Source: an uncultured Flavobacteriales bacterium (GTDB taxonomy: Bacteria; Bacteroidota; Bacteroidia; Flavobacteriales_G; Salibacteraceae). Taken from it: a stretch of DNA of 64,000 bases. The notes below the pieces were generated by a model that was not told the origin of the DNA, did no database searches, and saw only the letters and a program-made list of their open reading frames with translations. Shown here in pieces: positions 1 through 64,000 of this stretch (positions are counted from its first letter, which is position 1; the number at the start of each line of letters is the position of its first letter). The stretch lies in contig CAJXZP010000008.1 in assembly GCA_913062955.1 (NCBI GenBank), forward strand, positions 1 to 64,000, read 5' to 3'. The position numbers were made by a program, and so were the translations under genes.

Positions 1-809
1 GCGTTTTTACTCATATTAGAACCGGTATTCACCGCTAAATCCAATTTGTTTGTTCCTTGCTTTAAAACAATATTAATAACCCCAGCAATCGCATCAGAAC
101 CGTATTGAGCCGCAGCACCATCTCTAAGAATTTCGATTCTTTCAATAGCAGCAGTGGGAATCGCATTTAAATCTGTACCCACAGATCCGGCACCTACGGT
201 TCCATTAATATTTATTAATGCGGAGGTATGTCTTCTTTTACCATTAATTAAAACTAATACTTGATCCGGACCTAAGTTTCTTAAGGATGCGGGATCAATA
301 TGATCCGTTCCATCTGAAACTGTTTGCGGCTGCGATGAAAATGAAGGTGCAACCATATTCAGGATATCATTAACAGATGTTTGTGAACCTAAAGCAGTTA
401 ACTCTTTCATTTCTAAAACATCTACAGCCACAACGCTTTCTGTTTGCGTTCGGTTTGGATTCCGTGTACCAACTACCATAAACTCATCCATTTTAATATC
501 AGCCGATACTAAAAGTACATTTATAGTTGTTCTATTGTTCACGGCCACCTCTTGGGAGGCATAACCAATGTAGCTCACAATAAGGGTATCCGAACCGGAG
601 GCATTTAATGTAAACTTTCCATTTATATCGGTGGTGGTACCTGTAGTGGTATTTGCTTTTAAGACAATAGTTGCCCCAATTATGGTTTCACCCGTAGTTT
701 TATCGGTTACGGTACCCGAAATGGATTGCGCACTAACTATTCCTGAAAAAAGAATAGAAATCGCAATAGGCACAATTTTTTGCAGCCAAACTTGTAATGT
801 TTTTCTCAT
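1..809 (-). CDS. TonB-dependent receptor, N-terminal part (cut by left window edge)
   Basis: This gene is missing from the ORF track because it runs off the window. It reads from an ATG at 809 with no stop down to base 1. The translation starts with a signal peptide (MRKTLQVWLQKIVPIAIS.., ending near SAQ). A carboxypeptidase-like beta-sandwich follows (SISGTVTDKTTGETIIGATI ... SYIGYASQEV), then a TonB plug domain with VGTRNPNRTQTES, the loop VLINGKRRHTSALIN and the end-of-plug signature IEILRDGAAAQYGSDAIAGVINIVLK. These are the classic marks of an outer-membrane active-transport receptor driven by TonB/ExbBD. The GKRRH loop is typical of receptors of the iron/B12 type rather than of SusC. The beta-barrel lies outside the window, so the substrate cannot be guessed. 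Confidence 0.93.
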   Translation of the reverse strand, partial: MRKTLQVWLQKIVPIAISILFSGIVSAQSISGTVTDKTTGETIIGATIVLKANTTTGTTTDINGKFTLNASGSDTLIVSYIGYASQEVAVNNRTTINVLLVSADIKMDEFMVVGTRNPNRTQTESVVAVDVLEMKELTALGSQTSVNDILNMVAPSFSSQPQTVSDGTDHIDPASLRNLGPDQVLVLINGKRRHTSALININGTVGAGSVGTDLNAIPTAAIERIEILRDGAAAQYGSDAIAGVINIVLKQGTNKLDLAVNTGSNMSKN

Positions 810-1225
810 GTTTTATTTAGTTTTAGTATATATAGATTACTACAATATAAATGTTATCCTAAAGAAAACCAGCATCTTACCCCATAAAAACCCAATTCCA
901 CTCCAATCACAACCTAATACCAACTCATTAAAGACCAACACATTCCCTAGTCTCACTGGTATTCGTCTAAATTTCACTCCCCAAGTTTAATTTGATTTCT
1001 CCTGATCTATCTCATAATTTCCCCTAAACAGATGCCAAAAAACAAACAAAACCATAAGGCGCTGACTGTCAATACGTTTAGACACGTGCATCATTAGCCT
1101 GGGCCTAAAAACCTACATTCTTATGGGTTGAATGCTCCCAATTTTAAGTTAAAATTCCATCATTTAGAAAAGAGAAGAAGAAAGAATATTAAAATTGGAT
1201 ATTGATTACGAAAACAACCTCTGCA
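810..1225. other. intergenic, no gene seen
   Basis: 416 bases between the start of the receptor gene (leftward) and the 3' end of the VanZ-like gene. The track ORF at 631-990 is a shadow of the receptor gene plus spacer. I see no tRNA, hairpin with T-tract or convincing ORF. The receptor promoter must lie here, but I found no clear TAnnTTTG on the minus strand. Confidence 0.5.
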
Positions 1226-1609
1226 TTAAAGTTCTTTTCGTTTCCAAATCATAGCAATGCATGTAAATCCGGCAATCCCAAAGCCATCGGCTACTAAGTC
1301 CAAATAATCCATGTTACGTGTGGCTAAAAACCCTTGACTTAATTCTTCTACAATGACGAACATAGAAACTAGGATCGTTCCTAAAAAGGGCTTGTATTTC
1401 CCTATGGAAAGTCGTTTATTTTTAAGCGACCTATTTATTAAAAGGGTTAAGATTCCGAATAGAAAAAAATGCCCCCATTTATCCGGATAGGGTAAGAAAC
1501 GAACCATTTTGGTAAAAACAATAGTTCCTCCGGTATCGGCTGTGTAAATGATCCAGAGTATAAATAAGGTAAAACTGACGGTAAGTATGTTAACGATTTT
1601 TGAATGCAT
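1226..1609 (-). CDS. VanZ-like family membrane protein
   Basis: A 127-residue protein with four hydrophobic segments and the VanZ-like signature: DKWGHFFLFGILTLLIN in the middle, an EELSQ motif near residue 87, then RNMDYLDLVADGFGI. Conserved acidic, His and Arg residues in these positions are typical of VanZ-like (PF04892) proteins, which sit in the inner membrane. The founder gives low-level teicoplanin resistance, but most members, including short Bacteroidota ones, have no known role. It stands alone, with long spacers on both sides, so context does not help. The family call is secure and the function unknown. Confidence 0.82.
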   Translation of the reverse strand: MHSKIVNILTVSFTLFILWIIYTADTGGTIVFTKMVRFLPYPDKWGHFFLFGILTLLINRSLKNKRLSIGKYKPFLGTILVSMFVIVEELSQGFLATRNMDYLDLVADGFGIAGFTCIAMIWKRKEL

Positions 1610-1730
1610 TCTAAGCTAACGAAAGAGAATTATCATTATTAGCTCGATTGTTGAGCAATTCTGTTAACAATTCCAAAATTTAAATCTTCTATGCTTTTTT
1701 TATATTTCATTCTTGATAAAGAATAAAATT

Positions 1731-1934
1731 TCAATCTGGATATTTTGTTAAATACCCCCCCTTATTTTCATTATTACGGGAAGTTCCATAGGCTTCTTGG
1801 ACCGTATCTGACTCACTCTTTACGGGCTTAATCCCCTCCATTTTTTCAGGTGATTTAACTTTGTTCTCGAACCAATAATGGCTCAGGCAAATCAAAATCA
1901 TACCTAAATAAATGAAACCATTCCTCTTTTTCAT
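1731..1934 (-). CDS. small hypothetical protein with N-terminal membrane segment
   Basis: A 67-residue ORF starting MKKRNGFIYLGMILICLSHY, which looks like one membrane anchor or signal, followed by a polar, charged tail. The tail has no recognisable motif. No overlapping better ORF exists and the start has a purine-rich stretch upstream, but nothing else supports it. It could be a chance ORF or the relic of a larger gene. Confidence 0.35.
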   Translation of the reverse strand: MKKRNGFIYLGMILICLSHYWFENKVKSPEKMEGIKPVKSESDTVQEAYGTSRNNENKGGYLTKYPD

Positions 1935-2429
1935 TCGTATCCACCCTTTTAACTTTCAATTCATTTTCTTCGAATACAAAGTTTAAATCAAAAGTTATCG
2001 AGTCCTAAGAAATGGTGTGAAACAAACGTTTAAAGGGGTGAGTTGAACACGAGCTTAAGAGATCCCAAGTAAATGTCTCCCAAAACACAAAAGCCCTACC
2101 CTACCCGTTCTGAAATACGTTACCGAATATTGAATCCGCTACCTGTACTTCGCAAAACAAGCCACCTAAAAAAAAGAAAATGAGACAAATATCACGAGAT
2201 TTTCACCCCGTACAAAGAAGAAACTAAAGGTAAATATTCGAAGTGTATTTATCCCAATTAATGGATGGAATCAAACTCAAAAAGGAAATAACCATTTGCA
2301 TTTCCCAACATGTATGGCGAAATATTCGTTGCATCTTTTCAATTAATAGAAGGTTTACAACTCCTAAATTTCAATTACATTTAGCCCTTTAATTCTTTTT
2401 AGAATTGTTCGAAAATTTGAAATCATACG
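1935..2429. other. intergenic, no gene seen
   Basis: 495 AT-rich bases upstream of the dicarboxylate transporter. I find no tRNA, no ORF with coding character and no strong hairpin. The transporter promoter should be in the last 100 bases. Poly-A patches and TTG triplets are present, but no good TAnnTTTG box. Confidence 0.5.
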
Positions 2430-3884
2430 ATGCAAAAAACCATTAAGATTATTTTAGGTCCAATATTGGGTTTGATTACCTATTACCTTTTAATGAATCA
2501 AACCCAAGATCATAAAATTGCTGCGACCGGTGGAATTGGAACTTGGATGGCTGTTTGGTGGATTACCGAGGCGGTAAACATTTATTTCACGGCTTTAATT
2601 CCGATTACTTTCCTTCCCTTTCTGGGGGTAGTCAGTATGAAAGAACTCGGGCCGATGTATATGCCCGACATCATTTTCTTTTTCATAGGTGGTTTCTTAT
2701 TGGCCTTTGCACTAGAAAAATGGGAAATCCATAAACGTATTGCATTAAAAATTCTTTTGGTGATCGGGAACTCTCCTCAAAAATTATTACTGGGCTTTAT
2801 GCTCACTAGTTATTTTTTATCGATGTGGATATTGAATACTGCGGTTGTGATGATGCTACTTCCGGCTACTATGGCGGTCTTCAAACAAATTCAAGACAAG
2901 GATACAAACAACGATCTTTCCACCCCCTTTCTTTTAGGAATTGCCTATGCTGCAAGTATTGGCGGTACCGCCACCTTAATAGGGACCGCACCCAATTTGT
3001 ATTTTATGGATTTCTTTAATGAAAACATGACCAATTACGAGCCCGTTACATTTGGAGGCTGGTTTATGATCGGATTACCTGCTAGTTTAGTTTTTGTTTT
3101 TTGCGCATTCTGGGTTATTCAGAAAAGGTATTTAAAGCATACCTCTTCGAGCTTATTTCAAGTAAGTGAAATCAGAAAGCAATATGCAGACCTCGGTAAA
3201 ATCACCCCAGATCAATGGGTAGTTAGTTTAGTATTTGGGGTCACCGTAGTGCTTTGGTTTACCGCCAAAAATTTGGATATTGGAAGTTTCCATTTCCCCG
3301 GTTGGTTAGCTCTTTTCAATAATCCAACCTACATTAAAGAAAGTACCATTGCTATGTTATCCGCTTTTGTTTTGGTGGTTACTCCATCGCAAACTAAAAA
3401 AGGAAATTTACTGGATTGGGAGGCTGCTAAAAAAATCCCCGTAGGCATTATTTTTCTATTTGGAGGAGGATTCGCCTTAGCCAAAGTAATAGGTACGAGT
3501 GGTCTAGGAATATGGCTAGGTGATCAGTTGGTATTCCTAAAAGAGTTCAACCCTGTGGTTGTCGTTATTGGCTTAGCCTTGTTTATGACATTCTTTACGG
3601 AACTAACCTCTAATACGGCCTCTACTATATTGATATTACCTATTCTAATGCCTGTAGCTCAAAACGTAGATATTCATCCCATGATAATAATGATGCCGGT
3701 AGTGATGTCGGCTTCCTTTGCGTTTATGCTCCCCGTAGCGACTCCACCCAACACTATTGTATATGGTACTGAAAAAATAAAAATAAAAGATATGATTCGA
3801 ACCGGATTAATTTTAAATTTAATTGGCGTTGCCATTTCATTGTTGGCGGTATTAGTATGGGGACGCTTCCTTTTTGGGTGGTAA
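2430..3884 (+). CDS. DASS/SLC13-family sodium:dicarboxylate symporter
   Basis: A 484-residue polytopic membrane protein. The SLC13 (divalent anion:Na+ symporter) family signatures are clear: WMAVWWITEAVNIYFTALIP near residue 40, the first SNT-like motif GGTATLIGTAPN near 190 (Na1/substrate site), and the second half TELTSNTAST followed by PVATPPNTIVYG near 440 (the SNT and T-x-P-N signatures). The PS01271-type region VMSASFAFMLPVATPPN is intact. The family imports succinate, fumarate, malate or related di/tricarboxylates, or sulfate, with sodium. The protein is full length and probably monocistronic. The exact substrate is not predictable from sequence. Confidence 0.9.
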   Translation: MQKTIKIILGPILGLITYYLLMNQTQDHKIAATGGIGTWMAVWWITEAVNIYFTALIPITFLPFLGVVSMKELGPMYMPDIIFFFIGGFLLAFALEKWEIHKRIALKILLVIGNSPQKLLLGFMLTSYFLSMWILNTAVVMMLLPATMAVFKQIQDKDTNNDLSTPFLLGIAYAASIGGTATLIGTAPNLYFMDFFNENMTNYEPVTFGGWFMIGLPASLVFVFCAFWVIQKRYLKHTSSSLFQVSEIRKQYADLGKITPDQWVVSLVFGVTVVLWFTAKNLDIGSFHFPGWLALFNNPTYIKESTIAMLSAFVLVVTPSQTKKGNLLDWEAAKKIPVGIIFLFGGGFALAKVIGTSGLGIWLGDQLVFLKEFNPVVVVIGLALFMTFFTELTSNTASTILILPILMPVAQNVDIHPMIIMMPVVMSASFAFMLPVATPPNTIVYGTEKIKIKDMIRTGLILNLIGVAISLLAVLVWGRFLFGW

Positions 3885-3998
3885 TTACACGGTTTATTCC
3901 ATCTCTATTAAAACGGATTGAAATCATTAAAAGAAGAATAAATCTCATTTAAAATCTCACACGCTCCGGGGATTCTATATCTGATATAAAACCAAAAC

Positions 3999-4026
3999 GG
4001 CCCCATAAACACACGTTTATGGGGCC
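3999..4026 (-). terminator. Strong hairpin, terminator for the minus-strand lipoprotein gene
   Basis: A perfect 12-bp stem (GGCCCCATAAAC / GTTTATGGGGCC) with a 4-base loop lies between the convergent transporter and lipoprotein genes. Read on the minus strand it is followed by GTTTTGGTTTTATAT, a T-rich run. The plus side has only a weak T-tract, so it mainly serves the minus strand but may act in both directions. Confidence 0.75.
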
Positions 4027-4041
4027 AATTGTAAAGCAAAA

Positions 4042-4242
4042 TTATTTTTTAATCAAATCCATATTACACACAGGACAAGATTCATTCGTGCTATAAGTTT
4101 TATCATTTTCACATTTCATCGGACAATAATATTCACTTATTTCCTCATTTTCTGCTTTTGAACCTGTCGTATTATCTGAACAACTTTGAATTCCTATGCT
4201 GGAACCAAAAGTCAAAAAAAATAAAAAGAGTACCTTTTTCAT
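4042..4242 (-). CDS. small heavy-metal-binding-domain lipoprotein
   Basis: The ORF track begins at 4263, but residue 8 (4242) starts a proper lipoprotein signal, MKKVLFLFFLTFGSSIGIQSC, and avoids overlap with the upstream gene. After the lipobox Cys comes a short polar linker and then YYCPMKCENDKTYSTNESCPVCNM. This is the pattern of the heavy-metal-binding domain (PF19335 type, YxCPM...CPxCxM) usually found at the N-terminus of CusB-like efflux adaptors or as free small lipoproteins in Bacteroidota. The Cys and Met residues suggest soft-metal (Cu/Zn/Cd) binding in the periplasm. The HYC_CC_PP gene two genes upstream is the same sort of metal-linked small protein. Confidence 0.8.
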   Translation of the reverse strand: MKKVLFLFFLTFGSSIGIQSCSDNTTGSKAENEEISEYYCPMKCENDKTYSTNESCPVCNMDLIKK

Positions 4243-4252
4243 TTGAATCTCG

Positions 4253-6304
4253 TTATTGAACAATTAAACTATTTGAAATAATTTGATCCTCAGAATGAAC
4301 AATCACTTTATAAATCCCTTTGGCCCAATTCGTAGTTTGAATATGTATTCTGGAATCTGAAAATTTAGATGAATACACTAAATTCCCTGTAGCACCATAA
4401 ATATTTATGTTTACGCTTTCTTGCGAATCGGATGGATTGACAATGGTAAATTGACCTTTCGCTGGATTAGGAAAAACTTTAAGTACATTTTGCTTAGCTA
4501 CATCGGAAATATTCAGTGCACCTATGTTTATAACACTGACAGTATTTGCATCGTAATCTACATACCAAATCCTACCGTCCGGACCAATTTTCACACCCAT
4601 AATCCCCTGAGCTGAAGTGTTTATCTTTCCCAATTCAATTGCGGGTATGGTAGAAATATCATAAATGATAATATCTCCCGAAGAGTAATCGCTAATAATC
4701 ATTCTGTCACCAACGATATCTATTCCTGCGGGTTCAATTAGCCCCGTGTTTACTACATCTTCAGTGGTATATCCTGTCATATATCGATATTGAACCACAC
4801 TTTCAAAGGGACCAAAAGTAGGAGTCCCTCCCAAGTTACCCGTATTCTTGTCCAATCTAAAAACCTTCTTATTTCCGTAATCAACTACATAAACCCAGTT
4901 ATCCTTTAATACTAAATGACTCACCACTTTTTCGTTTGGATCTTTAGCTACTGTAAAATCTGAATACCTAAGGATTTTAGCATCTCCATGAAAAGAGGCT
5001 CCGGGTCCATGGTCATCCACAAAATCATATCTTACGATATCATTATTATATCCATCAAAAACCCAAAATACATTTTCATTTTCACTCGCAATCCCCTGTG
5101 CATTCGGACTTACATGAAGCATATCCAAGTGACTTCCATTTCCCCCAGAAGGCTCTGCATAAATTGATAAATCGCTGGACCAAAGAGACGGTCCTGTAAA
5201 GGGCGCACCACCATTATGATTAGCATCAAATACGCCTAGCGAAGTGGCAAAATTTCCATTCGAACTAAAAGCAATTCCAGTGGGTAATGACATAAAATGC
5301 CACGCATTTCCATCCACCTTATGAATATTCGTTTGATTCGTTTCTGCTGGATTATCGATAGTAATTGTGCTCCCTCCTACTTGCTCTGTTCTTTTATTTA
5401 CAACCCACAACTGATTCTTTGAAAGAACAGGATGGAAGTCTAAATCCGTAGGTTTCGAAACCAAATCCGAAGAATTAACTACCTCCTGAAAATGGATCTC
5501 ACTGGTTAAATAATAATCAATAATATTCGGGATCCCCGCTCCAATTTCAATATCTCTAAAAAGGGTATCGTTACTCGGGTTTAAATCTGACCCCCCATTT
5601 ATATTTGAAGCCCAAATCTTTAGGGAGTGATTACCCAAAGTTGCATTCCATAATGACGAATGATCAAAGCTACCAGTTTCAAAGTTTTGAATATTTAAAC
5701 CCGTTAAACTCATGGTTTGAACAGGGTCATTATCAATTTGATAGTTCACATCAAGACTATTCACTACGGCCGATCCATAATTAAAAAAGACCCCTTTTAC
5801 GCTCTTATTTCCTAAATCCTCATACACATTTGGAGATGAAATACTATACAGGGATACATCTCTAATAGGAGGTTCTTCAGCCGTAAAATGAAACCTTAGA
5901 AAGCCACCTGTAATCGCATCAAATGAATTCACCATATATCCATTTACCGTAATTTCAAATTCAAATCCTCCATCGGCATAATCATCCACATATATAAGGT
6001 CATACTCATTCCCAACCGGCAAACACCAAGGTCCTTCTGTAATATGAAGATTACCTCCGTAACCTCCAGAAGGTTGATTTTGCGCACCTGCGCCATTACA
6101 TCCTACAGCAGCATTACCTCCTGAAGCAATGGTTCCATTACCACATGAATTTCCAGTAGGAACAATTTCCCAATATCCCTCAGAACCATATTGATCCGTA
6201 GAAACGGTTAATTCAACGGATACTTCACCAGTGGGACATTGAGTGAATCCTGAAAAACTTATTATTACAATTGCAAATACCCAAATTAACTTTAAAGTTT
6301 TCAT
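4253..6304 (-). CDS. Secreted beta-propeller protein with type IX secretion sorting domain
   Basis: 683 residues. The signal peptide ends at GFTQ. The N-terminal ~140 residues are Gly/Cys-rich with an acidic stretch (VDDYADGGFEFEITVNG), resembling extracellular binding modules. Residues ~150-255 look like a CARDB/Ig-like domain. Residues ~265-600 contain repeated blades such as GIASENENVFWVFDGYNN and IVGDRMIISDYSSGDIIIYD, which resemble NHL/SMP-30-type propeller repeats. The last ~75 residues (LKVFPNPAKGQFTI ... WAKGIYKVIVHSED) form a typical type-A T9SS C-terminal sorting domain. So the protein crosses the outer membrane through the Por system and is attached or released. Ligand or enzymatic activity is unknown. 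The metal-binding lipoprotein follows 10 bases downstream, suggesting co-transcription. Confidence 0.85.
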   Translation of the reverse strand: MKTLKLIWVFAIVIISFSGFTQCPTGEVSVELTVSTDQYGSEGYWEIVPTGNSCGNGTIASGGNAAVGCNGAGAQNQPSGGYGGNLHITEGPWCLPVGNEYDLIYVDDYADGGFEFEITVNGYMVNSFDAITGGFLRFHFTAEEPPIRDVSLYSISSPNVYEDLGNKSVKGVFFNYGSAVVNSLDVNYQIDNDPVQTMSLTGLNIQNFETGSFDHSSLWNATLGNHSLKIWASNINGGSDLNPSNDTLFRDIEIGAGIPNIIDYYLTSEIHFQEVVNSSDLVSKPTDLDFHPVLSKNQLWVVNKRTEQVGGSTITIDNPAETNQTNIHKVDGNAWHFMSLPTGIAFSSNGNFATSLGVFDANHNGGAPFTGPSLWSSDLSIYAEPSGGNGSHLDMLHVSPNAQGIASENENVFWVFDGYNNDIVRYDFVDDHGPGASFHGDAKILRYSDFTVAKDPNEKVVSHLVLKDNWVYVVDYGNKKVFRLDKNTGNLGGTPTFGPFESVVQYRYMTGYTTEDVVNTGLIEPAGIDIVGDRMIISDYSSGDIIIYDISTIPAIELGKINTSAQGIMGVKIGPDGRIWYVDYDANTVSVINIGALNISDVAKQNVLKVFPNPAKGQFTIVNPSDSQESVNINIYGATGNLVYSSKFSDSRIHIQTTNWAKGIYKVIVHSEDQIISNSLIVQ

Positions 6305-6477
6305 CTTTAATACAGTTTAATACCTAACATTTCACTTTTCGCAAAACATTGATTTTTTAATAAAAAATTTGATTAGTGAACATCCCTTTCATTCGATGAA
6401 TATGACCATATTCAAATAAAATAAGAAGAATGTGACCACTAGGGTTAAAAGTGTATTTAAGGTTATATACTACAGTT

Positions 6478-6891
6478 TCAAATTCTAAAAACCTGGTATT
6501 CAATTTTTATATTCACATAGATTTGAGGAGGGTAATAGTTTGTTTCCTCCTGCGCTAAAAGGGTATGGTTTTTTTCATTTATGCGATTATTACCTCGGTA
6601 TGCAAAATCCAGTAAAGAACGAATCTCGGATGATTCTTTTTTAACCTGATCCTTTAGGTGGCAATATTCATACCCATTTTCACAGCAATTAGAAGTCATG
6701 CTTTCTCCCTTAATGGGACACACATTTTCCATTTGATTCATCCCACAGGAAAGGTCTTCTTTAACAAAACCCAAAGATGACTTCACCAATTCTCCCCCAC
6801 AAAAATGTTTAGAAACAGTAAAGCCAATAGAGCTACATAACATTAGCATTCCAAATAGGCAGGTAATTACTTTTTTTAATACGTGGTTCAC
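6478..6891 (-). CDS. HYC_CC_PP-type small secreted protein
   Basis: 137 residues with a signal peptide and the spaced motifs that name the HYC_CC_PP family of Bacteroidota: KHFCGG (residues ~28-33, HFC variant of HYC), NCCENGY (~69-75) and YYPPQIY (~119-125). Extra Cys pairs (LSCGM, NVCPIKG, YCHLKD) are consistent with metal binding or disulfides. Family members often lie near copper/heavy-metal handling genes, and here a metal-binding lipoprotein lies in the same direction downstream. No experimentally known function that I can recall. Confidence 0.75.
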   Translation of the reverse strand: MNHVLKKVITCLFGMLMLCSSIGFTVSKHFCGGELVKSSLGFVKEDLSCGMNQMENVCPIKGESMTSNCCENGYEYCHLKDQVKKESSEIRSLLDFAYRGNNRINEKNHTLLAQEETNYYPPQIYVNIKIEYQVFRI

Positions 6892-7305
6892 GACTGAAAT
6901 ATAACACCATTTGTAAAAACATGAAAATTTAATTCAACTCACCCATAAACAATTTAAATATCTTACACATAGCTATTTACGTCATTACCTCAGGGATTCG
7001 CATTCGATATTCCCGATCGTCAAGCAAAGGCAACTATTGTAACAACCGCATTCGAAACTAATTCTTTACCCAAATCCCATCTCGATATGAGAATCTCACT
7101 TCTAATTGATTTGTAATTTTCATAAAACCTACAGAACGAAAACCTGACTTCCACCCAACAAAAAAAAGGATCGAATCAGCACAAATTCTAGAGCAACGAA
7201 ACTTTTACACCCGCCACAAAAAAGTATAAAACATTCCGCAAGGAGACTTTCATTTAATTAAAAATCAATCCTGCTAAAGGGATGACATGTCAAATTTATA
7301 CGAGG
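6892..7305. other. intergenic, no gene seen
   Basis: 414 bases between the start of the HYC_CC_PP gene and the stop of the MBL hydrolase gene. There is no tRNA-like cloverleaf, no hairpin plus T-tract and no coding-like ORF. It should hold the promoter of the 6891 gene. Confidence 0.5.
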
Positions 7306-7947
7306 TTATAGATGTACGAATGGATTGGCAAATTTTTCATTTCCAATACTCGTTTCTGGACCGTGACCACAATATACAATCATTTCATCCGGTAATAAAT
7401 ACATTTTTTCTTTTATGGATTTTTCCAAAACATCAAAATCACCCCCCGGTAAATCCGTTCGACCAATGCTATTTTGAAACAATACATCACCAGCAACTAC
7501 CCAATTCGATTTTTCGGAAATCAAAGCAATATGTCCGGTGCTATGTCCTGGCACATGAATAACTTTAATCACCTCCCCATCCAAAGTCAACTTGTCACCA
7601 TCTTCCAAAAAATGCGTAATGGGAGGGGAAGGAATGTAGGGTAATCCGTAAACCGAACAGGCCCGTTCGTTTCCACTTAACGTTGACTCTCCATCCTTAT
7701 GACCGGTAGGTAATAAATTCCATTCATCTTTTACATATTGATTTCCAAAAACATGGTCTAAATGAAAATGAGTCAATACCAATTTTACTGGATTTAGTTT
7801 ATTCTCTTCTATAAAGGATTTTAATCGTTGATTTTCTTCCGAGTTAAAACAACCAGGATCAACGATGAAACAGTCGCCATTTGCAGCTGAAATAATAAAA
7901 GTATTCTCTTGAAATGGATTAAAAACCAACTTGTGTACTGTCAACAT
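7306..7947 (-). CDS. MBL-fold metallo-hydrolase (glyoxalase II-like)
   Basis: 213 residues, a complete small metallo-beta-lactamase fold. The zinc ligands are visible: THFHLDH (HxHxDH) near residue 60, the PGHSTGH histidine near 135, the AGDVLF aspartate near 153, and the CGHG histidine near 194. The sequence VLFQNSIGRTDLPGGD is typical of the YcbL/GloB-like subgroup that hydrolyses S-lactoylglutathione or related thioesters, although Bacteroidota commonly lack glutathione, so the real substrate is open. It is divergent from the large outer-membrane gene, with 110 bases between. Confidence 0.9.
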   Translation of the reverse strand: MLTVHKLVFNPFQENTFIISAANGDCFIVDPGCFNSEENQRLKSFIEENKLNPVKLVLTHFHLDHVFGNQYVKDEWNLLPTGHKDGESTLSGNERACSVYGLPYIPSPPITHFLEDGDKLTLDGEVIKVIHVPGHSTGHIALISEKSNWVVAGDVLFQNSIGRTDLPGGDFDVLEKSIKEKMYLLPDEMIVYCGHGPETSIGNEKFANPFVHL

Positions 7948-8057
7948 ACGTTACTATTTAGAATGGCCGAAATTAAATTTATTGAAGCGCACAATAAATC
8001 TTATTTTTACACCTTTAACATTAAACTTTTCGATTCGCAAATTTAGAGCGAACCTTA

Positions 8058-11000
8058 ATGAATACAATTTCAAAATACCGCTTTTTATTTACTGTTTTAG
8101 CTATGCTATTTATTTCGCATTTGGCTATGTCTCAATTCTATAGAGGCTCGTATCAAGAATTTGGAAAAAACAGGATGCAATTCTTCCAACCTAATTGGCA
8201 GCATCAAGACTACGAAAATTACAATATTTATTTTTACGGGACTGGACGTCCACTAGCCGATTTTGCGGCTCAAGAAAGTAAAAAGACCTTAGCTAAACTC
8301 CAAGAAATGCTCGATTATCGCTTTCGAGGCAAGGTGTATATTTTAGTTTTCAATACCCAATCTGAATTTCAACAAAGTAATATTGGACTAGAAGTCCCAG
8401 ACGGAAGTAATATTGGTGGAACAACGCATTTACAAGGCAATAAACTATTTGTATATTTTAATGGAAGTCATAACGACCTGCAACGTCAAATCCATGGCGG
8501 ACTTACACAGGTGGTAGCCAGCCAATTACTCTATGGGAAAAGCTGGAGAGAGATGGTTAAAAATGCGGCCTTAATGAACATTCCAAATTGGTATATTGAT
8601 GGGCTGGTATCCTACTCTACCGAGCCTTGGAGTGTGGATATTGATGATCGCTTACGTGATTTAGTACTGGATGGTCGCATTGGAAAAATTAACCGACTCA
8701 CGGGAAAGGATGCTACGTTTGCCGGTCATGCCTTATGGTATTACATATCCGAAATATATGGTCCAGAAGTCATTCCTAACATTCTGTACATGTCAAAAAT
8801 TAGTCGTAGTGTCGAAAGTGGTTTTCTTTTTGTACTCGGTCAATCCATGAATGGGGTGGTAGAATCTGCTCAGAAATACTTTTTAGCCAAATACATTTCG
8901 GATGATGCACAGCGAGAGTTACCTGCGGGCGAACCACTAAAAATTAAAACTAAAAAAACGCGAACTTACCAACGAATCACATTAAGCCCGGATGCAAATT
9001 ATGTCGCCTATACCTCAAATGAACTTGGACAATACAAAGTTTGGTTACATGATGTGACCAAAGGAAAAACAAAAAAATTATTAAAGGGAAATCACAAATT
9101 GGAGCGAATTGCCGATGAAAGTTACCCGATTGTTAGCTGGAGTCCTACCTCCAATATTCTAGCGGTAATTTATGAAAAAAAAGGGAAGGTTTTACTGGAA
9201 TTGTACGACATGGAAACCAAGAAATGGGATAAACGCGAATTGGTTCGGGTAGAGAAAGTGTTGGGATTTAATTTTTCTCATGATGGACGGAAAATTGTTA
9301 TTTCCGCAATAAAAAACAGTCAATCCGATTTATTTGTGTTTAACATGTTACAAAACTCGATGCGCCAAATTACAAATGATATTTATGATGATTTGACTCC
9401 GAGTTTCATTCCAAATACCAACAAGATCATTTTTGCATCCAATCGTGCCTCGGATACTGTTCGAGTAAAAAACGATATTGCGCTGATGATGGAAAAAACA
9501 GATTTGTTTATATACGACTATAAGGAAAAACCCAAAGTATATAAAAGGTTAGTTAATTCTCAAGACTTTGATGAACGTCAGCCTTATGCATTAACCGAAA
9601 AATATTTTGCTTATTTAAGTGGTGAAAATGGAATTAGAAATAGATACATTGGTGAAGTAGACAGCGTTATTAGCCATGTAGATACCACCATTCATTACAG
9701 ATACTTTACAAAGACAACTCCCATCTCCAATTACAAACGGAATATCATCTATCAATCCATGAGCGTAGAAAGCAAAAAGTACGCTGAGATGATAAAATAC
9801 CAAGGTAAATACCATTTCTACCTCCAAGATTTTGAGGATGTAAACAAAAAAGAAGTTGTCAATACCGTATTTGGAAAATCAGTTGCGAATCAAAAAGAAG
9901 CCGTCAAAAGACTGGAAGGCGAAAATGCCACTCAATTTGCAGTGGTGGAAGCTCCTCTTCGTGATCAAAAGATATATACAGACTCCTTGTCTTTGAATAT
10001 TAATAACTACACGTTTGGAAATGCTCCTTTGGTAAGAAAGAAAAATGGAGATGGCCCAATTACCAATTCTCGAATGATTACTCTTAAAACGGCAAACATA
10101 AAAAAGGAAGAAGAAAAACCAGAAGAAGAAAAGGCTCCCAATCAAGAAAACTATCGTTTAGCATTTAAAGCTACAGATATAACTACGGCAGTAACATTTG
10201 ATTTTGCGAACCAATTATACCAGCCATTTAATGCAGGCCCTTATAACAATCCTGGAACCGGTATGGTATTTAAAATTAGTCTTTTCGATATCATGGAAGA
10301 CCATAATATTACAGGCGGACTTCGATACGGGCTTAATGGAGCGAGTAAGGAATGGTTTATGACGTATTTGAACCGTAAGAAACGAATGGATAAGGAGTAT
10401 AGCTTTCAAAGACAAACCTTAGACCAACAAAAATCGGTGATTCTCGATAATGTAGGAAATAGTGCTATTTATCCGGCTCAGTCCATTACAAATCAAGCTA
10501 AGGTTGCCTTTTCATGGCCTTTTAGTGAAGTGCTTGCCTTAAAAACCACATTCAATTTAAGAAACGATCAAATAATCACCAAAAGTGTCGATGATTTTTC
10601 GCAACGAGATGAAAACGTAAGCAATAATTGGGGAGGATTAAAATTTGAGTTTATTTTCGATGACACGAGAGATATCGGTCTAAATATTAAAAACGGAGTT
10701 CGTTTTAAAATATTTGGAGAATCGTATGTTGAACTCAATGAAGGATTGAAAGAAATCAATATAATTGGAGCGGATTTCCGTACCTATACCAAAGTACATA
10801 GAAACATTGTTTGGGCCAATAGGTTAGCCGGTAGCACCTCTTTTGGACAACGTAAATTGGTGTATTATTTAGGTTCTGTTGACGAATGGATAAATTTTGG
10901 CGAACGATTCAATACAGATCAAAACATCGCAAGAGATCAAGGCTATTATTGGCAAGCTTTGGCGACTAATATGAGGGGCTTCCAACAAAATATTCGAAAC

Positions 11001-11369
11001 GGGAATACTTTTGTCGTATTAAACTCTGAACTTAGAATTCCAATTTTCCAATATTTAATTGCCAAACCCATTCGTTCTGAATTTATAAAACAATTCCAGA
11101 TAATTGGCTTTGGAGATATTGGTACCGCATGGAATGGACCCGACCCTTATAGTGATGAAAATGCGTTTAATACAAAAACCATTACCTCTGGCGGATCGGA
11201 TGTGACCATACGATTAAATAACAAAAAAGACCCATTGGTTGGCGCACTTGGATTTGGGTTTCGAACAAAGATTTTAGGGTATTATATTCGGTATGATCAT
11301 GCGTATGGAATGGAAGATGGGATATTCTTAAAGTCCCGTGGACATTTAAGTCTTGGACTAGACTTTTAA
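8058..11369 (+). CDS. Pseudopeptidase / TolB-like propeller / Omp85-like barrel protein
   Basis: 1103 residues with a signal peptide (ending near AMSQ). Residues ~40-200 match a Peptidase_MA-like (gluzincin) domain, including the helix pair ending IPNWYIDGLVSYS. However, the zinc-binding HExxH is replaced by HGGLTQ (145-150) and the glutamate of EGLA by Asp, so hydrolysis is unlikely. Residues ~300-560 hold TolB/PD40-type propeller repeats (LSPDANYVAYTS, FSHDGRKIVISA, FIPNTNKIIFASN). From ~700 to the end there is an amphipathic beta-barrel with MRGFQQNIRNGNT near 970, which resembles the conserved RGF loop of BamA/Omp85, followed by SELRIP and a terminal IRYDHAYG...LSLGLDF strand ending in Phe. 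It is probably inserted in the outer membrane with the propeller in the periplasm. Such proteins are usually annotated as TolB precursor. The true role is unknown. Confidence 0.75.
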   Translation: MNTISKYRFLFTVLAMLFISHLAMSQFYRGSYQEFGKNRMQFFQPNWQHQDYENYNIYFYGTGRPLADFAAQESKKTLAKLQEMLDYRFRGKVYILVFNTQSEFQQSNIGLEVPDGSNIGGTTHLQGNKLFVYFNGSHNDLQRQIHGGLTQVVASQLLYGKSWREMVKNAALMNIPNWYIDGLVSYSTEPWSVDIDDRLRDLVLDGRIGKINRLTGKDATFAGHALWYYISEIYGPEVIPNILYMSKISRSVESGFLFVLGQSMNGVVESAQKYFLAKYISDDAQRELPAGEPLKIKTKKTRTYQRITLSPDANYVAYTSNELGQYKVWLHDVTKGKTKKLLKGNHKLERIADESYPIVSWSPTSNILAVIYEKKGKVLLELYDMETKKWDKRELVRVEKVLGFNFSHDGRKIVISAIKNSQSDLFVFNMLQNSMRQITNDIYDDLTPSFIPNTNKIIFASNRASDTVRVKNDIALMMEKTDLFIYDYKEKPKVYKRLVNSQDFDERQPYALTEKYFAYLSGENGIRNRYIGEVDSVISHVDTTIHYRYFTKTTPISNYKRNIIYQSMSVESKKYAEMIKYQGKYHFYLQDFEDVNKKEVVNTVFGKSVANQKEAVKRLEGENATQFAVVEAPLRDQKIYTDSLSLNINNYTFGNAPLVRKKNGDGPITNSRMITLKTANIKKEEEKPEEEKAPNQENYRLAFKATDITTAVTFDFANQLYQPFNAGPYNNPGTGMVFKISLFDIMEDHNITGGLRYGLNGASKEWFMTYLNRKKRMDKEYSFQRQTLDQQKSVILDNVGNSAIYPAQSITNQAKVAFSWPFSEVLALKTTFNLRNDQIITKSVDDFSQRDENVSNNWGGLKFEFIFDDTRDIGLNIKNGVRFKIFGESYVELNEGLKEINIIGADFRTYTKVHRNIVWANRLAGSTSFGQRKLVYYLGSVDEWINFGERFNTDQNIARDQGYYWQALATNMRGFQQNIRNGNTFVVLNSELRIPIFQYLIAKPIRSEFIKQFQIIGFGDIGTAWNGPDPYSDENAFNTKTITSGGSDVTIRLNNKKDPLVGALGFGFRTKILGYYIRYDHAYGMEDGIFLKSRGHLSLGLDF

Positions 11370-11382
11370 TCCTTCTTAATGA

Positions 11383-11390
11383 TACCTTTG
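11383..11390 (+). promoter_or_regulatory. -7 box TACCTTTG, 5 bases before the helicase ATG
   Basis: An exact TAnnTTTG match (Bacteroidota sigma-70-type -7 element) ends 5 bases before the ATG at 11396. Transcription would start at or next to the ATG. No good -33 TTG is visible at the usual distance. Confidence 0.45.
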
Positions 11391-11395
11391 CGGCC

Positions 11396-12715
11396 ATGCA
11401 AAAGGGAGTCAAAAATCAAAAGGAAATATTACAGAAACTAGGAATTAAGGAATTAAATCCGATGCAAGTCGAAGCTTTTAATACCATTGTAGCCCAACCT
11501 GAAATCATTCTGTTATCCCCAACCGGCACGGGTAAAACCCTGGCTTTCTTGCTCCCTATTCTATCGCAACTAGATCCGAACTCCATCGAAGTACAAGCCA
11601 TTATTTTGGCCCCTTCACGAGAGTTGGCTATTCAAATTGAAAACGTTGCTCGCCAAATGGGTTCTGGTTTTAAAACCAATGCCGTTTATGGGGGACGTCT
11701 GTTCACCAAGGACAAACAAGAACTAAAACATCGACCGGCCATTTTGGTAGGAACACCCGGTAGAATTGCCGATCATTTAAGACGGGAATCTTTTGACACC
11801 CAAGAAATAAAAACAATCGTTTTAGATGAATTTGATAAATCGCTAGAAATTGGATTTTTAGATGATATGAGTGAGATTCTATCCCTTTTACCATCTATTT
11901 ACAAAAAAGTATTAACATCTGCGACCCAAGGAGTTGAAATACCTGGGTTTGTCCGTTTAAGAAATCCAACATCTTTAAACTTCCTACAGAAATCTACGCC
12001 TCAATTACAGGTGAAAATAATATCCTCTCCTAAAAAAGATAAATTAGAAACATTAGTCAACGCACTCCGTTTTGTAGGAAACGAACCCGGAATTGTTTTC
12101 TGTAATTTTAAAGAAACTATCGGACGAGTTTCCGATTTCCTAACTGAAAATGGCATCAAGCATGGGTTTTTCCATGGTGGGATGGAACAACGAGATCGAG
12201 AACGATCGTTGATTAAATTTAGAAACGGTACATTTCAAATACTACTGGCTACAGATTTGGCCGCAAGAGGAATTGATGTTCCCGAAATTAAATTCATTAT
12301 TCACTACCATCTTCCTTTAAAGAAACAGGAGTTCACCCATAGAAACGGAAGAACCGCGCGAATGAACCAAACCGGAACAGCTTACGTTTTAACTTGGGAA
12401 GAAGAACGATTACCTGGATTTATTGAGGAGTTGTTTCCAGATGCTGTTGATGTTACTGGAGAACATATAATTGAAGACTGCATTAATTGGATCACACTTT
12501 TCGTTTCAGGCGGAAGAAAGGATAAGATATCTAAAGGTGATATTGCTGGAGCCTTCTTTAAATTAGGAAAGTTAAAACCCAACGAACTAGGTACCATTGA
12601 ACTAAAAACAGATTGTGTTTTCGTTTCGGTACCCGAGTCCAAAGCAGCTCAAGTGATTCAAAAATTAAACAACACCAAAATCAAGAAAAAGAAAGTTCGC
12701 GTTACTTTAGCCTAA
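11396..12715 (+). CDS. DEAD-box RNA helicase, DbpA-like
   Basis: 439 residues. The helicase motifs are present in order: Q-motif-like LNPMQVEAF, I SPTGTGKT, Ia APSRELAIQ, Ib VGTPGRI, II DEFD (in place of DEAD), III SAT, V ATDLAARGIDV and VI HRNGRTAR. The last ~75 residues (GGRKDKISKGDIAGAF ... KIKKKKVRVTLA) match the DbpA RNA-binding domain. In E. coli this domain directs the enzyme to 23S rRNA helix 92 during late 50S assembly. An ATP-dependent ribosome-assembly helicase is the most likely role. The DEFD variant of motif II keeps the Walker B acidic pair and I recall it in other Bacteroidota helicases, so it is not a sign of inactivity. Confidence 0.9.
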   Translation: MQKGVKNQKEILQKLGIKELNPMQVEAFNTIVAQPEIILLSPTGTGKTLAFLLPILSQLDPNSIEVQAIILAPSRELAIQIENVARQMGSGFKTNAVYGGRLFTKDKQELKHRPAILVGTPGRIADHLRRESFDTQEIKTIVLDEFDKSLEIGFLDDMSEILSLLPSIYKKVLTSATQGVEIPGFVRLRNPTSLNFLQKSTPQLQVKIISSPKKDKLETLVNALRFVGNEPGIVFCNFKETIGRVSDFLTENGIKHGFFHGGMEQRDRERSLIKFRNGTFQILLATDLAARGIDVPEIKFIIHYHLPLKKQEFTHRNGRTARMNQTGTAYVLTWEEERLPGFIEELFPDAVDVTGEHIIEDCINWITLFVSGGRKDKISKGDIAGAFFKLGKLKPNELGTIELKTDCVFVSVPESKAAQVIQKLNNTKIKKKKVRVTLA

Positions 12716-12718
12716 AAG

Positions 12719-12952
12719 TTACTCTTTTTCTCTGGGACCTCTTTTATAGATCACGAGTCCGTTCAAAAAGTTACGTAAAATTTGATCTTGTAAAGGCATG
12801 TATTTGGCATGATCTTCGGCTCGGAAGAAAGCACTTAATTCCGTCTTCCCAATTTTGTAATCTACTAATTGTAGAATTTCAATAATATCGTCATCACGTA
12901 ACGATAAAGCTACGCGTAATTTTTTAATAATATCGTTATTTGTTAAGCCCAT
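12719..12952 (-). CDS. DUF1456 family protein, single-repeat form
   Basis: 77 residues: NNDIIKKLRVALSLRDDDIIEILQLV ... DQILRNFLNGLVIYKRGP. This is the DUF1456 (YehS-like) repeat, a small helical unit. Most family members have two copies (~150 residues) and this has one. The start codon overlaps the stop of the pseudouridine synthase gene by one base (TAATG), so the two are translationally coupled. Function unknown. Confidence 0.75.
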   Translation of the reverse strand: MGLTNNDIIKKLRVALSLRDDDIIEILQLVDYKIGKTELSAFFRAEDHAKYMPLQDQILRNFLNGLVIYKRGPREKE

Positions 12953-13854
12953 TATTCTTGGTTTTTCGAATTAAATTTATGGAATCGTTTTTCTTCACGA
13001 TTCATTAATGCATCAAATTTTGAAGGTTCATCGATTGTAATTGTCAAATCTTCTTGGGTAATTGGATGTTTAAATCGTAAGCCTACTGCGCACAAAAACA
13101 AACCTTTTCCTTTAAAAACTACCTCGGCCCGATCATAAATAATATCCCCCATTATTGGATGCCCTAGTTCCGCCATGTGAATTCGTAACTGGTGTGTTCT
13201 ACCCGTCTTCGGATATAAATCTACAAAGGTTAATGCTTCATTTCTCAAGGAAGGCACCGTGTACACCTTTTTATATTCCGTATGCGATCTTTTCTCCTCA
13301 ATAGGTGAGTTGATTTCTCCTTCCTCTGGAACCTCACCTTTTACAATCGCACAATACTTTTTATCAATCTCTTTTTGCTCCAACATTTGCCCTAATAACA
13401 TCAAGGACTTGGCCGTTTTCGCAACAATTAATAACCCACAAGTAGCCGCATCCAATCGATGCACCGGTTTGGCCCATTGTAAAGCATCTGCTTCTGAAGA
13501 AGGTTTAATTTTATCAACCAATGCATTGGTCATGGTTTTAAACTGATTCCCGGAAACGGGGATCCCTCCTGGTTTATTTACAATAGCAAAATGATCATCT
13601 TGGTAAACAATATCAAAATTCAAAAGATATTCTTTGGGTGCATTTCGCTCCAAATCAATCCATTCAACTTTTTGCCCTGGCTTTATCCAAGTTCCTGTTT
13701 TGGCTTTCTCTCCCTGAACTAAAATTTCACCCCGAGTAATGCTTTTTTTAATGGCACTTCGGGAGGGAATTTCCGGAAAAATTGAAGATACATAATCATA
13801 CAATCGTACTTCTATTGTATCCTCAGGAACTATATGTGTTTGTCGAACTATCAC
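12952..13854 (-). CDS. RluA-family pseudouridine synthase
   Basis: 300 residues. An N-terminal S4 RNA-binding domain (SRSAIKKSITRGEILVQG ... WIKPGQKVEW, residues ~32-75) is followed by the catalytic domain. The RluA signature HRLDAATCGLLIVAKT (catalytic Asp in HRLD, near residue 137) and the distal GRTHQLRIHMAELGHPIMGD motif are intact. The enzyme isomerises uridine to pseudouridine in rRNA or tRNA. The target position cannot be read from sequence. A TACCTTTG box on the minus strand (13872-13879) lies 17 bases upstream of the ATG. It forms an operon with the DUF1456 gene. Confidence 0.92.
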   Translation of the reverse strand: MIVRQTHIVPEDTIEVRLYDYVSSIFPEIPSRSAIKKSITRGEILVQGEKAKTGTWIKPGQKVEWIDLERNAPKEYLLNFDIVYQDDHFAIVNKPGGIPVSGNQFKTMTNALVDKIKPSSEADALQWAKPVHRLDAATCGLLIVAKTAKSLMLLGQMLEQKEIDKKYCAIVKGEVPEEGEINSPIEEKRSHTEYKKVYTVPSLRNEALTFVDLYPKTGRTHQLRIHMAELGHPIMGDIIYDRAEVVFKGKGLFLCAVGLRFKHPITQEDLTITIDEPSKFDALMNREEKRFHKFNSKNQE

Positions 13855-14198
13855 GGTGTTTATTTATGGGACAAAGGTAAGGTCAATCCACAGGCATTTG
13901 AAGCATACGGCATTTATTTATTCAAATTTTCACCTCCCATATCAGCTTCGTATCATTCTAGGAATGATAGTTGTCCATATTTTTCCTTCAGGTGTCAAAC
14001 CAAAATAGAAGAACTATTCTGCAGTATACTTGTATTCAAATTTTAGGTAAAACAGTCTATAGGTACATTCGTCACAGGATAAACCTACCTTATCACAAGT
14101 TTTGATGGGAGTTCAGCTAGTTAGCTTTTCTTTGGTGTTTCGTATAATCGCTATTTTTTTTGGGGCCAAAAAAAACCCCATTTAGACGACACTAGTAT
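13855..14198. other. Intergenic region upstream of the exopolysaccharide-type operon
   Basis: 344 bases between divergent genes. On the minus strand TACCTTTG (13872-13879) is a good -7 box for the pseudouridine synthase. Close to the kinase start is an odd AT/GC element at 14154-14179: eight T, GGGGCC, eight A, CCCC, whose T8GG and CCA8 arms are self-complementary. It sits about 20 bases before the kinase ATG and could be a promoter or operator part. The track ORF 13834-14046 has no coding character. Confidence 0.45.
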
Positions 14199-16196
14199 AT
14201 GTTTAAATTGAGACTACATCATATCACTATCGTTCTGGTAACGGTATTCATTTGTATTCTTTCATTTGCTGTTCAGGCAAGTGAACCGGCAGACCGTATT
14301 CCATTTCCTAAACAGAAAGAAACGGCAATGGATCGTCTAATTTGGTTACGTGAACAAATGGAAACGAGCCATATTGATTCCAACATCGCTGTAGAGCAGT
14401 ATTTCCAAGTAATAAAATTACGTGCGATTAAGGATGAAAACCCTGGATTACTGGCTAATGCGAGTTATAACTTAGGGATATTGTACTTCAATTCAGAGAA
14501 CTACATCAAAGCCATCCCTCCTCTACAAAGCGCTCTAGACAATGTACCCAACCTCCAATACTCGGATAGTTTATTACTTTACAATCATATTACCATTGCA
14601 TTTAAGGAGATTCGCGCATTTAATTCGGCCGTACAATATGTAAGTACGCTCGAATATTTAATGAACAAAAACCCTCAAGAATATGATCGAATTTCCAATA
14701 ACGTCATGTCATTGGATGGCTTATACTATAATTTAGGGATGTATTCTGATGCCATTAGAGTTTTTAGACAAAAAAAATCCAAGGGGATCAATATGGTTCG
14801 CTCTGACCCCTACAAATATGCCGTTGACGCCTTTGATTTGGGCCGATATTTTAGCGCAAACAAACAACCAGATAGTGCCTTACATTATTACAATATATCC
14901 CGAGGAATTGTAGAAAGTTCAAATTTCGAAAACGGAGAATATTTCCTCGGTTTAATCAAAGGGAATTCGGCTGAAACCTTAATCCAACAAAAAAAATATG
15001 AGCAAGCAATTCCCCTTTTAAAAGAAAACTATGTTACTAGTTTAAGAGAAAAGGATCTATCAAACTCGGCTAAGACATTGAATTTACTAGCCCATTGCGA
15101 ACAAAAAACGGGAGATATTGATAATGCCTTACGTCATTTACAAGCCGTTAAAAACCATACCAATAGGCTGAAAGATGGCGATATTATGTATACCAACACC
15201 CTGTATTTAAGTCAAACATTTGGAAAGTTACAACAATACGATTCGGCCTACTGGTATTCCAAAAGGTACATCCAACTCACCGACTCCATTCAGGCAACCC
15301 GAAACATTGAAAAATCGGCTCAGCTTTCTGTATCGGCTGAGCTTCAACATAAGGAGCAAATCATGCAAAAAGCCTTGGTCCAAATGCATAAGGAAAAACA
15401 AAGTTCTGACAAAAACAAACAGATTTTGAATTGGATCATTGCCGCAGCAGTATTATTGGCTATTTCCTTTGTCACCGTTTTAATTCTTCTCCGGAAACAA
15501 AGTGCTTCAAAAAACAGGCTAAAAAAGCTATTAGTTAGTCATGAGCAAAAAACATCTGAAGTTGAGAAATCACTCCATGAAAAGGAATACCTACTTAAAG
15601 AAATTCACCATCGTGTAAAAAATAATTTACAAATTGTTTCTGGAATTCTACAACTTCAAGCCCTACATAGCAAAAACAAGGAAATTAAGCATATTATGAA
15701 CGAAAGCCAGAATAGAATCCAATCTATGGCTCTTATTCATCAAATGTTGTATCAAAATGAAGATTTTAGAAACATTGCCTTTAAACAATATGTTCACAAA
15801 TTAAATCTTCAAATAATGAGTTCATTGATGGTTGATTCCAATAGAATCAAAATCAATATTATTGTAAAAGATGTATATTTAGATGTGGAAACTGCTATAC
15901 CTTTAGGCCTAATTGTAAATGAACTTTTAACAAATGCAGTAAAATATGCCTATCCTGAGGATAGCCAGGGTCAAATAGATGTCTGGCTGAAAAGTGATTC
16001 TGACAATAATTACGAATTAATTGTATCGGATGATGGTGTTGGTTTATCCGAAGGTTTTAATATTACAAGTACGAACACACTTGGGCTACAATTGGTGAAT
16101 ATGCTATCAAAACAGCTTAAAAGTGAACTTAAATACAGAAATAATTCAGGAGCGGAATTCTCCATAAAGTTTAAAATTAAAACGAATGAGTTATAA
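14199..16196 (+). CDS. TPR sensor histidine kinase (HisKA_2 type)
   Basis: 665 residues. A signal/anchor segment (residues ~8-28) is followed by a periplasmic TPR-like helical region (~80-370, repeats such as NLGILYFNSENYIKAIPPLQ) and a transmembrane helix at 411-431. A short coiled coil then leads to the HisKA_2 phosphoacceptor domain (KEIHHRVKNNLQIVSGILQ, His470/471), and the HATPase_c domain has an N-box NELLTNAVKYAYP (574-586), G1 box DDGVGL (611-616) and G2 GLQLV. All catalytic motifs are intact. TPR-periplasmic kinases paired with LytTR regulators are common in Bacteroidota. The stop overlaps the regulator start by 11 bases, so the two are co-translated. It heads the exopolysaccharide-like operon, and the signal sensed is unknown. 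Confidence 0.9.
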   Translation: MFKLRLHHITIVLVTVFICILSFAVQASEPADRIPFPKQKETAMDRLIWLREQMETSHIDSNIAVEQYFQVIKLRAIKDENPGLLANASYNLGILYFNSENYIKAIPPLQSALDNVPNLQYSDSLLLYNHITIAFKEIRAFNSAVQYVSTLEYLMNKNPQEYDRISNNVMSLDGLYYNLGMYSDAIRVFRQKKSKGINMVRSDPYKYAVDAFDLGRYFSANKQPDSALHYYNISRGIVESSNFENGEYFLGLIKGNSAETLIQQKKYEQAIPLLKENYVTSLREKDLSNSAKTLNLLAHCEQKTGDIDNALRHLQAVKNHTNRLKDGDIMYTNTLYLSQTFGKLQQYDSAYWYSKRYIQLTDSIQATRNIEKSAQLSVSAELQHKEQIMQKALVQMHKEKQSSDKNKQILNWIIAAAVLLAISFVTVLILLRKQSASKNRLKKLLVSHEQKTSEVEKSLHEKEYLLKEIHHRVKNNLQIVSGILQLQALHSKNKEIKHIMNESQNRIQSMALIHQMLYQNEDFRNIAFKQYVHKLNLQIMSSLMVDSNRIKINIIVKDVYLDVETAIPLGLIVNELLTNAVKYAYPEDSQGQIDVWLKSDSDNNYELIVSDDGVGLSEGFNITSTNTLGLQLVNMLSKQLKSELKYRNNSGAEFSIKFKIKTNEL

Positions 16197-16965
16197 GGTC
16201 AAAATATATATTGTGGAGGATGAGTACATTACTCAGGCCGTTCTTAAAAACAATGTAGAAGAAATTGGATATACCGTGGTGGGTATGTCGGACACTGCAG
16301 AAAAAGCATGGGAAGATCTCCAAGGTATGGATGTTGATTTAGCCTTGCTAGACATAAATCTTGCAGGCGAAAAAGATGGCATTTGGTTAGCAAAAAAAAT
16401 ACGGGAGAACATCGGCATTCCTTTTATTTTTCTTACTGCCTATGGAGATAAATCGACTATAAATACGGCTGTTAAAACACAACCAAATGGATACCTTTTG
16501 AAACCATTTAATGAAGTAGATATTTATACGGCTATCGAGGTAGCCTTAAATAATTTCAATCAAACTCAAGCCAAACCAAAGCTACAAAGCAAAGAGTTAG
16601 ACGGTGGTACCAAACCACTTCCAACGAGCTCAACAGATGTCTCCGTTGGGAATGATCAAACCATTTATCTAAAAGTGGATAAAATTTTTTACAAGATTAA
16701 ACTATCCGAAATATTCTACGTAAAATCAGATAGTAATTACGTGGAGGTATTCCTGGAAAGTAAAAAACATTTGGTTCGAAGTACATTAAAGAATTTCTCG
16801 GAACTACTACCGGAACATATGTTTTTACAAGTACACCGTTCATATATTGTAAATGTAAAAAAAATTGAAAGCTTGGGTGATGGAGAAGTTCGATTAAATA
16901 GTGACAAAAGCGTACCTTTATCTGCTAACTATAAAGAGGACGTGATCCATAAAGTGGTGCATTAA
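16186..16965 (+). CDS. LytTR-family response regulator
   Basis: 259 residues. The receiver domain has the acidic pair E11-D12, phosphoacceptor Asp56 (LALLDIN), T84 and K106 (LLKPF), all conserved. A low-complexity linker (~125-160) leads to a LytTR DNA-binding domain (~165-258: IFYVKSDSNYVEVF ... MFLQVHRSYIVNVKKIE ... VPLSANYKED). It is the cognate partner of the overlapping kinase. The next gene, the TolC-like fusion, starts 10 bases downstream, so the regulator is co-transcribed with its presumed output. The likely role is transcriptional control of this operon and perhaps other surface-related genes, but no LytTR binding site was identified. Confidence 0.93.
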   Translation: MSYKVKIYIVEDEYITQAVLKNNVEEIGYTVVGMSDTAEKAWEDLQGMDVDLALLDINLAGEKDGIWLAKKIRENIGIPFIFLTAYGDKSTINTAVKTQPNGYLLKPFNEVDIYTAIEVALNNFNQTQAKPKLQSKELDGGTKPLPTSSTDVSVGNDQTIYLKVDKIFYKIKLSEIFYVKSDSNYVEVFLESKKHLVRSTLKNFSELLPEHMFLQVHRSYIVNVKKIESLGDGEVRLNSDKSVPLSANYKEDVIHKVVH

Positions 16966-16975
16966 AACAATAATC

Positions 16976-19045
16976 ATGCGGCGTATTCTATTGATATTTT
17001 GTGGTATTTTAAGTTTTGCAATTTCCTTGAATGCGCAAAATTCGGAGGTTTCCAAATACATCCAACAAATGTATATTATTTGGGACTCTACCTATATTAA
17101 CTATTCTGTATCTCATAATGCAGGTGATTCTATTGATGCCATCAATTTATTAAAAAAGACACCTATTCAAGTCCAAGATTCGCTCAGCATCCTTACCCCA
17201 GAACTACTAGAGCAACAAGTACTCTTGCAGGAGGCAAAAACTATTGACGGAGACATGGGTTTAAATATGCGAGCTGATTATGCTTACAACTTAGATCCAG
17301 GGATTGGATTTGAAGACAACTTATTCTACACTCAAAAATTTAGAGTCGGTCTTGAAATGAATTTGTTAAGTGGTGGTTTATTTGCCAATAATACGGCTTC
17401 GAGAATAAAATACAATGAACTAGAAATACGCAGGTTACAATCACCTGAACAGGCAAAAAAACAGGATCGGTATTTAAAATGGCATAATATCATTTACCAA
17501 TTTAACTTAAAAAAAATCGAAGTTTTAAGAGCAAGAGAAAGGCTTGCCCAACATAGGGTTCAAATGGCTACCCAGCTTAATTTCCTAAAACATGTAACTC
17601 AAAAGGATTTAATACATGCTATTTCTAGTCATGCAGAAATTCAAAGCATGTTAAACATATACGAAAGTTATAATTATCAACTTGCTTCGGAATTAAAAGT
17701 CAACAGCCAAGTAGCGACCCAATTCCCTCCCATTGACATTAACTATACCTATTCTTACAAATTATTAGGGACAGAAGAACCAGATTCCATTTCGTCTTTG
17801 ATGATTGAGAATATTGAATTGAGGGATAAAACCATTAACGAATTCAAATTAAAACCTTTTGTGGCTTATAATTTTTACGATTTGGTAAGTGATAATCCCT
17901 CGAATCGAAATTATTTTTCCGTTGGGTTGACGGTGGGAGCTCCATTAAATTTCAACTCAAAAAATAGAGCAAATTTACGAGAAGCAAGATCGCAATTAGC
18001 CCTGCTCCCCACCAGTAGTAGACCGGAAATCCAACAAGACATTTTAACCCAGTTTTACGAGTTTAGATACAAACTAAAACAATACTCTAACCTGCACTAC
18101 AAAAGACAAAGCTACACGGAGTTATTACGACAAGAACAGGTAAAGCATGATATTTCCCCCCTTACTTTTAATCCAATCAGAGCCTTAAAATTAATGGACA
18201 ATGTGATGCAGATTGACATTGAAATGATTGATACCAAACAACAGATGTATCTAAAAGCTCTGAACATTTACACCGACTTGCCATTTAGTAATGCCGAAAA
18301 ACTGATCCATCCGGTTAATATGAAAAGGCAAGACCGACACTCTGGACATTTTAACAGCATTTATGTGTGGAGTAATACCATATTGAAACACGAACCTGCA
18401 GTATTAGCACACTATATCAATTTAAATCCATTTCATAGAGCCACTATTAGTTACAATTCAAATCCCGATGCCCAAATCAGAACAAATAAGTTTATTCATC
18501 ACTTACATCTAGAAGGTATTGATATCGAATTAATGATTGGGAAAAATTCATTAATTGAAGGCGGATTTACCCAACACCTGCAAAAGTTGGATACCCAATT
18601 TGACCTATCCAAAATCACCTCCATTAGTTTGGATGTAGAACCACATACACGCAAAGATTGGCATGAAAACAAAGCAAGCTACATGAAAAAGTATCACGCT
18701 TTATTAGCTGAGGCTCGTGCGTACTGTAACAATAAAGGGCTTCAATTAAGCGTGAGTATCCCAACTCATTACCCCGAAGAAGATATTTTTAAAATTTACG
18801 AAACTGTTGACCGAGTATACTTTATGTGTTACGAAAATGTAAAAACAGAATTTATTATTCGCAAAACCAATAAATATCCCATCGAAAAAACGTATATCGC
18901 ATTACGCACCAATGACTTTAACAATAGATTAGAGATGGAGAATAAATTTAAAGAGCTAAACCTGTCAACAAAGGTGGCTGGCTATTTAGTACATGATCTA
19001 GGATCATTGCTGGAATTTGATCATAATTCTTTAAACAACCAATAA
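16976..19045 (+). CDS. TolC-like outer-membrane channel fused to a TIM-barrel-like domain
   Basis: 689 residues with a signal peptide ending at SLNAQ. Residues ~45-435 have the two-fold TolC/OEP architecture: a barrel-strand pair (YTQKFRVGLEMNLLSGGLF; FSVGLTVGAPLNF), each followed by long helical stretches. Residues ~445-685 are a different domain with the alternating strand-helix pattern of a TIM barrel. It carries ISLDVEPH (D553-E555-H557) after a strand and VYFMCYENV (~613-621) after a later strand, like the acid-bearing strand ends of glycoside hydrolase-like proteins. I infer an export channel with a built-in polysaccharide-acting or binding domain. The TolC half is fairly sure and the glycosidase-like reading is an inference from fold pattern only. 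Confidence 0.7.
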   Translation: MRRILLIFCGILSFAISLNAQNSEVSKYIQQMYIIWDSTYINYSVSHNAGDSIDAINLLKKTPIQVQDSLSILTPELLEQQVLLQEAKTIDGDMGLNMRADYAYNLDPGIGFEDNLFYTQKFRVGLEMNLLSGGLFANNTASRIKYNELEIRRLQSPEQAKKQDRYLKWHNIIYQFNLKKIEVLRARERLAQHRVQMATQLNFLKHVTQKDLIHAISSHAEIQSMLNIYESYNYQLASELKVNSQVATQFPPIDINYTYSYKLLGTEEPDSISSLMIENIELRDKTINEFKLKPFVAYNFYDLVSDNPSNRNYFSVGLTVGAPLNFNSKNRANLREARSQLALLPTSSRPEIQQDILTQFYEFRYKLKQYSNLHYKRQSYTELLRQEQVKHDISPLTFNPIRALKLMDNVMQIDIEMIDTKQQMYLKALNIYTDLPFSNAEKLIHPVNMKRQDRHSGHFNSIYVWSNTILKHEPAVLAHYINLNPFHRATISYNSNPDAQIRTNKFIHHLHLEGIDIELMIGKNSLIEGGFTQHLQKLDTQFDLSKITSISLDVEPHTRKDWHENKASYMKKYHALLAEARAYCNNKGLQLSVSIPTHYPEEDIFKIYETVDRVYFMCYENVKTEFIIRKTNKYPIEKTYIALRTNDFNNRLEMENKFKELNLSTKVAGYLVHDLGSLLEFDHNSLNNQ

Positions 19046-19067
19046 TTTAAATTACAAACTATACTTT

Positions 19068-20156
19068 GTGAAATCATTAAACTTTAATAGAAAAGCCTCC
19101 ATGTTGAGAAACATGGAAGAGGAAAAAGTATCGAGTAGAACCAAAAACTGGGACAAAATTGTCTATTATGTTGTTCTTGGTTTGATCAGTTTTTTCATTT
19201 TCCGCTATTTTATTAATCAAGTATTCTATGTGCATGCCCAAGGACAAATTCTCTTTAATAGCATTAAAATTCGAGTACCAGATGATATTACCATTCATTA
19301 CTTTAAAGTAAAGGAGGGTGATACAGTGTTATATGGAGATACTCTTTTTGCGTATACAGCCGCAAGAGACGAACAAAGCCGGGGAGCATTTGCTTTTCAA
19401 ATCAAGGATGACAATAACGACAACTCCACTTCGTGGCAACAACGAGAAGTATACCAACTAAATAAAAACATCGTGTTAAATCGCTTACGTATTGGCGAAA
19501 ACATTAATCTAATTGCTTGGTACCAGTCAGAAATTCAAAAACTTCGAAATCAAGTTATTCTTGAAATAAGTTCTAAAAACAAACTAGAATCATACGAAAG
19601 TCAACTTGAAAAACTCACCATTGAAAACAAAAAATACACGAGTGAGATTTATGTTTTTAGGAAGATGATTACTGAATTGGGAGGACAGTCAGAAGAATCC
19701 ATAGAAGACGATTTTGAACATGCACCCACTCCCTATTCTGGTGGTGGGGCTGGCTACATGTCCATGAAAAGACTGTATGTAAGTCCGATGAGCGGGGTAA
19801 TTACTCGAATCTATAAAAGGCCCAATGAAGTTTCTTTAAAATCGGAAGAGATCATGAATGTGCATCAACAAGAAAGCATTTATATCAAAGCTTTTTTCAA
19901 TCCGGAAGACCTTGAGGCTATTGAGGTAGGTAGCGAAGTCTCCCTTATTTTCCCGGATGGCACCACTAGTCACGGACTCATCAGGCGTACGTATACGGCC
20001 ACGTATAGGTTACCCACTGAATTTCAAAAAAAGTACGAGTCAACTACCCGATCCATCGCAGTTGATATTTACCCTTCGGATGATGAACAATTATCCGAAT
20101 GGAAGAAATTTTATAAAATTCCAGTTCAAATCCGAAAAAATCGTTTCCAATGGTAG
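19068..20156 (+). CDS. HlyD-family periplasmic adaptor (membrane fusion protein)
   Basis: 362 residues from a GTG start. An in-frame ATG at 19101 (MLRNMEEEKV) is a possible shorter start. There is a cytoplasmic N-terminus and one transmembrane helix at ~31-52. A split barrel-sandwich hybrid follows (IRVPDDITIHYFKVKEGDTVLYGDTLF; later LYVSPMSGVITRIYKRPNEVSLKSEEI), with a helical hairpin between (~140-205) and a beta-barrel (SIYIKAFFNPEDLEAIEVGSEVSLIFPDG). This is the HlyD/Alg44-type adaptor layout that links an inner-membrane machine to a TolC channel. It lies between the TolC-like gene and the glycosyltransferase, so it may guide a nascent polysaccharide through the periplasm. Confidence 0.85.
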   Translation: MKSLNFNRKASMLRNMEEEKVSSRTKNWDKIVYYVVLGLISFFIFRYFINQVFYVHAQGQILFNSIKIRVPDDITIHYFKVKEGDTVLYGDTLFAYTAARDEQSRGAFAFQIKDDNNDNSTSWQQREVYQLNKNIVLNRLRIGENINLIAWYQSEIQKLRNQVILEISSKNKLESYESQLEKLTIENKKYTSEIYVFRKMITELGGQSEESIEDDFEHAPTPYSGGGAGYMSMKRLYVSPMSGVITRIYKRPNEVSLKSEEIMNVHQQESIYIKAFFNPEDLEAIEVGSEVSLIFPDGTTSHGLIRRTYTATYRLPTEFQKKYESTTRSIAVDIYPSDDEQLSEWKKFYKIPVQIRKNRFQW

Positions 20157-21583
20157 AAGATTTTGAAAAAGGTCAAATTATTGTCGACAAGAATGTGGTA
20201 ACCTACCACGATTTGAAATACTTTATTGTAGAGTTAAATGACAAGTTTCGACCAGATAACCTAATCAAATATGACGTCCTATTAATTGATATTAAAGAAG
20301 ATGAACTGGTTACTTATGTCGTTAAACAGATAAGAACTCATATAAATCCGAGGATTTATATGATGCCCATATTTCTACTCTCTACCACAGATTTTCATGA
20401 AGTGGTTACCACCCATTTAACGGATGGTATTTTACCTTCCATTAACCATTTAGATTCTATTGAACCAAGAGCATTGGACATTAAGGCCAATATTGAACGA
20501 ATCAATCATCCTAAAGTATTAAGTTTTGAGTCCCAAATGATCAACAGAACTTTGAACTTAATGTATACCAGGAATAAAAAGGTCTTAAATCCTATACCCT
20601 ATTTCCATTCTGGAATTGGGTATTATTATCCCGAGCTATCCATCAATTTCGATCATAGGGATGAAAGTGGCGCATTAAAAATTTTGGAGATAGCCGAACA
20701 AGAAGGACTTTTTCAATCCGAGTTTCATGAACGTGTCTATTGCTGTAATAATTGCAATGGTAGTTACTTAAACTATCGGGAAGTTTGTCCAAAATGCAAT
20801 TCTTCAGATTCAATATCTCAAGATTTAGTTCACCATTTCCCCTGTGCCTATGTTGGGCCTATTGAAGATTTCAAAAACAATATTGATGACCAATTAGACT
20901 GTCCGAAGTGTAATAAAACGCTTCGCCATATTGGAGTAGATTATGACAAACCATCGGTATTGTATACTTGTAACAGTTGTCATCACCGCTTCCAAGACTA
21001 TTATACCAAAGCTAAATGTATCACTTGTGGTACCGAAAATGATGTAGAACATTTGGTTCCTTTTTCCATCAAGAAATACATTATGACCAAAAAAGGGGAA
21101 AATGTAGCGATTAATGGATATATCAATATCGAAAAACAATTAGAGTCATTGGAAGGTACGGTAACTATGGCCATTTTCAAAGTACTGTTGACTTACGAAA
21201 TTCAGCGACTACATACGCAAGGCTATCAATCCAATATTGGTTACATCCATGTACAACATGCCGCTGCTGTAGCCGGTGTTTTAGGGCTTGAAAAACAAAA
21301 AGCCTTAATGAATGACTTAGTTCAAATGCTGAAAAGTAATTTAAACCCTTCGGATTTTGTAAGTTTTTACAACTCATCAACAATCGTTTTTTCATTTGTA
21401 AATACCAAACACAAGGAAGCCAAAGAGGCCATCGAAGAAATGAAAGACCTATCAGAAAGGTTGTTACGTAAATCATTTGAAAAGGTTCATATTGAAGTCC
21501 GTACAGATGTTATCGCATTAAAACTAGGAGGTGAGGTAGAATCTGTAGTCAATTCTATGGTATTTCCGTTAACAAAAATGTAA
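20150..21583 (+). CDS. Receiver-like / TackOD1 zinc-ribbon / degenerate GGDEF protein
   Basis: 477 residues, soluble. Residues ~35-120 look like a receiver-like domain without a clear phosphorylation pocket. Residues ~165-320 hold a Cys-rich module with CxxC or CC pairs at 199/202, 213/216, 251/254, 274/277 and 290/293, plus LVHHFPCAYVGPIEDF and LRHIGVDYDKPS. This matches the TackOD1 domain as I know it. Residues ~335-440 follow the GGDEF fold (start IQRLHTQGYQSNIGYIHV; NPSDFVSFYNSSTIVFSF), but the GGDEF signature is replaced by FYNSS, so cyclase activity is not expected. Binding of c-di-GMP or another nucleotide is also not evident. It overlaps the adaptor gene by 7 bases and is followed 6 bases later by the glycosyltransferase, which it probably regulates. 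Confidence 0.75.
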   Translation: MVEDFEKGQIIVDKNVVTYHDLKYFIVELNDKFRPDNLIKYDVLLIDIKEDELVTYVVKQIRTHINPRIYMMPIFLLSTTDFHEVVTTHLTDGILPSINHLDSIEPRALDIKANIERINHPKVLSFESQMINRTLNLMYTRNKKVLNPIPYFHSGIGYYYPELSINFDHRDESGALKILEIAEQEGLFQSEFHERVYCCNNCNGSYLNYREVCPKCNSSDSISQDLVHHFPCAYVGPIEDFKNNIDDQLDCPKCNKTLRHIGVDYDKPSVLYTCNSCHHRFQDYYTKAKCITCGTENDVEHLVPFSIKKYIMTKKGENVAINGYINIEKQLESLEGTVTMAIFKVLLTYEIQRLHTQGYQSNIGYIHVQHAAAVAGVLGLEKQKALMNDLVQMLKSNLNPSDFVSFYNSSTIVFSFVNTKHKEAKEAIEEMKDLSERLLRKSFEKVHIEVRTDVIALKLGGEVESVVNSMVFPLTKM

Positions 21584-21589
21584 ATTCAA

Positions 21590-22909
21590 ATGGATGTTTT
21601 CGGAGCGGAAATACAAGAGTTTTTTCATTACCTAAGATCCGTAGGTTTTAGTAAATTACTTCGTGTTTTTTGGTTTTTCTTCTTTTTTGAGTTTTTTCGT
21701 TATGTTATTGTCGATTTAATTTCGCTCGTTTTCATTATGTGGGACCGAAAACGAAATAGAAACAACTACGAAGATGCCAAACGAAGAATGTGGCTAGAAC
21801 TCCCTTTGGTTTCTATTGTTGTTCCCGGTAAAAACGAAGGAAAACACATCTATAAATTAACCACTTCATTAAAAGAACAAACCTACAAAAACTTCGAGTT
21901 GATAATTGTAGATGATGGTTCAGATGATGATACCGAAATCATTTGTAAAAGCTTAAAAAAAAATGGGCTAATAGACTATTTCATACGAAACGAAGTTCGT
22001 GGAGGAAAGGCTTCAGGCGCCAACACGGCCCTTCGAATAGCCAGAGGAAAATACGTGGTCCACTTAGATGCTGATTGTTCCTATGACTTTGATGCCATTG
22101 AAAACATTATCATACCCTTTTATGAAAGCCCCGATGTAGGTGCCGTAGGAGGCAACGTAATGGTTCGGAATTATAAAGAATCCCTAGCCACCACCCTACA
22201 ATCATTTGAATATACAGATGCCATAAGCATTGGCAGAATGGTAGCTAGCTACTTGGGGATTTACCGTGTGGTTTCGGGTGCTTTTGGTGCCTTTAGAATG
22301 GATATATTACAACGGGTTCAGGGCTGGGATATAGGCCCCGGGTTAGATGGTGACATTACTGTCAAATTTAGAAAACTCGGTTACAAAATAAAGTTTGAAG
22401 ACCGAGCTGTTTGTCAAACCAATGTTCCCAATAGTTTTAGAAAATTAACCAAGCAACGTTTGCGCTGGGATAAATCTCTGATCCGATTTAGACTTAGAAA
22501 ACACTCCGATGTATTTTTCCCTTCTCAAAATTTTAGCTTAACAAATTTCATTTCCTTTATAGAAAACATCACCTACACACTTGTACTGAATATAAAATGG
22601 TACATCTATGCGAGTGATATGATCTATAATTTTGCTTCCGTACTCCCGTTTATTATTGTCATGAACTTTTTTCTTTACACCACCACAAATATGTTTAAGC
22701 TTTTGGTTTTCAATATATTTAGAGAACGGAAAAACACCCCCTTTTCCTACTTCGTTTTGTATGTGCCATTGATGGTTTTCTACCATGGATACTACCTACG
22801 TATCGTAAGAACGATTGCTTATATCAAAGAATTCTTCTTTAAACAATCGTATAAAGACCCATGGAACCCTGAGAAAACTTCCATAAAAGCACTGGAAATT
22901 GGAATTTAA
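21590..22909 (+). CDS. Processive family 2 glycosyltransferase, membrane-bound
   Basis: 439 residues. A hydrophobic segment at ~22-50 precedes a GT-A domain with PLVSIVVPGKNEG, DDGSDDDT (108-115), HLDADC (DxD at 160-162), DGDIT (253-257, acceptor-side acidic residues) and QRLRW (289-293, the QxxRW motif of processive synthases). Hydrophobic segments follow at ~310-400. This is the pattern of inner-membrane polysaccharide synthases such as hyaluronan, PNAG (PgaC), alginate (Alg8) and cellulose synthases. The sugar polymerised cannot be predicted. It is the last gene of the operon, and its 3' end overlaps the convergent SGNH gene by 4 bases. Confidence 0.9.
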   Translation: MDVFGAEIQEFFHYLRSVGFSKLLRVFWFFFFFEFFRYVIVDLISLVFIMWDRKRNRNNYEDAKRRMWLELPLVSIVVPGKNEGKHIYKLTTSLKEQTYKNFELIIVDDGSDDDTEIICKSLKKNGLIDYFIRNEVRGGKASGANTALRIARGKYVVHLDADCSYDFDAIENIIIPFYESPDVGAVGGNVMVRNYKESLATTLQSFEYTDAISIGRMVASYLGIYRVVSGAFGAFRMDILQRVQGWDIGPGLDGDITVKFRKLGYKIKFEDRAVCQTNVPNSFRKLTKQRLRWDKSLIRFRLRKHSDVFFPSQNFSLTNFISFIENITYTLVLNIKWYIYASDMIYNFASVLPFIIVMNFFLYTTTNMFKLLVFNIFRERKNTPFSYFVLYVPLMVFYHGYYLRIVRTIAYIKEFFFKQSYKDPWNPEKTSIKALEIGI

Positions 22910-24183
22910 CGTTTCACTGCCAAAGACTGTACGGACACAATTTCGCCTCCATCATATAGTTTCAAATAATAAACTCCAATGGGTAAATCTGAAGTAGAAA
23001 TCAACACTACTTTTTGAGAATGACCAACCACTTTGGTTCTCATTAAATGCCCCGTAGTATTGTACAGATACACGACCCTATTTGATGGGGTATTCAAACC
23101 TGTTATTTCCACATTTACATAGGAAGATGATGGATTTGGATACACCGATAAATGCGCATTACTTACAAAATCAGAAACTCCTAAGGTAATGGATACCGTA
23201 TCCAAATAAGTATCCAGCCTACCACATTTAGAGGCCTGTAGTGTTACATAATACTCTCCTGGTGTACCATATATATGTTGTGGACTCTCTATTAAGCTAG
23301 AATCACCATCTCCAAAAAACCATACATAATCATCTGCTTGTGTCGAGTTGTTGGTAAAATCAAACGTACTCTGATTTTGGTTAAAAGAGAAATTCGCAAT
23401 GGGATCATATTCCCCAATATTCCATTGCAACATATTGTCAAACACCACTGATTTTGCTGCCATTCTAATGGTGGAGGCCTCCGAAGCAGTCAAACCGCCA
23501 TCAAATGTAATCAGGGTAGGATCTTTTCTAAATATGGTGACATAAAAAGCACAGGCAGCCGCGTAAGATCCAGCGAGAGAAGGATGTGATTCATCAGGTG
23601 AATACAGTTCTATCAACGGATAATTATTTCGAATATCACGCCAGACCGCCCCTACCGGAGAGACCAAAGCATCATTATCTTCCGCCATTTCCTGATAGCG
23701 TTCGTTCAATAAACTATCCATACCCTCATAGGTACACACCGGTGGCCAAAAAGCACAATTAGATGCATCCCCATTTTTCCGTCCCCAGGTCATAAAAAAA
23801 ATGGGCATCGAACAATCGGATCCCGATCGAATAGAATCACATAATGTTTTAGCATACGGATAAACATCCGATTGCACTTGGCCAATTGGCCAAGATGGTT
23901 CTTGACTTTGGGCTTGCAACACCACAAAATCCCAATCTTGGGCTGCAATTTTTGTGAGCGTTTGATTATTGGTCACATGATTTAAAAATCGCGTCCCACC
24001 CGGAGTTGATTGATCCGTAACCATGCTATCCCCTGCGGTTAATGCCATGTCTTTCAGCAATTCAGGCAAATCATTATAGTAGGTATAACTATTCCCAATA
24101 AACAACACCTTCTTTTCTTGACCATGGCCCATAATGGCGACAACACTTAATCCTAGTAGGATTCCAACAATCTTCTTTCTCAT
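22906..24183 (-). CDS. Secreted SGNH-hydrolase-like protein with PKD and T9SS domains
   Basis: 425 residues. The signal peptide ends near GHGQ. Residues ~24-255 resemble an SGNH/GDSL-type esterase: FIGNSYTYYNDLP has Ser after GN (block I, GNS in place of GDS), TPGGT lies near residue 61, and SPDESHPSLAGSYAAA is the DxxH block near 195-210. A PKD domain follows (~260-335: WFFGDGDSSLIESPQHIYGTPGEY), then a T9SS sorting domain (LSVYPNPSSSYVNVEI ... LPIGVYYLKLYDGGE). It probably acts outside the cell on acyl or acetyl esters, for example decorated polysaccharides. It faces the exopolysaccharide operon tail-to-tail, but whether the two are functionally linked is not known. Confidence 0.82.
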   Translation of the reverse strand: MRKKIVGILLGLSVVAIMGHGQEKKVLFIGNSYTYYNDLPELLKDMALTAGDSMVTDQSTPGGTRFLNHVTNNQTLTKIAAQDWDFVVLQAQSQEPSWPIGQVQSDVYPYAKTLCDSIRSGSDCSMPIFFMTWGRKNGDASNCAFWPPVCTYEGMDSLLNERYQEMAEDNDALVSPVGAVWRDIRNNYPLIELYSPDESHPSLAGSYAAACAFYVTIFRKDPTLITFDGGLTASEASTIRMAAKSVVFDNMLQWNIGEYDPIANFSFNQNQSTFDFTNNSTQADDYVWFFGDGDSSLIESPQHIYGTPGEYYVTLQASKCGRLDTYLDTVSITLGVSDFVSNAHLSVYPNPSSSYVNVEITGLNTPSNRVVYLYNTTGHLMRTKVVGHSQKVVLISTSDLPIGVYYLKLYDGGEIVSVQSLAVKR

Positions 24184-24298
24184 CGTACTTATTTTATTCC
24201 AACCCCATGACTAAAATGTTTATAAAATGGTTGCCTTTCTGTAAGCTTAATTTAACCCAAATTATACTTTTGGCTAAGGTACCGAAAGCTTCATTAAA

Positions 24299-24306
24299 TA
24301 TATTTG
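24299..24306 (+). promoter_or_regulatory. -7 box TATATTTG upstream of topB
   Basis: An exact TAnnTTTG lies 30 bases before the topB ATG. A second match, TACTTTTG, lies at 24265-24272. Either could be the promoter. Confidence 0.4.
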
Positions 24307-24336
24307 AGCGTAAGGTCTAAATAAAATTCCAGTTAA

Positions 24337-26382
24337 ATGATATTATGTCTAGCAGAAAAACCAAGTGTAGCCAAGGATTTAGCAAAAGTTCTGGGGGCAA
24401 AATCGCGCATGGATGGTTATTACGAAGGTAATGGTTATTGGGTTTCATGGACATTTGGACATTTATGTACTTTAAAGGAACCTGGAGATTATACCGAGGT
24501 TTGGAAAAAATGGAACTTGGATGCATTACCCATGTTGCCTACCAATTTTGGTATAAAACTAAAAGATGATAACGGAATAAGAAAACAATACGCTACCATA
24601 GAACGCCTTACCCAAGAATGTAAAGAGGTGATCAATTGCGGGGATGCGGGTCAAGAAGGGGAGTTAATTCAAAGATGGGTATTGGCTAAAGCCAAATTTA
24701 ATAAACCGTTAAAACGTTTATGGATTTCTTCACTTACCGAAGAAGCCATTAAAGAAGGTTTTACCAAATTAGAAGACGGAAACAAATACAATAACCTGTA
24801 TGCAGCTGGAATTGCTCGTGCAGTAGGTGACTGGGTTTTAGGGATGAACGCAACCAGAGTTTTCACACTGAAGTTTGCCGATTTCAAACAAGTTCTTTCC
24901 ATTGGGAGGGTACAAACTCCTACCCTAGCTTTGATTGTAGAACGGCAACATGAAATCAATAAATTTAACTCCGACACCTATTTTGAGTTAAAGACCAAAT
25001 ACCGAGACGTATTATTCTCCGCAGAATCGGGTAAAATCACTGAAAAATTAAAAGGAACGGAATTAATAGATTCCATGAAAGGATCGCAATTTGAAATTAT
25101 TTCCTACACTCAAAAAGAAGGAAAAGAATTACCCCCTTCCTTATATGATTTGACTTCCATTCAGGTAGAATGCAACAAGAAATTTGCTTTTACAGCAGAG
25201 CAAACACTGAATATAGTTCAGAAACTTTATGAACAAAAATTAGTTACCTATCCCAGGGTGGACACCACCTACTTAAGTGATGATATATATCCAAAAGTAG
25301 AAGGAACTTTAAGGAATCTTACGCAGTACGCAGAAATAGTAAATCCTTTATTAGGGAAACCTATTGTAAAATCAAAAAAGGTTTTTAATAACAAAAAGGT
25401 AACCGATCATCACGCCATAATTCCCACTGGAGTCCAAGCCTCCGGATTAACGGACGACTACCAAAAAGTATACGACACTCTTACACGCAGGTTTATTGCC
25501 GTTTTTCATCCGGATTGTATCGTTAGTAATACCACGGTTATAGGGAAAGCTGCCGAAATTGAATTTAAAGCATCCGGTAAGCAAATTCTCAAACCAGGCT
25601 GGCGAGTGGTATACCCAAAAGCGAAAAGTGAAACAAAACCTGAAGCGAAATCTAGCAGTAAATCTGGAGCAAAACCAGAAGACCAGGTGATGCCTGTTTT
25701 TGAAAAAGGAGAAATAGGTCCGCATACTCCTGAGTTACAAGAAAAAAAGACAAAAGCACCTAGTTATTATACGGAAGGGAGTTTATTACGTGCGATGGAA
25801 ACTGCAGGTAAGCAAGTAGATGATGAAGAGTTGCGTGATATTATGAAGGAAAACGGAATTGGAAGACCTTCTACTCGTGCAAATATTATTGAAACCCTCT
25901 TTAAAAGAAACTACATCATTCGGCAAAAGAAAAGGATTTTGGCGACCTCAACCGGAGTTCATTTAATTTCCTTGATCGAAGATGAAACCTTAAAATCGGC
26001 AGAACTTACAGGAATTTGGGAAAAGAAAATACGAGACATTGAAAAGGGTGAATTTTCGGTAGAGGAATTCAAAGCCGAACTATTTGAAATGGTCAACAAC
26101 CTGGTTCACAAGGTCAAACATCAATCTCCGAAGGCCAAAAACATACCCTGCCCAAAATGTAACATTGGGCATTTACTAAAGGGAAAAACTGCCTGGGGTT
26201 GCTCTGATTGGAAACAGGGTTGTAAATTCAAAATTCCCTTTGAATACAAAAAAATAATACTAAGCGAAAAGGATATTGAGAATCTGGTCCACAACAAGGA
26301 GTCTCATTATAGTTACCTAATAAAAGGTAAGGATGAGAAACAAAAAATAAAATTAACAGAGAAACTAACATTATCAGTCTAA
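24337..26382 (+). CDS. topB: DNA topoisomerase III (type IA)
   Basis: 681 residues. The TOPRIM domain starts at MILCLAEKPSVAKDLAKVLG (catalytic Glu7) and has the acidic motif GDAGQEGELIQRW near residue 105, a variant of DxDREGE. The active-site tyrosine is Tyr305 in VTYPRVDTTYLSDD. A Lys/Ser-rich insert (KSETKPEAKSSSKSGAKPED) lies near residue 440, followed by the conserved SYYTEGSLLRAMETAGK and GIGRPSTRANIIETL blocks. One C-terminal zinc-ribbon-like motif is present (CPKCNIGHLL ... GCSDWKQGCKFK). The enzyme cuts one DNA strand to decatenate and unwind DNA. Full length and confidently identified. Confidence 0.95.
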   Translation: MILCLAEKPSVAKDLAKVLGAKSRMDGYYEGNGYWVSWTFGHLCTLKEPGDYTEVWKKWNLDALPMLPTNFGIKLKDDNGIRKQYATIERLTQECKEVINCGDAGQEGELIQRWVLAKAKFNKPLKRLWISSLTEEAIKEGFTKLEDGNKYNNLYAAGIARAVGDWVLGMNATRVFTLKFADFKQVLSIGRVQTPTLALIVERQHEINKFNSDTYFELKTKYRDVLFSAESGKITEKLKGTELIDSMKGSQFEIISYTQKEGKELPPSLYDLTSIQVECNKKFAFTAEQTLNIVQKLYEQKLVTYPRVDTTYLSDDIYPKVEGTLRNLTQYAEIVNPLLGKPIVKSKKVFNNKKVTDHHAIIPTGVQASGLTDDYQKVYDTLTRRFIAVFHPDCIVSNTTVIGKAAEIEFKASGKQILKPGWRVVYPKAKSETKPEAKSSSKSGAKPEDQVMPVFEKGEIGPHTPELQEKKTKAPSYYTEGSLLRAMETAGKQVDDEELRDIMKENGIGRPSTRANIIETLFKRNYIIRQKKRILATSTGVHLISLIEDETLKSAELTGIWEKKIRDIEKGEFSVEEFKAELFEMVNNLVHKVKHQSPKAKNIPCPKCNIGHLLKGKTAWGCSDWKQGCKFKIPFEYKKIILSEKDIENLVHNKESHYSYLIKGKDEKQKIKLTEKLTLSV

Positions 26383-26433
26383 GGATCATTAATTTACGCT
26401 ATATTTACTGTCTCAATTTATAAACCAAAGGTT

Positions 26434-28578
26434 ATGGAGAGATTCCGTCTCAAAGAAATAACGGCTACTCTACTATTTTTTACGACTTGTTTTTTTTGTT
26501 ATGGACAATTTTCATTTACACCTAAACGAGCGAATCTAAACCTTAAATTCTCGAACGAAACAGGTTGGACTATTTCAGATATTACAGGTTCAAAAATCCT
26601 GACATCATTCAAGGATCAAAATGCTTATATACAAATTGTCGACCACCAGTTAAAAATATATACCCTACCTAATGGATTGTGGAATACCCACCCCACACTC
26701 CAATTCATGAATAAAATTCATATTCCTCATCAAACCTTTGTAATTGCTACCAATCCTAGTCGATTTGATTCCTTTAGCTCTTTTTGGATATCCGCAACCG
26801 GAGGACATATTCGTATTTTTAAGTATGACGAAACCTTTGAAATAACCACACCAGATGGAAAAAAGCAGAAACGAAGCAACCAAAACGTTACCAATCATAT
26901 TTTCATAAACGGAAATTCTAAAACACAAATATCCAGTAGAAATACCATCTTTATGATTTCCCCAAAGGGCACTATTTTTGAAATTGACCACAAGCTAAAC
27001 ATTTGGAGATTTATTCTTACCAACCGAACTTTAACCCCATGGACTTCCGACCCTCCTACCGAGAAAATGGTCTTTCACATATTCGATTCCAAAGATTTCA
27101 AGACCCTTATCCCTATTGGAAAAAAAGGCAATAAATACATATTTCAAATAATAAATCATGAAAACAAAATGGGAATAGCCTCTCTATCCACCGATTATTT
27201 TCAAATAGAATATCCGATACCGCCCTTATTTGATTTTATTTCACCCTCCCTTTACACCGATTATCATATGGTGTATAACGACAATAAATTGGGGACTCTC
27301 CATTTTTTAGCCTTAGCAGACGAAAATGAAATCCCGATGTTCAAAACGGAATATACGGGGGCAAAAAAATCCATAACCTCCCATGCGAATCAAAACATCT
27401 CTCAGCCTCTTCTCATTGACTATTCTCCCCTTTCCAAAACCAAGTCCTCACAAAATCAGGAATACCTAGAGACTAATCACTTGTTCGGAATTGAAAAAAT
27501 ATCAGATGATTTGCTACTCTATAATGAATATGATAAAGAAAAAGAAATTCACGCTAGTGGGTTGTACCGAGTAAGTCAGGAAAATTGGTACATTAGTCCG
27601 AACCAGAACTTATTAAAATCCTTTCCAAATGCCATCCTTGATTTTAAAATTACAGCAGATGGGAAACCTAGTTACTCCGTTTATTCAAGAAACGGAGGAG
27701 GTTTAGCTTTAAATATTGTAGACAAAAACAGTTCCAAATTTCTCTTTCTCACCTGTCAAGTATTGGAAATGGAAATAGATTCCATGACATGTATTCCTGA
27801 GTATGATACTAATATATTTAAAATTCGAGTAAATGGAAAATGGGGACTTATTGAAATACAAAATGAAAATTTCAAAATCCTTCTTGCCCCAACCTATAAA
27901 CGGATTACGCATTTGGGGGAGAAAAAATCTTTAGTGCTCACTAAAGAGCATTCATTCGATTGGTTTGGGGTGAATTATTCAATTTCAAATTCCTTACCTC
28001 AATTAATTACGGACCAGAACCCTCTTATCATTTATGAACACAACAGCTTTACAAAAGCTCAAAATGCCACCATTGGTACCGCCCAATATATCCACGAACT
28101 CTATATTTACAACAATCCCAATACGAAGGAATCATTAATTTACGATACGAAAGAAAACCTACCCGTTCTTATTACAAATTACACAAAAGCCTACCCCACA
28201 TTTTTACATACAGTGACTTATTTCCACACAAAACCCCGTCATTCCATCTTGAACTACAATTTAAAGATTCAAAAAATCACAAATTTTGATAGTATACACA
28301 TCCAAGGAAATCTGACCCTCTTCCTTAGAAAAGACATGCCAAAGGAAACCTTTACACCATCCAATATAACCATAAAGAATTATCAAATTGGGAGCGCATT
28401 AATCAACAATAAACGCATTAAGGGAGTACAGAAATACGGAGAAATATATTTTCACAACTCCCTTTTCATTGCCAAAGATGCAAGTAAATGGATAATTATT
28501 GATCCCGAAGGAAAGCAAAATTTCCCTCAAGGGCATCCCTCTTTTGCCGCAGCTATCCAATACATCAACAGGCTATAA
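26434..28578 (+). CDS. Secreted protein with WG-repeat-like segments, unknown function
   Basis: 714 residues with a signal peptide ending near CYGQ. The rest is beta-rich. A WG-repeat-like unit is clear at NGKWGLIEIQNENFKILLAPTYKRI (~residues 467-492), and a looser one at the N-terminus (NLKFSNETGWTISDITGSKIL). The protein has no sorting domain. It probably forms a propeller-like or repeat surface in the periplasm. I recognise no enzyme motif. It stands alone between topB and icd on the same strand. Confidence 0.6.
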   Translation: MERFRLKEITATLLFFTTCFFCYGQFSFTPKRANLNLKFSNETGWTISDITGSKILTSFKDQNAYIQIVDHQLKIYTLPNGLWNTHPTLQFMNKIHIPHQTFVIATNPSRFDSFSSFWISATGGHIRIFKYDETFEITTPDGKKQKRSNQNVTNHIFINGNSKTQISSRNTIFMISPKGTIFEIDHKLNIWRFILTNRTLTPWTSDPPTEKMVFHIFDSKDFKTLIPIGKKGNKYIFQIINHENKMGIASLSTDYFQIEYPIPPLFDFISPSLYTDYHMVYNDNKLGTLHFLALADENEIPMFKTEYTGAKKSITSHANQNISQPLLIDYSPLSKTKSSQNQEYLETNHLFGIEKISDDLLLYNEYDKEKEIHASGLYRVSQENWYISPNQNLLKSFPNAILDFKITADGKPSYSVYSRNGGGLALNIVDKNSSKFLFLTCQVLEMEIDSMTCIPEYDTNIFKIRVNGKWGLIEIQNENFKILLAPTYKRITHLGEKKSLVLTKEHSFDWFGVNYSISNSLPQLITDQNPLIIYEHNSFTKAQNATIGTAQYIHELYIYNNPNTKESLIYDTKENLPVLITNYTKAYPTFLHTVTYFHTKPRHSILNYNLKIQKITNFDSIHIQGNLTLFLRKDMPKETFTPSNITIKNYQIGSALINNKRIKGVQKYGEIYFHNSLFIAKDASKWIIIDPEGKQNFPQGHPSFAAAIQYINRL

Positions 28579-28672
28579 TTAGGGTCATTCCATTTCACGA
28601 AACGGGTATAAAAACCCCGCCATTATCGTTTTCAAATAGACCTTAAAAAACTACCTTCGCGCCTCATTTTAA

Positions 28673-30919
<2,247 letters not shown>

Positions 30920-30940
30920 AACCTAGGTTGTATTACAGAA

Positions 30941-30968
30941 AAGACTGCCTCAGAGGCAGTCTTTTTTG
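30941..30968 (+). terminator. Rho-independent terminator after icd
   Basis: A 10-bp stem AAGACTGCCT / AGGCAGTCTT with a 3-base loop (CAG), followed by a run of six T. It lies 21 bases after the icd stop. Confidence 0.9.
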
Positions 30969-31019
30969 TTTTACAGAAATTCTTTATCTTCGGTTAAACA
31001 AACCGAAAAACTAAATATT

Positions 31020-31601
31020 ATGAAAAATACCAAACTCTTTTTACTTTCTGGGATAATGACCCTTTGTATGGTTAACTTATTTGCAGGAGTTAATGATGGA
31101 GGAAAGAAAGGAATACGAGCAGGCTGGCAAATTTCCAACTTTTACGATAATGGAAACTCAGATGACAATCTTAACTCCTTTTATGTTGGCTTATTTGGAG
31201 AAAAAAAATTAGTGCCACTATTACGGTTAGGTGCGGGCTTGGAATACCATACTGTAGGAACCTCACTTTCATCCTCAAACATAACTGCAAAATATACCCG
31301 CCATTCCATTTCTATACCTGTATATCTCCGGATGAAATTAGGCCCTGTATATGCGCTTGGCGGAGTAGCCCCAGATTTCGGAATCTCCAATATTTTTAAA
31401 ATTGATGACGAAAAGATAGACTTAGATGACGAGGCAAAGACCAGCACTTTTGATGCCCCACTTTTTTTAGGAGTCGGTTTCAAAATTGCAATCGTATCCA
31501 TTGAGGCTAGATATCATTGGGGCACCATGAATCTCTCCAAATTAGAAAACAACAATTTCAAACAACAATATTTTCAAATTGGGGCTGCAGTATCCTTTTA
31601 A
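31020..31601 (+). CDS. Outer-membrane beta-barrel protein (OMP_b-brl-like)
   Basis: The track start (30966) is too early, because it overlaps the icd terminator. The signal peptide begins at MKNTKLFLLSGIMTLCMVN (31020), giving 193 residues. The mature part alternates strands and turns: FYVGLFGEKKLVPLLRLGAGLEYHTVG, HSISIPVYLRMKLGPVYALGGVAPDFG, and a final strand QQYFQIGAAVSF ending in Phe. This is the pattern of small PorT-like outer-membrane barrels of Bacteroidota. Role unknown. TATCTTCG at 30985-30992 is a near -7 box. Confidence 0.75.
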   Translation: MKNTKLFLLSGIMTLCMVNLFAGVNDGGKKGIRAGWQISNFYDNGNSDDNLNSFYVGLFGEKKLVPLLRLGAGLEYHTVGTSLSSSNITAKYTRHSISIPVYLRMKLGPVYALGGVAPDFGISNIFKIDDEKIDLDDEAKTSTFDAPLFLGVGFKIAIVSIEARYHWGTMNLSKLENNNFKQQYFQIGAAVSF

Positions 31602-31623
31602 ATCAATTCCTAAACCAATAATT

Positions 31624-31653
31624 AAAGCAAGAGTTCAATCTCTTGCTTTTTTT
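31624..31653 (+). terminator. Rho-independent terminator after the barrel protein gene
   Basis: A perfect 10-bp stem AAAGCAAGAG / CTCTTGCTTT with a 6-base loop, followed by four more T. It lies 22 bases after the stop codon. Confidence 0.9.
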
Positions 31654-31720
31654 ATGCCTTTAAGTTTTCAACAATTCATTAAAAATCTATCCGTTCTCTT
31701 CTCAACCCTGAAAATGATTT

Positions 31721-31728
31721 TAAATTTG
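31721..31728 (+). promoter_or_regulatory. -7 box TAAATTTG upstream of dnaX
   Basis: An exact TAnnTTTG ending 16 bases before the dnaX ATG, just after the terminator of the previous gene. It implies a leader of only about 10 bases. Confidence 0.5.
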
Positions 31729-31744
31729 CGGATAACAAATAAGT

Positions 31745-32827
31745 ATGGAAAATTTTATTGTATCGGCTAGAAAGTATAGACCAACCACTTGGGAAAGTGT
31801 GGTAGGTCAAAAACCCATTACCGACACCTTAAAAACGGCCATTTCCAGTAATCATTTGGCACAGGCCTTTTTATTTACAGGTCCACGTGGGGTTGGAAAA
31901 ACCACCACTGCTAGAATACTAGCTAAAACAATAAATAAAAATGATTTAAAAGAGGCGGTTTCTGAAAATGAAGACTTCGCTTTCAACATTTTCGAATTAG
32001 ATGCCGCTTCCAATAACTCCGTGGATGATATTCGCCAATTAATTGACCAAGTGCGCATACCACCACAAATTGGTTCTCATAAGGTGTATATTATTGATGA
32101 GGTTCATATGCTCTCTACAGCTGCTTTTAATGCATTTTTAAAGACCTTAGAAGAACCACCAGCGCATGCAATTTTCATTCTGGCGACTACCGAAAAACAC
32201 AAAGTCCTTCCGACTATAATTTCTAGATGTCAAGTTTTTGATTTTCAAAGAATAGGTATTTCGGACATTGTAGGTTACCTACAATTCATTTCGGAAAAAG
32301 AAGGTATCAAAGCCGAAGAAATAGCCCTTCATACTATTGCTCAAAAAGCAGATGGAGGAATGCGAGATGCGCTTTCATTATTTGATCAAATTGTCAGCTT
32401 TTCGGGTAACAACATTACCTATACCCATGTCATCGACAGTTTAAATATTCTGGATTTTGATTTTTATTTTAAAGTTACCGATCATATTCTAGATCATAAC
32501 CCTTCGGAATGTTTACTTTTATTCAATACAGTTCTTGAAAAAGGTTTTGATGGTCATAACTTTCTAATAGGAATATCTTCTCATTTTAGGGATTTATTAG
32601 TTTGTTCGGATCGACATACCTTGGTACTATTAGAAACTAGTGATGATTTACGACCGCGATATTTAGAGCAAGCACAAAAGTGCAAAAAGGATTTTTTGTT
32701 AGATGCATTACAATTGCTTTCTGATGTGGATTTCAGATATAAAACCACCAAAAATCAACGACTGCTCATCGAAATTTGTCTCATGCAACTTTCATCCATT
32801 TCTGTAATGGACGAAAAAAAAAATTAA
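31745..32827 (+). CDS. dnaX: DNA polymerase III clamp-loader subunit gamma (0-frame product of dnaX)
   Basis: 360 residues in the 0 frame. Walker A GPRGVGKTTTARILAKT (~44-60), DEVHMLS Walker B (~118), the sensor ILATTEKHKVLPTIISRCQ with SRC, and GGMRDALSLFDQ are all intact. The zinc module with four Cys, present in many bacterial DnaX proteins after Walker A, is replaced by a short Cys-free loop (INKNDLKEAVSENEDFAFN), a form I have seen in other flavobacteria. The frame ends MDEKKN-stop inside a run of ten A, while the tau tail continues intact in the -1 frame. The protein loads the sliding clamp and organises the replisome. Confidence 0.93.
   Translation: MENFIVSARKYRPTTWESVVGQKPITDTLKTAISSNHLAQAFLFTGPRGVGKTTTARILAKTINKNDLKEAVSENEDFAFNIFELDAASNNSVDDIRQLIDQVRIPPQIGSHKVYIIDEVHMLSTAAFNAFLKTLEEPPAHAIFILATTEKHKVLPTIISRCQVFDFQRIGISDIVGYLQFISEKEGIKAEEIALHTIAQKADGGMRDALSLFDQIVSFSGNNITYTHVIDSLNILDFDFYFKVTDHILDHNPSECLLLFNTVLEKGFDGHNFLIGISSHFRDLLVCSDRHTLVLLETSDDLRPRYLEQAQKCKKDFLLDALQLLSDVDFRYKTTKNQRLLIEICLMQLSSISVMDEKKN
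32814..32823 (+). promoter_or_regulatory. dnaX: A10 slippery run in dnaX (candidate programmed frameshift site)
   Basis: Ten A in a row (GACG-A10-TTAA) are followed in the 0 frame by AAT TAA. Moving to the -1 frame, or adding one A by transcriptional slippage, joins ...MDEKKK to LKTFLDYPLF and opens 222 more codons. E. coli dnaX uses A AAA AAG ribosomal -1 slippage and Thermus thermophilus dnaX uses slippage on an A9 run. A base-calling error in a homopolymer is the alternative. Confidence 0.7.
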
Positions 32828-33492
32828 AAACGTTTCTTGATTACCCTTTATTTGTTCAAGGACTAACGAAAGGCTCCTTAAAAAGGGCTAGTCCAAGTTC
32901 TAAAATCACATCTACACCGTCAAAAGCGATATCTTCACCTAAATCCTTACCAGAAAATAAAACCATTCCTAAAAACACTCCTGTAGCCATTACACCAACG
33001 AACAAGGTACCCACCATGGTGTATAACCCACAGGAGGGAAAAGTAACCCGAAGAAAATCTATTATTCGGATAAAGAAACAAGAAGTTACTGAAAAGGAAC
33101 ACGTAAATATTTACCATGGAGATGAAACTGTAGTCATCGAAAAGATTACCATTTTATGGAAACAGTACTATTCAGAAATGAAAAGTAAATTGGGCGGATT
33201 TTCTTCGAGTATTATTGGTAATTGTGAACCCATCCTATTAGAGGATAAAAAAACGATACATCTAATTTTCAGAAACGAAACAAATGAGATGGAGTTTAAT
33301 AAAATGTCCTTGAAAATTCTGGAGTTCTTAAAATCAAACCTCAAAAACAATCATCTTTCATTCACTACAGAAGTAAGTATGGAAAAGGCGAAAAAGATTT
33401 TATACACGAATCGTGATAAGTTTGATCACTTTGTAGAACAACATCCGAAATTATTGGAATGGGAACAGAAGTTAGGATTAGAATTAAAGTAA
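32815..33492 (+). CDS. dnaX: DnaX tau-specific C-terminal region (-1 frame)
   Basis: 225 codons, open in the -1 frame, with no credible start of its own. The track's ATG at 32776 lies inside the gamma frame and gives unrelated residues. After a Ser/Pro/Lys-rich linker comes a conserved globular tail: ITILWKQYYSEMKSKLGG, TIHLIFRNETNEMEF, ILEFLKSNLKNNHLSF and YTNRDKFDHFVEQHPKLLEW, the last like the YTxxDKF..M.E.NP.L end of Bacteroidota DnaX. Joined to the 0-frame part it gives ~585 residues, the usual full length. So this is the tau tail, not a separate gene. Confidence 0.85.
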   Translation, partial: KKKLKTFLDYPLFVQGLTKGSLKRASPSSKITSTPSKAISSPKSLPENKTIPKNTPVAITPTNKVPTMVYNPQEGKVTRRKSIIRIKKQEVTEKEHVNIYHGDETVVIEKITILWKQYYSEMKSKLGGFSSSIIGNCEPILLEDKKTIHLIFRNETNEMEFNKMSLKILEFLKSNLKNNHLSFTTEVSMEKAKKILYTNRDKFDHFVEQHPKLLEWEQKLGLELK

Positions 33493-33499
33493 TTTAATC

Positions 33500-35485
33500 C
33501 TATTGTTTCAAAAATTGTTGAACACCTATCACCATATCCTTAGATACAACTTTCACAAAATAGGATCCAGAAGCAAATCTGGAAACATCCATTTGATAAA
33601 TTTGATCTACCTGCGGGTTGGGTATAATTTTTTGAATTAATATTTTTCCAGAAGCGTCATAAACGAAGTATTCAATTTGAGTTCCATTTACTTGACCCAA
33701 CTTAATGTTTACTTTTTCCCTCGCTAAGGTAGGAAATATAGTTAACCTTTCTTGCTCCACTTGGGCTTTATCAGCTAAAGGAAACAATCCCAAATCCTGA
33801 ATAGTGGAACTGGTATCACACACATTCCAAATGGTGAGCGTAACTTCAAATAATCCATAATTTGTAAACGTGTGAATCGGATCAATCATAGTTGAAGAAG
33901 CCCCATCACTAAAGTCCCATGAGACATTTGAAAAATGATCTGATAGATTCGTGAAATCCACCGTTCTATTCACCAAATCAATATCCATTTCAAAATCCGA
34001 AATGGGATCCGCCACTTCAATCACCTCGACTTCATCAGAATCAAAACACCCCGCATTAGAAACCGTTACAGAATATATTCCGGCCTCCCCAAAATGATGC
34101 CCATTTCCAACGTCTCCATTTTCCCAAAGGTAGGTATCAAACACACCTAAGCCGATGTAAGTTGTCGTATTATCACAGATTATCATATCCGGCCCTAAGG
34201 ATACAGATACATTATTATTACTTACAGTAATGGAGTCTACGGTTGAACAACCATGAACATCGCTAACGGTTACCGTATACAATCCGGGTTGAGAAACTAA
34301 GGTACTTTGAACAGAATCGCCATTAGACCATCTAATATTAGAGTACCATCCAATATCCAAAACAAATGGTTCATTGTTACACATTTGACTATTAGGAAAT
34401 TCCAATATTGGAAGCGGGCTCATTAATACATTTACAGTATCAAATCCATAACAACCAGAACTCCCTGTAACTGTTACATAATAGGTCCCAGGTACATTGG
34501 TCGAAATTGAACTTCCACTAGCCCCATTACTCCATTGATATGTGGTATATACAGAGGCCACTGTTAAAATGGTGGAGTCTCCTTCACAAAAGTAAATATC
34601 AGATGGCATAGATGGAGGTGTCGTAGACTCGTAAAAAACATTGATAGTATCAGAATAAATACATCCATAAAAATCTACTACATAAAAAGAGTATGTTCCG
34701 GAAGTATCAATATCGATACTAGATACCGTATCCCCAATATTCCATATAAACCCCAATAATTCATCCGAAACTCCAAGAACTAAAACTTCACCTTCGCAAA
34801 TCACCGTATCATTGGGAACAACATCTAAGGGGGCCAAATACTCTAACAAAGCCATGGAGTCAACCGCCAAACACCCATCTGCATTGGTCACACTAACTTT
34901 ATATTGACCCACCCCATTTATCACTATATTTTCGCCTACCGCTCCATTATTCCATTGGTATGAATTCACACCTGATGAAAGATTTAACGGAAGAAATGTA
35001 TTCGGACAAACAGTGGTGTCTTTTAGTTCACTAAAAACAAATGGAGGATCTATAATTACCGTAATAGTGGTCGTATCATTTAACAGGTTCACATCGGTAC
35101 CTATATGATGTGCCCAAAGAACAATATCATACGAACCTACTTGGTTAAAACTTAAAACTGTTAAAGGTAATTTAGTAGAGGTATTGGGTAAAACATTTCC
35201 AGACCAACCAATACTGCCGAATTGATCACTGGCCAAATACCAACCTAATTGTAGCGAACCGATGCTATCTGAACCAAGATTTTCAATCTCAATTCCAATA
35301 GATACACTCAAACGATCCTCAAAACAAATCCGAATATCGTCTTCCGTATTTACTTTAACATCAATAAAGCTATTTGAATTTTGGCTAGGGGTAAATTTCC
35401 TGGACATATCAGACGCACTTACCTGCCCCATAATAATGAGAGCAAAAACAAAAAATAAAGTTGCTATTTTAGTATTGACCAACAA
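33500..35485 (-). CDS. Secreted Ig-repeat protein with PKD and T9SS sorting domain
   Basis: 661 residues. The signal peptide ends near VSASD. A CARDB-like domain (~40-150) is followed by about five tandem Ig-like units of ~80 residues. Each has the pattern (C-x-x)...W-x-NG...G-x-Y-x-V-x-V-x-x-x-x-G-C-x-x-x-D-S, for example YQWSNGASGSSISTNVPGTY. A PKD domain (WDFSDGASSTMIDPIHTFTNYG) and a T9SS sorting domain (LTIFPTLAREKVNIKL ... FASGSYFVKVVSKD) complete it. It is probably a surface or secreted adhesin-like protein. No enzymatic motif seen. It is convergent with dnaX, with 7 bases between. Confidence 0.85.
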   Translation of the reverse strand: MLVNTKIATLFFVFALIIMGQVSASDMSRKFTPSQNSNSFIDVKVNTEDDIRICFEDRLSVSIGIEIENLGSDSIGSLQLGWYLASDQFGSIGWSGNVLPNTSTKLPLTVLSFNQVGSYDIVLWAHHIGTDVNLLNDTTTITVIIDPPFVFSELKDTTVCPNTFLPLNLSSGVNSYQWNNGAVGENIVINGVGQYKVSVTNADGCLAVDSMALLEYLAPLDVVPNDTVICEGEVLVLGVSDELLGFIWNIGDTVSSIDIDTSGTYSFYVVDFYGCIYSDTINVFYESTTPPSMPSDIYFCEGDSTILTVASVYTTYQWSNGASGSSISTNVPGTYYVTVTGSSGCYGFDTVNVLMSPLPILEFPNSQMCNNEPFVLDIGWYSNIRWSNGDSVQSTLVSQPGLYTVTVSDVHGCSTVDSITVSNNNVSVSLGPDMIICDNTTTYIGLGVFDTYLWENGDVGNGHHFGEAGIYSVTVSNAGCFDSDEVEVIEVADPISDFEMDIDLVNRTVDFTNLSDHFSNVSWDFSDGASSTMIDPIHTFTNYGLFEVTLTIWNVCDTSSTIQDLGLFPLADKAQVEQERLTIFPTLAREKVNIKLGQVNGTQIEYFVYDASGKILIQKIIPNPQVDQIYQMDVSRFASGSYFVKVVSKDMVIGVQQFLKQ

Positions 35486-35611
35486 GACTGTTATTAATCC
35501 ATGATTTGTAGGTGCTAAAATTAATCATTTCCTATTAAAAAAAAAAGAAAATTTCACACCAAGGTTAATTCAAAGTTACTAAAAAGAATAATCTATTTAA
35601 ATCCTGTGTTA

Positions 35612-36190
35612 TTACACTTGTTTATTTTTCCTTTCGAAAATAATTGGATTATAATTTACTGGAAATTTGGTATTAACATTACAAAAGAATTTTTCCATAT
35701 AATCAAAGTCATTTTCAAAATTTCCCGTTGGATGAAACACATGTCCAATGTGGACCTCCTTTAACTTATAATCGGCATACGCAAGAACAATTGGAACATC
35801 GACAGCTAGAGACACCCTATAAAATCCAGTTTTCCATTTCGGAACTCGTTTCCGCGTCCCTTCGGGAGTAAATAACATCGCCATTTCATCACTGGCTCCG
35901 ACAATTTTTTTTAATTCCTTAATAAATTCAACACTTTGATTTTTTCGATCTACCCCGATTCCCCCCATCGCTTTTAATAATCCACCATAAAAGGCATCTG
36001 TATGTTCCTTTTTAATCAAAAACCTCCCAGGCACACCTAAACTCCACATAGTAGGCATGGCTAAAAAAAAATCCATATTTGAAGTATGAGGAGCTGCAAT
36101 CAAAACAAACTTCTTCACATCCTGAGGAACCTTTCCAACTAATTTCCAACCGTATAACTTGAATACTAAATTTGCGAACCAATATTTCAT
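35612..36190 (-). CDS. 1-acyl-sn-glycerol-3-phosphate acyltransferase-like protein
   Basis: The track start at 36211 precedes the likely ATG at 36190 (MKYWFANLVFKLYGWKLVG), giving 192 residues. Motif I is APHTSNMDFFLAM (HxxxxxD spacing variant of HX4D), motif II GIGVDRKN and motif III FTPEGTRKR, all PlsC-family. It transfers acyl chains in phospholipid or ornithine-lipid synthesis at the inner membrane. A minus-strand -7 box TACTTTTG (36195-36202) lies only 4 bases before this ATG, which supports the shorter start and suggests a leaderless message. It lies downstream of the RecD-like gene in the same direction. Confidence 0.88.
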   Translation of the reverse strand: MKYWFANLVFKLYGWKLVGKVPQDVKKFVLIAAPHTSNMDFFLAMPTMWSLGVPGRFLIKKEHTDAFYGGLLKAMGGIGVDRKNQSVEFIKELKKIVGASDEMAMLFTPEGTRKRVPKWKTGFYRVSLAVDVPIVLAYADYKLKEVHIGHVFHPTGNFENDFDYMEKFFCNVNTKFPVNYNPIIFERKNKQV

Positions 36191-36194
36191 AAAA

Positions 36195-36202
36195 CAAAAG
36201 TA
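36195..36202 (-). promoter_or_regulatory. -7 box TACTTTTG, 4 bases before the acyltransferase ATG
   Basis: An exact TAnnTTTG on the minus strand (CAAAAGTA on plus). The spacing of 4 bases to the ATG predicts a leaderless or near-leaderless transcript and decides the start codon. Confidence 0.45.
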
Positions 36203-36220
36203 AAGAATCAATAGAAAATG

Positions 36221-37609
36221 CTACTTGCCATTTAAAAACTGTTTATTAAAGTTAACCAAATAAACACGTTGAGAGGCTCTTGTTAAAGCAGTATAAAACC
36301 ATCGAAGCAAATTTTCATCTACCATATCATCTACTAAAAAACCATGGTCAATAAATACAGCAGACCATTGTCCTCCTTGTGCCTTATGACAAGTTACCGC
36401 ATATGAAAACTTAACTTGAACCGCATTATAAAAAGCATCATTTAGCGCTTGTTCCTTTGCTTTTTTTCCTTCTCCCAACTCTACATACTCTTCATACACC
36501 TTGTAATACAGGTTTCTTACGTCCGAAATCGGCATAGAAGGTCCTTCAACCATAAGAGCATCGAGCCAGACCTTAATATCAATATCCGGAATTCTATTAT
36601 CCAAAAACCGCACATTTACATCCGCATATTCAAACCCATGTAAAGAATCTTTACCTAACACTTTCAACACCTCAAAAGATTCCCCATTGGCTATAAAATC
36701 ATCCTTGTTTTCTTCATTTTTCAACCAGTGATAATTGTTTTTCACACTCATTAAGACATCCCCTGCTTCCAAGTTATCCTCCCGAAACAACAATCTATTC
36801 CTCACCTCATTATTAAATTGATTTGCCTTCTTATTTGATCGAGTAACTATCAAAACCTCATCCACCCCAAACTCACTGATAGATTCCTCCAAGCTTTCTT
36901 GCAACTCCATTCCATTAATAGATTTGACATCCGTATCGTTTGGACTAAACTTAATCTGATAATCTTTCAATTGCAAAGATTTACGGAGAGCCGTAGCATT
37001 TGCTAAAATCCCAGACTCCTGTGCTTGTCTAACCACCGTATTGAGTTCTATCTCATCTACCTCCATCCGAAATCGATCCACCATATACTCCCTATCTAAT
37101 GCTGGGGAATAGATCATATCCACAGGAGGTAATTGTGCGTTATCCCCTGACATAATTATTCTACACCCAGGGGAACGATAAACAAATCGCATTAAATCTT
37201 CCAGTACATCACGATCTCCTCCAGATCCGGAAGAAAGCATTGAGGCTTCATCCACAATAAAAATAGTGTCTTTGTATTTATTATTTTGAAGTACAAAATT
37301 CATTTCTCCGTCTCCTGCGTCTTTTAGCCAATAAATTTTTTTATGTACGGTAAAAGCAGGTAATCCGCAATAGGAAGAAAGTACTTTAGCCGCCCTACCT
37401 GTGGGTGCCATTAATACCACTTTGTTAACTTTTTGTAAAGTTTTTGCAATATGAGCGAGAACAGAAGTCTTACCTGTGCCTGCAAATCCACGTAATATAA
37501 ATAACTGTAAGGCTGTATTTGAATTAATAAATTGGTTCAATTGGCCAAATGCCCTTGACTGATCAGGGGTTGGACTAAATTGGAATGATTTATGTAAATC
37601 AATGTTCAA
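36221..37609 (-). CDS. RecD-like ATP-dependent DNA helicase (superfamily 1)
   Basis: 462 residues. Walker A GFAGTGKTSVLAHIA (~41-55), motif Ia APTGRAAKVLS, Walker B IVDEASMLS (~118), motif III MSGDNAQLPPVD, and near the C-terminus the UvrD_C_2-type VTCHKAQGGQW and YTALTRASQRVYLVN. This is the RecD2/Dda-like SF1B layout, expected to translocate 5'-3', but without a long N-terminal extension or RecBCD partners nearby. Such stand-alone helicases in Bacteroidota are annotated as AAA or RecD-like and their task is undefined. Confidence 0.88.
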   Translation of the reverse strand: MNIDLHKSFQFSPTPDQSRAFGQLNQFINSNTALQLFILRGFAGTGKTSVLAHIAKTLQKVNKVVLMAPTGRAAKVLSSYCGLPAFTVHKKIYWLKDAGDGEMNFVLQNNKYKDTIFIVDEASMLSSGSGGDRDVLEDLMRFVYRSPGCRIIMSGDNAQLPPVDMIYSPALDREYMVDRFRMEVDEIELNTVVRQAQESGILANATALRKSLQLKDYQIKFSPNDTDVKSINGMELQESLEESISEFGVDEVLIVTRSNKKANQFNNEVRNRLLFREDNLEAGDVLMSVKNNYHWLKNEENKDDFIANGESFEVLKVLGKDSLHGFEYADVNVRFLDNRIPDIDIKVWLDALMVEGPSMPISDVRNLYYKVYEEYVELGEGKKAKEQALNDAFYNAVQVKFSYAVTCHKAQGGQWSAVFIDHGFLVDDMVDENLLRWFYTALTRASQRVYLVNFNKQFLNGK

Positions 37610-37688
37610 GTGCTATTGGTATTGTTAATTGCAAAATAAATTGAATTTAACATGGCAACCAAGGTATACGAGCGATAAAAAAAAATTG

Positions 37689-37696
37689 TAGTTTTG
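37689..37696 (+). promoter_or_regulatory. -7 box TAGTTTTG
   Basis: An exact TAnnTTTG 42 bases before the ATG at 37739, inside the divergent spacer next to the RecD-like gene. Confidence 0.4.
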
Positions 37697-37738
37697 TGCG
37701 CGTTCAAATAAAAAGGATCGCTTTTACGTATTTGTATT

Positions 37739-38512
37739 ATGAAAGAAGACATTTCAAAGTTTGCCCCAGGGGCGTTTATTACCTTATTAGGTATTGGTTT
37801 ATTAAGTTTCGGAATTAAAGCAGACCAAAACGGAGTGTTTTTAGCAGCCGCAGCTTCTATTCTGGTAGGTGGATTAATTACCATCTTAAATGCCAAAGGA
37901 ATAATAAATAACAAAGCCTCCATGGGAGTTGCAGGTGTATTAATTTTATTAAGTGGTTATCTAGTTTTCCAAAATTATCAGTCTATTGATGAACCTATTC
38001 AATTTAGAAAACAGAAACAAGTAGTCTATTCAGCTGTGATTCAATCATTAAAAGATTTACGTCAAATTGAACTCACCTACAAAAAGGAAAATAATGAGTT
38101 TTGTAACAACATGGATTCTTTAATGAATTTTCTTGCGAACGATTCTATTACCGTAATTGTAAAAAACGGAGATGTCCCCGATAGTTTGGTGGGTCAAGAA
38201 GCGTTAGCAATTGAATTGGGTATTATTACTCGGGACACGGTATTTACACCTGCAATGGAAATGGCATTTAATCCAGATTACATGAAAACTCGTGATAATC
38301 GTTACCCGTTAGATGTAAAAACTTTAAGATATGTTCCTTATTCAGAAAATGTAGAGTTTAGTATTGATGCTGGAGAGATCACTCGATCTTCTGGAGCAAA
38401 AGTGAAAGTATTTGAAATTACGGACACGGCACCATTTGACAAAAATGACATTATGCGTGTTGGATCTATGACGGCCCCGACTACTTCGGGTAATTGGAAA
38501 GAGGAAAAATAG
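37739..38512 (+). CDS. Membrane protein of unknown function, next to DUF3822
   Basis: 257 residues. There are three N-terminal hydrophobic helices (~10-27, 32-52, 60-79), then a soluble region of ~175 residues with DLRQIELTYKKENNEFCNNMDSLMNFL and a conserved-looking YPLDVKTLRYVPYSE. I recognise no named family. Similar proteins occur next to DUF3822/rsmD in Bacteroidota as far as I recall. It may anchor a periplasmic or cytoplasmic helical domain. Its 3' end overlaps the next ORF by 19 bases. Confidence 0.7.
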   Translation: MKEDISKFAPGAFITLLGIGLLSFGIKADQNGVFLAAAASILVGGLITILNAKGIINNKASMGVAGVLILLSGYLVFQNYQSIDEPIQFRKQKQVVYSAVIQSLKDLRQIELTYKKENNEFCNNMDSLMNFLANDSITVIVKNGDVPDSLVGQEALAIELGIITRDTVFTPAMEMAFNPDYMKTRDNRYPLDVKTLRYVPYSENVEFSIDAGEITRSSGAKVKVFEITDTAPFDKNDIMRVGSMTAPTTSGNWKEEK

Positions 38513-39360
38513 GACTCATTACACCTTCGATAACATATTCAAAAAAAGGAAGCAGCTTTGATATCAAAGCTGCTTCTTTGTATTCGGCTGCTATCCATAT
38601 CAGCGGCAACAAAATTGATATTGGTTTTTCGGACCCACAAAGTGGTGAACTATTACACATAGATCAATACGAAAAGGGAGAACCTTTAGATACCCAATCA
38701 CTCATTAATACACTTACTCAAAGCTCCTTATGTTTAGGTTTAAAGAGTGCCATAAAAAACACTTTCTACGTCACTACCTCCCGATTTTCAATCGTCCCTT
38801 CTGCATTTTTCACTGTAGAAACTATAAGCGATTGGAAGGTACACAGCTTCGAGTTAGAAGAAAGTGAGGAACTCATTAGTAAATTTATTCCAGAGATTGA
38901 TAGTCATATTATTTTTCCGGTTTCTTCTATTTTAAAAAATGAATTGAAATCAAAAATTGGCCACACGGAATTTGGACATCATTTTGCGTCCTTAATTTCT
39001 ACCTATCATATTTATTACAGGGAAACAGTCGGTTCACAATTATTTATTCATTTCCATTCCACTCAATTCTCATTGGCCCTCTTTGAGGATGAAAAAATGG
39101 TCCTTTTTAATGTGTATGACATGAAGTCATGGGAGGATATCCTCTATTATACTTACTATTGTTTAGAACAATTCAATTTTTCACCTTCCCAAACAAAAAT
39201 TAATCTTGGTGGATATTTTGAATACATTTCAGAACTAACCACTGCACTTCAAAGATATTCAAAACACATCTTTCATTTGAAGGCCAAAGGAATCGATTCT
39301 ATCGATGCAACAAAAGAGGCTAAATTATTAAGTACCATATTTAATTTACAATGCGGATAA
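38494..39360 (+). CDS. DUF3822 family protein (ASKHA-like fold)
   Basis: 288 residues: LYSAAIHISGNKIDIGFSD near the start, SRFSIVPSAFF, TYHIYYRETVGSQLFIHFHSTQFSLALFED, and ILYYTYYCLEQFNFSPSQTKINLGG. These match DUF3822, a Bacteroidota family with an actin-like (type IV pilus PilM-like) pattern, almost always beside rsmD and coaD, as here. The N-terminus overlaps the previous gene and carries a 28-base perfect palindrome, so the true start may be later than 38494. The stop overlaps rsmD by 10 bases. Function unknown. Confidence 0.8.
   Translation: MERGKIGLITPSITYSKKGSSFDIKAASLYSAAIHISGNKIDIGFSDPQSGELLHIDQYEKGEPLDTQSLINTLTQSSLCLGLKSAIKNTFYVTTSRFSIVPSAFFTVETISDWKVHSFELEESEELISKFIPEIDSHIIFPVSSILKNELKSKIGHTEFGHHFASLISTYHIYYRETVGSQLFIHFHSTQFSLALFEDEKMVLFNVYDMKSWEDILYYTYYCLEQFNFSPSQTKINLGGYFEYISELTTALQRYSKHIFHLKAKGIDSIDATKEAKLLSTIFNLQCG
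38549..38576. repeat. 28-base perfect palindrome at the start of the DUF3822 gene
   Basis: GAAGCAGCTTTGAT / ATCAAAGCTGCTTC is a 14-bp perfect inverted repeat, extended on the RNA by a G-U and A-U pairs. A-rich sequence precedes it and TTTGTATT follows, so it resembles a terminator or attenuator for the upstream membrane-protein gene. It encodes residues of the DUF3822 N-terminus in frame. Confidence 0.6.
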
Positions 39361-39890
39361 TAAACGGAAAATATAAATCAAGAAGAATTACGGCTCCCAA
39401 TAACTTACCCGTTCGTCCAACGACAGATATGGCGAAAGAAGGATTGTTTAACGTTATTAATAACGAGTTTCATTTCGACACCTTGGTGGTTTTAGATTTA
39501 TTTTCTGGAACTGGAAATATTTCTTATGAATTCTCATCTAGAGGCGCCAAATCAGTCACCAGCATCGACAATAATCACCATTGCATTCGGTTTATAAAGA
39601 ACACGGCTAGTGAGCTAGGCTTCGAACAGATGAATGTATTGAAATCCGATGTCAAAAAATATGTTGACACTTCCGCCTCGACATTCCGACTAATTTTTGC
39701 TGATCCTCCGTACGATATGGAGGGACAAGAGGATTTATTTAAAACCATTATGCAAGGAAACTTATTGGAAGATCGAGGTTGGCTAATCATAGAACACGAT
39801 GCCCATCACAGTTTTGAAAATCTACCCGGTTTCAAACAACAAAGACGTTACGGATCCGTTAACTTTACGATACTTGAAAAACAATCATAA
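39351..39890 (+). CDS. rsmD: 16S rRNA (guanine966-N2)-methyltransferase RsmD
   Basis: 179 residues: start MRIINGKYKSRRITAPNNLPVRPTTDMAKEGLFNVI typical of RsmD, SAM-binding LDLFSGTGNISYEFSSRGA near 46-64, and the N-methyltransferase motif FADPPYDM near 118-125. It methylates G966 of 16S rRNA in the assembling small subunit. It overlaps DUF3822 by 10 bases and shares one base with the coaD start (TAATG), so the three are translated together. Confidence 0.95.
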   Translation: MRIINGKYKSRRITAPNNLPVRPTTDMAKEGLFNVINNEFHFDTLVVLDLFSGTGNISYEFSSRGAKSVTSIDNNHHCIRFIKNTASELGFEQMNVLKSDVKKYVDTSASTFRLIFADPPYDMEGQEDLFKTIMQGNLLEDRGWLIIEHDAHHSFENLPGFKQQRRYGSVNFTILEKQS

Positions 39891-40345
39891 TGAGTAAAAT
39901 TGCTGTATTTCCTGGTTCCTTTGATCCCATTACCGTAGGTCATGAAGACATCATTTTAAGATCAATCGATTTATTTGATCAGATAGTGGTGGCAATAGGC
40001 ACGAATTCTAATAAAAAGAATCTTTATTCAGCAGAAGAAAGAAAAGCTCAGATTGAAATGGTTTTTAAAAACCAGCCTAAAATAATCGTGAAAATATACA
40101 CCGGATTAACGGTGAACTATTGTCAGTCCATTAACGCTAAATTCATCTTGAGAGGAATTAGAACAGCTATGGATTTTGAATATGAAAGAAACATTGGCTT
40201 AATGAATCTTGAATTGGCTCCGGAAATTGAAACTATATTCTTAATGAGTAGTCCCAAATATTCAGCCATTTCTTCTAGCGTAGTACGTGAAATAAAAAGG
40301 CACAATGTCGATATTAGTCCATTCATCCCAAAAGCATTAAACTAA
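39890..40345 (+). CDS. coaD: Phosphopantetheine adenylyltransferase
   Basis: 151 residues: FPGSFDPITVGHEDII (nucleotidylyltransferase T/HxGH-type motif GH at ~17-18), LRGIRTAMDFEYERNIGLMN, and YSAISSSVVREI (ISSS signature near C-terminus). It converts 4'-phosphopantetheine and ATP to dephospho-CoA, the fourth step of CoA synthesis. Normal length. Start coupled to rsmD. Confidence 0.96.
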   Translation: MSKIAVFPGSFDPITVGHEDIILRSIDLFDQIVVAIGTNSNKKNLYSAEERKAQIEMVFKNQPKIIVKIYTGLTVNYCQSINAKFILRGIRTAMDFEYERNIGLMNLELAPEIETIFLMSSPKYSAISSSVVREIKRHNVDISPFIPKALN

Positions 40346-41740
40346 ATGAGAAAACTAATTGGTTTTCTTTTTGTTCTACTGCCCTATTTTTCCATTTCAC
40401 AAAACGTGGAAATCTCAGGGAACGCTCTCTTTTTTGCAGAAGAGGGAATTGAAGTTTTGAGTTATTCCAATCGGATTTCTCACACCTTAAACACCCTTAC
40501 TCAAACCTCTATTTCGGAAAACGGAGATTATAAACTCCTATTTGAATTAGACGCACCGCAGGAAGTTTTAATCCGTATTGAAATGCGCGATTTTCCGGTA
40601 ATAATTTATCCAAATACTCATTTAGAAATTAATTTTTTACCCCTTAGTAATGGAGATAACCAGCAGGTACCATTTCGAACCGGAGTAAAATATTTAAAAA
40701 AACCTGTAAATACAGCTACGTTATTTGATTATCAAAACCTACAATTAGATTTCGCAGAGTATCAATCTCATATTGAGTTAGGAATGGATATATCCATATT
40801 TTACACCCAGTTCTTCGACTCTATAAAGCTCAAATATGATACTATTATTTTAGCCGATCATCAATTCTCTAATCATCTCAACTATTTTAAAGCGAATAGC
40901 CTATTGCAATCCGAAATTAGTAAAACGAAACTATTCAATACCTTCATTAATCACCAGCCCATTCTCTATGACGACCCCGATTTTCTCCGGTTATTTAGTA
41001 CCCTTACGGGAATGCGAATATTTAATCATTTCAAGAAAAACAAACTACAAGTGGAGCAATCCATAAAAGAATACAAAGTTTACGAAGAATTAATGGAGGT
41101 ATTAGCAACAGACACCTTGTTTTTGGATCATGAGACCCGAAGCTTAGCCTTGTTATTGTATAGTATTCGACCAAGAAATTTCCCGGAAATTCCAAACGAT
41201 ATTTGGAGCGGAGTTATTAATCAAATGTCCAATTTCTGTATGTATCCGGAACAAAAACTAGCCGCATTTGAAATTCAAAAAAACAGGAACACCCTTCTCA
41301 AAGGTTCTGAGGCACCAGAAATTGAATTAACAAATTCCAAAGGAGAGCGAGTTTACCTGAGTTCATTTCGAGGGCGACATACGTATTTAGGATTTATTAA
41401 TTCTAAAAGTAGAACATGTGTAAACGATCTACAGGTCATCCAGAAAATAAAGCCGAAATATCGAAGGGTGAATTACGTATTTGTGATTTGCGACCGTGAT
41501 TCGTTAGAAATGGTTAATTTACCCAAGGAATCCAGTAATTTGAAATACTTATTTATTAATAAAAGTTACGCTGCGTTAAAAGAATACAAAATATGGAATT
41601 TTCCGGTCTATTATTTTTTAGACAAGCACGGGTATTTTTTACAATCTCCTGCGCAAAGACCTTCCGAAATAATAGGCGATTTCCAGCTAATTTTCGCCAA
41701 AAAGCCCACCCGGAAACGTTACGAAATCATTAAGAAATAA
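40346..41740 (+). CDS. Secreted thioredoxin-like (TlpA/ResA-type) protein lacking the CxxC pair
   Basis: 464 residues, signal peptide ending near SISQ. The long middle resembles the DUF4369-like/helical region that precedes thioredoxin domains in Bacteroidota TlpA proteins. Residues ~325-450 form a thioredoxin fold: SEAPEIELTNSKGERVYLSSFRG, then the active-site position SKSRTCVNDLQ with only one Cys (C358) instead of WCxxC, and the cis-Pro loop WNFPVYYFLD. It is therefore probably redox-inactive or works with a single Cys. It begins directly after the coaD stop and its 3' end overlaps the convergent NUDIX gene by 11 bases. Confidence 0.75.
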   Translation: MRKLIGFLFVLLPYFSISQNVEISGNALFFAEEGIEVLSYSNRISHTLNTLTQTSISENGDYKLLFELDAPQEVLIRIEMRDFPVIIYPNTHLEINFLPLSNGDNQQVPFRTGVKYLKKPVNTATLFDYQNLQLDFAEYQSHIELGMDISIFYTQFFDSIKLKYDTIILADHQFSNHLNYFKANSLLQSEISKTKLFNTFINHQPILYDDPDFLRLFSTLTGMRIFNHFKKNKLQVEQSIKEYKVYEELMEVLATDTLFLDHETRSLALLLYSIRPRNFPEIPNDIWSGVINQMSNFCMYPEQKLAAFEIQKNRNTLLKGSEAPEIELTNSKGERVYLSSFRGRHTYLGFINSKSRTCVNDLQVIQKIKPKYRRVNYVFVICDRDSLEMVNLPKESSNLKYLFINKSYAALKEYKIWNFPVYYFLDKHGYFLQSPAQRPSEIIGDFQLIFAKKPTRKRYEIIKK

Positions 41741-42347
41741 TTCGATTTACCCCTTTTTTCAATAATCGTTTTACGATAGGGAATGAATTTTTATTCATTT
41801 GTTTAATATCCTTTTTGGTCTTCCACTCCACCAATGCAATACCTTCCTCCTCTTGAGGAATAAGCTGCTGACCTGAAATTGTTTTCATGATATACCAGTA
41901 GGTTTTTTTCAAAACCAAACCATTGCGATCATACATATGAAAAGTAGCATCCAAAAACTGGTCTACACGCAGATGGTGAATACCACATTCCTCCTCCACC
42001 TCACGCATACCTCCATACTCAGGCCTTTCTCCTTTTTTAAGATGTCCCTTAGGTAAGTCCCACTTTCCATTACGATAAATTACCAAAAACTCCATTTTTT
42101 CATTAAACACCATACCTCCTGCAGCATGTACGTATTTAAATTGTGAAATAAATGTAGTCCACAGTTCATCCAAATCAAAATGCGTTATATATACTGGTAA
42201 ACTAGATTTTCCCTTTTCTAAATCCCATACAATTTGTTCCAATTGCTTTCCATTTTTAAATGGAATAATCGTACATTTCTTTTTTATGGAAATCTCCTCA
42301 TTATCCGTTAAAACAATAGGAGTTTTGTTTACAAAAACTTTATACAT
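41730..42347 (-). CDS. NUDIX hydrolase
   Basis: 205 residues. An N-terminal ~70-residue extension precedes a Nudix domain with box GHLKKGERPEYGGMREVEEECGI, matching GX5EX7REUXEEXGU. The cleaved substrate (nucleotide sugar, NAD, dNTP and others) cannot be predicted. Its start is only 8 bases from the divergent pyrE start. This NUDIX-pyrE pairing is frequent in flavobacteria in my memory. Confidence 0.9.
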   Translation of the reverse strand: MYKVFVNKTPIVLTDNEEISIKKKCTIIPFKNGKQLEQIVWDLEKGKSSLPVYITHFDLDELWTTFISQFKYVHAAGGMVFNEKMEFLVIYRNGKWDLPKGHLKKGERPEYGGMREVEEECGIHHLRVDQFLDATFHMYDRNGLVLKKTYWYIMKTISGQQLIPQEEEGIALVEWKTKKDIKQMNKNSFPIVKRLLKKGVNRIIS

Positions 42348-42350
42348 TTG
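42343..42350 (+). promoter_or_regulatory. -7 box TACATTTG for pyrE, overlapping the NUDIX start codon
   Basis: An exact TAnnTTTG, 5 bases before the pyrE ATG, with TTTTG at 42323-42327 as a possible -33 element (spacing shorter than usual). The box covers the start codon of the divergent NUDIX gene. Confidence 0.5.
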
Positions 42351-42355
42351 CCCTT

Positions 42356-43000
42356 ATGCTGAAAGATCATTCATCGCTCAAAGTAGCAGAATTTTTACTA
42401 CAAATCAAAGCGGTTGTAATTCAACCGAAAAATCCATTTACTTGGGCTTCTGGATGGAAGTCTCCGATGTATTGTGACAATCGAAAAATTCTTTCTTATC
42501 CGTTGATACGCACGTTTATACGTCATGAGTTTGTAAAGAAAATTGAAGCGCAATATGGTAAACCAGACATCATTGCTGGAGTAGCTACCGGTGGCATACC
42601 CATTGGTGCATTAGTAGCTCAAGAGATGAACTTACCGTTTATTTATGTTCGACCAGAGCCAAAAGGTCATGGTTTAGGAAACCAAATTGAAGGCGTTTAT
42701 GAAGAAGGTCGAATTGTAGTCGTTATCGAAGATTTGATATCCACAGGAAGCAGTAGTTTGAAAGCAATTTCGGCACTTCGAAAAGTAGGATTAATCGTCA
42801 AAGGGCTCGTTGCTGTTTTTAGCTATGGGTTTGAAGTTGCTCAAAACAATTTTTCAGAGGCTGATTGTGATTATCACGTTCTCTCCGATTACAACACGCT
42901 GATTGATCAGGCAATTAAAGGTAATTTGGTAGAGCCAAATCAACTAGAATCTTTAAAAAGTTGGAGAGCAAATCCTTCTACTTGGACACCTAAAGTATAA
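42356..43000 (+). CDS. pyrE: Orotate phosphoribosyltransferase
   Basis: 214 residues: NPFTWASGWKSPMYCDNRKILS near the start, GVATGGIPIGALVA, and the PRPP loop VVVIEDLISTGSSSLKA (~118-135). It joins orotate to PRPP to form OMP in pyrimidine synthesis. The N-terminus is of standard length, so the ATG at 42356 is right. The -7 box ends 5 bases before it. Confidence 0.96.
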   Translation: MLKDHSSLKVAEFLLQIKAVVIQPKNPFTWASGWKSPMYCDNRKILSYPLIRTFIRHEFVKKIEAQYGKPDIIAGVATGGIPIGALVAQEMNLPFIYVRPEPKGHGLGNQIEGVYEEGRIVVVIEDLISTGSSSLKAISALRKVGLIVKGLVAVFSYGFEVAQNNFSEADCDYHVLSDYNTLIDQAIKGNLVEPNQLESLKSWRANPSTWTPKV

Positions 43001-43003
43001 CAT

Positions 43004-43405
43004 ATGTTAACTATTGAAAGTACCAAAGTGGATGTCCTCAAAACCTCTCAGGAGGTTTTTGAATTTCTAATCAATTTGAACAACCTGGAGAAATTAATGC
43101 CTCAAGACAGAATTGAATTTTGGAAATCTACAGATGACACTTGCAGATTCGGAATTAAAAACCTGTCTTCTATCGGGATGAAAATCAAAGACATATCTTC
43201 ACCAAATGAAATCATTCTGGAATCAGATGGTAAAAACCCGTTTACTTTTACCTTAACCATTTTCATCCATGATAATTCAGGTAGTGTAAACAGCTACTTT
43301 GTATTTGAAGGGGATGTCAATATGTTTATGAAAGCAATGGTTCAAAAACCGTTAAAGCAATTCTTCGATACTTTGTCAGAAAACTTACCACAGGCAATGG
43401 CTTAA
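43004..43405 (+). CDS. SRPBCC family (START-like) protein
   Basis: 133 residues, IESTKVDVLKTSQEVFEFLINLNNLEKLMP at the start and a long C-terminal helix (MFMKAMVQKPLKQFFDTLSENL), the helix-grip fold of polyketide cyclase/SRPBCC proteins. It starts 3 bases after pyrE, so it is co-transcribed. It is a Bacteroidota-typical neighbour of pyrE with unknown ligand. Its stop overlaps the birA stop tail-to-tail by 4 bases. Confidence 0.8.
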   Translation: MLTIESTKVDVLKTSQEVFEFLINLNNLEKLMPQDRIEFWKSTDDTCRFGIKNLSSIGMKIKDISSPNEIILESDGKNPFTFTLTIFIHDNSGSVNSYFVFEGDVNMFMKAMVQKPLKQFFDTLSENLPQAMA

Positions 43406-44184
43406 ATCACCATCCTTGCCTCGTGAAATCCGTAAGAGTTTACTCTCCCATATTCATCTTCTAATACAATCTGCCCTAATTGGTCCACCCCTATTGGGGT
43501 CATTAGGGTTGTTTGCCCCCCTATTACATATTCACATTTTTGATTCTTTCGAAATAGTGCTTCACTGTATTTCAAGGATAAGGTGTCTAAATCTCTTCGC
43601 AAAGAAAGATACCGACTTTCAAGTTGCGAACTTAAATCGGAAAGCAACCTATCCAAATCCAAACCTTTACCCGTTTCCAAGGCAATAGAAGTGGCATTTG
43701 GAACATTTTCAAAAATTCTTTGATTCACATTTAATCCAATTCCAAAAATGGAACTTCCAACTGAATTACCTTTCATAGTCGACTCAATTAATACCCCCGC
43801 AATTTTCAAATCATTCACGTAAATATCATTCGGCCATTTTATTTTGACTTCATCAATTAAAATCTCATCCAAAACACTCTTTAAGGCTAAAGAGACCAAT
43901 TGAACCAAAACAAATTGCCTATGGGCGGGAATAAAACCCGGATAAAAAACATAACTCACCAAAAGATTGGCATTAGGCTCACTAGCCCACACCCTCCCTC
44001 TTTGCCCCTTACCTTGATGTTGGCTTCCTGCTCTAAAAACAGTACCCTCCATTACTTTCAAGTTTTTTACAGCCATCGCTGCCCAGTCATTTGTAGATCC
44101 AATCTCAGCTTCAAAGTACTGAATTTTACCGGTGAAAAGTGTTTCCAATTTTAAATATTTGATACCGTAAATTACAGAAGGCAA
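43402..44184 (-). CDS. birA: Biotin--[acetyl-CoA carboxylase] ligase
   Basis: 260 residues: EIGSTNDWAAMAV, GKGQRGRVWASEPNANLLVS (GRGRxGRxW-type biotin-adenylate loop), KWPNDIYVNDLKIAGVLIES (KWPNDI motif) and GIGLNVNQ. No N-terminal helix-turn-helix, so it is the non-regulatory class I ligase. It attaches biotin to the carboxyl carrier protein in fatty-acid synthesis. It is divergent from rsfS, a conserved arrangement in this phylum. Start may be MPSVIYGI at 44184 or slightly internal. Confidence 0.94.
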   Translation of the reverse strand: MPSVIYGIKYLKLETLFTGKIQYFEAEIGSTNDWAAMAVKNLKVMEGTVFRAGSQHQGKGQRGRVWASEPNANLLVSYVFYPGFIPAHRQFVLVQLVSLALKSVLDEILIDEVKIKWPNDIYVNDLKIAGVLIESTMKGNSVGSSIFGIGLNVNQRIFENVPNATSIALETGKGLDLDRLLSDLSSQLESRYLSLRRDLDTLSLKYSEALFRKNQKCEYVIGGQTTLMTPIGVDQLGQIVLEDEYGRVNSYGFHEARMVI

Positions 44185-44333
44185 AGTAAATCTAATTTAA
44201 CATTTTTTAAATCGTTATCCCCATTAATTTCTTAGTATTAATCCTACTGAAAACCAATTATTTCGGGCAATAACCTTGGAATATACAAATTCTTATTATC
44301 CTAATTTAAACCTATGCAATCTTCTTAATTGCT

Positions 44334-44341
44334 TATCTTTG
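44334..44341 (+). promoter_or_regulatory. -7 box TATCTTTG upstream of rsfS-ftsH
   Basis: An exact TAnnTTTG, 22 bases before the rsfS ATG. No clear -33 at the usual spacing. Confidence 0.5.
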
Positions 44342-44363
44342 CAAACTATTTTTAAAAATATTG

Positions 44364-44741
44364 ATGTCCAAAAAAAACAGTACTATTTCAGACAATACAT
44401 TAGTTGATGCCATTGTTAAGGGAATGCAAGAAAAAAAAGGTTTAACGATCACTATAGTGGACCTTACGGAAGTTATAAATTCATACGCTAATTACTTTAT
44501 TATTTGTTCGGGTACTTCCAATACCAATGTACAAGCAATTGCAAATAGTGTTGAAGAAATCACTTGGGATTTACTGAAAGAGAAGCCAAAACATATTGAA
44601 GGTTATCGAGAAGCAAACTGGATTCTTTTAGACTTTTTTGATACGATGGTTCACGTTTTTCAAGAAGAAGAAAGAGAACATTTCGACTTAGAAAATCTAT
44701 GGGCAGATGGAAAAATCACTCACATTACTGAAATCCAATAA
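44364..44741 (+). CDS. rsfS: Ribosomal silencing factor RsfS
   Basis: The track uses TTG at 44361, but ATG directly follows at 44364 and is preferred, giving 125 residues. DLTEVINSYANYFIICSGTSNTNVQAIA, HIEGYREANWILLDFFDTMVHVF and REHFDLENLWADG are the RsfS (Iojap) signatures. It binds L14 of the 50S subunit and blocks subunit joining during starvation. It is 7 bases upstream of ftsH. Confidence 0.95.
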   Translation: MSKKNSTISDNTLVDAIVKGMQEKKGLTITIVDLTEVINSYANYFIICSGTSNTNVQAIANSVEEITWDLLKEKPKHIEGYREANWILLDFFDTMVHVFQEEEREHFDLENLWADGKITHITEIQ

Positions 44742-44748
44742 TTACTAA

Positions 44749-46836
44749 ATGAGTAAAAATCAACCTAAGCAAAAAAACTCCAACCCCTTTCAAAGTGGTG
44801 GAGCAAAAAAAACACCTACTGGTGGATTTAATTTTTACTGGCTATATGCCATTTTTGCCATTGGATTAATTGGAATCAATTTTTTTAATTGGAATCCTCA
44901 ACCTGAAAACATCAAATATGGGGAATTCAAAGAAATGGTTCAGAAAGGAGAAGTTGAACGATTAGAGATCATCAATTCCGAATTGGGTAAGGTTTACCTT
45001 ACCGAAGAGGCATTAAAAAAAGAAGAACATAGTAAAGAAACTTCTTCCCCTACCGATGAAAATTCATTTTTACCCAAAGGACCTCAGTATGTTTTTAATG
45101 TTCCCCAAGCCGATTTTTTTGGAGAAAACCTAAATCAATGGCAAGAACAATACGGTTTAGAATACGATTACATTAAACAAGAGAATTGGTTTGGTGATAT
45201 ATTAGGTTTTATCCTTCCTATTGCTCTACTGATTGGTTTCTGGTTTTTAATTATGCGTAGAATGGGTGGTGGAGCTGGTGGAGGAAGCCAAATCTTCAAT
45301 ATTGGAAAATCCAAAGCAACATTATTCGATAAAAATGATGCCGTTAAAGTGTCCTTTAAAGATGTTGCTGGTTTATCCGAAGCTAAAGAAGAAGTAAATG
45401 AAATTGTAGACTTCTTAAAACACCCACAAAAATATACTGCCCTAGGAGCGAAAATTCCTCAAGGCGCATTATTGATAGGCCCCCCTGGGACGGGTAAAAC
45501 ATTATTAGCTAAAGCTGTAGCAGGCGAGGCTCATGTGCCATTTTTCTCTCTTTCAGGTTCCGACTTTGTAGAGATGTTTGTTGGAGTAGGAGCATCTCGA
45601 GTTAGAGATTTATTTAAACAAGCTAAAGAAAAAGCACCTTCCATCATTTTCATTGATGAAATAGATGCTATTGGTCGCGCACGTGGTAAAAGCGCGATGC
45701 AAGGCTCAAACGATGAACGTGAAAACACGTTAAACCAACTTCTAACAGAAATGGATGGGTTTGGATCTAATTCTGGCGTAATTATTCTTGCGGCCACCAA
45801 CCGTGCGGATGTTTTAGATTCCGCGTTACTACGTCCCGGACGATTTGATCGTCAAATTCACGTAGATTTACCAGAAATAAACGAACGAAAAGAGATTTTT
45901 CAAGTTCATTTAAAACCATTAAAATTAGTGGAGAACATTGACATTGATTTTTTATCGAGTCAAACCCCAGGATTTTCGGGTGCGGATATCGCCAATCTTT
46001 GTAACGAAGCTGCTTTAATAGCCGCTCGTAAAAAGAAAGCCTCTGTTGATAAACAAGACTTTTTAGATGCTGTGGATCGTATCATCGGTGGATTGGAAAA
46101 GAAAAGCAAAATCATTGCCCCCCACGAGAAAAAAACGATTGCTTTTCATGAAGCGGGTCACGCTACTACTAGCTGGTTATTGGAACATGCATTTCCATTA
46201 GTTAAAGTTACCATTGTACCCAGAGGACGATCTTTAGGTGCTGCATGGTATTTGCCAGAAGAACGTCAAATCACTACCACCGAGCAATTATTAGATGAAA
46301 TGTGCGCCACTCTGGGAGGACGAGCAGCGGAACAAGTTATTTTCGGTAAAATTTCGACAGGCGCTTTAAGTGATCTAGAAAAGGTCACCAAACAAGCGTA
46401 TGCCATGGTGACCTACTACGGATTGGATGAATCGATTGGAAATGTAAGTTATTATGATTCTTCTGGTCAACAAGAATACTCTTTTAATAAGCCGTATAGT
46501 GATAAAACAGCAGAACGAATTGATAAAGCCGTAAGTGATTTAATTGAGCGCATGTATATAAAAACGGTCGCACTTTTAGAAGCTAATAAGGATAAACTTA
46601 CCGCCCTAGCAGAAACTCTTTTAGAAAAAGAGGTGATCTTTAAAGACGATTTAGAAGTCATCTTTGGAAAAAGAACTTTCGAAGGTGATTTGATCAAGGC
46701 TAAAATGATTTTAGAAAGTAAAGAAAAGAGTCCTGCTGCCAAAACTAGGGAAACAAAAACAGCGACCATTAAAGAACCAGAAAAGCCAAAAGCTACGGAG
46801 ACCAAACAGGATAAACAAACGAACGAAGAAAAGTAA
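44749..46836 (+). CDS. ftsH: ATP-dependent zinc metalloprotease FtsH
   Basis: 695 residues. Two transmembrane helices (~27-46 and ~158-177) flank a periplasmic domain. The AAA module has Walker A GPPGTGKT (~247), Walker [12 protein letters not shown] and [23 protein letters not shown]. The M41 protease has HEAGH (~468-472) and the downstream acidic SDLEKVT. The Lys/Glu-rich C-terminal tail (~655-695) is of the usual variable type. It degrades misfolded membrane proteins and short-lived regulators. It is co-transcribed with rsfS. Confidence 0.97.
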
Positions 46837-46909
46837 TATCTAAGTCCTTTATGTTAAGGAACAATTCACCTATTAATTGTAACTTTACTAGGAACAAAAA
46901 ACACATATT

Positions 46910-47134
46910 ATGACTGATTTAGATAAAAATGATTGGGTTAGTATTTTTAAATCAATGGACAAGGTTGATGTCGATTTAAAAAGGTCAAAACTAGAAGCCG
47001 CTGGTATTGAATCGAATACATTCAACCATCAGGATTCTATGCTTACTTCATTAAACAGTACGGATTACTTCGTTTCATTGTATGTACATATAAATGATGA
47101 AGTTAAGGCTATTGATATCATCCAAAATAATTAG
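46910..47134 (+). CDS. DUF2007-like small protein
   Basis: 74 residues: WVSIFKSMDKVDVDLKRSKLEAAGIES ... DYFVSLYVHINDEVKAIDII. This ferredoxin-like pattern with an A-x-x-L-x-x-A-G-I core matches DUF2007 (putative signal-transducing protein). In Bacteroidota it typically lies between ftsH and cdsA, as here. Function unknown. Confidence 0.75.
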   Translation: MTDLDKNDWVSIFKSMDKVDVDLKRSKLEAAGIESNTFNHQDSMLTSLNSTDYFVSLYVHINDEVKAIDIIQNN

Positions 47135-47146
47135 TACTCGTCCGTC

Positions 47147-47962
47147 TTGTTAACTAGAGCAATTTCAGGTTTGGTATTCATCACATTGGTGATTGGATCG
47201 TTATATATTGGGTATTATTCCTCTTTGGTTCTATTTAGCATCATTGCGTTTATAGGCACCCTAGAATATAGTAATTTATCCAAAAAGCAATCCCTACCGT
47301 ACAAATTAACGGGAGCTCTTTTTAGTAGTTCTTTCGTTTTAGGTATTGGATATTTCATTACGGAACCTCACTCCTTTTGGGTGTTTTCTATCTGGATGGT
47401 ATTTGCCGTTGTATTTGTTATTCAACTATTAAGGTCTGGTTCTAAAACTACGCTAACAGATATTTCCGTAACGGTAGCAGGGGCATTCTATTTGGCAGTT
47501 CCTATGATTTCCTTGTTAATTTTAGGAATTATTCCCTCTTTTAGTCCGGTCGCTTTTAATTGGCTGATTCCATTTTCAATTTTCTTGCTAACTTGGACTA
47601 ACGATACCGGAGCCTATCTTTCGGGGAGAACATTTGGCAAGCACAAATTATTTGAACGAATATCACCAAATAAAACTTGGGAAGGGTCCATAGGCGGGGG
47701 GATTCTGACCCTAATAATTTCTTTAGTATTACATCATTTCGTTGGCACATTTAATGCACCAACGTGGATGGTAATAGCTGTGTTAGTGAGTGTTTTTTCG
47801 AATGTAGGAGATCTTATGGAATCCGCATTTAAAAGAAATGCAGAGGTAAAGGATTCGGGTAGTATCATGCCAGGACATGGAGGAATCCTTGATCGTTTTG
47901 ATGCGATCTTATTAACCGCCCCAGTTGTTCTCGCCTACTTACTTTCAGTTATCGATTTATAG
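47147..47962 (+). CDS. cdsA: Phosphatidate cytidylyltransferase
   Basis: 271 residues from a TTG start (MLTRAISGLVFITLVIG), which matches the usual CdsA N-terminus, while no ATG fits. Seven to eight hydrophobic helices. The catalytic half has TWTNDTGAYLSGRTFGKHKLFERISPNKTWEGSIGG and the CDS signature SVFSNVGDLMESAFKRNAEVKDSGSIMPGHGGILDRFD. It makes CDP-diacylglycerol from phosphatidate and CTP at the inner membrane. Psd, a later enzyme of the same pathway, follows. Confidence 0.96.
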   Translation: MLTRAISGLVFITLVIGSLYIGYYSSLVLFSIIAFIGTLEYSNLSKKQSLPYKLTGALFSSSFVLGIGYFITEPHSFWVFSIWMVFAVVFVIQLLRSGSKTTLTDISVTVAGAFYLAVPMISLLILGIIPSFSPVAFNWLIPFSIFLLTWTNDTGAYLSGRTFGKHKLFERISPNKTWEGSIGGGILTLIISLVLHHFVGTFNAPTWMVIAVLVSVFSNVGDLMESAFKRNAEVKDSGSIMPGHGGILDRFDAILLTAPVVLAYLLSVIDL

Positions 47963-47973
47963 TAACAATTAAT

Positions 47974-47981
47974 TACATTTG
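47974..47981 (+). promoter_or_regulatory. -7 box TACATTTG upstream of psd
   Basis: An exact TAnnTTTG, 14 bases before the psd ATG. It may give psd its own promoter in addition to readthrough from cdsA. Confidence 0.4.
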
Positions 47982-47995
47982 CCGAAATTCAAATT

Positions 47996-48649
47996 ATGCG
48001 TTTACACAAAGAAGGAACTATGAGTATCATACTTACAATTATTGTAGGTTCCATACTGGTATATATCGGTTCTCTTTTTTCAGATTACTTTTTTGTACAG
48101 TTAATCCTTGATTTAGGAGCTATCTATATTGTTTGGATGGTCCTCTATTTTTTCAGAAATCCAGACCGTAAGTTTAACGCCATTGAAGGCAATATCTACT
48201 CTCCTGTTGATGGAAAAGTGGTTGCAATCGAACGCGTATTTGTAGATGAGTACTTAAACGAAGAAAGGATTCAAATATCCGTTTTCATGTCTCCATTTAA
48301 CGTTCATATTAACTGGACTCCAATTTCAGGTATCGTAAAATACTTTAAATACCATCCAGGAAAATTCTTGGTAGCATGGCATCCTAAGTCATCTACGCTC
48401 AACGAAAGAACCACCTATGTCGTGGAGAATAAGAATGGGAAAACCATTCTATTCCGACAAATTGCAGGTGCTGTAGCCAGACGTATAGTCCATTACAAAG
48501 AAGAAAAAGACCAAGTAGGTCCATGTGAAGAGTTCGGGTTCATCAAATTTGGTTCGCGTGTGGATCTATTCATTCCCTTAGATTCCAAAGTAACGTGCAA
48601 GATTGATGATAAGGTTCAGGGAAGAAGAAGTGTTTTAGCTGAGTTTTAG
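47996..48649 (+). CDS. psd: Phosphatidylserine decarboxylase proenzyme
   Basis: 217 residues, the short (PSD-A/archaetidylserine-like) class. Two N-terminal transmembrane helices, then SPVDGKVVAIERV, VFMSPFNVHINWTP (HxN motif), and near the C-terminus EEFGFIKFGSRVDLFIP. In this last stretch Gly-Ser (FGS) is the self-cleavage site that creates the pyruvoyl group. It turns phosphatidylserine into phosphatidylethanolamine. Ends 2 bases before the convergent HAD gene. Confidence 0.94.
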   Translation: MRLHKEGTMSIILTIIVGSILVYIGSLFSDYFFVQLILDLGAIYIVWMVLYFFRNPDRKFNAIEGNIYSPVDGKVVAIERVFVDEYLNEERIQISVFMSPFNVHINWTPISGIVKYFKYHPGKFLVAWHPKSSTLNERTTYVVENKNGKTILFRQIAGAVARRIVHYKEEKDQVGPCEEFGFIKFGSRVDLFIPLDSKVTCKIDDKVQGRRSVLAEF

Positions 48650-48651
48650 AT

Positions 48652-49347
48652 TTATAAAAAGTTCAGTAATTCTTTCAATGACTTTACTTCATAGCAAGGA
48701 ATAACCAACTTATCTTCCTCTTCAGGATTAAAAAACACCCCATCCATACCAATTTTCTGGGCCCCTTCAATATCTACCAATTGATTATCCCCAATCATTA
48801 AACTCTCCTCTGGCGTAGCATTGGCTAACTTTAAAGAATATTCAAATATAGCCGGATGTGGTTTTTTTGCTCCCGCTTTTTCGGAAGTAATAACGGCATT
48901 AAAAAATGGATGCAAACCACTTTGGGTCATTTTTATATCCTGAATCTCTTCAAAACCATTGGTAATAATATGCATTTCATACCGGCTATTCAACTCAGAA
49001 AGCACATCAATAGCGCCAGGGAAAAGCGTTGTTTTAACCGGACTATTGTCTACGTAATAATCTGCGATTTCAAGGCTTAACGCAACATCTTTTACCCCTA
49101 CATGATACAAAGACTGTCTGAAGCGTTCGGTTCGAAGGGTCTTCTTACTCATCTTACCATTGCGGTAATCTGCCCACATTCTATGATTATATTTCTCGTA
49201 CACCTCAATAAATAGCCTTTCCGACTCAACTCCTCTATCCTCAAGATTAAAATGCGTATAGATTTCAACTAAAGTATGTCTAGAATTGGTTTTAAAGTCC
49301 CACAAGGTGTGATCCAAATCAAAGAAAATGTGATTGTATTTTTTCAT
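48652..49347 (-). CDS. YjjG-family noncanonical pyrimidine nucleotidase (HAD superfamily)
   Basis: 231 residues. HAD motif I FFDLDHTLWDF (~9-19), motif II HIITNGFEEIQ (Thr/Asn near 118), motif III Lys in SEKAGAKKPHPAIFEY, and motif IV IGDNQLVDIEGAQ. The cap domain and the NGFEEIQ region are typical of YjjG, which dephosphorylates dUMP, dTMP and damaged pyrimidine nucleotides. It is the last gene of the long minus-strand operon that also carries upp, another pyrimidine gene. Confidence 0.88.
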   Translation of the reverse strand: MKKYNHIFFDLDHTLWDFKTNSRHTLVEIYTHFNLEDRGVESERLFIEVYEKYNHRMWADYRNGKMSKKTLRTERFRQSLYHVGVKDVALSLEIADYYVDNSPVKTTLFPGAIDVLSELNSRYEMHIITNGFEEIQDIKMTQSGLHPFFNAVITSEKAGAKKPHPAIFEYSLKLANATPEESLMIGDNQLVDIEGAQKIGMDGVFFNPEEEDKLVIPCYEVKSLKELLNFL

Positions 49348-49361
49348 AATGCGCTCGGTAT

Positions 49362-49835
49362 TTACCCCAAATGAAATATTCTCTTCACCAATTCCACAAT
49401 GGGTGCAATAATTGGTTTAGATAGGAAGGTTAATCCTATGGCGACCGGGATAAGAATAACAGCGAAAACTGCAACTACTTTATTTTTCCCCGGAAAAAAT
49501 TTTGCAATAATTAAGGCTGAAATAGGAATAGAAATAATAGGAGCCAAAGCGGCAATCCCAATAATACCTGTATGTATTTTTACTTTTACAATAGCTCTAG
49601 ACCTATTAGAGAAAATGCTTTTTTTCACTTTATCATTCCCCACCAATTTATCCCACCAACTAAAGATAGCAACTCCAAAATAATAAAACAGAGTGGCTCC
49701 CAACAGACTACCGATATAAGTAATGATAATGGTCTCTAAAATCCCAGTCCCCGCAGCTAGCATAATGCTCGGAGCTATTAAAAGTTTGGTACCCGCTAAA
49801 AATAAAAAAAGCGCTATTCCCGCTATGTGAGTCAT
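49362..49835 (-). CDS. Small integral membrane protein, unknown function
   Basis: 157 residues, about four transmembrane segments (~4-20, 27-60, 85-110, 118-140), with a basic loop (NDKVKKSIFSNRSRAIVKVKIHTG) between the second and third. No motif I can name. It starts 1 base after the upp stop and ends 14 bases before the nucleotidase, so it is part of the operon. Confidence 0.7.
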   Translation of the reverse strand: MTHIAGIALFLFLAGTKLLIAPSIMLAAGTGILETIIITYIGSLLGATLFYYFGVAIFSWWDKLVGNDKVKKSIFSNRSRAIVKVKIHTGIIGIAALAPIISIPISALIIAKFFPGKNKVVAVFAVILIPVAIGLTFLSKPIIAPIVELVKRIFHLG

Positions 49836-49836
49836 A

Positions 49837-50493
49837 TTATTCTTTTTGTCCGTATGCTAAATCACCCGCATCACCTAATCCCGGAATAATATACGATTGC
49901 GCTGTCATTTCTGAATCAATTGCTCCCATCCAAAATGTAGCCTTTGAGCGAACATTCTTGGCCAAATATTGCAACCCTTCAGAGCTCGCAATTATAGCCA
50001 CTATATGAACATGTTCCGGTTGTCCGTATTCCTCAATTAAGGCTTTATATGCCAAAACCATGGATTGTCCAGAGGCTAACATGGGATCACACAGAATTAA
50101 TGTTTTCCCTTTTAGAGTTGGTCCTGACATGTATTCTACTTGTACTTCAAAATCATCAGCTGTCGTGTGCTTTCTATACGCAGATACAAAGGCATTCTCG
50201 GCTTGATCAAAGTAGTTTAATATTCCTTGATGCAAAGGTAACCCGGCTCTTAGTACCGTTGCAATTACAGGATTTCCTTTGGGTACCTCTATATCACAAT
50301 CGCCTAAGGGAGTGGTCACTGTTTCCGTTTCAAAAGAGAGTTTTTTGCTTATTTCATACGCAAAAATCTCTCCTATTCTTTCAATATTCCGCCTAAATCG
50401 CATCGAATCCTTTTGAATCTTAGCACTTCTTATTTCCTTAATAAACTGATTAAAAATGGAGTTCTGTTCTCCTAAGTTGATAAGGTTTTTCAT
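49837..50493 (-). CDS. upp: Uracil phosphoribosyltransferase
   Basis: 218 residues: ATVLRAGLPLHQGILNYF, the PRPP loop LCDPMLASGQSMVLA (~129-143), and the C-terminal GLGDAGDLAYGQKE, all characteristic of Upp. It salvages uracil to UMP. Lies 17 bases downstream of rny. Together with pyrE and the YjjG-like nucleotidase it makes pyrimidine metabolism a repeated theme in this region. Confidence 0.95.
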   Translation of the reverse strand: MKNLINLGEQNSIFNQFIKEIRSAKIQKDSMRFRRNIERIGEIFAYEISKKLSFETETVTTPLGDCDIEVPKGNPVIATVLRAGLPLHQGILNYFDQAENAFVSAYRKHTTADDFEVQVEYMSGPTLKGKTLILCDPMLASGQSMVLAYKALIEEYGQPEHVHIVAIIASSEGLQYLAKNVRSKATFWMGAIDSEMTAQSYIIPGLGDAGDLAYGQKE

Positions 50494-50510
50494 GACGAAA
50501 TATTTATATT

Positions 50511-52052
50511 TTATTTTGCGATATTTACAGCTCTGGTTTCTCTAATTACGGTGACTCTAACTTGACCTGGATACGTCATTTCTGCTTGAATTTTTTGAGA
50601 AATACCGAATGAAATTTCTCCGGCCATTTTATCATCTACTTTTTCAGATTCCACTAATACACGGAGCTCTCTACCCGCTTGAATAGCATACGCCTTAGTA
50701 ACACCTTCATGATTTAGGGCTAGCTCTTCTAAATCCTTTAAACGTTGAATATAGCTTTCAACGACTTCACGTCTGGCTCCTGGACGCGCACCTGAAATAG
50801 CATCACATACTTGTACAATTGGAGACAATAAACTGGTCATTTCAATTTCATCATGGTGAGCACCAATCGCATTAATAACCTCTGGGTGTTCATTGTATTT
50901 CTCGGCTAATTTCATCCCTAAGATTGCATGCGGTACTTCTGGCTCATCTTCCGGCACTTTCCCTATATCGTGTAACAATCCAGCTCGTTTGGCTAACTTG
51001 GCATTCAACCCTAATTCTGCGGCCATAGTGGCACAAAGGTTGGCTACTTCACGGGAGTGTTGTAATAAGTTTTGTCCATAAGAAGAACGATACTTCATTC
51101 TACCTACCATCTTGATTAACTGTGGATGTAAATTATGAATCCCTAAATCAATAGCCGTTCTTCTACCTACTTCTACTATTTCTTCCTCAATATGTTTGGT
51201 TGTTTTTTTAACCACATCTTCAATACGAGCGGGGTGAATTCGACCATCCGTAACCAATTGGTGTAATGATAAGCGTGCAATTTCCCTACGTACCGGATCA
51301 AAACAAGAAAGAATAATAGCTTCTGGAGTATCATCTACTACAATTTCAACTCCAGTAGCGGCTTCAATAGCACGAATATTTCTACCTTCTCGACCAATAA
51401 TTCTACCTTTTACATCATCACTATCAATGTTGAAAACAGAAACAGAATTCTCAATAGCATGTTCTGTTGCCGTACGCTGAATAGATTGAATTACGATTCT
51501 TTGTGCTTCTTTATTCGCATTAATTTTAGCATCTTCAATAATGTCTTGCATTAATCGAGCGGCATTATTTTTGGTATCCCCTTCTAAAACCTCTAAAAGC
51601 TCTTTTTTAGCATCATCGGCTGATAAACCGGCTATGGACTCTAACCGGGATACCGCTGTGCCCAACGATTTCTCTAACTCCACTTGCTTAGACTGGTTAT
51701 GCTTGATTTGCTTTTCCAGCTTACCCGATAATTCTTGACTCGCTTTTTCTGCTTTATTGATTTCACCAAGTTTCGAATTCAATTTCGTTTCCTTGTGCTT
51801 AACACGTTGTTCGGCTTGGTTAATTTTTTGGTTTCTGTTGTTAACGTCTTTTTCATGATCCGACTTTAACTGTAAGAATTTTTCTTTGGCTTCAATAACC
51901 TTTCTTTCTTTAATCACCTTTGCTTCCGCTTTCGCCTCGTCAATGATCGATTTGTTCCCTTTTTCTATGGTCTTTTTGACTAAGAAAAAAATGACACCAC
52001 CCCCTAGGATTAAACCTATGGCGATTCCTGATACAATACTAATAATATCCAT
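50511..52052 (-). CDS. rny: Ribonuclease Y
   Basis: 513 residues. One N-terminal transmembrane helix ([20 protein letters not shown]), a long coiled coil (~35-160), a KH domain ([26 protein letters not shown], ~212-240), and an HD domain with [11 protein letters not shown] (metal ligands His-Asp) near residue 360. It is a membrane-bound endoribonuclease that starts mRNA decay. The 6S RNA lies directly upstream on the same strand. Confidence 0.96.
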
Positions 52053-52097
52053 TAAATAATTTTTATAGGGACTTCTTCCCTTTTACTAAATAAAAAA

Positions 52098-52300
52098 ACC
52101 TACATCGACTTAGATGCTCGTAAAACCTTGAAAAGTACAAGAGCAGAGACGTCATCTATACATCGCAACCTTCCTCCGTCTTATGCAACGCATAAAATCT
52201 CCTAATAACAAGGATAACCTAGGCCCGGTTTTGATAAGATTAAACATTCTCCTAACGATAAAAATGTTGATTCTACCAAACTTTCTAAATCAATGTAGGT
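52098..52300 (-). ncRNA. ssrS: 6S RNA (6S-Flavo type), between zapA and rny
   Basis: The 301-base spacer between zapA and rny holds a ~203-base transcript candidate whose ends pair perfectly. The 5' arm ACCTACATTGATTTAGA (52300-52284) pairs with the 3' arm TCTAAGTCGATGTAGGT (52114-52098) over 17 positions with two G-U pairs, and is followed by a T7 run on the minus strand. Inside are further inverted repeats, e.g. TTATGC-GTT-GCATAA and AACATT/AATGTT, giving a long rod with a loosely paired centre. 6S RNA has this architecture, and in many bacteria its gene sits right after zapA. It binds RNA polymerase as an open-promoter mimic. Family name assigned from position and shape, not from a covariance search. 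Confidence 0.75.
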
Positions 52301-52353
52301 AATTGATTCCGTTAACGTAAAAAACGCTAACAATTATGTAAAGAACGTTCTAA

Positions 52354-52650
52354 TTATTTCGCATTGCTAAGATACTGATCCAAATCACCTTCAATTTTCT
52401 GAAGTTTATCTGAAACGGCACCTGAGATATTATCAATCTTATGGTCCACCTCTAAGGCTTTATTAGAAAAAAACAAAGCTGTCATAGCCAGCAAATCTTG
52501 TTTATCACTTACCTCGTAAGTATTTCCTAATTGTTTAATATTATCGTTAACCCGTTTGACGGCCAATCTAATCAATTCTTCTTCCTCTCGATCAATAGTT
52601 AAGGGATACACTCTATTGGCAATATTTACATTAATAGATAACTTACCCAT
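52354..52650 (-). CDS. zapA: Cell division protein ZapA
   Basis: 98 residues: LSINVNIANRVYPLTIDREEEELIRLAVKRVNDNI and a C-terminal helix (ATLFFSNKALEVD-type region, then coiled coil). It binds and bundles FtsZ at the division ring. It lies 3 bases after the coiled-coil gene and directly before 6S RNA, as in many bacteria. Confidence 0.92.
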   Translation of the reverse strand: MGKLSINVNIANRVYPLTIDREEEELIRLAVKRVNDNIKQLGNTYEVSDKQDLLAMTALFFSNKALEVDHKIDNISGAVSDKLQKIEGDLDQYLSNAK

Positions 52651-52653
52651 CTC

Positions 52654-52935
52654 CTACTGATTTAATAGCGCAATGCATTTATCAACTTCCCGCACTAATT
52701 CATTTATTTTCAACTTCATTTGTTTCTTCTCTACATCGCTAGAAGCAGATTTTTGAGTAATCCCATCTAGCAGTAGTTTCTGATTCACAGAAGTTAAATC
52801 TTCTTCACCCTTTGATACCTGATCTCTAAGTGACGCATTTTCAGCTTTTAGCATTTCAATTTCAACCAGAGCATTTTGGTGCAAATCTTGTAACCTTTTG
52901 ATTCCAAGATGAATCTTTTCTAATTGTTGTTCCAA
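52654..52935 (-). CDS. Coiled-coil protein upstream of zapA (ZapB-like in form)
   Basis: 93 residues, almost entirely heptad-patterned helix (IKRLQDLHQNALVEIEMLKAENASLRDQVSKGEEDL). No transmembrane segment. Because it precedes zapA by 3 bases it may act in cell division, similar in form to ZapB, but this is inferred from position only. Confidence 0.75.
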   Translation of the reverse strand: MEQQLEKIHLGIKRLQDLHQNALVEIEMLKAENASLRDQVSKGEEDLTSVNQKLLLDGITQKSASSDVEKKQMKLKINELVREVDKCIALLNQ

Positions 52936-52972
52936 AAAAAATCTAATTTATATTTCTTGCCTTGAGCTGTTA

Positions 52973-53003
52973 CAAATTTATACGCCCCGCTTGGATTAAA
53001 CAA
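52973..53003 (-). promoter_or_regulatory. Promoter for the zapA-6S-rny operon
   Basis: On the minus strand TTG (-33 element, 53003-53001), 20 bases, then TAAATTTG (-7, 52980-52973). Both elements fit the Bacteroidota consensus. The first gene starts 37 bases downstream. The best-formed promoter seen in the window. Confidence 0.65.
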
Positions 53004-53065
53004 GTTTTAACCTTGCGTTGTGCAAAGCATTTTCAACAAAAATTAATCTCAGAATAAAGAATCAA

Positions 53066-53073
53066 TATTTTTG
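53066..53073 (+). promoter_or_regulatory. -7 box TATTTTTG, 5 bases before the M23 peptidase ATG
   Basis: An exact TAnnTTTG with a 5-base spacer (tccac) to the ATG at 53079. Same spacing as for pyrE and the DEAD-box helicase, predicting a leaderless message. Confidence 0.5.
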
Positions 53074-53078
53074 TCCAC

Positions 53079-54803
53079 ATGAAATTATCCATACCAATTT
53101 TCATATTTGTAATTCTTTCTATTACAATACAAAAGGCATCCGCTCAATCAGATTCCCTTCCATCCTTTGGAGCACCACTTCCTATCCCTATGTTCCTTGC
53201 CGGAAACTTTGCCGAACTACGTGGGGGACATTTTCATGGCGGAATTGATATTAAAACAAATCAAACCGAGGGAATCCCCGTGTTAGCGGCTGAAGACGGC
53301 TATATTTCTAGGGTAAAGATTTCATTAGGTGGGTATGGGAATGCCCTTTATATCACGCATCCAAATGGGTACACCACGGCATATGGCCACCTACAAAGAT
53401 TCAATAGAGAGATCCATAAATTTGTTTTGGAACAACAGTATTCCCAAAAGAAATTTACCATTGAGCGTTTTTTCACCGCTTCACAAATACCTGTAAAAAA
53501 AGGAGATACTATTGCCCTTTCCGGGAATTCGGGAGGGTCGGGAGGACCACATCTTCATTTTGAAATTAGGAAAACCATTGGTTCCGTTCCTCAAAACCCG
53601 CTATTATTTGGATTTGATATACAAGATACTATTACTCCCACACTAAAAAACATTGGGATTTATCCCATGAACGACACTAGTTTCATTAATGGCCAAAATG
53701 AACCCTTAATACTCCCCTTAGTAAAAAGAGGAAATTCCTACACCATTTCGAGCAAAAAGCAATTCAAGGCGAGAGGCGTGTTAGGTTTTGGGATAGAAGC
53801 TATTGACAAGCTCAACGGATCGCATAATGTTTGCGGAGTATATAACATTTCTCTATCGGCCGATTCTCATCTTATTTACTCCCACCAAATGGACGAAGTG
53901 CGATTTGAAAACTCTCGATTTATTCAAACTCATGTAGATTTTCATGAAGCAAAGAAGAATAGGCGAAAAATTCAAAAGAGTTTTTTAACCACCTATAACA
54001 ATCTACGGATTTACAAAAACGTAAAAAACAGAGGTTTGGTTTACTTTTCTAAATACGGTCATGCGTTAGATTATTCCATAATAGATGCCTATGGCAATAA
54101 ATCAACGGTTGGATTTCAAATTGGATTTGACAGTCTATCCTACCCAATAAAGCAGGAGACAGACACATTTTCGTTATTTACCTACAAACAAAATGGATAC
54201 TACGAATCAGATGAGCTCAAGGTAAACATACCGAAATACAGTTTGTACGAAAACTTGAAATTCAAAACCTCCAGTACGGACACCCTTAAAAACGGGGTAT
54301 CGAGAGTTCATTATATCCAGGATTTATATACCCCTTTGCAAAAGAAAATGACGGTAACCATAAAAACGAAGGAGGCCACCCAGGCGGAAGGCAATAAATT
54401 TTTCGCTGTTTCTTTGACCAAGGAATTAAGAACCCTTGCTCCAGAGGGTGGATTATTTAATAACGGATGGATCAGTTTCAGAACAAGAAGCATGGGTCCT
54501 TACACCATTTTGGAAGACACGGTTCCGCCCGTAATAAAACCCGTCAACTTTTCAAAAAGCATGACAAACATTCATGAATTGAGTCAATTAAAATGGAAGG
54601 CACAGGATACTATGAGCGGAGTAAAAACATATGAAGCGTTTATTGATGGCGAATGGCACCTACTGGAATACGATTACAAAACAAATTTGGTTTGGATAAA
54701 TTTAGATCACCATTTACCCGAACCAGGAGAACATTTACTAGAGGTGAAAATTGGTGATTCTGTTAACAATTTTAAAACCTTTTCTTTCAATTTTATTTGG
54801 TAA
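53079..54803 (+). CDS. M23 family metallopeptidase (LytM-type), secreted
   Basis: 574 residues, signal peptide ending at ASAQ. The LytM domain has HFHGGID (H53 and D57, zinc ligands), GYISRVKISLGGYGNALYI, YGHLQRF, and SGNSGGSGGPHLHFEIR (HxH ligand) near 160-180. So it is catalytically complete and should cut peptidoglycan cross-bridges or similar peptides in the periplasm. The C-terminal ~390 residues are beta-rich domains (e.g. DTVPPVIKPVNFSKSM, TMSGVKTYEAFIDGEWH) of Ig-like type, known from Bacteroidota M23 proteins. Monocistronic or with the next gene. Confidence 0.92.
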   Translation: MKLSIPIFIFVILSITIQKASAQSDSLPSFGAPLPIPMFLAGNFAELRGGHFHGGIDIKTNQTEGIPVLAAEDGYISRVKISLGGYGNALYITHPNGYTTAYGHLQRFNREIHKFVLEQQYSQKKFTIERFFTASQIPVKKGDTIALSGNSGGSGGPHLHFEIRKTIGSVPQNPLLFGFDIQDTITPTLKNIGIYPMNDTSFINGQNEPLILPLVKRGNSYTISSKKQFKARGVLGFGIEAIDKLNGSHNVCGVYNISLSADSHLIYSHQMDEVRFENSRFIQTHVDFHEAKKNRRKIQKSFLTTYNNLRIYKNVKNRGLVYFSKYGHALDYSIIDAYGNKSTVGFQIGFDSLSYPIKQETDTFSLFTYKQNGYYESDELKVNIPKYSLYENLKFKTSSTDTLKNGVSRVHYIQDLYTPLQKKMTVTIKTKEATQAEGNKFFAVSLTKELRTLAPEGGLFNNGWISFRTRSMGPYTILEDTVPPVIKPVNFSKSMTNIHELSQLKWKAQDTMSGVKTYEAFIDGEWHLLEYDYKTNLVWINLDHHLPEPGEHLLEVKIGDSVNNFKTFSFNFIW

Positions 54804-54857
54804 TTTCACCGCATTCAATTTGGGCACATTATTCGAGTGTGACATTAGAACAACCGT

Positions 54858-55496
54858 ATGAAGAAATCGTTACTATTCTTACTTTTTATAGCAATAATCA
54901 ATTCCGTTTCATTTGCCCAAGATGAAGTTCCTGATCGAGATATCATTCAATTTTCAGGGGTTATTCTAGATGGGGATAGTTTACAACCGGTACCTTTCAC
55001 CTCTATTATTGTATTACAAAGACATTCGGGTACGACAGCTGATGCCAACGGTATTTTTTCGTTTGCCGCCCAAACGGGGGATTCGATTAAGTTTACCAGT
55101 GTTGGATTTAAAGAGGCCTATTTTGTGATACCGGATACGTTAAATACCAAAAAGTACTCCTTAATTCAGTTAATGTCTACGGACACCATGCTATTACGTA
55201 CGCACATGGTATATCCTTGGCCAAGTAGAGAACAGTTTAAAGAAGAATTTTTAAATACTCGGATTCCTACGGATGATTTGGATAGAGCAAATGCAAATCT
55301 AGCCCAAGCAGAAATGAGAGAGCGCATGCAAAACATGCCTGGATCGGGTAGTGAAAATTTCAAATATGAAAACTACCAACGTGCCCAGCAATCCTATTAC
55401 AATGGGCAATACCCTTCTTGGAGTATATTGAACCCCATTGCCTGGGCTCAGTTTATTAAAGCTTGGGACAACGGAGATTTCAAGAAAAAGGATTAA
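54858..55496 (+). CDS. Secreted protein with carboxypeptidase-like regulatory domain
   Basis: 212 residues, signal peptide ending near SFAQ. Residues ~30-110 form the CarboxypepD_reg-like beta-sandwich (FSGVILDGDSLQPVPFTSIIV ... GIFSFAAQTGDSIKFTSVGFKEAYF) seen at the N-terminus of Bacteroidota TonB receptors, but here without a receptor. A basic/polar tail with Asn/Tyr-rich ENYQRAQQSYYNGQYPSWS follows. It ends 65 bases before the receptor gene. Possibly periplasmic. Function unknown. Confidence 0.8.
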   Translation: MKKSLLFLLFIAIINSVSFAQDEVPDRDIIQFSGVILDGDSLQPVPFTSIIVLQRHSGTTADANGIFSFAAQTGDSIKFTSVGFKEAYFVIPDTLNTKKYSLIQLMSTDTMLLRTHMVYPWPSREQFKEEFLNTRIPTDDLDRANANLAQAEMRERMQNMPGSGSENFKYENYQRAQQSYYNGQYPSWSILNPIAWAQFIKAWDNGDFKKKD

Positions 55497-55561
55497 ATAT
55501 TATTGCTCAGCAATAAATTAAAAGGTAATTAGTTTATCGAGTAATTAAATCTACCAGTCAC

Positions 55562-58081
55562 TTGAATTTTAAAGTTTCCATCGTTTTTATTGGTTTGATA
55601 TTTGGCCTAGTCTCCTTCGCATTCGCACAGGAACCACACGCAAAAATATCTGGACAAGTCGTTTCCGATCAAAATGTACCGCTCCCCGGAGCCTATATTT
55701 TCGTGGACGATTTTCAACACGGAACGGTCACCGATTCCACCGGGCGCTATTCCCAAACCGTTACGGCCAACAAAGAGTTTAAACTCATTATCGTTTTTAT
55801 TGGATACGATACGAGTTATGCCAAATACACCTTAAAGCCGGGTAAAGAACTGGTAGTGAATTTTGAATTGAACTTTAATTCTCAAAAAATGAAAGCCCTT
55901 GTTATTAAGGGGGGCCGTAAACGAGAAACTGGCCTTACGCCACTTTCGGTAAAGGATGTCACCCAAGTTGCTGGACCAGGATCTGGAATTGAACGCACAT
56001 TAATATTCCAAGGGTCTGGAGTTTCCAGTAGAAATGAAATGAGTTCGCAATACAGTGTACGTGGTGGGAATTTTGATGAGAATTTAATCTATGTAAATGG
56101 CATCCAAATATACCGACCATTTTTGGTCCGGTCGGGGCGACAAGAAGGTTTGAGTTTTGTTAATCCTCATATGGTAGAAAACGTAAACTTTTCTTCGGGT
56201 GGATTTGAATCTAAATATGGGGATAAAATGTCGAGCGTTTTGGATGTCACCTATAAGGAACCTGAAAAATTTTCGGGTTTTGTGGAAGCCAGTTTTTTAG
56301 GTGCACAAATAGCTATTGAACAAGCATCGGACGACAAACGTTTTACCCAAATTCATGGATTTCGATACCGAACCAACCAATACTTACTAAAAGGGTTGGA
56401 TACACAGGGAGAATATCAACCAGAGTTTATTGACTACCAAGGGTATTTTACGTACGACATTTCAGACCGGATAGAACTAGGCGCATTAGCATCTTTCTCT
56501 CGAAACAAATACCGATTTGTGCCTGATACCCGAGTTACAGAATTTGGAACTTTCCAAGAAGCCTTACAGCTTACTGTTTTTTATGATGGTCAAGAAATTG
56601 ACCAATATCAAACCTCTTTGGGAGCATTAACTTTAACTGCTTTACCTAATGATAGTCTGGTATTAAAATTTGGCGCATCCTTAAACAACAGTAATGAGTC
56701 GGAAACCTTTGATATAGAAGGAGCCTATAGGTTGGATGAATTGGATAAAGATTTAGGATCCGATAATTTCGGTCAAGTCGCATTCAATAGAGGCGTTGGA
56801 GGGTTTATCAATCATGCTAGAAATTTTTATGTCGCTACCCTTGCCTCCCTTACCCACGATGGAAAGCATTACGGAAAAAATGCGGATATTTCCTGGGGTA
56901 TTCGGGGAAATTACGAATGGATTGATGATAAATACGAAGAGTGGGAACTTATTGATTCTACGGGATACTCCACCCCCCAGACCCCATCAGATCAAATCGT
57001 ATTGAACCAATCTTATGCCAGTACTAATAAACTAAGCTGGTACCGTTTTAACGGTTATGGGCAATGGAACAGAACCTTTGATTTAGACTCCAATTTACTG
57101 AATGTAAACCTTGGTGCCCGATTCAATTACTTTAGTTATACGAACCAATGGGTAGGCGGACCCCGATTTTTAGTATCCTACACACCCAATTGGACAAAGC
57201 ACTACACGTTTAAAGCCGCTTGGGGTTATTACCATCAACCTCCATCATTTAGGGAAATGCGAAATGTAGCGGGAATAATCAATCCTGAAATTAAAGCACA
57301 AACAGCCATTCATTATGTTTTAGGCCTAGAGCATGACTTTTTGATGTGGGAGCGCCCATTCAAAGTTTCTGCAGAAATATATTATAAAGACCTTAAAAAC
57401 TTAGTTCCGTACGAAGTGGATAATGTAAGAATTAGATATTACGGTACCAATAACTCTAACGGCTATGCCACTGGGATTGATTTCAAAATAAATGGTGAGT
57501 TTGTAAAAGGAGTACAATCTTGGGCAAGTCTTAGTTTTATGACCACCCAGGAAGACTTAACAGATGATTTCTATTACAAACATTACGATGCTAATGGAGA
57601 CCAGGTACAACCTGGAGATCCATTTAACCCCGTTGCAACTACAGAGAGGATTGAACCAGGAAATATTCCAAGGCCTACCGATCAGCGGGTAAACTTCGCC
57701 ATTTTCTTTCAAGATTACCTACCCAATAACCCTACATTCAAAACCAACATCACTATTTATCTAGCTTCGGGATTACCATTTGGCCCACCAAGTTACGAAC
57801 GCTACGATGATGTATTTAGAATGCCACCCTACCGTAGAGTAGATATTGGGTTTTCGAAAGAGCTACTTCAAAACAAGTTTGAGAAACGTAATAAATTAGG
57901 AAAGAGTAACGGTTTTAAAACTTTAAAAAGTATGTGGCTAGCCTTAGAAGTATTTAACGTTTTGGGGGTTCAAAATACCATTTCTTATAACTGGGTACAT
58001 GATATTTCTAATCGATACTATGCCGTACCTAATCACCTTACTCCACGTCAAGTCAATTTGAAATTACAATTGAAATTCTAA
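55562..58081 (+). CDS. TonB-dependent receptor with carboxypeptidase-like domain
   Basis: 839 residues from a TTG start, since no in-frame ATG precedes the signal peptide NFKVSIVFIGLIFGLVSFAFAQ. A carboxypeptidase-like domain (~27-115: ISGQVVSDQNVPLPGAYIF, IVFIGYDTSY) is followed by a plug (~120-235: SRNEMSSQYSVRGGNFDENLIYVNG; SGGFESKYGDKMSSVLDVTY) and a C-terminal beta-barrel ending QVNLKLQLKF (terminal Phe). It transports an unknown ligand using TonB. No SusD partner is present nearby, so it is not a SusCD pair. Overlaps the PAP2 gene tail-to-tail by 4 bases. Confidence 0.93.
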   Translation: MNFKVSIVFIGLIFGLVSFAFAQEPHAKISGQVVSDQNVPLPGAYIFVDDFQHGTVTDSTGRYSQTVTANKEFKLIIVFIGYDTSYAKYTLKPGKELVVNFELNFNSQKMKALVIKGGRKRETGLTPLSVKDVTQVAGPGSGIERTLIFQGSGVSSRNEMSSQYSVRGGNFDENLIYVNGIQIYRPFLVRSGRQEGLSFVNPHMVENVNFSSGGFESKYGDKMSSVLDVTYKEPEKFSGFVEASFLGAQIAIEQASDDKRFTQIHGFRYRTNQYLLKGLDTQGEYQPEFIDYQGYFTYDISDRIELGALASFSRNKYRFVPDTRVTEFGTFQEALQLTVFYDGQEIDQYQTSLGALTLTALPNDSLVLKFGASLNNSNESETFDIEGAYRLDELDKDLGSDNFGQVAFNRGVGGFINHARNFYVATLASLTHDGKHYGKNADISWGIRGNYEWIDDKYEEWELIDSTGYSTPQTPSDQIVLNQSYASTNKLSWYRFNGYGQWNRTFDLDSNLLNVNLGARFNYFSYTNQWVGGPRFLVSYTPNWTKHYTFKAAWGYYHQPPSFREMRNVAGIINPEIKAQTAIHYVLGLEHDFLMWERPFKVSAEIYYKDLKNLVPYEVDNVRIRYYGTNNSNGYATGIDFKINGEFVKGVQSWASLSFMTTQEDLTDDFYYKHYDANGDQVQPGDPFNPVATTERIEPGNIPRPTDQRVNFAIFFQDYLPNNPTFKTNITIYLASGLPFGPPSYERYDDVFRMPPYRRVDIGFSKELLQNKFEKRNKLGKSNGFKTLKSMWLALEVFNVLGVQNTISYNWVHDISNRYYAVPNHLTPRQVNLKLQLKF

Positions 58082-58902
58082 AATATCATTCGCATTGCGA
58101 GACCATTCAATTGAGGATGTATTTTTAGATCTACCCCAGAATTATCTTTTTTAAAGTGCATTACGGGAACAAAATATCCGATTAATGCCCCCACAGAATA
58201 TCCCACCAGAACATCGGTAATAAAGTGTTCTCCTGCATCCACCTTGGCCCATCCGGTAACTGCGGGAAGAACTATAGCTCCTGTCCACACGAGTGGCTTC
58301 CACTTACTATGGGGATGTGTATCTGAAAAAACTTTTGCCGCAAAGAAACCAATCCCAGCGGTGGCGGCCGTGCTTTGCGAAAAGAAGGAAAATCGAGCGT
58401 CTAACTCCTGCTTTCTATCCATTGAAACCATTGCATTATAAACGTATGGACGGGTTCTTAAAACAGTCGTTTTTGTTACAGAGGCGACTCCATAGGTGAC
58501 CATTAAAACTTCCATCCCCATAACCCCCATGATGACCCATTGCCTACGAATGGATTTATTTGCCAATAACGTAAGGGAAGCTAGCCCTGTACCCAAAAGA
58601 ACACCTTCGCTAAGTGTATTGGAAGATTCTGAATAATTGAAAATCGTTTTTCTATCCAAGGAATTTACATCCTGGGGATTCAATTGATTCACCTCATCCC
58701 TAGTAAAAGGAGAAACGTTGGTCGAAACCATTTGGCCAACGGTTAGCGTCAAAGCCCCAAAACCGACCAAGGAATAATCCACATTACTCGTTAACTCGTA
58801 AGGGAATTGTGCAATTACCGAAAATTGGAGCATAAAAAAAAGCAATACACTTCCGGCTTTCACCTTCCATGTATTGCTTTTACATTTCATTTTAGAAAAC
58901 AA
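58078..58902 (-). CDS. PAP2-superfamily-like protein with altered active-site motifs
   Basis: 274 residues with a signal-like N-terminus and several hydrophobic segments. PAP2 motif 1 is intact (K144 TTVLRT RP152, KX6RP). Motif 2, normally PSGH, reads FFSQSTAATA (175-181), losing Gly and the His. Motif 3 SRX5HX3D appears as AKVDAGEHFITD (K220 ... H226 ... D230), so Arg is Lys. The family dephosphorylates phosphatidate, undecaprenyl or other lipid phosphates, but the loss of the motif-2 His argues against normal catalysis. Residue 5 (MKCKSN) is an alternative start. Confidence 0.75.
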   Translation of the reverse strand: MFSKMKCKSNTWKVKAGSVLLFFMLQFSVIAQFPYELTSNVDYSLVGFGALTLTVGQMVSTNVSPFTRDEVNQLNPQDVNSLDRKTIFNYSESSNTLSEGVLLGTGLASLTLLANKSIRRQWVIMGVMGMEVLMVTYGVASVTKTTVLRTRPYVYNAMVSMDRKQELDARFSFFSQSTAATAGIGFFAAKVFSDTHPHSKWKPLVWTGAIVLPAVTGWAKVDAGEHFITDVLVGYSVGALIGYFVPVMHFKKDNSGVDLKIHPQLNGLAMRMIF

Positions 58903-58903
58903 T

Positions 58904-60145
58904 CTAAGCTACGCGTAACTTACTCATTCCCGATTTTTCAAAATGCTCGGTAGCATATGCTAAATCAATAACCAGTTCACTCATTTTGTTTTCCGCTGCT
59001 TCGCTAGGTGTTTCATACATAGCATCTAACATAATGGCTTCACAAATGGCTCTTAATCCACGTGCTCCTAACTTAAATTCGTTAGCTCTTTCTACAATAA
59101 AGTGAAGTACCTCTTCGGTAACAGTCAACTTAATCCCTTCCATTTCAAATAGCTTGGTATATTGTTTTATCAAGCTATTTTTTGGTTCGGTTAAAATATT
59201 TGTCAGCGCTTCTTTATCTAACGGATTCAAATGCGTTAAAACAGGGAAACGACCAATCAATTCTGGAATTAATCCAAAAGATCTTAAATCAGATGGCGCA
59301 ATGTATTGCAACAGATTTTCTTCATCCACCTTCTCCAATTTATTCGTGGTATACCCCATCGGTTGCTTATTAATTCTACGGCTAATTTGGGTTTCGATAC
59401 CATCGAAAGCTCCCCCACAGATAAACAAGATATTTTTGGTATTTACCTCCACCAGTTTTTGTTCCGGATGTTTTCTACCGCCATAAGGAGGTACACCAAT
59501 TACGGTTCCTTCCAATAGTTTCAATAACCCTTGTTGCACACCTTCACCTGATACATCTCTGGTGATAGAAGCATTATCGCCTTTACGGGCAATTTTATCG
59601 ATCTCATCAATAAAGATGATTCCTCTTTCTGCTAATTCCGGATTGTAATCTGCGGCTTGAAGTAAACGCGCCAAAATAGATTCTACATCCTCTCCAACAT
59701 ACCCTGCTTCGGTAAGCACGGTAGCATCTGCAATAGCAAAAGGAACATTCAACACCTTGGCAATAGTTTTAGCCAATAATGTTTTTCCCGTACCGGTACG
59801 ACCGACCATGATCACGTTAGATTTTTCAATCTCCACATCATCATCAGTAACCACTTGGGTTAAACGTTTAAAGTGATTGTAAACGGCAACGGCCAGTACT
59901 TTTTTGGCGTCATCTTGCCCAATAACGTACTCATTTAATTTGTCATTCAACTCTTTCGGTTTGTATAAAGACAGAGCCGATTGCAAAGTATCCCGAAGTT
60001 TATGTTGTGAGTCATCCTCCACAATTTTCATTGCTTGCTCCACACAACTATCACAAATGTGACCGGTAGTTCCGCCAATTAGCATTCCTACTTCATTCTT
60101 TTGTTTCCCACAAAACGAACACTTAACTGGTTTTTCGCTTTTCAT
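58904..60145 (-). CDS. clpX: ATP-dependent Clp protease ATP-binding subunit ClpX
   Basis: The track starts at 60178, inside the U-run of the preceding terminator. Residue 12 (MKSEKPVKCSFCGKQKNEV, 60145) is the normal start, giving 413 residues. The zinc-binding domain has CxxC...CDSC (residues 9-33), Walker [14 protein letters not shown], Walker [12 protein letters not shown], the GAFDGIE region of family signature, and GARGLRAICEAIM sensor 2. It unfolds tagged proteins and feeds them to ClpP, encoded upstream. Confidence 0.96.
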   Translation of the reverse strand: MKSEKPVKCSFCGKQKNEVGMLIGGTTGHICDSCVEQAMKIVEDDSQHKLRDTLQSALSLYKPKELNDKLNEYVIGQDDAKKVLAVAVYNHFKRLTQVVTDDDVEIEKSNVIMVGRTGTGKTLLAKTIAKVLNVPFAIADATVLTEAGYVGEDVESILARLLQAADYNPELAERGIIFIDEIDKIARKGDNASITRDVSGEGVQQGLLKLLEGTVIGVPPYGGRKHPEQKLVEVNTKNILFICGGAFDGIETQISRRINKQPMGYTTNKLEKVDEENLLQYIAPSDLRSFGLIPELIGRFPVLTHLNPLDKEALTNILTEPKNSLIKQYTKLFEMEGIKLTVTEEVLHFIVERANEFKLGARGLRAICEAIMLDAMYETPSEAAENKMSELVIDLAYATEHFEKSGMSKLRVA

Positions 60146-60171
60146 GCTGGTAAAATTATAGATTTTGTCCG

Positions 60172-60220
60172 GAGACAAAAAAAGAGACTGAAATTTGGGG
60201 AATCCCTCCTTTCAGTCTCC
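60172..60220 (-). terminator. Rho-independent terminator between clpP and clpX
   Basis: On the minus strand a 10-bp stem (GAGACTGAAA/TTTCAGTCTC), with a smaller inner GGGATTCCC-type stem, is followed by a run of seven T. It lies after the clpP stop and 30-odd bases upstream of the clpX ATG, so clpX should be transcribed separately or after partial readthrough. Confidence 0.85.
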
Positions 60221-60242
60221 AATTAAATTTAGTTATTGTTGT

Positions 60243-60905
60243 TTAGGCTTTTAACAAAACCTCATCAATCATTCCGTAATCTTTGGCTTCAGTAGAAGTC
60301 ATCCAATAATCACGATCTGAATCGGCCCATACCTTATCATATTCTTGACCTGAATGATCCGAAATGATGCTGTATAATTCCTTTTTCAATTTCGCAATTT
60401 CACGAGCTGTGATTTCAATATCAGATGCCTGACCTTGTGCGCCACCCATGGGTTGGTGAATCATTACTCTGGAATGTTTCAATGCCGAACGCTTTCCTTT
60501 GGCACCTGCCGCTAATAAAACAGCTGCCATAGAAGCCGCCATACCTGTACAGATAGTAGATACTTCGGGTTGGATGTATTGCATGGTATCGTAAATACCT
60601 AAACCGGCATACACTGATCCACCCGGACTATTGATATAAATATAAATATCCCGATTTGCATCGGCACTCTGCAAGAACAAAAGTTGTGCTTGAATAATGT
60701 TAGCTACGTAATCGTCTACGCCTGTACCTAGAAAAATAATTCGGTCCATCATTAAACGTGAAAACACATCTAATGCTTGCACATTCATTGTACGTTCTTC
60801 TAGGATATATGGAGTCATTGAAGACTCAATATAATGTTCCATTGCAATGGAACTAATGCCTTTATCTTTTGTTGCGAATTTTTTAAACTCTCTATAATCT
60901 GTCAT
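60243..60905 (-). CDS. clpP: ATP-dependent Clp protease proteolytic subunit ClpP
   Basis: 220 residues, Ser-protease family S14. Catalytic Ser in MAASMAAVLLAAG (GMAAS near residue 120), His in HSRVMIHQPMGG (near 145), Asp in YDKVWADSDRDYWM (near 196). It forms the tetradecameric proteolytic chamber used with ClpX. Starts 3 bases after the tig stop, so tig-clpP is one operon. Confidence 0.97.
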   Translation of the reverse strand: MTDYREFKKFATKDKGISSIAMEHYIESSMTPYILEERTMNVQALDVFSRLMMDRIIFLGTGVDDYVANIIQAQLLFLQSADANRDIYIYINSPGGSVYAGLGIYDTMQYIQPEVSTICTGMAASMAAVLLAAGAKGKRSALKHSRVMIHQPMGGAQGQASDIEITAREIAKLKKELYSIISDHSGQEYDKVWADSDRDYWMTSTEAKDYGMIDEVLLKA

Positions 60906-60908
60906 TGT

Positions 60909-62306
60909 TTATCCGAATAAGTTTGTTAGACTGCCCATAATACCTTTTTTAGGAGCTTCACCAGTTGCTAATTTAACGAAATCATCATAAGAAACCGATT
61001 TATCTTTCAGCTTTAACGTCTTTTTATAAAAAGTCATCATTTTAGCAAAATAAAGATCTTCGTATACCTTACGGTACTCTTCTTCATTTTTCATAACGTT
61101 CATCGCAGAATCTGTCAATAATTTATCGTCAGGATCAGGCATTCCGTATTGCGCAAATTGCGTCTTCAAACTTTCTTTGGTGTAGTTCATCAACTCATCT
61201 TGATCAATCGCTAAACTATATTTTTTAGTGATCTCACTTTCAATTAAGTTCCACTTCAAACCTTCAGCGTACCCTTCGTATGCGGTCTCCACATCTGCTT
61301 CATTTGCAAATTGTTGTTGGGTAGCCATGAATTCCTTCAAAAAAGAATCTGGTAATTTATGATCAAATTTCTTAGCGTATTCTATTTTGATATCCTTGTA
61401 TAATTGGATGTCTTCGTAACGAACAAAGATTTTCTCCAACTCTTGGGTAATCTTAGTATGAAATTCTTCGGTCGTTTTTACCGTATCTTTTCCATACAGT
61501 TTATCAAAAAGCTCTACATTCAAATCAGCTGGCTCCACATGGAAAATCTCTTCTACTACAAAAGAAAAACTTTCTGAAATCTCCATGACTTGTGTCATTC
61601 CAATGTTTAGCATTTTAGCCAAATCCTCATCTCCTTTAGCGACTGCTTTTGGATTCAAAATGATGTCCTTTCCTTTCGTCAATCCCATCAACTTCTTTTT
61701 CAATTTTGAATCTTCTACAAACTCTATTGAAATCGTTGATTTATGAGAAATACCACCTTCTTTAATTTCACCTGCTTCATTGAGCTCCGTGAACACCCCA
61801 TTCAGCATATCTTTTTCACCGGCTTTTTCGATGTTTGAGAATTTGCCATATTGTTTACGCACATCATCCGAATACTTTTCGATTAATTTTTCGTCCACTT
61901 TAATTTTGTGAGCCGTAAACTTATCTTTTTCCGATACTTCTACCGAAAGCTCTGGAGCAACGCCAATTCTATAGGTAAATGCGGCATCCTTCATGTTATT
62001 TACATCCAATACTAAAGACGGATCTGAAACAGGAATAGGCTGACCTAAAACGGGTATTTTATTTTCTTTAATATACCGATCAACTTGGGTCCCTAGAATT
62101 TGATTAATTTCTTGTCCAAGAAGTTGATTTCCATGCATTTTTCTAATCAGTCCCATTGGAACATGACCTTTTCTGAAGCCAGGCATATTTGCCTTTTTTT
62201 GGTGCATTTTCAATTTATTGGTCACTGTATTTGCGTAATCTAGCGCATCAATATTTACTGTTAAAACTCCAGTTAAATCTTCACTTATTTCGTGTGATAC
62301 TTTCAT
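60909..62306 (-). CDS. tig: Trigger factor
   Basis: 465 residues. N-terminal ribosome-binding domain with MPGFRKGHVPMGLIRKMHGNQLLG (GFRxGKxP loop at ~42-50), then a PPIase-like region that lacks the strong FKBP signature common in Bacteroidota, and a helical C-terminal chaperone domain (LEKIFVRYEDIQLYKDIKIEYAKKF). It holds nascent chains at the ribosome exit. Followed by clpP in the operon. A -7 box TACTTTTG at 62432-62439 and a short ORF at 62333-62410 lie upstream. Confidence 0.93.
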   Translation of the reverse strand: MKVSHEISEDLTGVLTVNIDALDYANTVTNKLKMHQKKANMPGFRKGHVPMGLIRKMHGNQLLGQEINQILGTQVDRYIKENKIPVLGQPIPVSDPSLVLDVNNMKDAAFTYRIGVAPELSVEVSEKDKFTAHKIKVDEKLIEKYSDDVRKQYGKFSNIEKAGEKDMLNGVFTELNEAGEIKEGGISHKSTISIEFVEDSKLKKKLMGLTKGKDIILNPKAVAKGDEDLAKMLNIGMTQVMEISESFSFVVEEIFHVEPADLNVELFDKLYGKDTVKTTEEFHTKITQELEKIFVRYEDIQLYKDIKIEYAKKFDHKLPDSFLKEFMATQQQFANEADVETAYEGYAEGLKWNLIESEITKKYSLAIDQDELMNYTKESLKTQFAQYGMPDPDDKLLTDSAMNVMKNEEEYRKVYEDLYFAKMMTFYKKTLKLKDKSVSYDDFVKLATGEAPKKGIMGSLTNLFG

Positions 62307-62332
62307 CTTTATTCTTTTTTTCTTTTAATCAA

Positions 62333-62410
62333 TCACATATCGAACTTACGTCCATACTTGGTATTAATTCTTTTAGCCTTCGTATCAAATTCCATTTGGT
62401 AACGAGACAT
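62333..62410 (-). CDS. Possible 25-codon leader ORF upstream of tig
   Basis: Between the presumed promoter and tig lies ATG...TGA coding MSRYQMEFDTKAKRINTKYGRKFDM, highly basic and polar, ending 26 bases before the tig ATG. It starts 21 bases after the -7 box, like a true first ORF. It is too short for the ORF track. A chance ORF remains possible. If real it would be a leader peptide or a small basic protein. Confidence 0.4.
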   Translation of the reverse strand: MSRYQMEFDTKAKRINTKYGRKFDM

Positions 62411-62431
62411 TTCTTGTAAAAATTAAGGCAA

Positions 62432-62439
62432 CAAAAGTA
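62432..62439 (-). promoter_or_regulatory. -7 box TACTTTTG upstream of tig
   Basis: An exact TAnnTTTG on the minus strand (CAAAAGTA on plus), ~125 bases before the tig ATG and 21 bases before the possible leader ORF. Confidence 0.45.
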
Positions 62440-62525
62440 AGATTTTATCTGGTACCATTTTTCATATATCACTTCTAAAATTTGGGTAAAATCCATAAGA
62501 ATGAAATGGTATACTGGCCTTTCTT

Positions 62526-62533
62526 TATTTTTG
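62526..62533 (+). promoter_or_regulatory. -7 box TATTTTTG upstream of the Crp/Fnr gene
   Basis: An exact TAnnTTTG, 38 bases before the ATG at 62572. No clear -33. Confidence 0.45.
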
Positions 62534-62571
62534 TACTGTCAACAAATAAAAAACGTTACTTTTTATAACTC

Positions 62572-63210
62572 ATGGACGACATTAGAAAAATACTAGACCA
62601 AAAATTCCCTCAGTTTTTTGACTCTGAACTCAAGGACGATATTGCAGCTGTGGGCTCGATAAGAACCATCAACGAAGGATTTCATTTAATGGATGTGGGG
62701 CAATATGTAAAAAGCATCCCACTAATTGTGGCAGGAAAACTCAAGATATTTAGAGAAGACGAAGAGGCAAACGAATTGTTTTTGTATTACCTCCATAACA
62801 ATGAGGCCTGTGCCATCTCTTTAGTGTGTACCCTTAACGACCGGGTGAGTCAGGTCCGAGCGGTAGCGATGGAAGAAACCACTATTATTTCCATTCCAAT
62901 AGAGCATATGGACAAATTCATGATGACCTACCGTTCGTGGTATCAATTTGTGGTACGGACCTATGGAATGCGTTTGAATGAAATGTTACATACAATTGAC
63001 AGCATTGCTTTTAAGAAAATGGATGAACGATTATTGGCCTATTTAGAAAAATTGGCAGAAGTAAATGGTTCAACAATCATCCATGATACCCACCAAAATA
63101 TTGCCGTTGAATTAAACACCTCCCGGGAGGTGATTTCGCGTTTATTAAAACAAATGGAACGGAAGGGGTTCGTACAATTATCACGTAATCGTATTGAAGT
63201 TTTAACTTAG
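62572..63210 (+). CDS. Crp/Fnr-family transcriptional regulator
   Basis: 212 residues: N-terminal cyclic-nucleotide-binding-type beta-roll (GFHLMDVGQYVKSIPLIVAGKLKIFREDEEANELFLYYLHNNEACAIS) without the Arg-rich cAMP-binding signature, a dimerisation helix, and an HTH_Crp domain (HQNIAVELNTSREVISRLLKQMERKGFVQLSRNRIEVL). It has a few scattered Cys (e.g. CAISLVC) but no Fnr-type N-terminal Cys cluster. It resembles the Bacteroidota regulators that respond to unknown ligands or redox. Divergent from tig. Confidence 0.9.
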   Translation: MDDIRKILDQKFPQFFDSELKDDIAAVGSIRTINEGFHLMDVGQYVKSIPLIVAGKLKIFREDEEANELFLYYLHNNEACAISLVCTLNDRVSQVRAVAMEETTIISIPIEHMDKFMMTYRSWYQFVVRTYGMRLNEMLHTIDSIAFKKMDERLLAYLEKLAEVNGSTIIHDTHQNIAVELNTSREVISRLLKQMERKGFVQLSRNRIEVLT

Positions 63211-63226
63211 ACCAAGCGTCATGCCA

Positions 63227-63700
63227 TTACGGGTGAAGTTCTTTTAGAAACGCTTCTATTAAAGTGACATTCAAATCTGTGGATGTGAATATTTGCTTGT
63301 ACTGCAATTGACGGATCACTTTTCCAGATTCAAAATATAAAAGATGTGGAAAAAGAAGCGTGTCCTCTTTTTCCACATCGATATCTTCCAATTGCGTAAT
63401 AAACTTAATGTTTTCAGGGTTTGAATGTGTTAAATCACATACAAACTCCCTATCCGATCTTCTGCGTACTGAATTCATAGGAGCCACACACACAAACTCC
63501 AATCGGTCATTGGATTTCAAGGAACCAAAATAATCCGCTAACTCTGTAAAACATTTGGTACATGCAGGCTGTTTATACACCGCAACAAACCCCGTATACC
63601 CAGCCCATTCAAAATCTCTTAAACTTTGGCCAGTGACGGGCAAAGTGAAGGTTAAACAGCACACCCCAAAGATTAGTTTAGATAACAATTTTGTACACAT
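63227..63700 (-). CDS. Secreted thioredoxin-like protein
   Basis: 157 residues, signal peptide ending near VTGQ. A short thioredoxin-like domain has KQPACTKCFTEL (a CxxC active site near residues 46-49, with ACTKC in place of WCGPC) and two further Cys (CVAP, CDLTH). Probably a periplasmic thiol oxidoreductase or redox-linked protein. The start overlaps the upstream ORF by 23 bases, so the two are probably translationally coupled. Confidence 0.65.
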   Translation of the reverse strand: MCTKLLSKLIFGVCCLTFTLPVTGQSLRDFEWAGYTGFVAVYKQPACTKCFTELADYFGSLKSNDRLEFVCVAPMNSVRRRSDREFVCDLTHSNPENIKFITQLEDIDVEKEDTLLFPHLLYFESGKVIRQLQYKQIFTSTDLNVTLIEAFLKELHP

Positions 63701-64000
63701 ACATTTTGTAATTTAATTCATGCTCAAAAAACCAATCGTTGTTCCTCGTCTTAAAATCTCCATAAGTCATTCCCTGAACGTTTTTGGGGATTTCAATCTT
63801 AACAACATATAATTTCCCATCTTCAACAAAGTACTTGGAACCATATTCTCCCAATTGAAATGAAGAACAATCTTCGCCAATTACTTCCTCTTGTTCCGGG
63901 TATTTATTGGACAAGCCGGATGAATTCAATTTCCAGTCCCCATCCTTAATCCAGATGTCATAAACCATCTTTAACCTAGTAGGTTCCGTCCCGGAGTTAT
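63678..64000 (-). CDS. C-terminal part of an unrecognised protein (cut by right window edge)
   Basis: The ORF track begins at Met 63968, but the frame is open to base 64000 without a stop (codons just upstream read ..NSGTEPTRLK), so the gene is probably longer and runs out of the window. The visible ~105 residues (DIWIKDGDWKLNSSG, DGKLYVVKIEIPKNVQGMTYGDF, NNDWFFEHELNYKMYVYKIVI) are a beta-rich domain with no family I can name. Its 3' end overlaps the thioredoxin-like gene. Confidence 0.55.
   Translation of the reverse strand, partial: NSGTEPTRLKMVYDIWIKDGDWKLNSSGLSNKYPEQEEVIGEDCSSFQLGEYGSKYFVEDGKLYVVKIEIPKNVQGMTYGDFKTRNNDWFFEHELNYKMYVYKIVI

Follow-up and report, generated by a model that had tools for sequence, protein, structure and literature searches.

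Here we describe a 477-residue protein from an uncultured Flavobacteriales bacterium that combines an N-terminal domain, a TackOD1 zinc-ribbon domain and a degenerate GGDEF-like domain. Because it is inherited together with a predicted polysaccharide synthase/exporter, it is probably a soluble control subunit of the GT2 synthase encoded directly downstream, on which its zinc core would dock while the flanking domains act as inputs or scaffold. A broader and more tentative possibility is that TackOD1 is a dedicated docking/control subunit of a GT2 class widespread in Bacteroidota, Proteobacteria and phage-like elements, in which the GGDEF-like tail would be a former c-di-GMP receptor, repurposed where the messenger was lost.

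Gene array and domain architecture

The window, the whole 64,000-nt stretch of DNA that was analysed, contains an array of six genes in the following order:

14199..16196, + strand: membrane histidine kinase with TPR, HisKA_2 (Pfam, 6e-26) and HATPase_c domains, at the head of the array
16186..16965, + strand: response regulator with REC and LytTR DNA-binding domains (Pfam, 4e-20 and 3e-19)
16976..19045, + strand: outer-membrane factor, its N-terminal part resembling TolC/OEP and joined to a GH18-like domain with an LDVEPHT motif, assigned via homologues
19068..20156, + strand: HlyD-type periplasmic adaptor with one N-terminal transmembrane segment (30-50; Pfam HlyD_3, 4e-5)
20150..21583, + strand: TackOD1 protein, 477 residues in a single clean frame
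21590..22909, + strand: predicted GT2 polysaccharide synthase, PgaC-like (TIGR03937 at 4.8e-50, below that model's equivalog cut-off; matches to PDB synthases)

The histidine kinase gene overlaps the regulator gene by 11 nt, and the TackOD1 gene starts 7 nt inside the end of the HlyD gene and stops 6 nt before the GT2 gene. Apart from the HlyD overlap, a 99-residue minus-strand frame is the only other overlapping open reading frame listed. The outer-membrane factor has no direct Pfam match; among 18 aligned members of its family, 12 match OEP (best 2e-11) and 2 match Glyco_hydro_18. Both a periplasmic adaptor (HlyD_3) and an outer-membrane channel (OEP, via homologues) are thus represented. 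Profile and PDB synthase matches place the GT2 nearest to PgaC-type synthases, and its catalytic motifs are intact (DDG, DAD, GLDGD and QRLRW), providing the DDG, DxD and QxxRW of the processive-type enzymes of synthase-dependent polysaccharide secretion. No PilZ domain was found in it. Its gene end is overlapped by 4 nt by a convergent gene (22906-24183, minus strand) for a protein with PKD and Por_Secre_tail (secretion sorting) domains. At another locus (L040), a UDP-glucose/GDP-mannose dehydrogenase gene lies just upstream of the TackOD1 gene, which hints at uronic acid in the product there.

The TackOD1 protein was divided as follows:

20150..20494, + strand: N-terminal domain (about residues 1-115), uncharacterised
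20534..21079, + strand: TackOD1 zinc-ribbon domain (residues 129-310; Pfam PF18551, E 4.3e-48), with invariant ligands
21173..21478, + strand: degenerate GGDEF-like domain (residues 342-443; weak Pfam GGDEF match plus profile alignment)
21344..21355, + strand: I-site position (residues 399-402), NPSD instead of RxxD
21371..21385, + strand: A-site position (residues 408-412), NSSTI instead of GGDEF, by alignment to DgcR

Hydropathy revealed no transmembrane segment in any of the 477 residues, which indicates a soluble protein. A scan of genome contigs found one relative only. Pairwise dN/dS (finite values) of 0.02-0.14 points to purifying selection on all three parts, these values being a rough guide because dS is saturated. 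A full-length AlphaFold model from three sequences had low confidence (pLDDT 33), was unusable and gave no docking model.

A sequence-only reading of the window had named this frame as a TackOD1 protein with a GGDEF-like C terminus, and both domains were recovered by profile. The profile search that it had proposed for TackOD1 returned PF18551 at 163.8 bits, against a curated cut-off of 32. The Cys pairs (C199/C202, C213/C216, C251/C254, C274/C277 and C290/C293) and the core blocks (LVHHF and LRHIGVDYDKPS) that it had pointed out are all there. Beside the pairs lies a His-Cys motif, H228xxxC232, and the window protein therefore has the 11 conserved cysteines of the family, in five CxxC pairs plus the His-Cys motif. 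Fourteen positions, comprising zinc ligands and a DYD-P core, are invariant in 28 of 28 homologues (C199, C202, H228, C232, C251, P252, C254, L258, D264, Y265, D266, P268, C290 and C293; the out-of-frame rows L065 and L066 were left out of the ligand alignment). From these ligand residues the domain is predicted to bind zinc. C213, C216 and C277 are lost together in one clade (L031 and L033-L037), with C274 lost too in four of the six and the other ligands kept. This suggests that C213/C216/C274/C277 may form one zinc site, a pairing that is suggestive only, because the co-loss comes from a single clade. A search of solved structures gave no significant match to the TackOD1 domain, and an AlphaFold model of the core from six sequences also had low confidence (pLDDT 61) and gave no docking model.

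The N-terminal domain is a third part of the protein, absent from the sequence-only description. Its roughly 115 residues have no Pfam match. In another family of the phylum (f27), the domain also occurs as a separate gene of 106-119 residues upstream of REC–TackOD1–GGDEF-like genes, and at several loci a true REC stands in for it within the TackOD1 protein. Stand-alone genes of 109-119 residues are found at L039:8447-8776, L043:8617-8946, L044:6789-7121, L045:8646-9005 and L048:8753-9112, and a 106-residue homologue occupies the same position at L047. The one stand-alone gene that was scanned, that of L039, has no Pfam match. The separate and joined forms are a fission/fusion pair. The candidate identity of a degenerate REC was rejected: an alignment of the N-domain only (A8) had no significant REC match, with a best E value of 0.65 against PDB response regulators and an hhalign probability of 0.2 of 100 against true RECs. 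A mixed alignment (A3), which included the true RECs of L039, L043-L045, L047 and L048, did match PDB response regulators, and those matches probably came from the true REC rows.

Linkage of TackOD1 with the GT2 synthase

At every one of 20 Bacteroidota loci, which come from 19 genomes besides that of the window, a GT2 gene lies directly downstream of TackOD1. HlyD is close by at each of them, and the outer-membrane gene was found at 17; the L035 locus is truncated by its contig end. A GT2 gene also follows TackOD1 at ten alpha- and gammaproteobacterial plasmid loci, identified by annotation (L052-L056 and L058-L060) or by profile search (L050 and L063); the TackOD1 frame of L060 is broken into two pieces. 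On a mobilizable 29-kb plasmid of Aeromonas caviae (pKAM345_3; L051/L062) that has a TackOD1 gene, TolC and HlyD genes lie across the record's origin.

The association extends beyond adjacency. Within the window's order, TackOD1 and the GT2 orthologue (E<=1e-40) occur in exactly the same 9 of 42 genomes. The TackOD1 and GT2 trees have 18 of 24 splits in common, where 2000 shuffles of the labels never gave more than 3, and their distances correlate at 0.89 (0.83 within Bacteroidota). Family f27 falls into two separate clades in both trees, and one genome (G244) has a copy of each. The common splits, the two clades and the double occurrence in G244 argue that the pair travels as a unit, not only with the species. 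The partnership with the adjacent GT2 that had been proposed from sequence is thereby supported. Neighbours may, however, co-evolve without contact, and TackOD1 is not synthase-specific: a haloarchaeal locus (L057) has it without a GT2, and in thaumarchaea it occurs in type IV pilus loci (PMC5847659). Both points weigh against a control subunit.

Shrinkage toward the zinc core is seen on three contigs from IMG/VR classed as viral (L070, L071 and L072; 30, 112 and 47 kb). These keep HlyD–TackOD1–GT2, the TackOD1 protein being 245, 137 and 233 residues long, respectively, and the 137-residue form has little beyond the zinc core; the protein of L049 is without the GGDEF-like domain. TackOD1 is the common element beside GT2, the N-domain and the GGDEF-like domain being dispensable as judged from these sequences. 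The cassette on the three contigs is possibly a phage-encoded polysaccharide exporter. After it comes one more protein, probably secreted, and next to it are genes for radical-SAM and metallophosphoesterase proteins that match PHROGs; an RNA ligase gene (phrog_24030, 2e-61) lies near it on L071. Another viral-classed contig (L061:2408-12787) has TackOD1–GT2–HlyD and a further protein, a GGDEF-like tail reading RPVD...AGDEF, and an MxxxRRLxxF-like N-terminal start common to several neighbouring frames, perhaps a shared tag.

These minimal versions, devoid of input domains, and the fact that GT2 and TackOD1 are never apart in the window's order would also fit an obligate structural or assembly subunit that helps folding or bridges GT2 and HlyD and regulates nothing. 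We consider this less likely, since most cellular members have an N-domain or signalling-type domains (REC, GGDEF-like) and two-component genes recur beside TackOD1 genes. Across loci, two-component genes or REC domains recurrently adjoin TackOD1 proteins or are fused to them.

The GGDEF-like domain and c-di-GMP

The tail of the window protein, taken alone, matches Pfam GGDEF at E 0.0055, below the cut-off. A tail profile built only from the 20 Bacteroidota members (A9) matches DgcR (6zxm) at 3.2e-10; for other GGDEF structures the E values run from 1e-5 to 2e-4 (DosC, 2e-4). Profile–profile comparison aligns the Bacteroidota tails with the gammaproteobacterial tails, which exceed the GGDEF cut-off by themselves, at 4.8e-8. 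By these comparisons the tail is GGDEF-derived, in agreement with the earlier assignment. In the DgcR alignment, RFGGEEF corresponds to F406-Y-N-S-S-T-I412 and GGEEF to N408-S-S-T-I412. The FYNSS signature singled out from the sequence was therefore in the correct place, with N408-S-S-T-I412 as the motif position proper. H367 and Q369 stand where a cyclase has the metal aspartates of the DxD stretch, and the I-site reads N399-P-S-D402 instead of RxxD, with loss of the arginine. The window protein is no cyclase, because the A-site motif and both metal aspartates, together with the I-site arginine, are lost. Of the sequence-only view of a regulator and not a cyclase, the missing cyclase residues and the GT2 partnership both stand; regulation itself we put forward as probable.

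Polysaccharide synthases of this type are normally controlled by c-di-GMP. No GGDEF domain exceeds the cut-off in any of the 20 TackOD1-bearing Bacteroidota genomes (G008, G232 and G350 being single-contig assemblies), EAL is absent in 19 of the 20, and no PilZ was found in the window genome. That genome contains a 108-residue EAL fragment (L068:1447-1773, E 2.1e-33) truncated by the end of contig C4, and because the fragment sits at a contig edge, a GGDEF–EAL protein may exist there. Among 396 genomes sampled from the phylum, 202 have a GGDEF domain that exceeds the cut-off, and the missing GGDEF of the TackOD1 genomes is no independent evidence, because their lineages look GGDEF-poor anyway. 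The idea that lack of GGDEF sets TackOD1 genomes apart was rejected; the absence follows lineage.

A c-di-GMP receptor in which nucleotide on the GGDEF-like domain turns the synthase on would accord with the GGDEF homology, with the RDTD (RxxD) kept at the I-site in gammaproteobacterial relatives (L050-L052), with the EAL fragment, and with PelD and BcsE, degenerate-GGDEF receptors of exopolysaccharide machines (PMC8461298). Such a receptor is quite improbable in the window lineage: all but two of the 20 Bacteroidota members have lost RxxD, the arginine being N399 in the window protein, and GGDEF and PilZ are missing as described. The window protein likely does not bind c-di-GMP; its gammaproteobacterial relatives, judged by their I-sites, probably do. 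The two Bacteroidota members that still read RxxD (L046 and L048), like the EAL fragment, tell against the control-subunit proposal.

Proposed mechanism and known systems

A nucleic-acid-binding or transcription factor acting on the operon through its zinc ribbons is barely plausible: it would fit archaeal REC–wHTH–TackOD1 proteins (PMC5847659) and weak sequence and fold matches to zinc ribbons such as those in RNA polymerase, Trf and reverse gyrase, but none of these matches is significant (Foldseek with the core model gave insignificant matches only, mostly to zinc-ribbon proteins), no HTH domain was found in bacterial TackOD1 members, a LytTR regulator is already encoded in the array, and the gene is tied to GT2, not to varied targets.

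We favour a control subunit. The GT2, the HlyD adaptor and the TolC-like channel with its attached GH18-like domain would form an envelope-spanning machine for synthesis and export. We infer that the zinc-ribbon core docks on the GT2 and is the part that the synthase needs, and that the N-domain and GGDEF-like domain, as replaceable modules for input or scaffolding, set the activity of the docked complex. In gammaproteobacteria, a GGDEF-like domain with RxxD would probably still read c-di-GMP, as PelD does. In the window lineage, where RxxD is lost and the messenger probably absent, control would have been handed over to protein contacts and to two-component inputs, here the kinase and its LytTR regulator, which probably act on expression.

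The nearest functional models are PelD and BcsE, and the nearest GT2–HlyD pair is BgsA/BgsB. PelD likewise has a degenerate GGDEF domain and belongs to an exopolysaccharide (Pel) synthesis operon, but it has transmembrane helices and a GAF domain, and its RxxD site binds c-di-GMP (PMC8461298). The window protein is soluble, shows neither such helices nor GAF by hydropathy and Pfam, has no RxxD and contains TackOD1. BcsE regulates the GT2 synthase of cellulose synthesis and, like the window protein, is soluble and has a degenerate GGDEF domain, but it binds c-di-GMP (PMC8461298), and TackOD1 is not described for it. Alg8/Alg44 (alginate) and BgsA/BgsB (mixed-linkage glucan) also pair a GT2 synthase with a HlyD/membrane-fusion partner, but in these systems c-di-GMP exerts control, via PilZ or via the C terminus of BgsA (PMC8461298, PMC9495663), with no TackOD1 described. 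Staphylococcal GdpS is reported to be the sole GGDEF-type protein of its genome and to affect biofilm seemingly without c-di-GMP (PMC9714401), but it reportedly acts on ica operon expression and has no known tie to a synthase gene. Archaeal TackOD1 (PF18551), defined as an output domain of obscure function (PMC5847659), is the same domain as judged from the Pfam score, the five CxxC pairs and the His-Cys motif; the window protein differs in its tie to a GT2 cassette, its N-domain without a REC match and its GGDEF-like tail.

The literature searched contained no description of a bacterial TackOD1 protein or a TackOD1–GT2 system. The cassette points to a class of exporters for envelope polysaccharides that seems not to have been described before, and a version of it is present on phage-like contigs. 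If docking and control are borne out, the archaeal 'output domain' would gain its first function, one made directly testable by its tie to a single enzyme, and the window lineage would exemplify how a c-di-GMP-controlled exopolysaccharide machine is rewired where the messenger is missing.
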